Shown: positions 1 through 22,742 of the stretch, one piece after another | Layout of the letters: each line of letters starts with the position of its first letter | Position numbering within the stretch: the first letter of the stretch is position 1 | Assembly: GCA_902373545.1 (NCBI GenBank) | Contig: CABKMZ010000028.1 | Span: 1 to 22,742 of the forward strand | Length of the DNA: 22,742 nucleotides | Direction of reading: 5' to 3' | Origin: an uncultured Actinomyces sp. | Lineage (GTDB): Bacteria; Actinomycetota; Actinomycetes; Actinomycetales; Actinomycetaceae | Translations under genes and position numbers: made by a program | Notes under the pieces: generated by a model | What the model was told of the DNA's origin: nothing | The model's input: only the letters and a program-made list of their open reading frames with translations | Database searches by the model: none

Positions 1-111
1 CTTGGGCCCTTGGATGCGCAGGTTAACCCCTTGGGTGGCAGTGTGGGCGGGGTTGCCCATACTCCACCTGTCGGGTCCAGCCGCGCAGGAACGGGTAAGG
101 GCTACCAGTAA
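1..111 (+). CDS. Possible C-terminal end of a protein, partial at the window edge
   Basis: Frame 1 is open from the first base to a TAA at 109-111, giving 36 codons ending in GTGKGYQ. The stop lies at the base of the strong hairpin at 107-146, which is where the end of a + strand gene convergent with the Q/G-rich protein would be expected. Against it: 36 codons is short for an open frame in GC-rich DNA, a second + frame is also open here, and codon third positions are only moderately GC-rich. No family is recognisable. Treat it as a tentative partial gene. Confidence 0.3.
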   Translation, partial: LGPLDAQVNPLGGSVGGVAHTPPVGSSRAGTGKGYQ

Positions 112-146
112 AGGGGCCCGCGGCTTGTGCCGCGGACCCCTTTACT
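107..146. terminator. Bidirectional hairpin terminator
   Basis: A 17-bp stem pairs AGTAAAGGGGCCCGCGG (107-123) with 130-146 around a 6-nt CTTGTG loop, with a single C/A mismatch. It lies 21 nt beyond the stop codon of the Q/G-rich membrane protein (-) and directly at the stop of a possible + strand gene. There is no long T-run on either side, so it is the hairpin-only type common in high-GC actinobacteria. Confidence 0.75.
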
Positions 147-167
147 GAGCGTTAGTCAGCCGAAGGC

Positions 168-1631
168 TCACACCTGAGGACTGTAGGGGTTCTGAGGCTG
201 CTCGCCCGTCTGCCCCTGCTGGTTCTGCTGACTCTGAGCCGTCTGCCCGAACGGCTGCTGACCGTACTGGGGCTGACCGGCCTGCTGGGTCGGGTACCCC
301 TGCTGGGGCTGAGCACCAAACTGACCCTGCTGGGTCGGGTAGGCCTGCTGGCCCTGGAAGCCCTGCGGCGCGGAGTAGCCCTGCTGGGGCTGAGCACCAA
401 ACTGACCCTGCTGGGTCGGGTAAGCCTGCTGGCCCTGGAAGCCCTGCTGACCCTGCTGCCCCATCTGGTTGAGCAGGGCAGGCGTCGTATCCAGGGGGGC
501 GACATTACCCTGCTTAAGCTCGAGAAGCAGAATGACACCGGCAGCGCCAAGACAGAGCCCGAAGAAGGAGAACATGTAGAAGCCCATCAGCATGTAATCG
601 AAGTCCCCGACCTTACTGACGAAGTAGAGCGTCTCGATCAACGTCATGAGCGCGAGGAGAACCGAGCCCGCACCCACCGAGATGAAGGCCCACTTCTGGT
701 TCGTCAGCCAGTAGGCGACGCCCAGGCCGACGTTAATGAGCAGCAGCAGCAGGAAGGTAACCGGGAACCAACTCTCTAGGCCGAGGAGCGAGTACGTCCT
801 CCAAACGCCATCAACGTAGGGAAGAATCATCGAGATCAAGAGGAACAGCGATGCTGCCGCAATACCGATCAGAGAATAGGTCGCGCGAACGGAACGGCCA
901 CTCACCTTGCCGGTCTGTGCGACTACCGCGTTCTGGAACTGGCTAAATGCCGAGTTTGCGGCAGCGCCAAGCTGCTGGGCGGCAACACCAAGCTGCTGGC
1001 CAGCAGACTGGCCGGGCTGAGCCTGCTGTCCAGGCTGGCCGTACTGGGGCTGGCCGTACTGGGGCTGGCCGGGCTGCGCACCCTGCTGGCCGTACTGGGG
1101 CTGGCCGGGCTGAGCCTGCTGGCCGTACTGGGGCTGACCGAACTGCGCACCCTGCTGACCGTACTGACCCTGTCCGGGCTGGCCATACTGGGGCTGACCG
1201 AACTGCGCACCCTGAGTGGATGCGGTCGACTCACCCTGCGCGGGCGCAGCCTGCTCGGGCTGAGCAGCAACGGGGTTGGCGATGCTTTCGTCGCGAGCGG
1301 CCTCGTTGATAGAGTGCTCGAGATCCTCGTCCGACGGCGCTGCGTCCACGGGGGCCTGCACGACAGGCTGCTCAGGCTCGGCCGCGGGCTGCTCGGATGT
1401 GGATTCCTCGGCGACAACCTCGACAGGGTCTGCCTGCGCGGCGGGGGGCTGAGCGGGAACGACGCCCTGGTCGGCGAGCCACTGCTTCAGGGCAGGGTAC
1501 AACGCCGGATGGGTCGCAACGTAGGGGCGCAGATCCTCGCGCGCGGCAGTAATGTCTGCGAGGTCCTGCGGGCTCAGCGCGGGATTGCTCATGTCAGCAG
1601 CAGTGAGCTGCGACGGATCGATGGTGCTCAT
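168..1631 (-). CDS. Q/G-rich low-complexity protein with N-terminal LRV-like domain and four TM helices
   Basis: This 487-aa protein has no assigned function. Residues about 16-55 (SPQDLADITAAREDLRPYVA and onward) resemble the short variant leucine-rich-repeat module found at the N-terminus of many actinobacterial membrane proteins. An acidic, Ala/Pro/Gln-rich linker follows. Residues about 140-210 are imperfect repeats of QFGQPQYGQ / AQPGQPQYGQ. Four hydrophobic segments lie at about 252-271, 290-309, 314-337 and 346-371. The C-terminal 110 residues are again Q/G/Y-rich and contain a 27-residue duplication (QGFQGQQAYPTQQGQFGAQPQ). The start ATG is preceded by GAGAGGA at about 8 nt. A multimeric membrane scaffold or envelope-stress protein is conceivable, but only the topology and repeats are seen. 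It ends in a strong hairpin. Confidence 0.85.
   Translation of the reverse strand: MSTIDPSQLTAADMSNPALSPQDLADITAAREDLRPYVATHPALYPALKQWLADQGVVPAQPPAAQADPVEVVAEESTSEQPAAEPEQPVVQAPVDAAPSDEDLEHSINEAARDESIANPVAAQPEQAAPAQGESTASTQGAQFGQPQYGQPGQGQYGQQGAQFGQPQYGQQAQPGQPQYGQQGAQPGQPQYGQPQYGQPGQQAQPGQSAGQQLGVAAQQLGAAANSAFSQFQNAVVAQTGKVSGRSVRATYSLIGIAAASLFLLISMILPYVDGVWRTYSLLGLESWFPVTFLLLLLINVGLGVAYWLTNQKWAFISVGAGSVLLALMTLIETLYFVSKVGDFDYMLMGFYMFSFFGLCLGAAGVILLLELKQGNVAPLDTTPALLNQMGQQGQQGFQGQQAYPTQQGQFGAQPQQGYSAPQGFQGQQAYPTQQGQFGAQPQQGYPTQQAGQPQYGQQPFGQTAQSQQNQQGQTGEQPQNPYSPQV
300..446. repeat. 81-bp-period direct repeat inside the Q/G-rich gene
   Basis: Bases 300-365 recur at 381-446 with one visible substitution, an offset of 81 bp (27 codons). 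The unit encodes the C-terminal QGFQGQQAYPTQQGQFGAQPQ segment twice. Near identity at the DNA level, including third positions, points to a recent in-frame duplication. Copy number is likely to vary between strains. Confidence 0.85.
1010..1215. repeat. Degenerate short tandem repeats encoding GQPQYGQ-type units
   Basis: The + strand shows many copies of words such as GTACTGGGGCTG, GGCCGGGCTG and CACCCTGCTG in varied order. They encode the central PQYGQ/AQPGQ tract of the membrane protein on the - strand. Units are 9-30 bp multiples of three, so length changes stay in frame. Confidence 0.8.
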
Positions 1632-1680
1632 CTGTATTCCTCTCGCACCCGAAAGTGCACTTCCTGATGGCGAACAACCA

Positions 1681-1711
1681 ATTGTATCGTGTGACGCACA
1701 CGCCTGGTCAA
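1681..1711 (-). promoter_or_regulatory. Candidate promoter of the Q/G-rich gene with a dyad in the spacer
   Basis: On the - strand TTGACC (1711-1706) and TACAAT (1686-1681) are separated by 19 nt, 50 nt upstream of the ATG. The spacer contains a perfect dyad CGTGTG-ACG-CACACG (1688-1702), a position where a repressor would block RNA polymerase. The spacing is longer than the 17-nt optimum, so this is a candidate only. Confidence 0.4.
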
Positions 1712-1737
1712 GACGTTCACAGGGCGGGACGCGAGGG

Positions 1738-1772
1738 AAACAAAAGACCCGGCCCCTAACGGGACCGGGTCT
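1738..1772 (-). terminator. Rho-independent terminator of tRNA-fMet
   Basis: The stem AGACCCGG/CCGGGTCT (1745-1752 with 1765-1772) is extended by CCC/GGG after one mismatch, with a TAAC loop. On the - strand it is followed by TTTTGTTT (1745-1738). It begins 5 nt after the tRNA 3' end. Confidence 0.85.
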
Positions 1773-1776
1773 GTGG

Positions 1777-1853
1777 TGGTAGCGGGGACAGGATTTGAAC
1801 CTGCGACCTCCGGGTTATGAGCCCGGCGAGCTACCGAACTGCTCCACCCCGCG
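1777..1853 (-). tRNA. tRNA-Met, initiator (anticodon CAT)
   Basis: The - strand reads CGCGGGGTGGAGCAG at the 5' end and folds into a 77-nt tRNA with encoded CCA (complement of TGG at 1777-1779). The anticodon is CAT, and the anticodon stem has the three consecutive G:C pairs (CCGGG...CCCGG) typical of initiator tRNA. The first base C is opposite T72 and unpaired, the other initiator hallmark needed for formylation and for avoiding elongation. The T-arm has GGTTCAAATCC. Confidence 0.96.
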
Positions 1854-1865
1854 TCGGTGGTTAAA

Positions 1866-1894
1866 AGCTTACCACTAGGGTCAAGACAGGTCAA
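1866..1894 (-). promoter_or_regulatory. Sigma-A-type promoter of tRNA-fMet
   Basis: On the - strand TTGACC (1894-1889) and TAAGCT (1871-1866) are exactly 17 nt apart, with the -10 ending 12 nt before tRNA base 1. A second TTGACC lies within the spacer but is too close to the -10 to serve. Confidence 0.7.
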
Positions 1895-1910
1895 ACAAAG
1901 CGGCCGTGAG

Positions 1911-2480
1911 CTACCTCTCCCAACGGAACTCGTTCTCGGTTGATCGACGGTTATTGGCCACAAGGAGCCACATCGCGACGCCGATGCCGACCCAGGTCAC
2001 GACCCACATGAAAAAGGCCCGCACCTCCATTACGCGCTGCTCGTATGTGACCTCGTTGCCCGACAGGTCCGGGAGCGGAGGAACCATCAGGTCGTACCAA
2101 TGCCCGCCGTGAGCAACCGCGAGGATGGGATCGGCGACGAAGGCCGTAACCACGAGGATGCCGGCGGCGGCAAGACGACATCGGTTGCTTCCCTTGACCA
2201 GAGCTAGAGCCGTCAACACGATCAGCAGGACATCGAAGGCAGCCCAGAACCAGAAGTGCCCCGACGCAAATCTCTGCAGATAGAGGTGTAATCGCACGAA
2301 GTCGTCCGGGATGAAGCGTTCAGCCAGGTGAATACTCCACGCGACCAGCAGGATCACCAGCCCCAGGCGCGTTCCTCGCGACAGCGGCATACGCGCGGCT
2401 CCAGCGTATCCGGTCCCTGCAGATTCCACGGCGGGTTCTCCTCCGGGGCTGTCCTGGTGTCGAGGCTGCGTCGCACTCAT
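1911..2480 (-). CDS. Hypothetical four-TM membrane protein
   Basis: This 189-aa protein belongs to no family I recognise. Hydrophobic segments lie at about 38-55, 77-95, 103-123 and 156-174. A polar loop containing HGGHWYDLMVPPLPDL lies between the last two helices, and both termini are polar. I start at ATG 2480 because AGGAGAG lies at SD distance (GGAGAGAACATG). An in-frame ATG at 2540, with GAAGGGGTGAAC before it, would add 20 residues including CSVC. The gene lies downstream of the UPF0182 gene on the same strand, separated by a strong hairpin, so it probably has its own promoter. Confidence 0.7.
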   Translation of the reverse strand: MSATQPRHQDSPGGEPAVESAGTGYAGAARMPLSRGTRLGLVILLVAWSIHLAERFIPDDFVRLHLYLQRFASGHFWFWAAFDVLLIVLTALALVKGSNRCRLAAAGILVVTAFVADPILAVAHGGHWYDLMVPPLPDLSGNEVTYEQRVMEVRAFFMWVVTWVGIGVAMWLLVANNRRSTENEFRWER

Positions 2481-2569
2481 GTTCTCTCCTTCTCGCCCAC
2501 CGGCTGCTACACCCAAGCATACGGAACATACACGCGTCATGTTCACCCCTTCCCTGCATGCAGATGCAG

Positions 2570-2611
2570 CGCGCCCGGCCTGCAACCCACGAGGATGCCA
2601 GGCCGGGCGCG
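2570..2611 (-). terminator. Hairpin terminator after the UPF0182 gene
   Basis: A perfect 13-bp inverted repeat CGCGCCCGGCCTG (2570-2582) / CAGGCCGGGCGCG (2599-2611) surrounds a 16-nt loop and begins 20 nt after the UPF0182 stop codon. There is no T-run, and the arms are very GC-rich. Confidence 0.65.
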
Positions 2612-2630
2612 TGGAGCACGCAGCGAGAGG

Positions 2631-5600
2631 CTATGAGCCACTCTGCGCGTCAGCCGATGCTGACGGCGCTGGCGCCGCGTCCGTAGCTGACGGGCTCGGG
2701 CTAGGCGCGGGCACGGCACCAGAAGAAGCACCGCCCAGCGCGGTCTGCGCCGCCTCGGCGCGGTTCAGCGCGTCGTGCAGGCGGTTCTGGGCCTCACCGT
2801 ATGCGGTCCAGTCGCCCTTGCTCATCGCGGCGTCCGCATCGCGCAGCGCCTGACCCGCATCGGACACGGCCTGGCTCAGCTGCGCGGACGGGTCACCCGA
2901 GACGGAGGCACCGGACTGTCCCCCGCTGTCGCCAGCCGGTGTTGAAGGCGTGGTCGTCGCGGCCGTCCCGTCGTCCGCGACGAGCTGGCGCAGGGACTCC
3001 TCGAGGGTGGGCGCGAAGCCGACCTTGTCGCCGAAAGCCGTCAGGACGGAGCGCAGCACGGGGTAGGACGCGGATCCGGTGCCCTGGACATAGACGGGCT
3101 GGACGTAGAGCAGGCCGCCACCCACGGGCAGGGTCAGCAGGTTGCCTCGGATGACGGTCGAGTCAGCCTGGTTGAGCAGGTTCAGCTGGGTGGCGATCTT
3201 CTCGTCGGAGTCGTACTTGTTCTGGACCTGGCCGGGGCCGGGCACGGTCGTCGACGAGGGCAGGGCCAGCAGGCGGAGCTTGCCGTAGCCCTCGCGCACC
3301 TCGCCGGGGGTGTTCCCCGTCTCGGAATCGACCGCGAGGAAGCCAGCCATGGCCTCGCGACGGCCCTCACCGCCGCCACCGGGCACGAACACGGAGGTCA
3401 GCGAGAACTCGGCGCTCTCCTGGCCGGGCATCTGCATGGTCAGGTAGTACGGGGGCTGCAGGGCGGTCGGTGCGGACACGCGGTTGCCGTTCGCGTCCAC
3501 GCCCGCGGAGGGTGCGCTCGAGGCGGTGGCGTCCCCGTAGGTCGAGGTCTCCTCGGCGAGGCGCCAGCGGTCACCGCCCGAGTAGAAGCCGGCCGCGTCG
3601 GTGACGTGGTAGGTGGCCAGCAGGTTGCGCTGGACCTTGAACATGTCCTCGGGGTAGCGCAGGTGGCTCATGAGGTCGCCGGAGATGGCGGACATGGGCT
3701 CGACGCTGCCGGGGTAGATCTTTTCCCAGGTGCGCAGGATCGGGTCCTGGTCATCCCAACGGAACAGGCGCACAGAGCCGTCGTAGGCGTCGACGACGGC
3801 CTTGACGGAGTTACGCATGTAGTTGATCTTGTTGTTCTGGACGTACTGGCCCACCTGCGTGGACTGGGAGTCCACGGTCGCGTCCGAGAGGGACTCGTGC
3901 TGGGAGTAGGGGTAGTTGTTCGTGGTCGTGTAGGCGTCGACCACCCACACCAGGCGCTTGGGGGTCGAGGCGTCCCCGTCCATGTCGACGACCGCCGGGT
4001 AGGCGGACTGCTCGAGCGTCAGGTAGGGGGCGACCTTGGACACGCGCTGGAGTGGGTCGCGGTCGTAGAGGATTTGCGAGGCCTCGTTGGTCTGGGAGGA
4101 GAAGAACAGGTCGGTGGACCCGAACTTGATGGCGTACAGGAGCTTGTTCCACGTGTTACCCACGGAGGGGCCGCCGTTGCCGGTGAAGGTCGTGGAGACC
4201 TGGCCGCCGACCGCGGTGTCATCCGGGTAGTCGAGTTCCTGGGGTGCCGCCCCCTCGGGGGCACCGACGATGGAGTACGTGGGCGAGCCGGGGCTAAAGT
4301 AGACGCGCTCCTCGTAGTCACCCATTTCGCCCACCGACGGCACGGACTGCTCCCAGTAGGAGGGCAGGCCGTCGCTGGTCAGCTGGTTGCCGTAGGCGGC
4401 GACCGCACCGAAGCCGTGCGTGTAGACGGTGTGCTGGTTGACCCAGGTCTGCTGCTCGGCGGACAGGCCGGACAGGTTGAGTTCGCGCACGGAGATGACA
4501 GTGTCGCGGCGCTCGCCGCCCACGTCGTAGCGGTCGACCTTCATGCCGGAGTTGAAGCCGTAGTACAGGCGGGACTGCTGGAGCTGCTGGACGGTCTTCG
4601 TGATGACCTTGGGGTCGAGGAGGCGCACCTGGGAGGTCAGGGCCTCGTTGTCGAACTGGCCGGCCGAGGCCGTGGTGGCCGCGTCGTAGTTGGTCTGGTA
4701 GTCGACGTCGTCGAGGCCGTAGGCGGCCAGGGTTGCGTCGATGTTGCGCTGGATGTAGGGCGATTCGAGGGTGCGCTGGTTGGGGCGCACGCGGAACTGC
4801 TCGATGAGCGCGGGGTATGCCCCACCCAGGATCAGGGCCGCGATGACGGTGACGGCGACGCCCGTGACGGGCAGGCGCCAGGTGCCGCGGAACGCAGCGA
4901 CGACGAAGAGGGCGGCGACCAGGAAGGAGATGACCGCCAGGATCGAGTGGGCGGGCAGGGTCGCGTTGATGTCGGAGTACATGGCGCCGTGGATGGAGCC
5001 CGTATCCGAGGTGAGCAGTTCGTAGCGGCCCAGCCAGTAGTTGATGCCGATGAAGACGGACAGCGTGGCTGCCATCAGGCCGGTCTGCAGGCGCGCGTGC
5101 TTGGAGGCGTGGGGGCGCGGAGCCAGTCGGATCGTCCCGTAGAGGTAGTTGACCACGAGGGCGGCGGCCAGGCCGATGCCGGTGACCGTCATCAGGAAGG
5201 AGACGAGCACCTTGATCGCGGGCAGAACGAAGACGAAGAAGGAGATGTCCAGGCCGAACTGGGGGTCGACCTGGTCGAAGGAGGAAGCGTTGAGGAACTG
5301 CAGGAGGGTACGCCATTCGGTGGCCAGGCGAGCGCCGTTCGTGAAGCCGAAGAAGAGCGCGACGGCCCAGAAGGCGAAGCGCCGCACGGGTTCGAGTGCT
5401 TCCTGATAGGCGCGCAGCGCGGCGGAGGCCTGCCCGCGCGTGGAGGAGGCGCGGTGGCGATAGGCGTAGGCCATGGAGAAGTACAACAGGCCGGTCGCAA
5501 CCACCATGCCGACCGCGAAGAGGCCGATGTGGGCGCCCCACTGGGTCAAGATGACGCGGGTGGCGCTCATCTGGCGGAACCACAGGATCTCCGTCCAGAC

Positions 5601-5759
5601 GATGGAGGCACCGTAGATGACGCCGATGATGGCGATGAGCGCGGTAACCGTGATCGCGCCGGGGCCGGGCTTGCGCAGCTTCACCTCGACGTGTGGCGTT
5701 CGCGGCCCTCGTGGTCGGCGCGGCTCATCGGATCCGAAGACCGAAAATGGGAAGCTCAC
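2631..5759 (-). CDS. UPF0182 family large membrane protein
   Basis: This 1042-aa protein matches the actinobacterial UPF0182 family (about 950-1050 aa; Rv3193c-like), whose function is unknown. The N-terminal third has about seven hydrophobic segments: about 35-55, 78-102, 128-147, 170-205, 228-246, 268-290 and 296-320. A long soluble, probably extracytoplasmic domain follows, with family-like stretches such as NQRTLESPYIQRNIDATLAA, VYTHGFG and LRYPEDMFKVQRNLLATYHV. The C-terminus has a helical Ala/Asp-rich stretch (LSQAVSDAGQALRDADAAMSKGDW) and then a Pro/Ser/Ala-rich tail. The start is GTG with GAGAGGA about 7 nt upstream. It is divergent from the PPA1309-family gene, a conserved neighbour. 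Confidence 0.93.
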   Translation of the reverse strand: MSFPFSVFGSDEPRRPRGPRTPHVEVKLRKPGPGAITVTALIAIIGVIYGASIVWTEILWFRQMSATRVILTQWGAHIGLFAVGMVVATGLLYFSMAYAYRHRASSTRGQASAALRAYQEALEPVRRFAFWAVALFFGFTNGARLATEWRTLLQFLNASSFDQVDPQFGLDISFFVFVLPAIKVLVSFLMTVTGIGLAAALVVNYLYGTIRLAPRPHASKHARLQTGLMAATLSVFIGINYWLGRYELLTSDTGSIHGAMYSDINATLPAHSILAVISFLVAALFVVAAFRGTWRLPVTGVAVTVIAALILGGAYPALIEQFRVRPNQRTLESPYIQRNIDATLAAYGLDDVDYQTNYDAATTASAGQFDNEALTSQVRLLDPKVITKTVQQLQQSRLYYGFNSGMKVDRYDVGGERRDTVISVRELNLSGLSAEQQTWVNQHTVYTHGFGAVAAYGNQLTSDGLPSYWEQSVPSVGEMGDYEERVYFSPGSPTYSIVGAPEGAAPQELDYPDDTAVGGQVSTTFTGNGGPSVGNTWNKLLYAIKFGSTDLFFSSQTNEASQILYDRDPLQRVSKVAPYLTLEQSAYPAVVDMDGDASTPKRLVWVVDAYTTTNNYPYSQHESLSDATVDSQSTQVGQYVQNNKINYMRNSVKAVVDAYDGSVRLFRWDDQDPILRTWEKIYPGSVEPMSAISGDLMSHLRYPEDMFKVQRNLLATYHVTDAAGFYSGGDRWRLAEETSTYGDATASSAPSAGVDANGNRVSAPTALQPPYYLTMQMPGQESAEFSLTSVFVPGGGGEGRREAMAGFLAVDSETGNTPGEVREGYGKLRLLALPSSTTVPGPGQVQNKYDSDEKIATQLNLLNQADSTVIRGNLLTLPVGGGLLYVQPVYVQGTGSASYPVLRSVLTAFGDKVGFAPTLEESLRQLVADDGTAATTTPSTPAGDSGGQSGASVSGDPSAQLSQAVSDAGQALRDADAAMSKGDWTAYGEAQNRLHDALNRAEAAQTALGGASSGAVPAPSPSPSATDAAPAPSASADAQSGS

Positions 5760-5859
5760 AGCAATCCTCTCTGTTAAACCGAAAGCTAGGTCCCAGTCTA
5801 CCGGCGGGCACGTTGTTCTTCGTTGCTGTCTTGTCCGCTCTCCGTGAGATTATGGGGTT

Positions 5860-6429
5860 ATGACTGTTGAGATGATGCCGAGTGCGCGACAGATCGCGCT
5901 GGCCAACGTAGTTGTTGATATTGAGAAGGGTGCCGCCCGGGTTGGGTGGGACCACGCGCCTTCCATTTACGCGCTGGTTCCCACGGCGATGCTGCTCGCC
6001 GATCCGAATCTGCCGTCCGACATCGCCGATCAGCTCCGAAGCGGGTGGGACGGCTCGGAGGATCACCTGAGTGCCATCATTCAGGAGGATCTGGACACTG
6101 ACGACGTGGAGCAAGTTCTCGCCCACCTCGCCTGGCCCGAGGCCGTCCCGGGCGCCGCGATCACCGTCGAACGCATCGTGGTTCCCCCGGAGGTGGAGGA
6201 CGAGGCCCCCGAGGACCCGGAGGAGGCCCTGGAGTTCATTTCCAATCACCCCTCGCGCACGGACGTGCGCCTGGCGGTGGGTGTCATGCGTACCGGCGAG
6301 TCCTGGTGCGCGCTGCGCACGCGCCCCTTCGACTCCGACGACAAGGTCGGGCAGGGCTCCGCGCTGGTCCCCGCCCTCGTTGAGGCACTGCGCGCGTCCC
6401 TCGAGCCGGTGACGGAGGAGGAAGCCTGA
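5860..6429 (+). CDS. PPA1309 family protein
   Basis: This 189-aa soluble acidic protein is recognised as the actinobacterial PPA1309 family of unknown function. It opens ARQIALANVVVDIEKGAARVGWD and contains APSIYALVPTAMLL, IIQEDLD and the C-terminal DVRLAVGVMRTGESWCALR block. No catalytic motif or membrane segment is visible. It lies between UPF0182 (divergent) and the YlbL-like protease (convergent), as is usual for this family. No Shine-Dalgarno precedes the ATG. Instead the -10-like hexamer GATTAT (5848-5853) lies 6 nt upstream, suggesting a leaderless mRNA. Confidence 0.88.
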   Translation: MTVEMMPSARQIALANVVVDIEKGAARVGWDHAPSIYALVPTAMLLADPNLPSDIADQLRSGWDGSEDHLSAIIQEDLDTDDVEQVLAHLAWPEAVPGAAITVERIVVPPEVEDEAPEDPEEALEFISNHPSRTDVRLAVGVMRTGESWCALRTRPFDSDDKVGQGSALVPALVEALRASLEPVTEEEA

Positions 6430-6441
6430 GAGCATAGAGGA

Positions 6442-6482
6442 GGCCCCGGCCTCGTCCGGACCAGATGGACGAGGCCGGGGCC
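6442..6482. terminator. Bidirectional terminator, CCCCGGCCTCG family
   Basis: A perfect 16-bp stem GGCCCCGGCCTCGTCC (6442-6457) pairs with 6467-6482 around a 9-nt loop. It lies between two convergent genes (PPA1309 family and YlbL-like protease). The same arm sequence recurs at 16444 and 20436 and as a half-copy at 22671. Confidence 0.85.
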
Positions 6483-6534
6483 CTTGTGCACCCACCTGAC
6501 GAAAGCCGGTGGGCGGGCTTGAGAGCGCCCCGCG

Positions 6535-7713
6535 CTACTGGCAGGTCGGCAAGGTTGCGCCGTTGCCTTCCGCGATCGTGGCGACGGCGGTGGCGGCTTC
6601 GGACAGGTTGGAGACCTTCACGACGCGCAGACCGTCGGGGACATGCCCGACGACTTCGGAGCAGTTGTCGGAGGGGGCAAGGAACCACTGGGCGCCGTCG
6701 TCGTGGGCGCCCCACATCTTTTGCTGGATGCCGCCGATGGGGCCGACCTGGCCGTCGAAGGACATCGTGCCGGTGCCGGCGATGGCGTTGCCGCCGGTCA
6801 TGTCGCCGGGGGTGAGGCGGTCGATGATGCCCAGGGAGAACATCATGCCGGCGCTGGGGCCGCCGACGCCGTCGAGGTTGAAGGAGATGTCAACGGGCAG
6901 CTCCGGGGTGACGGACAGGTAGATGCCGAGCTTGGACCCGCTTTCGGTGGCGGAGGCGGCGATGGAGTCGAAGGAGACGTCGCGCACCACGCCGTCGCGC
7001 TCGATGGTGAGGGTCATGTGGCTTCCGGCGGGCACCGTGCGCATGAGTGTGAAGGGCAGTGAGGCGTGGGTGATCTCGTGGCGCGTGCCGTCGGGCGTTG
7101 TGATCGCTTGGAGGATGTCGCCCTGCTGGACGATGCCGTCCGCGTTGGAGCCCTCCGTGGCGCCTTCGATCGTGACGGTCGCGGGGACGTCCCAGCCGAG
7201 GTATTCGAGGGCGGCGACCTGAGAGGTGGTCTGCGAGTTGCGCATCATGGCGGACTGGGCATCGCTGATGTCGTTGTACGTGGTCCCCGAGGGGTAGACG
7301 GATTCGTAGTCGACGATCTTGGAGTGAGAGTCGAAGTAGGCCATGAGCAGCTGGGCGAAGTTCAGGCGATTGCCGGGCCCACCCGATTCGGAGACGGTGA
7401 CCATGCGCAGCTGGCCCTGGCCGGGCTTCGCCTTGGCGGTGACTGACGCCGATTGGGCGTCGTCGAGCTGGACCTCCTCCCCCGTCGTGGGGTCAGTGCC
7501 TTCGATGGCAATCATCGGTTCGCCGTTGGCGGAACCCAGCACGTTGAAGGTTGGGCCGGGGCTGGAGACCACGAAGGGGACGGGCACCCACAGGAGGATG
7601 ACCGCCATTGCAAGCAGCGCCAGGAATGCTGTGATGATCCTCCATCTGCGCATGGGGCTGTCGCGGTCAGCCTCCTCATGCAGATCGGGCTCGCCGTCAA
7701 TTCTCGAGGTCAT
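6535..7713 (-). CDS. YlbL-like membrane-anchored PDZ / Lon-type (S16) serine protease
   Basis: This 392-aa protein has a short cytoplasmic N-terminus, one membrane anchor (about 24-50, ITAFLALLAMAVILLWVPVPF), a central region with a PDZ-like segment (about 175-250, including GIVQQGDILQAI) and a C-terminal S16 domain. The catalytic Ser287 lies in GGPSAGM and the Lys332 partner in GGIQQKMWGA, giving the Ser/Lys dyad with Lon-like spacing. The family (Rv3194c / YlbL / SdrC-like) cleaves proteins outside or at the membrane; the substrate is unknown. I start at ATG 7713 because AAGGAAA is at SD distance; an upstream in-frame start at 7746 has no such support. A CACAAT -10-like hexamer lies at 7740-7735. 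Confidence 0.92.
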   Translation of the reverse strand: MTSRIDGEPDLHEEADRDSPMRRWRIITAFLALLAMAVILLWVPVPFVVSSPGPTFNVLGSANGEPMIAIEGTDPTTGEEVQLDDAQSASVTAKAKPGQGQLRMVTVSESGGPGNRLNFAQLLMAYFDSHSKIVDYESVYPSGTTYNDISDAQSAMMRNSQTTSQVAALEYLGWDVPATVTIEGATEGSNADGIVQQGDILQAITTPDGTRHEITHASLPFTLMRTVPAGSHMTLTIERDGVVRDVSFDSIAASATESGSKLGIYLSVTPELPVDISFNLDGVGGPSAGMMFSLGIIDRLTPGDMTGGNAIAGTGTMSFDGQVGPIGGIQQKMWGAHDDGAQWFLAPSDNCSEVVGHVPDGLRVVKVSNLSEAATAVATIAEGNGATLPTCQ

Positions 7714-7838
7714 CTCAGTTTCCTTCACCGTGCTATTGTGTCGCACCAGCGTGGGCAGCGCACGCCCGCCCTTATGCTCTCAGCGTTTTCGCAGGGTTTT
7801 GTCAGCCCGATTCAACGCCTGCCAGCTAGTCTGTGGCC

Positions 7839-9314
7839 ATGAATGACAATGAGTCTGGCACCCCCTTTGAGGATTTTCTGCGCTCTATCCTGGGAGACGA
7901 GGCAGCCGCCGAGGCAGCCCGCGCCCTTGAGGCCCAGGGCTTCGACCCCGCCAACCTGCCCCCGGAGTTTTCGGATCCGGCGCGCATGAAGGCGGCGCTG
8001 GGACAGTTCCAGTTCCTGATGAACACGACGGCTGGCCCGGTGAATTGGCGGGTCGTGGAGGATAGCGCGAAGCAGGCGGCATACGTCAGCGGCGACCCCT
8101 CCCCCACGGCGACCGAGGCTGAGGCAGCGCGTCAAGCGATGACAATTGCGGACCTGTGGCTCGACGCCGTCACTGATTTCGCATCCGGGCCGGTGACGCG
8201 CGACGTGTGGAGCAAGGTCGCCTGGGTCGAGCACACGATCCCCACGTGGAAGCGCATCTGTGAGCCCGTGGCGCTGAACGTATCGCGCGCCCTGTCGGGG
8301 GCGTTGTCCGAGCAGTTCGGTGAGGGCGCCGAGAGCGACGTTGCCCTGCCGGACGGGATGGCGGCCATGCTCGGCAAGACGCAGGAGATGATGCCGCGTC
8401 TGTCGGCGATGATGTTCTCCGCGCAGCTGGCCCGCGCGCTGGGCGCTTTGGCCGGGGAGGCCTTCGGCACTTTCGACACGGGTATTCCCCTGTCGGATAC
8501 CTCGCACGCGGCTCTGCTGCCCCACAACGTCGCGCAGTTCGCCGACGGCTTGGATGCTCCTTTCGAGGAGGTGCGCCAGTTCCTGGCGGTGCGTGAGGCC
8601 GCCCATCGGCGCTTGTTTGCCTCGGTTCCGTGGCTGGAGGGCGATCTGGTGCGCGCGGTCGAGCGCTACGCCTCTCAGATCGCAATCGACACGGAGGCGA
8701 TTGCGCAGGCAGCGCGCTCGGTGGATCCCTCGGATCCGCAGTCCGTGGAGTCGGCGCTCAGCGGCGGCGTGTTCGCGCTGTCGACCACGCCGGATCAGCG
8801 CCGAGCGCTGACGCGCCTGGAGACGATGTTGGCCCTCATCGAGGGGTGGGTTGAGGTCGTCACGGCCCGCGCGACGCTGCCCTATCTGCCCCACGCGGAC
8901 GCGCTGCGCGAGATGATGCGTCGCCGCCGCGCGTCGGGCGGCCCGGCAGAGGAGATTCTGGGCTCCCTCATGGGCCTCAAGATGCGTCCGCGCCAGGCGC
9001 GCGGCGCCGCCGAGATCTTCACGCTCGTGGAGGCGGACGGCGGTCGCGACGCCCGCGAGGCGCTGTGGTCGCACCCGGATATGGTGCCCTCGGACACCGA
9101 GCTGGCCACGCCTGACACGTTCCTGACGCTACGCCGGGCGGCGGCGGAGGAGGACGCGGATATCGACGCCGCGCTCAATTCACTGCTTGATGGCACGCTC
9201 GGCTGGGCAGAGGGTCTGGAGCCCGGGGACGAGGCCGGTGCAGGGTCGGACGCGTCGGCTCCGAAGGCTCTCGGCTCGGAGGACGACGACACAGACACGT
9301 GCGAATCGGAATGA
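7839..9314 (+). CDS. DUF2342 / zinc-dependent metalloprotease family protein
   Basis: This 491-aa protein is recognised as the actinobacterial DUF2342 (COG5282) family, often annotated zinc-dependent metalloprotease or F420-biosynthesis-associated; Rv3195-like. Typical blocks are ANLPPEFSDPARMKAALGQF, WRVVEDSAKQAA, LWLDAVTDF, MMFSAQLARALGALAGEAFGTFDTGIPL, VREAAHRRLFASVPWL and AREALWSHPDMVPSD. I see no HEXXH, so protease activity rests on family naming only. A tail rich in Asp/Glu/Ser follows. A GTG at 7833 is an alternative start. I prefer ATG 7839 because TAGTCT (7827-7832) lies exactly 6 nt upstream and no SD is present, consistent with a leaderless transcript. Confidence 0.88.
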   Translation: MNDNESGTPFEDFLRSILGDEAAAEAARALEAQGFDPANLPPEFSDPARMKAALGQFQFLMNTTAGPVNWRVVEDSAKQAAYVSGDPSPTATEAEAARQAMTIADLWLDAVTDFASGPVTRDVWSKVAWVEHTIPTWKRICEPVALNVSRALSGALSEQFGEGAESDVALPDGMAAMLGKTQEMMPRLSAMMFSAQLARALGALAGEAFGTFDTGIPLSDTSHAALLPHNVAQFADGLDAPFEEVRQFLAVREAAHRRLFASVPWLEGDLVRAVERYASQIAIDTEAIAQAARSVDPSDPQSVESALSGGVFALSTTPDQRRALTRLETMLALIEGWVEVVTARATLPYLPHADALREMMRRRRASGGPAEEILGSLMGLKMRPRQARGAAEIFTLVEADGGRDAREALWSHPDMVPSDTELATPDTFLTLRRAAAEEDADIDAALNSLLDGTLGWAEGLEPGDEAGAGSDASAPKALGSEDDDTDTCESE

Positions 9315-9323
9315 TCTGACAAG

Positions 9324-9332
9324 TTATCCACA
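9324..9332 (+). promoter_or_regulatory. Candidate DnaA box TTATCCACA
   Basis: TTATCCACA is an exact match to the E. coli high-affinity DnaA box and one base from the actinobacterial TTGTCCACA form. It stands alone in the AT-rich 95-nt gap between the DUF2342 gene and the ThiF-like gene. A single box cannot be an origin. It could bind DnaA as a regulator or titration site, or be coincidence. Confidence 0.4.
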
Positions 9333-9353
9333 GATTTTTCAAAACGCTGCGCG

Positions 9354-9413
9354 GTGAACCTACACAGGTTCATGATGATCTCAACAGGCATGAAACAAAG
9401 GAGATCATCATGA
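9354..9413 (+). CDS. Possible upstream leader ORF overlapping the ThiF-like start
   Basis: GTG 9354 opens a 19-codon frame (MNLHRFMMISTGMKQRRSS) whose TGA (9411-9413) overlaps the downstream ATG (9410-9412) as ATGA. Internal ATGs at 9372, 9375 and 9390 are alternative starts. It runs through the 5' arm and loop of the hairpin that holds the downstream start codon, so translating it would open that hairpin and could couple initiation. There is no strong SD. Whether it is translated is unknown. Confidence 0.3.
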   Translation: MNLHRFMMISTGMKQRRSS

Positions 9414-9418
9414 ACCTG
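9355..9418 (+). promoter_or_regulatory. Start-codon-sequestering inverted repeat with competing upstream arm
   Basis: CAGGTTCATGATGATCTC (9365-9382) and its exact complement (9401-9418) form a perfect 18-bp stem with an 18-nt loop. The 3' arm contains the ThiF-like ATG (9410-9412) and the end of the AAAGGAG Shine-Dalgarno (9397-9403). TGAACCT at 9355-9361 can instead pair with AGGTTCA at 9366-9372 across a 4-nt loop, giving an alternative fold that would disturb the large stem. The stem is about 44% GC in a region well above that. The repeats are seen directly; translational control is inferred. A DNA-level dyad operator is the other reading. Confidence 0.7.
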
Positions 9419-10288
9419 GCACCCCACACGGCGATCCTGTGGCGCGGCCCCGGCGCCGTGCGAATCGGCGGCGACCGCTCCCGTTACGTGTTGCTCGATG
9501 ACCTGCATGCAGGCGACCAAATCTGGCTGAGCAACCAGGCGCGCTCACCTCGCTCCCCCGAGCCCACCACGGCCTCGCCCGAGCTCATCGCGGCGCTGCG
9601 CCGCGCGCACCTGATCGACCAGGAGGACAGGCGCGCCCCTCTGCGCATGGGGGTCCTCGGTGCCGTTCCCGCCGCGGCGCTCGCGCTGCGAGCCCTGGCC
9701 GATACGCTCCTTCTCTCGCTCGCGGTCGACGCCGACCAGCTCGTGGACAAAGACTGGGACCGCGTCTTCGGCGGCTCCTTCACCGGAACGCCGCGCGACC
9801 GGGCGATTCGGCGCGAGCTTGCGCCCCTCATCGCCCTGCCGTCCCTCCACTATCAAGGAGACGTCGACATGGCGCTCGTGTGCGCCGACCGCGTCGTCGA
9901 TCCCGGCGTTCCCTTCGAGCTGACGATCCACGACACGCCGCACCTCATCGTGACCCGCGGCGAACACTCCTACGAGGTCGGGCCCTTCGTTATTCCCGGC
10001 ATCACCCCGTGCTACCAGTGCGCCGAGCACGCACGCGCCCAGGAGGATCCTTTCCATCTCACGCACCTGCGCGAGCTCACCGACTGGCCGCTGGGGACCC
10101 TGCCGATGCTGGCCCACTACGCCGCTGCTCTGCGCGTGGCACGCCTGATCCGCGACTTCGCGTCGGGTGCGCTGACGACGCAGCTGTGCACCGAAGTCGC
10201 AACGATTGACGAGGACGGGACGATCACCGTGGAACGCACCGCCCCCGCGCCCGAGTGCGTGTGCGGGATCACCGGGCTGGCCTGCTAG
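9410..10288 (+). CDS. ThiF/E1-like (TOMM cyclodehydratase-like) protein, degenerate nucleotide site
   Basis: This 292-aa protein resembles actinobacterial ThiF-family or TOMM leader-peptide-binding proteins and Rv3196. Supporting features are the C-terminal half GPFVIPGITPCYQCAEHARA, then DP, and a Cys pair near the end: CxxC at 201/204 and CxC at 283/285, a plausible structural Zn site. The Rossmann-like segment MGVLGAVPAAALALRALAD (80-98) lacks the GxGGxG glycines and catalytic Arg/Asp pattern of active E1 enzymes, so adenylation is doubtful. No YcaO, precursor peptide or sulfur-carrier gene is nearby. AAAGGAG is a strong SD, but it and the ATG lie in a hairpin. The TAG stop overlaps the UvrD2 stop in the palindrome CTAG. 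Confidence 0.75.
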   Translation: MNLAPHTAILWRGPGAVRIGGDRSRYVLLDDLHAGDQIWLSNQARSPRSPEPTTASPELIAALRRAHLIDQEDRRAPLRMGVLGAVPAAALALRALADTLLLSLAVDADQLVDKDWDRVFGGSFTGTPRDRAIRRELAPLIALPSLHYQGDVDMALVCADRVVDPGVPFELTIHDTPHLIVTRGEHSYEVGPFVIPGITPCYQCAEHARAQEDPFHLTHLRELTDWPLGTLPMLAHYAAALRVARLIRDFASGALTTQLCTEVATIDEDGTITVERTAPAPECVCGITGLAC

Positions 10289-12297
10289 GCTCCCTCGTCG
10301 ACGACGACCTCCTCGCCGCGGACCAGCGCCAACACGGGGGCCGCGAAGCGCTGCACCTTGACGTCGCCGATGCCGCGAATGACGCGCAGCTGCGTCGTGT
10401 TCTTCGGCATCGCCACTGCGATGTCACGCAGCGTCTGATCCGTGAAAACAGCAAACGGGGGCACGCCCGCCTGGCGCGCGACCTCCAATCGCCAGGCCTT
10501 GAGGCGCCCAAACAGCTCGATCGCCTGGGGCGAAGCCTCCTCCTCGAACGCCTTGTTCGCCGCTCGGGTGGAGGGGCGCCCCTTCTTTTTCGGAGCGCCA
10601 ACGGGGCGTTCATCCGGCCAAATTCCGTCGAGCAAGCGGCTCCGCTTGCGTTTACCCCGCCCATCGGCTCCCCGCGAGCGCGCCCAGGACAGGGTCAGCA
10701 GGTCGCGGGCTCGCGTGACGGCGACGTAGAGCAGGCGGCGCTCCTCCTCGCGGGCCGCGGGGGTCTTCGCGTAGGAAATGGGCAGGAGACCCTCGGAGAG
10801 GCCGACGAGGAAGACAGCGTCCCATTCGAGACCCTTGGCGGCGTGGATCGTGGCCAGCTCGACGCCGGCCTTGTCGGGTTCGACCTGGTAGGCGATCCTC
10901 TCGTCGAGCTCGGCGACGAAGCCCGCGAGCGTGGCGGCCTTCGAATCGTCGGCCCACCCGACGATGGCGTTCATGTTCGACCAGCGTTCCGATCCCGCCT
11001 GACCCGAGGGGGCCTCGGGCGACCAGCCGACGCCGGAGAGCACGTCGCGCACGACCTCGCCGAGCGCACCCTCTTCCGAGGCCGCCGCTGCGGTGCGCAG
11101 GCGCGAGATCGCGGTACGCACGTCGTCGCGGGCGAAGAAAGGCTTGCCTGCGGCGACGGCGACGGGGATGCCCCGGTGCCCCAACGCCTCCTCGAACACC
11201 TGGGATTGGCCGTTCGTGCGCATCAGGACGGCGATGTTGTGGGGCTGGACGCCCCCGGCGATCAGGTCGGCGATCTGCGCGGCGACGCCCTGGGCCTCAG
11301 CGTGGTCGTCCTCGTAGGTCCAGTAGCCGACGTGGGGTCCCCCGTCGCGTTGGCTGGACAGACGCACCGTGCCTTCTCGCTGGGTGGCGCGGGCCAGCAC
11401 ATCGTTGGCCAGGGTGACGATCTGCGGGGTCGAGCGGTAGTCGCGGGTCAGCTCGATGACGCGGGCACCCGGGTGCTTGCGCCCAAAGCCGGTCAGGTAG
11501 TCCGGGGAGGCGCCCGTGAAGGAGTAGATGGTCTGCGCGACGTCGCCGACGACGCACACGTCGTGGCGCCCGCCCAGCCACAGGTCGAGGAGGCGCGCCT
11601 GGAGGAGGTTGACGTCCTGGAACTCGTCGACCACGAAGGAGCGATACTGCTTGCGCACGATGGAGGCGACGTCGGCGCGCTCTTGGAGCATGCCGCACAG
11701 GTAGATGAGGATGTCCTCGAAGTCGATGACGCCGCGCTCGTTTTTCGCGTCCTCATACACGTCGAGGAGGCGGGCCATGTCGGCCGCGTCCAGCCCGGCC
11801 GGGACGTCGCGGTGTAGGCGCGCCACGCGCGAGGCGTAGTGTGCCGAATCGATCATGGAGACCTTGGCCCACTCGACCTCGGCGGCGATGTCGCGCACGT
11901 TCGTGCGGTCGATCGTGATGCCCAGGCGCGCTGCGGAGGCGGCGACCAGGGACGCCTTGTGCGGGACGATGTCGGGCAGGGGGCCGCCCACGACGGTGGG
12001 CCAGAAGTGGCGCAGCTGGCGAAGCGCCGCGGAGTGGAAGGTGCGCGCCTGGGCTTTGGGGACGCCAAGTTGGGCCAGGCGGTGGCGCATCTCGAAGGCC
12101 GCGCGCTGCGTGAACGTCACGGCCAGCACGTTGGAGGGGTCGAAAGCCCCCACGGCCGCACCGTAGGCGATGCGATAGGTGATTGCCCGCGTCTTACCCG
12201 TTCCGGCGCCGGCGAGGACGGCGAGTGGCCCGGCGACCTGCGTGGCGACGGATCGCTGGTCGGGGTCTAGGGCGTCAAGCAATTCCTCGGGGCTCAT
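10285..12297 (-). CDS. UvrD2-like SF1A DNA helicase with C-terminal HRDC domain
   Basis: This 670-aa ATP-dependent 3'-5' DNA helicase is of the UvrD/PcrA type. Motifs in order are Walker A GAGTGKT (30-36), DEFQD (motif II), VGDVAQTIYSFTGA (III), LTRDYRSTPQIV (IV), TIHAAKGLEWDAVFLVGL (V) and RLLYVAVTRARD (VI). The last about 75 residues (SPQAIELFGRLKAWRLEVAR to IRGIGDVKVQRF) form an HRDC domain, as in mycobacterial UvrD2. The tetracysteine module that joins helicase and HRDC in mycobacterial UvrD2 is missing; the linker here is Lys/Arg-rich without cysteines. An open frame runs further upstream, but ATG 12297 fits the family start. GACAAT (12309-12304) lies 6 nt before it, so the mRNA is probably leaderless. 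Confidence 0.93.
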   Translation of the reverse strand: MSPEELLDALDPDQRSVATQVAGPLAVLAGAGTGKTRAITYRIAYGAAVGAFDPSNVLAVTFTQRAAFEMRHRLAQLGVPKAQARTFHSAALRQLRHFWPTVVGGPLPDIVPHKASLVAASAARLGITIDRTNVRDIAAEVEWAKVSMIDSAHYASRVARLHRDVPAGLDAADMARLLDVYEDAKNERGVIDFEDILIYLCGMLQERADVASIVRKQYRSFVVDEFQDVNLLQARLLDLWLGGRHDVCVVGDVAQTIYSFTGASPDYLTGFGRKHPGARVIELTRDYRSTPQIVTLANDVLARATQREGTVRLSSQRDGGPHVGYWTYEDDHAEAQGVAAQIADLIAGGVQPHNIAVLMRTNGQSQVFEEALGHRGIPVAVAAGKPFFARDDVRTAISRLRTAAAASEEGALGEVVRDVLSGVGWSPEAPSGQAGSERWSNMNAIVGWADDSKAATLAGFVAELDERIAYQVEPDKAGVELATIHAAKGLEWDAVFLVGLSEGLLPISYAKTPAAREEERRLLYVAVTRARDLLTLSWARSRGADGRGKRKRSRLLDGIWPDERPVGAPKKKGRPSTRAANKAFEEEASPQAIELFGRLKAWRLEVARQAGVPPFAVFTDQTLRDIAVAMPKNTTQLRVIRGIGDVKVQRFAAPVLALVRGEEVVVDEGA

Positions 12298-12322
12298 GCG
12301 CCCATTGTCGCATCGCCTGCCC

Positions 12323-13258
12323 TCAGTTGCGTCCCGTGCCCGCAGGCCCGCTGGGCAGCTCAGCGCCGTACCATTCCCGCAGAAGCGCGTAGGCGATGGA
12401 GGCTCGTCCCGGCGCGCCGATCTCGCCCGATTCCAGCGCGCGCGTGAGCTCGGCTCGGCTGTAGAAGCGCGTCCACTCGATCTCGACGCCGTCGGCCTGC
12501 GGGGTCGGCCGCGCGTGGACGGTGCGCGCACGGTATCCCATCATCTGGGAGCGCCCGAAAGGCCACGGCTGGGTGGCCACGTAGGTCGGCGCCTCGATCT
12601 CGACGCCCGCCTCCTCGGCGACCTCGCGGGCAACCGTCACGTCCGGGGACTCCCCGGCCTCGACGTACCCGGCGATGATCGAGACGAAGCCCGGCTTCCA
12701 CGCGGCGTTATGCGCCAGCAGCACGCGCCCGTCGTGATCCTCGACCAGGACGATGACCGCGGGGTCCTGGCGAGGGTACTCGAGGCGGTCGCAGGCCTGA
12801 CAGCGCGCCGCCCAGCCGCCCGATTCCAGGCGCACGGCAGAGGCGCAGCGCCCACAGAACCGGTAGTCGCGATGCCAGCCCGCCAGCGCGACCGCAGTCA
12901 AGGCCACGGCGGCCTCGTCCCCCGTCAGCCGCCACCCCACCGCACGCAGGTGCTCCCAACGGCCCTCCACCTGCTCGCGGCTCGCCTCGAGCGCGACGAC
13001 AGCTCGGCCGCGGGCCACCCCGATGAACGAGGCCGGGGCACCGTCGAGCACTCGCGTGACCTCGCCCGCACCGAAGCGTCGCAGGGCGGGAGTATCCGAG
13101 GAGGGCACCACGGCCTCGTCCAGGAGGACGAAGCCGGCGGGATCGACGACGATGGCATCAGCCTCGCCAGTGCGCACGAGCGCGACGGGGGCCACTGACT
13201 CACGCATCGCGACCGCGGGATCGACGTGACCGCGAACGAGAGGTAGATCAAGACTCAT
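12323..13258 (-). CDS. nudC: NADH pyrophosphatase / NAD-cap decapping Nudix hydrolase NudC
   Basis: This 311-aa enzyme hydrolyses NAD(H) to NMN(H) and AMP, and in the family also removes NAD caps from RNA 5' ends. A Zn ribbon is formed by C135/C138 (FCGRC) and C153/C156 (CQAC). The Nudix box starts at G197 ([28 protein letters not shown]). The NudC signature appears as [11 protein letters not shown] (229-239). Its stop is 25 nt from the UvrD2 start; that pairing is seen in mycobacteria (Rv3198c-Rv3199c). TACCGT (13270-13265) lies 6 nt before the ATG, suggesting a leaderless mRNA. It is divergent from rph across 36 nt. Confidence 0.94.
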
Positions 13259-13264
13259 AACTCC

Positions 13265-13287
13265 ACGGTAACGCGGTGGGCTACCCT
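13265..13287. promoter_or_regulatory. Overlapping divergent promoters of nudC and rph
   Basis: The - strand TACCGT (13270-13265) for nudC and + strand TACCCT (13282-13287) for rph are TANNNT -10-type hexamers 11 bp apart. They lie 6 and 7 nt from their start codons. With normal spacing each -35 region would fall on the other gene's start-site region, so polymerase could occupy only one at a time. Neither has a good -35. Confidence 0.5.
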
Positions 13288-13294
13288 AGGCACT

Positions 13295-14062
13295 ATGACA
13301 ACTACAGTTTCGCGTGCCGATGGGCGCACCCCCTCCCAGCTTCGTCCCGTCTCCATCACCCGCGGTTGGTCGGGCACCGGCGAGGGCTCGGTCCTCATCG
13401 AATTTGGCAACACCCGCGTCCTGTGCGTGGCTTCTTTCACCGAGGGCGTGCCCCGTTGGAAGCGCGACTCGGGCGAGGGCTGGGTGACCGGCGAGTACTC
13501 GATGCTCCCGCGCGCCACCGAGCAGCGCTCCTCGCGCGAATCCGTCAAGGGCAAGGTCGGCGGACGCACCCAGGAGATCTCGCGCCTCATCGGCCGCTCC
13601 CTGCGCGGCATCGTCGACGTGTCCGCGCTCGGCGAGAACACGATCGTCCTGGACTGCGACGTTCTGCGCGCCGACGGCGGCACGCGCACCGCGGCGATCA
13701 CGGGCGCCTACGTGGCCCTCGCCGACGCGGTGAGCTGGGCGAAGGAGCAGGGCATCCTCAAGCCCTCCGCCAAGGTCCTGACCGACTCAATCTCCGCGAT
13801 CTCCGTGGGCGTCATCGACGGCACCCCCATGCTGGACCTTCCCTACGTTGAGGACGTGCGCGCTCAGACGGACATGAATGTCGTCCAGACCGGCGACGGC
13901 CGCTTCATCGAGGTGCAGGGCACCGCCGAGCACGCGCCTTTCAACCGCGACGAGCTGGGCGAACTGCTGGACCTGGCGACGCTGGGTAACGCCCGGCTCG
14001 CCGCGGCCCAGAAGCTCGCGCTCGAGGCTCCCCTCATGGAGCGCGTCGAGGTGGCCCCGTGA
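13295..14062 (+). CDS. rph: Ribonuclease PH
   Basis: This 255-aa phosphorolytic 3'-5' exoribonuclease trims tRNA 3' ends using phosphate. Family blocks are [73 protein letters not shown] and [15 protein letters not shown] (phosphate-binding and catalytic region). Length is normal for the family. The ATG has no SD and is preceded by TACCCT at 7 nt (likely leaderless). It overlaps rdgB by 4 nt (GTGA), so the two are translationally coupled, as in mycobacteria. Confidence 0.97.
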
Positions 14063-14673
14063 GCGCGCGCCTGGTCTTCGCGACCTCCAACGCGCACAAA
14101 GTCGAAGAGCTCGAGGCCATCCTGGCCCCCGCGTGGGAGGGCTTCGAGGCCGGATGCGTGGCGCGTATGAGCGACTTCGACGTGGATTCTCCGGTCGAGG
14201 ACGGGGTGAGCTTCGAGGAGAACTCCCTGATCAAGGCCCGCGCGCTGTCTCGCGCAACCGGCCTGGCTGCCATCGCCGATGACTCCGGTATCACGGTGGA
14301 CGTGCTGGGTGGTGCACCCGGCATCTTCTCCGCGCGCTGGGCTGGCTCCCACGGGGATGACGCGGCCAACCTGCGGCTGCTCCTCGAGCAGCTGTCGGAC
14401 GTGCCCGACCGCCACCGTGGCGCCGCCTTCGTGTCGGCCGCGGTCCTCGTCACCCCCGACGGACGCGAGTTCGTCGAGCGCGGCGAAGTGCGCGGTACCT
14501 TGACGCGCTCCCCGCGCGGCGAGGGAGGATTCGGCTACGACCCGATTTTCGTCCCCGACGGATTCGAGGTCACGACCGCGCAGATGAGCCCTGAGGAGAA
14601 GAACGCGATCAGCCACCGCGGCATCGCCTTCCGCGCGCTCATGCCCCACATCGTGGACTACCTGCGCGGCTGA
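14059..14673 (+). CDS. rdgB: dITP/XTP pyrophosphatase (RdgB/HAM1 family)
   Basis: This 204-aa enzyme removes non-canonical purine triphosphates (dITP, XTP) from the nucleotide pool by hydrolysis to monophosphate and PPi. Motifs are [16 protein letters not shown] at the N-terminus, [35 protein letters not shown] (catalytic Asp), [15 protein letters not shown] and the C-terminal [10 protein letters not shown]. The GTG start overlaps the rph TGA. A hairpin follows 15 nt after the stop. Confidence 0.96.
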
Positions 14674-14688
14674 GCACCACACACAAAT

Positions 14689-14716
14689 GTGCCGGGCACC
14701 CGAGGGTGTCCGGCAC
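14689..14716. terminator. Hairpin terminator after rdgB
   Basis: GTGCCGGGCACCC (14689-14701) pairs with GGGTGTCCGGCAC (14704-14716) with one G-T wobble and a tight CGAG turn. It lies between convergent rdgB and the small ORF. It is not of the CCCCGGCCTCG type and has no T-run. Confidence 0.75.
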
Positions 14717-14743
14717 GTGTGTAGTGCGCCCGAGGGCGCTCCT

Positions 14744-14866
14744 TCAGCGGGCGACGAGGTTCCCGAAGAAGGTGCGGTCCATCGAGAACTGCAGGGGGTT
14801 GCGCTGTTGGCACGACCTACCGTGATGGGCCAGACGACGAAGGAGTGATGCGACAAAACGAGACAT
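14744..14866 (-). CDS. Predicted small basic protein, 40 aa
   Basis: ATG 14866 opens a 40-codon frame beginning MSRFVASLLRRLAHHGRS and ending FFGNLVAR. A strong Shine-Dalgarno (AAAGAGGAG, 6 nt spacing) precedes it, better than most in this window. The product is Arg/His-rich with an amphipathic N-terminal stretch and one Cys, and matches no family I know. The frame stays open upstream to ATG 14947 (67 aa), but only the inner start has an SD. No gene follows on this strand, since rdgB is convergent, so it is not an obvious leader peptide. Codon content alone cannot prove it. Confidence 0.5.
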   Translation of the reverse strand: MSRFVASLLRRLAHHGRSCQQRNPLQFSMDRTFFGNLVAR

Positions 14867-14960
14867 GATGTGCTCCTCTTTGAGTACGGGCGATGGATCT
14901 GTCACCGCGTCGCGTCTATGATCTCGCAGTTTCGCGGTATTCTCCATCGATTCTTTCTAA

Positions 14961-15020
14961 TTGACGGGTGAAGTCTGCCTTACGGACTTTCCCTTGACGT
15001 ACCTTGATGAAGCGTTGACT
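14961..15020 (+). promoter_or_regulatory. Helically phased TTGAYK direct repeats
   Basis: TTGACG at 14961 and 14994, TTGATG at 15004 and TTGACT at 15015 lie on one strand at intervals of 33, 10 and 11 bp, about whole helical turns. They are upstream of the 40-aa ORF (-) in an otherwise empty 232-nt gap (14867-15098). An activator or repressor binding one DNA face would fit this layout. Confidence 0.35.
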
Positions 15021-15044
15021 CTTGCGAGTGGATCGCCTTAATTT
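15015..15044 (+). promoter_or_regulatory. Possible + strand promoter without an evident gene
   Basis: TTGACT (15015-15020) and TAATTT (15039-15044) are separated by 18 nt (TTAATT at 17 nt is equivalent). Read on the + strand it would produce RNA antisense to the CBU_0592-like gene, or a long leader into the LysR gene 470 nt away. No + strand gene lies close by. Confidence 0.35.
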
Positions 15045-15098
15045 ATGTGGCGTCCAATAGTCAACAACGGGGCCAACCCGACCCAATGCGACGACGCC

Positions 15099-15431
15099 TC
15101 AGCGTGCGCGCGCCAGGCGGGAGCGCCGAGGCAGGTACCGGCGCACGTCGAAGAAGCGCAGGACCTGCATGATGCGACGCGCCAGGCGGTCGCGCACGCG
15201 CCAGATCATGGTGCATCCAACCCCGATGAAGATGGCGTTGGTGAGGAAGGAGGGCCAGGCCCCGGTGGAGGCGCAGGCCAAGGCCAGCAGGATGCAGCTG
15301 GAGACGTTCAGGGAGTGGTAGCGCAGGGAATCGGGGGCGAAGCGCTTGGAGGAGACGAGGTAGTAGGCGGCGATGGAGGCGGCTGCGCCAATCCATCCGA
15401 GGATGACAATTGCCAGGTGCGAGATGGTCAT
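15099..15431 (-). CDS. CBU_0592-like small membrane protein
   Basis: This 110-aa protein has about three hydrophobic segments: AIVILGWIGAAASIAAYYLV, SLNVSSCILLALACASTG and SFLTNAIFIGVGCTMIW. The pattern GWIGAAASIAAYYLVSSKRF, then SLRYHSLNVSSCILLAL, matches the CBU_0592/YgjV-type small membrane family of unknown function. The C-terminus is Arg-rich and cytosolic. ATG 15431 is chosen for the family start; GGAGGGGG lies a long 13 nt upstream, and a GTG at 15467 is the alternative. It is divergent from the LysR gene across 86 nt, so LysR control is plausible. Confidence 0.75.
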   Translation of the reverse strand: MTISHLAIVILGWIGAAASIAAYYLVSSKRFAPDSLRYHSLNVSSCILLALACASTGAWPSFLTNAIFIGVGCTMIWRVRDRLARRIMQVLRFFDVRRYLPRRSRLARAR

Positions 15432-15517
15432 GGCCAGAATTATTCCCCCTCCGCTAGTCAAGCACAATTGAATGGTTCTATAGTTATCTTGCAGTTTCGC
15501 TTAACAATGGAGTGTGC
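15432..15517. promoter_or_regulatory. Shared control region between LysR gene and membrane protein gene
   Basis: This AT-rich 86-nt divergent gap contains the palindrome CTATAG (15478-15483), which can serve as TATAGT on + or TATAGA on - as a -10. TTGTTA lies upstream of the - strand version at about 19 nt. LysR regulators usually bind their own divergent promoter, but I cannot pick a single T-N11-A site with confidence. Confidence 0.4.
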
Positions 15518-16432
15518 ATGGACATCGACCCTCGACGCCTACCCTTCCTTCTATCGGTAGCGCGCGAAGGCGGCATCGTCGCCGCCGCTGACATCCTCAT
15601 GGTCTCCCCCTCGGCGGTCTCCCAGCAGATCCAAAAGCTCGAGGAGGAGGTGGGCCTCAAACTCGTCGAGCGCACGACGTCGGGCGCGATCCTGACCCCC
15701 GCCGGCACCATCGTCGCCGAGGCCGGGGAACGCATCAACTCCAACATCGCCGAGGCCCTCAAGGCCCTGCGCCCGCTCACCGGACAGGTGACGGGCACGG
15801 TGACCCTCGGCGCTTTCCTGACGATCTGCCGGTCAACGCTAATCCCGGCCCTGCCCGACCTCACAGACGCACTGCCCGGCATCGACCTGCGTATCGAAGA
15901 GACGGAGGAGACCCCCGGCATGGCCGCGCTACGCACGGGCCACTTCGACATCCTCGTCATCGAGCGCGACGAGAATCCGGGTCTGGCCCCGCGCGGTTAC
16001 ACGGACATTCCGTTCATCGACGAGCCGTGGGTGCTCGTCACCCCCGACTCCGCTCCCCCGATTCGCTCAATCGAGGACCTGGCGGACCTGACGTGGCTGC
16101 GCGTCAACCCGGGCTCCAGCGGCGGCCACGTCATGCGCCGCATCACCAATGCCTTCCCGGACACACGCTGGGCACCCCACCTGTACACGACGTACGAGGC
16201 CGCCCGTTCCCTCGTGCGCGCACGCGCGGGATCGACGATTCTTCCGGCAATGGCGCTCGCCGGGGCACACACGAACGGCATGAGGGTCACGCCCCTGCCC
16301 TCGCTGGGCACGCGCAAGATCCTGCTGCGACACAAGAACCACGGGTGGAGCGAGGCGGGCGGGCCCGCGCGCGTCGTCGCCTTCCTCGCTGAGTGGCAGC
16401 GACACAACGCCTACTCCGCGCAGACGGACTGA
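15518..16432 (+). CDS. LysR-family transcriptional regulator
   Basis: This 304-aa protein has an N-terminal winged helix-turn-helix (about 5-65): RRLPFLLSVAREGGIVAAAD, SPSAVSQQIQKLEEEVG and ERTTSGAILTPAG. A substrate-binding domain follows from about residue 90 (GTVTLGAFLTICRSTLIPAL, FDILVIERDE, DIPFIDEPWVLVTP). The effector is unknown. ATG 15518 has GGAG 5 nt upstream; the GTG at 15512 overlaps that SD and is unlikely. The likely target is itself and the divergent membrane gene. It ends at a convergent terminator. Confidence 0.92.
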   Translation: MDIDPRRLPFLLSVAREGGIVAAADILMVSPSAVSQQIQKLEEEVGLKLVERTTSGAILTPAGTIVAEAGERINSNIAEALKALRPLTGQVTGTVTLGAFLTICRSTLIPALPDLTDALPGIDLRIEETEETPGMAALRTGHFDILVIERDENPGLAPRGYTDIPFIDEPWVLVTPDSAPPIRSIEDLADLTWLRVNPGSSGGHVMRRITNAFPDTRWAPHLYTTYEAARSLVRARAGSTILPAMALAGAHTNGMRVTPLPSLGTRKILLRHKNHGWSEAGGPARVVAFLAEWQRHNAYSAQTD

Positions 16433-16440
16433 CGCGCGAG

Positions 16441-16468
16441 AAAACCCCGGCCTCGTGGAGGCCGGGGT
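16441..16468. terminator. Bidirectional terminator, CCCCGGCCTCG family
   Basis: ACCCCGGCCTC (16444-16454) pairs perfectly with GAGGCCGGGGT (16458-16468) around a 3-nt loop. On the - strand it is followed by TTTTCTCG, a real T-run, so it ends the clpS-MBL operon; it also ends the LysR gene. Confidence 0.87.
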
Positions 16469-16480
16469 CATTCTCAGGGG

Positions 16481-17281
16481 TCACAGGGCGACGACCAGTC
16501 CGGCCGCCGCGAAGTCGAGCGGGCCCGTCCATGTCTGGCGCACCTCGGCGGCGACCCGGTCGCGTGGGGTCCACGGCTGGATGTGGGTGGCGATCATGCG
16601 CCCGACCCCAGCACGGGTCGCGAGCGTGCCCGCCCGCATGCCGTCCATGTGCATGTTGGGTTCGGTCTCATCCGTCGTGAAGCCGACCTCGCTCAGGAGC
16701 ACGTCGGCCCCGCGCGCGCCCTCGACGATCGAGTCGCACAGGTCGGTGTCACCCGTGTAGAACAGGGTGACGCGTCGCGAGGGGTCCTCCTCCGAGGGTC
16801 CTTCGATGCGCAGGCCGAAGGCTTCCACCGGGTGCAGGGCTCGGAAGGGGCGAATAACGAGGGGCCCCACCTCGTAGGTGCCACCCTGTGCAAGCTGCGT
16901 GAACGCGAATTCGCCGTCGTAGGACTCGCACTCGGGAGCGCCCTCAATCTGGCGCACGCGGTGCATCGTCTCGGTCGGCCCGAACAGGGACACGGGCCGA
17001 AGGGCGCAGGAGCCAGGGCCCCACTTGCGGTAGACCTGCAGGGATATGACGTCGCCCATGTGGTCCGCGTGGCAGTGCGACAGTGCCAGGGCGTCGAGCT
17101 CGCGCGGGCACACGTGCGTCCACAGCGCACCGAAGGACCCCGGCCCCATGTCGCAGACGAGAGAGAAGGTGCGCTCCTCGCCGGAGGCCGGGTCAATTCC
17201 TCGGGCCTGGACCAGGTAGGAGGACGCGGGAGACTGCGGGCCCGACATGGATCCTGTCGCGCCGATAACCGTCAGCTTCAC
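16481..17281 (-). CDS. MBL-fold hydrolase, Rv1339-like cyclic nucleotide phosphodiesterase candidate
   Basis: This 266-aa metallo-beta-lactamase-fold protein has the binuclear metal ligands in order: HCHADH (H69, H71, D73, H74), H150 (ALHP), D178 (YTGDTD) and H233 (ATHIQPW). The order murI-MBL, with rph and rdgB nearby, matches mycobacterial Rv1338-Rv1341. Rv1339 there has been reported as an atypical cAMP phosphodiesterase, so the activity here is inferred from orthology. The start is GTG, overlapping the murI TGA by 4 nt (GTGA), so it is coupled. Confidence 0.88.
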   Translation of the reverse strand: MKLTVIGATGSMSGPQSPASSYLVQARGIDPASGEERTFSLVCDMGPGSFGALWTHVCPRELDALALSHCHADHMGDVISLQVYRKWGPGSCALRPVSLFGPTETMHRVRQIEGAPECESYDGEFAFTQLAQGGTYEVGPLVIRPFRALHPVEAFGLRIEGPSEEDPSRRVTLFYTGDTDLCDSIVEGARGADVLLSEVGFTTDETEPNMHMDGMRAGTLATRAGVGRMIATHIQPWTPRDRVAAEVRQTWTGPLDFAAAGLVVAL

Positions 17282-18108
17282 GCGATTCCCCCACCGGTGT
17301 TGACGTGGGAGACAGCACCGACCTCGGGTCCCAGGAAGCGGCGCGCCAAGCGCGGGAAGTTATCCGAGGCGCCGGTGGCCAGGAACTGGTGGCGCGGACC
17401 GGAGCCTGCAGGCCACGGGTCGTGCAGGAGGCCTCGGTCCACCAGCTCGTTGTAGGTCACGTTCGCGGTCGCCTCCGAGGAGGTCACCAGCGTCACACCC
17501 TCGCCCATGACGCGGCCGATGACGCCCGTGAGCAGCGGGTAGTGCGTGCAGCCCAGGATCAGCGTGTCCACGCCTTCTTCCTTGAGCGGGGTCAGGTACT
17601 CGCGGGCCACGGCCTCGATCTCCTCGCCCGTGGTCACCCCGGCCTCGACGAAGTCGACGAAGGCGGGGCACGCCTGCTGGCTGACGGTCAGCCCGGGGAC
17701 GGCTGCGAGTGCGCGCAGGTAGGCCTCGGACTGGATGGTCGCCTTCGTCCCGATGACGCCGACGTGCTGGTTGCGCGTAGCGATGACGCTCTGGCGAGCG
17801 GCGGGCGTAATAACCTCAATGACGGGAATCCCGGCGTCGATCCAGTAGCGTTCCCGGGCGTCCGCGAGCGCGGCGGCCGTCGCCGTGTTGCAGGCGATGA
17901 CGAGCGCCTTCACGCCGCGTGAGGCGAGCTCGTCGAGGGCGGACAGCGTCAGCGAGCGCACCTGCGCGATCGCACGCGGACCGTAGGGGGTATGCTCGGT
18001 GTCGCCCAGGTAGACGATCTCTTCGTCGGGCAGCTTATCGATGACTGCACGGGCTACCGTCAGCCCACCCAGGCCCGAGTCGAAGATTCCGATCGGGGCG
18101 TTATTCAT
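17278..18108 (-). CDS. murI: Glutamate racemase
   Basis: This 276-aa enzyme interconverts L- and D-glutamate for peptidoglycan. The catalytic residues are present: Asp10 in FDSGLGG, Cys73 in ACNTAT, Cys187 and His189 in GCTHYPLL. I use ATG 18108 (MNNAPIGIFDSG) because it matches the family start and has AAGG 8 nt upstream. An in-frame ATG at 18129 overlaps the DUF2017 stop as ATGA and would add seven residues; either may be used. It is the third gene of the clpS operon. Confidence 0.96.
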   Translation of the reverse strand: MNNAPIGIFDSGLGGLTVARAVIDKLPDEEIVYLGDTEHTPYGPRAIAQVRSLTLSALDELASRGVKALVIACNTATAAALADARERYWIDAGIPVIEVITPAARQSVIATRNQHVGVIGTKATIQSEAYLRALAAVPGLTVSQQACPAFVDFVEAGVTTGEEIEAVAREYLTPLKEEGVDTLILGCTHYPLLTGVIGRVMGEGVTLVTSSEATANVTYNELVDRGLLHDPWPAGSGPRHQFLATGASDNFPRLARRFLGPEVGAVSHVNTGGGIA

Positions 18109-18125
18109 GTACTCGACCTTATTCC

Positions 18126-18698
18126 TCATTGAGAATTATTCACAGCTTCCAGCAGTGAGTCCTGCCACCAGGTGATCAGCATGTAGATCGCGGCGACCGT
18201 CTGCGCGCGCTCCCCCGTCGGCTCGCTCATGGCCATTTCTTCGACGCGCTGGGCGTCGCTCTGGTCCGAAAGGTCCAGCTCACCGGCTAAGCCGAGCCTA
18301 ATGTCGTTGAGGGCGCCCAGCCACTCCCACACGCCCTCGCGGGGGATCACGAGCGTGTCCCCGTCCCCGTGTGTGATGTGTTCAAGATCGCTGACCACTG
18401 TGCGCAGTCGGACGGACTTTTCGGTGCGCAGGAGATCCTCGGTAAGGGCGCGCATCCGGGCGGCGTCTTCGTCGTCCTCGCTCATGGAGGGCAGCAGCAT
18501 GCTCAGGCTGCGTTCGCGCGGGGCTTCGCGGCGCTGTTCGGTTTCCGTGGCGGCGCTGACCATGGACGAGGTCGAGGCGAAGTCTCCGGGATCGTCGAGG
18601 ACCACCAGGACCTCGCTGGCCAGCTGGCGCAGAAGCAGGGCCTCGCCGGTGCTCATCGACGAGGCGTAGGCGCCGTCACGATAAGCGAAGGCTTCCAT
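18126..18698 (-). CDS. DUF2017 family protein
   Basis: This 190-aa soluble protein is recognised as DUF2017, an actinobacterial family nearly always next to clpS. Features are the N-terminal LLLRQLASEVLVVLDD, the region LSMLLPSMSEDDEDAARMRALTEDLLR, WLGALNDIRLGL and the C-terminal VAAIYMLITWWQDSLLEAV. It is largely helical and acidic. Function is unknown; conserved linkage suggests a role with ClpS/ClpCP proteolysis, which is inference. It starts 3 nt after the clpS stop. Confidence 0.9.
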   Translation of the reverse strand: MEAFAYRDGAYASSMSTGEALLLRQLASEVLVVLDDPGDFASTSSMVSAATETEQRREAPRERSLSMLLPSMSEDDEDAARMRALTEDLLRTEKSVRLRTVVSDLEHITHGDGDTLVIPREGVWEWLGALNDIRLGLAGELDLSDQSDAQRVEEMAMSEPTGERAQTVAAIYMLITWWQDSLLEAVNNSQ

Positions 18699-18701
18699 GG
18701 A

Positions 18702-18989
18702 CTAGTCCCTGTCCTCTTCGATGGTGGCCCGCAGGCCGTAGGAGTGCATGGCCATGACGTCGGCTTCGATGCGTTCGCGCACGCCCGTGGACACGGTGGC
18801 ACGCCCGCGGGTGTGGACCGCCATCATGAGTTCTTCGGCGCGGGCGGTGGAATACCCGAAGTAGTTGCGAAACACGGCGGTCACGTAGCTCATGAGGTTG
18901 ACCGGGTCGTCCCACACGACGGTACGCCACCGGGGCACTGAGGTGGAGGCCTCGTGCGTGCGGGGTACGGGTTGGACAACGGTGCTCAT
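18702..18989 (-). CDS. clpS: ATP-dependent Clp protease adaptor ClpS
   Basis: This 95-aa N-recognin delivers N-degron substrates to ClpC/ClpA-ClpP. The core is complete: VVWDDPVNLMSYVTAVF (N-degron pocket, DD and the following hydrophobics), FGYSTARAEELMMAVHTRGRA and the C-terminal ADVMAMHSYGLRATIE. The first gene of the operon clpS-DUF2017-murI-MBL. TAGGGT (19001-18996) lies 6 nt upstream of the ATG and there is no SD, so it is probably leaderless. Confidence 0.95.
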   Translation of the reverse strand: MSTVVQPVPRTHEASTSVPRWRTVVWDDPVNLMSYVTAVFRNYFGYSTARAEELMMAVHTRGRATVSTGVRERIEADVMAMHSYGLRATIEEDRD

Positions 18990-19070
18990 GTGTTAACCCT
19001 AAGTCGAATTGCTTGTCCATGAAAGAGATTTCGTACCCCGGTGACACGCTTCTCAGGGTAGGCTCACACT

Positions 19071-20414
19071 ATGCCTGCATCGACATCCACTTCATTGCTG
19101 ACAGATATGTACGAGCTCACGATGCTTGACGCCGCCCTGAAGGACGGCACTGCGCATCGTCGCTGCACCTTTGAGCTGTTTGGTCGTCGCCTGCCCGCCA
19201 CGCGCCGCTTCGGCGTCGTTGCCGGGACCGGCCGAATCCTCGAGGCTCTGGAGCGTTTCGAGTTCGACGCCGATCAGATCGACTGGCTGCGCAGTCAGGG
19301 GATCGTTTCGCACGAGGCTGCGGACTTCCTGGCCTCGTGGCGTTTCACGGGTGACATCTGGGGCTACGCCGAGGGCGAGTGCTACTTCCCCGGCTCCCCC
19401 CTGCTCACCGTTGAGGGTACGTTCGCGGACTGCACGCTCCTGGAGACGCTCCTCCTGTCGATCCTCAACCACGACTGCGCCGTGGCTTCGGCCGCCTCGC
19501 GTATGACGATTGCCGCCCACGGCCGCCCCTGCATGGACATGGGTGCGCGCCGCGCTCACGAGCGCGCCGCCGTCTCTGCCGCGCGCGCCGCGATCATCGG
19601 CGGGTTCCAGGGCACCTCCGACCTGGAGGCCGCCAAGCGCTACGGCATCCGTTGCATCGGCACGGCCGCCCACGCCTTCACGCTCCTGCACGACTCCGAG
19701 CGCGACGCATTCGATTCCCAGGTCGCCAAGCTGGGCGCGGGCACGACGCTGCTCGTGGACACCTACGACATTCGGCAGGGCGTCATTAACGCGGTCGAGG
19801 CCGCGCGCGCTGCGGGCGGCGAGCTGGGCGCTGTGCGCCTGGACTCGGGCGACCTGGTCGCCGAGGCGTTCAAGGTGCGCGGACAGCTCGACGCGATGGG
19901 TGCCACCTCGACCAAGATCACGGTGACCTCCGACCTGGACGAGTACGCGATCGCCGCACTGGGTGCGGCCCCCGTCGACTCCTACGGCGTGGGTACCAAG
20001 CTCGTGACGGGTTCGGGCGTGCCGACGGCCGCCCTGGTCTACAAGGTCGTCCAGCGCGAGGACAGCGACGGAGCGATCGTGTCGGTCGCCAAGAAGGCCG
20101 AGTCGAAGTCCACGGTGGGCGGGCGCAAGGTTGCCGGCCGCGTCTTGGGCGAAGACGGCTACGCCACCGAGGAACTCCTGCTCGTGGGCACCTCCTTCGA
20201 GGAGGGCCAGGCCCTGTTGGCCGAGCGCGGCGCTCGCCCCCTCCAGGTCCAGCTGGTCCGCGGCGGCCAGATCGACGCCGAAGCCTGGGGTCCCGAGGCG
20301 CTGTCCCGCGCCCAGGACCATCACCTGAGTGCCCGTAACGAGCTGCCCTACCAGGCCTGGCGTCTGTCCGAGGGTGAGGTCGCGATCCCCACGCGCTACG
20401 AGCAGGTCGACTGA
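19071..20414 (+). CDS. pncB: Nicotinate phosphoribosyltransferase
   Basis: This 447-aa enzyme makes nicotinate mononucleotide from nicotinate and PRPP (Preiss-Handler NAD salvage). Family blocks are LLTDMYELTMLDAALKDG, FELFGRRLP, MGARRAHERAAVSAARAAII, GTSDLEAAKRYGI, GTAAHAF with His201 as the phosphorylated His equivalent, VRLDSGDL and SYGVGTKLVTG. It is divergent from clpS, as in mycobacteria (pncB1-clpS). The ATG is preceded by TAGGCT (19059-19064) at 6 nt, predicted leaderless. Confidence 0.96.
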   Translation: MPASTSTSLLTDMYELTMLDAALKDGTAHRRCTFELFGRRLPATRRFGVVAGTGRILEALERFEFDADQIDWLRSQGIVSHEAADFLASWRFTGDIWGYAEGECYFPGSPLLTVEGTFADCTLLETLLLSILNHDCAVASAASRMTIAAHGRPCMDMGARRAHERAAVSAARAAIIGGFQGTSDLEAAKRYGIRCIGTAAHAFTLLHDSERDAFDSQVAKLGAGTTLLVDTYDIRQGVINAVEAARAAGGELGAVRLDSGDLVAEAFKVRGQLDAMGATSTKITVTSDLDEYAIAALGAAPVDSYGVGTKLVTGSGVPTAALVYKVVQREDSDGAIVSVAKKAESKSTVGGRKVAGRVLGEDGYATEELLLVGTSFEEGQALLAERGARPLQVQLVRGGQIDAEAWGPEALSRAQDHHLSARNELPYQAWRLSEGEVAIPTRYEQVD

Positions 20415-20435
20415 GATCAGCTGAGTGCGCGACGA

Positions 20436-20481
20436 AGCCCCGGCCTCGTTCTCCTCGATGAGAGGGGACGAGGCCGGGGCT
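20436..20481. terminator. Bidirectional terminator, CCCCGGCCTCG family
   Basis: AGCCCCGGCCTCGT (20436-20449) pairs perfectly with 20468-20481. The stem extends through an imperfect TCTCCTC/GAGGGG part to a short loop. It separates convergent pncB and the helicase gene. Confidence 0.82.
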
Positions 20482-20519
20482 CGTTTGGTGTGATGCCTCC
20501 GCGAGGCGCGGGGCAGGGC

Positions 20520-22262
20520 TCAGTGGCGGCCGACGAACCATTCGCGCAGCAGGGCGATGCGCGCCTCGATCTGTTCAGTCGTCGCCTGGGCGACCTCGGG
20601 TCCGCCGCAGCGTGAGCGCAGGCGCGAGTGGATGGTCGCGTGGGTTTCGCCCGAGCGGCGCGACCACGTGGAGACCAGGTGCTGGAGTTCCTTGCGCTTG
20701 GCGGCGCGCACCTTGTGGGCCGGCATCCCGGCGTTCTCCTCACGCATCTTCTGCGCGGCGCGGCTCTTCTTCTGGGCGGCGACCTGACCCGCCTGGCGGG
20801 CACGCAGGAGAGTCGTCACCTGATCGGCGTCCAGCAGGCCGGGAATACCGAGGTATTCCTGTTCTTCCTCGGAGCCGACCTCGGCGCCCGCGCCCCACGC
20901 GGCGCCGTCGAAGAGGACGCCGTCGAACTCTGCGTCGGCGCCCAGGACCTCGAATTGGGAGAGCAGGTCGGAGGAAGCTTTTTCCTCGCGGTTGGCTGCC
21001 GCGACCAGGGCGTCCTCGGGGTTCCACATGTCGTCGTCGCTGGCCTCGTCGCGCTTGGGGCGGTCCAGCGCGTGGTCGCGCTCGACCTCCATGTCGCCCG
21101 CCAGGGTCAGCAGGGGCACGACGGAGGGGATGAAGACGGTGGCCGTCTCGCCGCGGCGCCGTGCACGCACGTAGCGGCCGATCGCCTGGGCGAAGAAGAG
21201 CGGCGTGGAGGCGTTGGTCGCGTAGACGCCGACCGCGAGGCGGGGCACGTCGACACCCTCGGACACCATGCGCACGGCGACCATCCACTTGTCGGTGGAG
21301 TCGGCAAACTCGGAGATACGGTCGGAGGCGTCCGCATCGTCGGACAGGACCACGGTGGGAGCCTTGCCGGTGATGAGGCGCAAGTGGCGGGCGTAGGCGC
21401 GCGCATGCTCCTGGTTCGAAGCGATAACGAGGCCGCCCGCATCGGGTACGGCGCGGCGCACCTCTTCGAGGCGCAGGTCGGCGGCACGCAGGACGGCGGG
21501 AATCCACTCACCCTTGGGGTCCAGCGCGGTGCGCCAGGCTTGCTTCATCATGTCCTTGGTCAGGGGCTCGCCCAGGCGGGCGCTGACCTCGTCGCCGGCG
21601 TTGGTACGCCAGGCCATCTGACCCGAATAGGACATGAACAGGACGGGGCGCACGACGTTATCTTTCAGGGCATCGCCGTAGCCGTAGGTGTAGTCGGCGC
21701 GCGAGCGTCGGATGCCCTCCTCGTCCTCTTCGTAGGTCACGAAAGGGATCGGCGAGGTGTCAGAGCGGAAGGGCGTGCCCGTCAGAGCCAGGCGACGCGT
21801 CGCGTCCGTGAAGGCCTCGCGCACACCGTCGCCCCACGACAGGGAGTCGCCGGCGTGGTGGATCTCGTCGAGGATGACCAGGGTGCGGTAGGCGCGGGTG
21901 CGCGCCGCGTGGACGGCCGGGTTGGAGCCGATCTGGGCGTAGGTGACGGCGACGCCGTCGAAGTGCGAGCCGGCCACGCCCTGCGCGTTCGTAAAGTCGG
22001 GGTCGATGTGGATGCCGAAGCGCGCAGCGCTCGAGGCCCACTGGCCCTTAAGGTGCTCGGTGGGGCACACGACGGTGAGCTTGTCGACGACGCCGCGGGC
22101 GATCAGCTCGGTCGCGAGCGTCAGCGCGAAGGTCGTCTTACCCGCGCCAGGCGTCGCGACCGCCAGGAAGTCGCGCGGAGAGGCGGCCATGTAGCGTTCC
22201 AGGGCAGCGGCCTGCCAGGCGCGCAGCCTACCAACGGGCGCGCGCCGAGTCGTCTCGCTCAC
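20520..22262 (-). CDS. SF2 DEAD/DEAH-box helicase
   Basis: This 580-aa SF2 helicase has Walker A ATPGAGKT (36-43), Walker B LDEIHHAGD, motif III LTGTPFR, motif V MVSEGVDVPRLAVGVYATNA and motif VI QAIGRYVRARR. The layout resembles ComFA/RadD/UvrB-type restriction-like helicases. The C-terminal 180 residues are charged and helical (AQKKSRAAQKMREENAG; KELQHLVSTWSRRSGETHATIHSRLR) with no recognised domain. The substrate is unknown; the family is widespread in actinobacteria next to DUF3039. The GTG start overlaps the DUF3039 TGA (GTGA). Confidence 0.92.
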   Translation of the reverse strand: MSETTRRAPVGRLRAWQAAALERYMAASPRDFLAVATPGAGKTTFALTLATELIARGVVDKLTVVCPTEHLKGQWASSAARFGIHIDPDFTNAQGVAGSHFDGVAVTYAQIGSNPAVHAARTRAYRTLVILDEIHHAGDSLSWGDGVREAFTDATRRLALTGTPFRSDTSPIPFVTYEEDEEGIRRSRADYTYGYGDALKDNVVRPVLFMSYSGQMAWRTNAGDEVSARLGEPLTKDMMKQAWRTALDPKGEWIPAVLRAADLRLEEVRRAVPDAGGLVIASNQEHARAYARHLRLITGKAPTVVLSDDADASDRISEFADSTDKWMVAVRMVSEGVDVPRLAVGVYATNASTPLFFAQAIGRYVRARRRGETATVFIPSVVPLLTLAGDMEVERDHALDRPKRDEASDDDMWNPEDALVAAANREEKASSDLLSQFEVLGADAEFDGVLFDGAAWGAGAEVGSEEEQEYLGIPGLLDADQVTTLLRARQAGQVAAQKKSRAAQKMREENAGMPAHKVRAAKRKELQHLVSTWSRRSGETHATIHSRLRSRCGGPEVAQATTEQIEARIALLREWFVGRH

Positions 22263-22591
22263 TTGCCGGAGCCCTTACCGCCGTCGGAGAAGGGCCAGTT
22301 GCGCCCATTTTTACCCATGGAGTCGCGCAGTTCCTTGCACGTGGGGCACACGGGGTACTGGGAGGCGTCACGGGTGGGAATCCAGACCTTGCCGCACAGA
22401 GCGACGACGGGCTGGCCGGTCACCATCGAGGAGTTCGCCTTGTCTTTGCGCACGAAGTGGGCGAAGCGGTCGCCGTCGCCGTCCGTGCGTTCCTTGCGGG
22501 TCTCGGTGCGCTCCAGCAGGCCGGTCGAGGACGCGGTGGAGGGGCCGGAGGGCGCGGAGGGGCCGGTGGGTTCGTCAAGGGCGTTACGCAT
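22259..22591 (-). CDS. DUF3039 family protein
   Basis: This 110-aa protein has a low-complexity Pro/Ser/Thr N-terminus, then the conserved core GDRFAHFVRKDKANSSMVTG, PVVALCGKVWIPTRD and YPVCPTCKELRDSM. The CxxC plus the earlier Cys may bind Zn. Function is unknown; constant coupling to the SF2 helicase suggests an accessory role. TACAAT (22604-22599) lies 7 nt before ATG 22591 and overlaps the alternative ATG 22600, so I take 22591 as a leaderless start. Confidence 0.88.
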   Translation of the reverse strand: MRNALDEPTGPSAPSGPSTASSTGLLERTETRKERTDGDGDRFAHFVRKDKANSSMVTGQPVVALCGKVWIPTRDASQYPVCPTCKELRDSMGKNGRNWPFSDGGKGSGK

Positions 22592-22670
22592 GGGGTCCAT
22601 TGTACGACCCGCAGGTGGTCAAGGGCGGGATGCGGCGTACGCGGGGAGCGGAAGCACCGGGCGCGACAAT

Positions 22671-22682
22671 GCCCCGGCCTCG
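22671..22682. other. Half-copy of the CCCCGGCCTCG terminator arm
   Basis: GCCCCGGCCTCG matches the left arm of the three terminators in this window, but no right arm follows before the IS-like end at 22688. The rest may lie beyond an inserted element outside the window. Confidence 0.5.
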
Positions 22683-22687
22683 CTGGG

Positions 22688-22742
22688 TGAACTGCCTCCC
22701 GTTTCTTGGACATCGAAATTGAAGTCCAGGGAATGGGAGGCT
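22688..22742. mobile_element. Probable IS3-family terminal inverted repeat, truncated by the window edge
   Basis: The sequence begins TGAACTGCCTCCCGTTTCTT and continues with GGACA, the general form of IS3/IS150-type ends (TGAACTG, C-rich block, TTGGACA). Within it 22694-22711 and 22724-22741 form an 18-bp stem with three G-T wobbles around a 12-nt loop. No transposase is in the window, so the assignment rests on the end sequence alone. Confidence 0.45.

Follow-up and report, generated by a model that had tools for sequence, protein, structure and literature searches.

The window, i.e. the whole stretch of 22,742 nucleotides analysed here, carries on its plus strand a zincin-like metallopeptidase gene at 7833–9314 (PF10103, 367.5 bits), the presumed source of read-through RNA, followed by an open reading frame of 292 aa at 9410–10288; a UvrD/HRDC helicase gene lies downstream of the latter on the opposite strand. 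Judged from sequence comparisons, the 292 aa product is a divergent ThiF/E1-like protein. It had no match in Pfam and its score against TIGR03882 (28.4 bits) was below the cutoff of 36.9; the profile made from the ThiF-like family matched the TruD chain (1.2e-5) and the MccB chain (6e-4), and PF00899 (ThiF) matched weakly in 2 of 18 aligned family members. The AlphaFold model, obtained with 25 similar sequences, had a mean pLDDT of 51.3 and was too poor for a structure search. Far from this locus, a repetitive coding stretch at 168–1631 on the minus strand was spotted by eye.

Around the start of the ThiF-like gene, the plus-strand segments 9365–9382 and 9401–9418 are exact reverse complements of 18 nt separated by an 18 nt loop (9383–9400), found both as an inverted-repeat match and by RNA folding. 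The Shine-Dalgarno sequence AAAGGAG (9397–9403, identified by scoring, 6 nt 5' of the ATG) begins in the loop and ends in the 3' arm, which also includes the start codon ATG at 9410–9412. The perfect hairpin described in the earlier note, with the start codon and the end of the Shine-Dalgarno sequence in its 3' arm, was thereby confirmed. When the RNA from 9315 to 9450 was folded, a free energy of −52 kcal/mol was obtained (z = −5.95) and none of 200 shuffled sequences was equally stable. The 18-bp inverted repeat is real and far above chance expectation. As a background we used 176 predicted gene starts in 400 kb of a related genome, a set that includes the ThiF-like ortholog itself, for which the mean cost of opening the initiation region was 11.4 kcal/mol. 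The cost for the window, 23.2 kcal/mol, was matched by 2 of these 176 starts, and a duplex between upstream RNA and start region as strong as that of the window was found at only one.

Scanning of genome contigs gave one matching locus, in Actinomyces sp. HPA0247, and scanning of viral contigs gave no relative. The ThiF-like protein was matched in 33/35 genomes of the genus and 140/213 of the family, and the alignment profile in 201/213 family genomes, from which 71 ThiF-like loci were drawn, mostly from matches beginning at the N-terminal start, after L030, L031 and L034 (no usable start) and L001 (a duplicate of L002) had been removed. At one of these loci, L025, the start was placed 3 nt too early in the pairing, box-search, opening-cost and fixed-hexamer analyses. 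Close relatives with 62–79% protein identity were present in ten genomes, the next relative having 42%. These ten loci and the window could be aligned without gaps from 5' of the DnaA-box-like element described below through the start codon (11/11); given that these 11 close loci share ancestry, they are not independent of each other.

In all 11 close loci the start codon was predicted to be paired to upstream RNA with a probability of 0.96–1.00 (minimum free energy z from −3.0 to −8.7), and in the 60 other ThiF-like loci such pairing was mixed. With longer flanks the predicted unpaired probability of the AUG was 0.00–0.04 in 10 of the 11 and 0.47 in L008. In the consensus structure of the 11-row alignment, the start codon is covered by a helix of 9 bp and the Shine-Dalgarno sequence by one of 4 bp, with a further helix of 3 bp; 90.9% of the cells are paired. 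The opening costs of the ten loci other than the window were matched by 1 to 41 of the 176 background starts; the hairpins of L008 and L010 are weak, with opening costs that are ordinary compared with the background. By sequence, hairpin potential is thus preserved in all ten close relatives found, though weak in two. Of the idea that the start-hiding hairpin should be conserved and covarying, the first part stood and the second did not: double changes were seen at 3/18 pairs, a count reached by 43 of 500 shuffles, and on the consensus structure at 2/16 pairs, reached by 78 of 500. Neither result is significant and covariation was dropped as a proof of RNA structure.

Upstream of the hairpin lies a putative promoter element resembling a DnaA box, GTTATCCACAG (9323–9333, plus strand), the sole match in the window at ≤1 mismatch, which contains the exact DnaA-box 9-mer TTATCCACA at 9324–9332. 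In 57 of the 71 loci this 9-mer occurred, on either strand and with ≤1 mismatch, in the 200 nt that precede the ThiF-like start, 35 of these loci having an exact copy; mononucleotide shuffling of the same regions gave about 1 locus. A −10-like hexamer, CATGAT, follows 37 nt past the box at 9371–9376 (plus strand), midway along the 5' arm, and was recognized by fixed-gap comparison: CAT[GC]AT is found at a gap of 37 in 11/11 close loci, where shuffling predicts 3.4 loci with a hexamer at a gap of 36–40. At the other ThiF-like loci, the pattern xAnnnT was present at a gap of 36–40 in 41/43 (8.5 in shuffles), with gaps of 37 nt (n = 10), 38 nt (n = 23) and 39 nt (n = 9), one locus possibly being counted twice. 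The same pattern was found at 16/23 comEA loci (shuffles 3.9) and at 12/17 other box sites (shuffles 3.4), and in none of the four sets was the hexamer count equalled in any of 300 shuffles. These statistics were calculated for plus-strand boxes with ≤2 mismatches and the core TCCACA, which kept 43/60 other ThiF-like and 23/30 comEA loci, and for the 17 box sites left after two origin loci and comEA had been omitted. The gap of 37–39 nt was first noticed on some of the comEA and other sites, and the 43 other ThiF-like loci were examined afterwards; since some of these sites suggested the gap, the counts for comEA and the other sites are partly circular, and the 43 ThiF-like loci are the fresher test. 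A sigma-70 scan found no consensus promoter pair at the window, L003 or L006.

From this sequence pattern, the first half of the hairpin, its 5' arm, probably doubles as the ThiF-like gene's own promoter. Since the hexamer is kept in 41 of the 43 other ThiF-like loci, where there is no general fold-back, a promoter explains the core of the arm independently of RNA folding. Given a −10 hexamer ending at 9376, transcription is predicted to start near 9383 on the plus strand (about ±1), the first base past the 5' arm. A transcription start downstream of 9382, which the earlier note had named as an argument against its own reading, is therefore what the hexamer position predicts.

The two kinds of RNA that could cover the gene are predicted to differ strongly. 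In the close loci, opening of the region from −15 to +12 would cost 13.8–26.1 kcal/mol in long RNA vs 6.0–8.7 kcal/mol in the short mRNA, and shifting the 5' end in the model of the window RNA from 9365 to 9383 lowered the cost from 26.5 to 7.7 kcal/mol. For three of the short mRNAs (window, L003 and L004) the AUG is nevertheless predicted to be base-paired, as part of a weaker local fold that is cheap to open (unpaired probability 0.01, 0.01 and 0.06, respectively). No terminator was found between the zincin and ThiF-like genes at the three loci scanned (the window at 9200–9500, L003 and L006). In these models the Shine-Dalgarno sequence and/or the AUG is sequestered in long RNA, and the fixed-gap hexamer of the close loci (11/11) and of the family (41/43) suggests that the 5' strand of the same structure contains the gene's putative promoter.

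We therefore considered a mechanism in which the DnaA-box-like activator site at 9323–9333 and the −10 hexamer at 9371–9376 would drive a short mRNA that begins at about 9383, lacks the 18-bp hairpin and has a good Shine-Dalgarno sequence in a leader of 27 nt. Transcripts running in from the zincin gene would include 9365–9382, which would fold onto 9401–9418 and hide the end of the Shine-Dalgarno sequence and the AUG. Given that read-through RNA would carry both arms with the start hidden, the ThiF-like protein would be made only when the gene's own promoter fires. Sequence comparison supports the box, the hexamer at its fixed gap, the position of that hexamer within the 5' arm and the hairpin potential of one clade; from these we infer where transcription starts, that RNA reads through from the zincin gene and that this RNA is silenced. 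Most likely the hairpin blocks protein synthesis only from RNA entering from the upstream gene, and to the full proposal, that the inverted repeat links the ThiF-like promoter to the start codon so that read-through RNA is silenced and the gene's own mRNA is translated, we give about an even chance.

The strongest competitor holds that the 5' arm is a promoter and nothing else, its match to the start region being a by-product of CATGAT meeting ATCATG together with shared ancestry, with no function in RNA. The hexamer by itself provides six complementary bases. Swapping of arms between species costs almost nothing, i.e. the swapped arms pair equally well, and 4551 of 20000 permutations were as good as the native arrangement; the swap was not significant and was rejected as a proof of fold-back. 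The lack of covariation above shuffles and the presence of the promoter without fold-back in most other loci tested also fit this reading. Against it, when the hexamer was held fixed and its surroundings permuted, extra pairing with the start region remained in 9/11 close loci (p ≤ 0.004), the exceptions being L008 (p = 0.20) and L010 (p = 0.11). By eye, the GGTT 5' of the hexamer, which pairs with codons 2–3, is retained in 9/11 close loci, and both the window and L004 pair at 18/18 positions despite four differing arm positions, two of the L004 pairs being G-U. We consider a purely promoter-based origin of the match possible, though clearly less probable than read-through silencing.

The fixed-hexamer test was also applied to 39 of the 43 other ThiF-like loci (the remaining four had no hexamer or were too short), with a significant result in 2/39 and a mean z of 0.00. 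Because the pairing excess is present in 9/11 close loci but only 2/39 others, the promoter looks, from these sequences, old and family-wide and the fold-back like an addition made in a single clade, where the window and L004 have its fullest form. A start hairpin throughout the family, which had seemed likely by eye at L013, L015 and L022, was rejected on the same figures. Two of these loci have features of their own. L015 (in genome G025), whose ThiF-like gene is distant and contains a single in-frame TAG, has its own start-codon fold-back with a different arm sequence. At L022, where the box is reversed, the Shine-Dalgarno sequence and start codon pair by eye with an upstream segment in a stem of 12 bp that has one bulge.

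The arms could instead be half-sites in DNA for a repressor or other regulator spanning the −10 region and the start codon. Between them they do cover the −10 hexamer as well as the initiation region, and the half-sites GGTTCAT/ATGAACC are largely conserved. However, the arm centres are 36 bp apart, and at 6/18 pairs a G-U replaces the Watson-Crick pair in some species, a change that keeps the symmetry of RNA but not that of DNA. A DNA operator is considered unlikely.

Marginally less probable still is control through the leader of a single mRNA that would start upstream of 9355 and be switched between folds by a ligand, temperature or a protein. Models of RNA starting 5' of 9365 do hide the start codon, and the earlier note had proposed two mutually exclusive folds, as in a riboswitch or RNA thermometer, with TGAACCT at 9355–9361 (plus strand) as competing arm. 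This heptamer is present in the window and could pair with the beginning of the 5' arm, but it is missing in the other 10 aligned rows. With the competing arm in only 1/11 sequences (gap-free alignment, by eye), the notion of two exclusive folds of one leader is not supported. In Rfam, the sole match of the whole window at gathering score was a tRNA elsewhere, with none at the hairpin, where neither a known RNA-thermometer motif was matched nor anything else but microRNA models far under their gathering scores (best E 0.02). The predicted opening cost at 37 °C, 23 kcal/mol, would speak against simple melting, and the promoter evidence places the transcription start after the 5' arm. As no alternative fold is conserved, no Rfam family reaches its gathering score at the hairpin and a −10-like hexamer lies inside the 5' arm, a riboswitch or thermometer is not supported; an undescribed aptamer is possible. 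Finally, coupling or attenuation of translation by a short upstream open reading frame (ATG at 9372/9375 to TGA at 9411–9413), which in the window does end in an ATGA overlapping the gene start, is very improbable and was rejected, as the frame is not conserved among close relatives (by eye, L002 and L008 have no ATG at either codon and the stops vary by species) and, with both of its ATGs inside the 5' arm, it would begin before the predicted 5' end of the mRNA.

In the five genomes G021, G006, G061, G053 and G007 there were 14, 17, 6, 6 and 18 copies of GTTATCCACAG, respectively, compared with 0, 0, 0, 0 and 1 of the reversed pattern. The 11-mer adjoins dnaA and dnaN in L104 and, by layout only, in L109; judged by its sequence, the box of the window, with the 9-mer TTATCCACA that is also found at the origin, matches a DnaA box, and it may be read by a protein other than DnaA. 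The box sites were followed in two of the five genomes (13/14 in G021, the remaining one being the ThiF-like locus, and 13/17 in G006), giving 18 further sites with tandem pairs counted once and genes sought in the box orientation only. A gene with some Pfam match was found downstream at 14 of the 18, a count that leaves out the downstream genes of L095 and L113; L106 and L110 gave no family. The genes led by a box include comEA (followed by comEC), FtsK/SpoIIIE in both genomes, WXG100, M23 and methyladenine glycosylase genes, as well as genes for DUF4244, an SSB-domain protein, GmrSD_C and a TPR-like protein (under cutoffs), and four DUF559/MTES_1575-like proteins, two of them above a cutoff. 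The latter, which are restriction-endonuclease-like, lie two per genome at L096:1007–1951, L098:833–1912, L108:2121–3137 and L111:955–1965. DUF4244 is taken by us to be tad-associated.

Several details of these sites were noted in passing. A hexamer 37–39 nt downstream was seen at most of the box sites (L099, L102, L103, L105, L107, L112, L114 and others), and the SSB-domain gene has a box and no visible hexamer. Tandem boxes in the same orientation, 28–30 bp apart, occur in L100 (2001/2029), L102 (1997/2027), L105 (2008/2038) and L107. The genome G033 has five near-copies of a longer string beginning GTTATCCACAGATTT, most genomes having one or two. Fold-back of the start at other box genes was rejected, the start pairing being 0.00–0.44 at the 7 of 18 sites that could be tested, i.e. 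those with a Shine-Dalgarno-led start.

Upstream of comEA, the 9-mer was found with ≤1 mismatch in 22/30 loci (0.8 in shuffles), and the best box match was plus-oriented in 30/30, these loci being anchored on the match start rather than on a confirmed start codon. Outside the family, we examined comEA in 20 genomes picked for an early match start from 85 with a match; a box with ≤1 mismatch was present in 3/20 (0.2 in shuffles), and a hexamer at 38–39 nt was present at two of those three and at one site with 2 mismatches. This similarity of sequence is suggestive only, and the box-plus-hexamer promoter may extend beyond Actinomycetaceae. At L175 and L177, also comEA loci outside the family, TAGCGT stands 39 nt past a degenerate box.

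A literature search within papers open without subscription, including the matches listed for the string TTATCCACAG, gave no description of a promoter made of this box and hexamer. In Micrococcus luteus, according to excerpts of three papers, transformation requires comEC and tad genes and is lowered by mutation of the FtsK/SpoIIIE gene Mlut_07490, and the HTH_17 protein Mlut_14660 is named as a candidate regulator whose action on the comEA/EC promoter awaits testing (PMC8467076, PMC4322843, PMC12849477); an excerpt of the 2026 paper among them calls the cascade controlling competence unidentified (PMC12849477). The box described here likewise precedes comEA-comEC, FtsK/SpoIIIE and DUF4244 genes in relatives, whereas no DnaA box is mentioned for the M. 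luteus genes in those excerpts (PMC8467076, PMC4322843, PMC12849477). We tentatively suggest, somewhat less confidently than the silencing itself, that a competence (DNA-uptake) regulon of Actinomycetaceae is driven by promoters made up of GTTATCCACAG and a −10 hexamer 37–39 nt further on, with DnaA or another protein of the same specificity recognizing them. The ThiF/E1-like gene would be a core member of this regulon, and one clade would have gained a fold-back hairpin in which the −10 region itself serves to silence read-through RNA. Our hypothesis for the ThiF-like gene is accordingly that it serves DNA uptake.

If true, these proposals would expose a promoter class common to the ThiF-like gene and comEA-comEC, and its defined site and near-fixed spacing would make competence control testable in a family related to M. 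luteus, an actinomycete. They would also provide a chromosomal bacterial case in which one DNA stretch is both a promoter and a silencer of unwanted transcripts, a type of control that to our knowledge has been described chiefly in phage T4 and mobile elements. A start codon is also hidden by RNA structure in RNA thermometers and translational riboswitches, but here no alternative fold is conserved, no Rfam family is matched, and the gene's own mRNA probably lacks the 5' arm. In the transposase genes of IS10 and IS50 a fold-back inhibits translation of read-through RNA, which similarly shields the gene from transcripts entering from outside, although those are mobile elements and the ThiF-like gene is an ordinary chromosomal gene. 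The nearest parallel is gene e and I-TevI of phage T4, for which excerpts of two papers describe translational silencing of long transcripts, as also for I-TevII, I-TevIII, segB and Aeh1 mobE (PMC3014915, PMC2988022). For gene e and I-TevI, according to the same excerpts, a hairpin hides the Shine-Dalgarno sequence and AUG in RNA from upstream promoters, and the gene's own late promoter is placed so that its transcripts, made without the 5' strand, are translated (PMC3014915, PMC2988022). The present case differs in being a bacterial chromosomal gene with a DnaA-box-like site instead of a phage late promoter, and in that its start site and silencing are deduced. By analogy, we propose that the hairpin of the window may work like those of T4 gene e and I-TevI.
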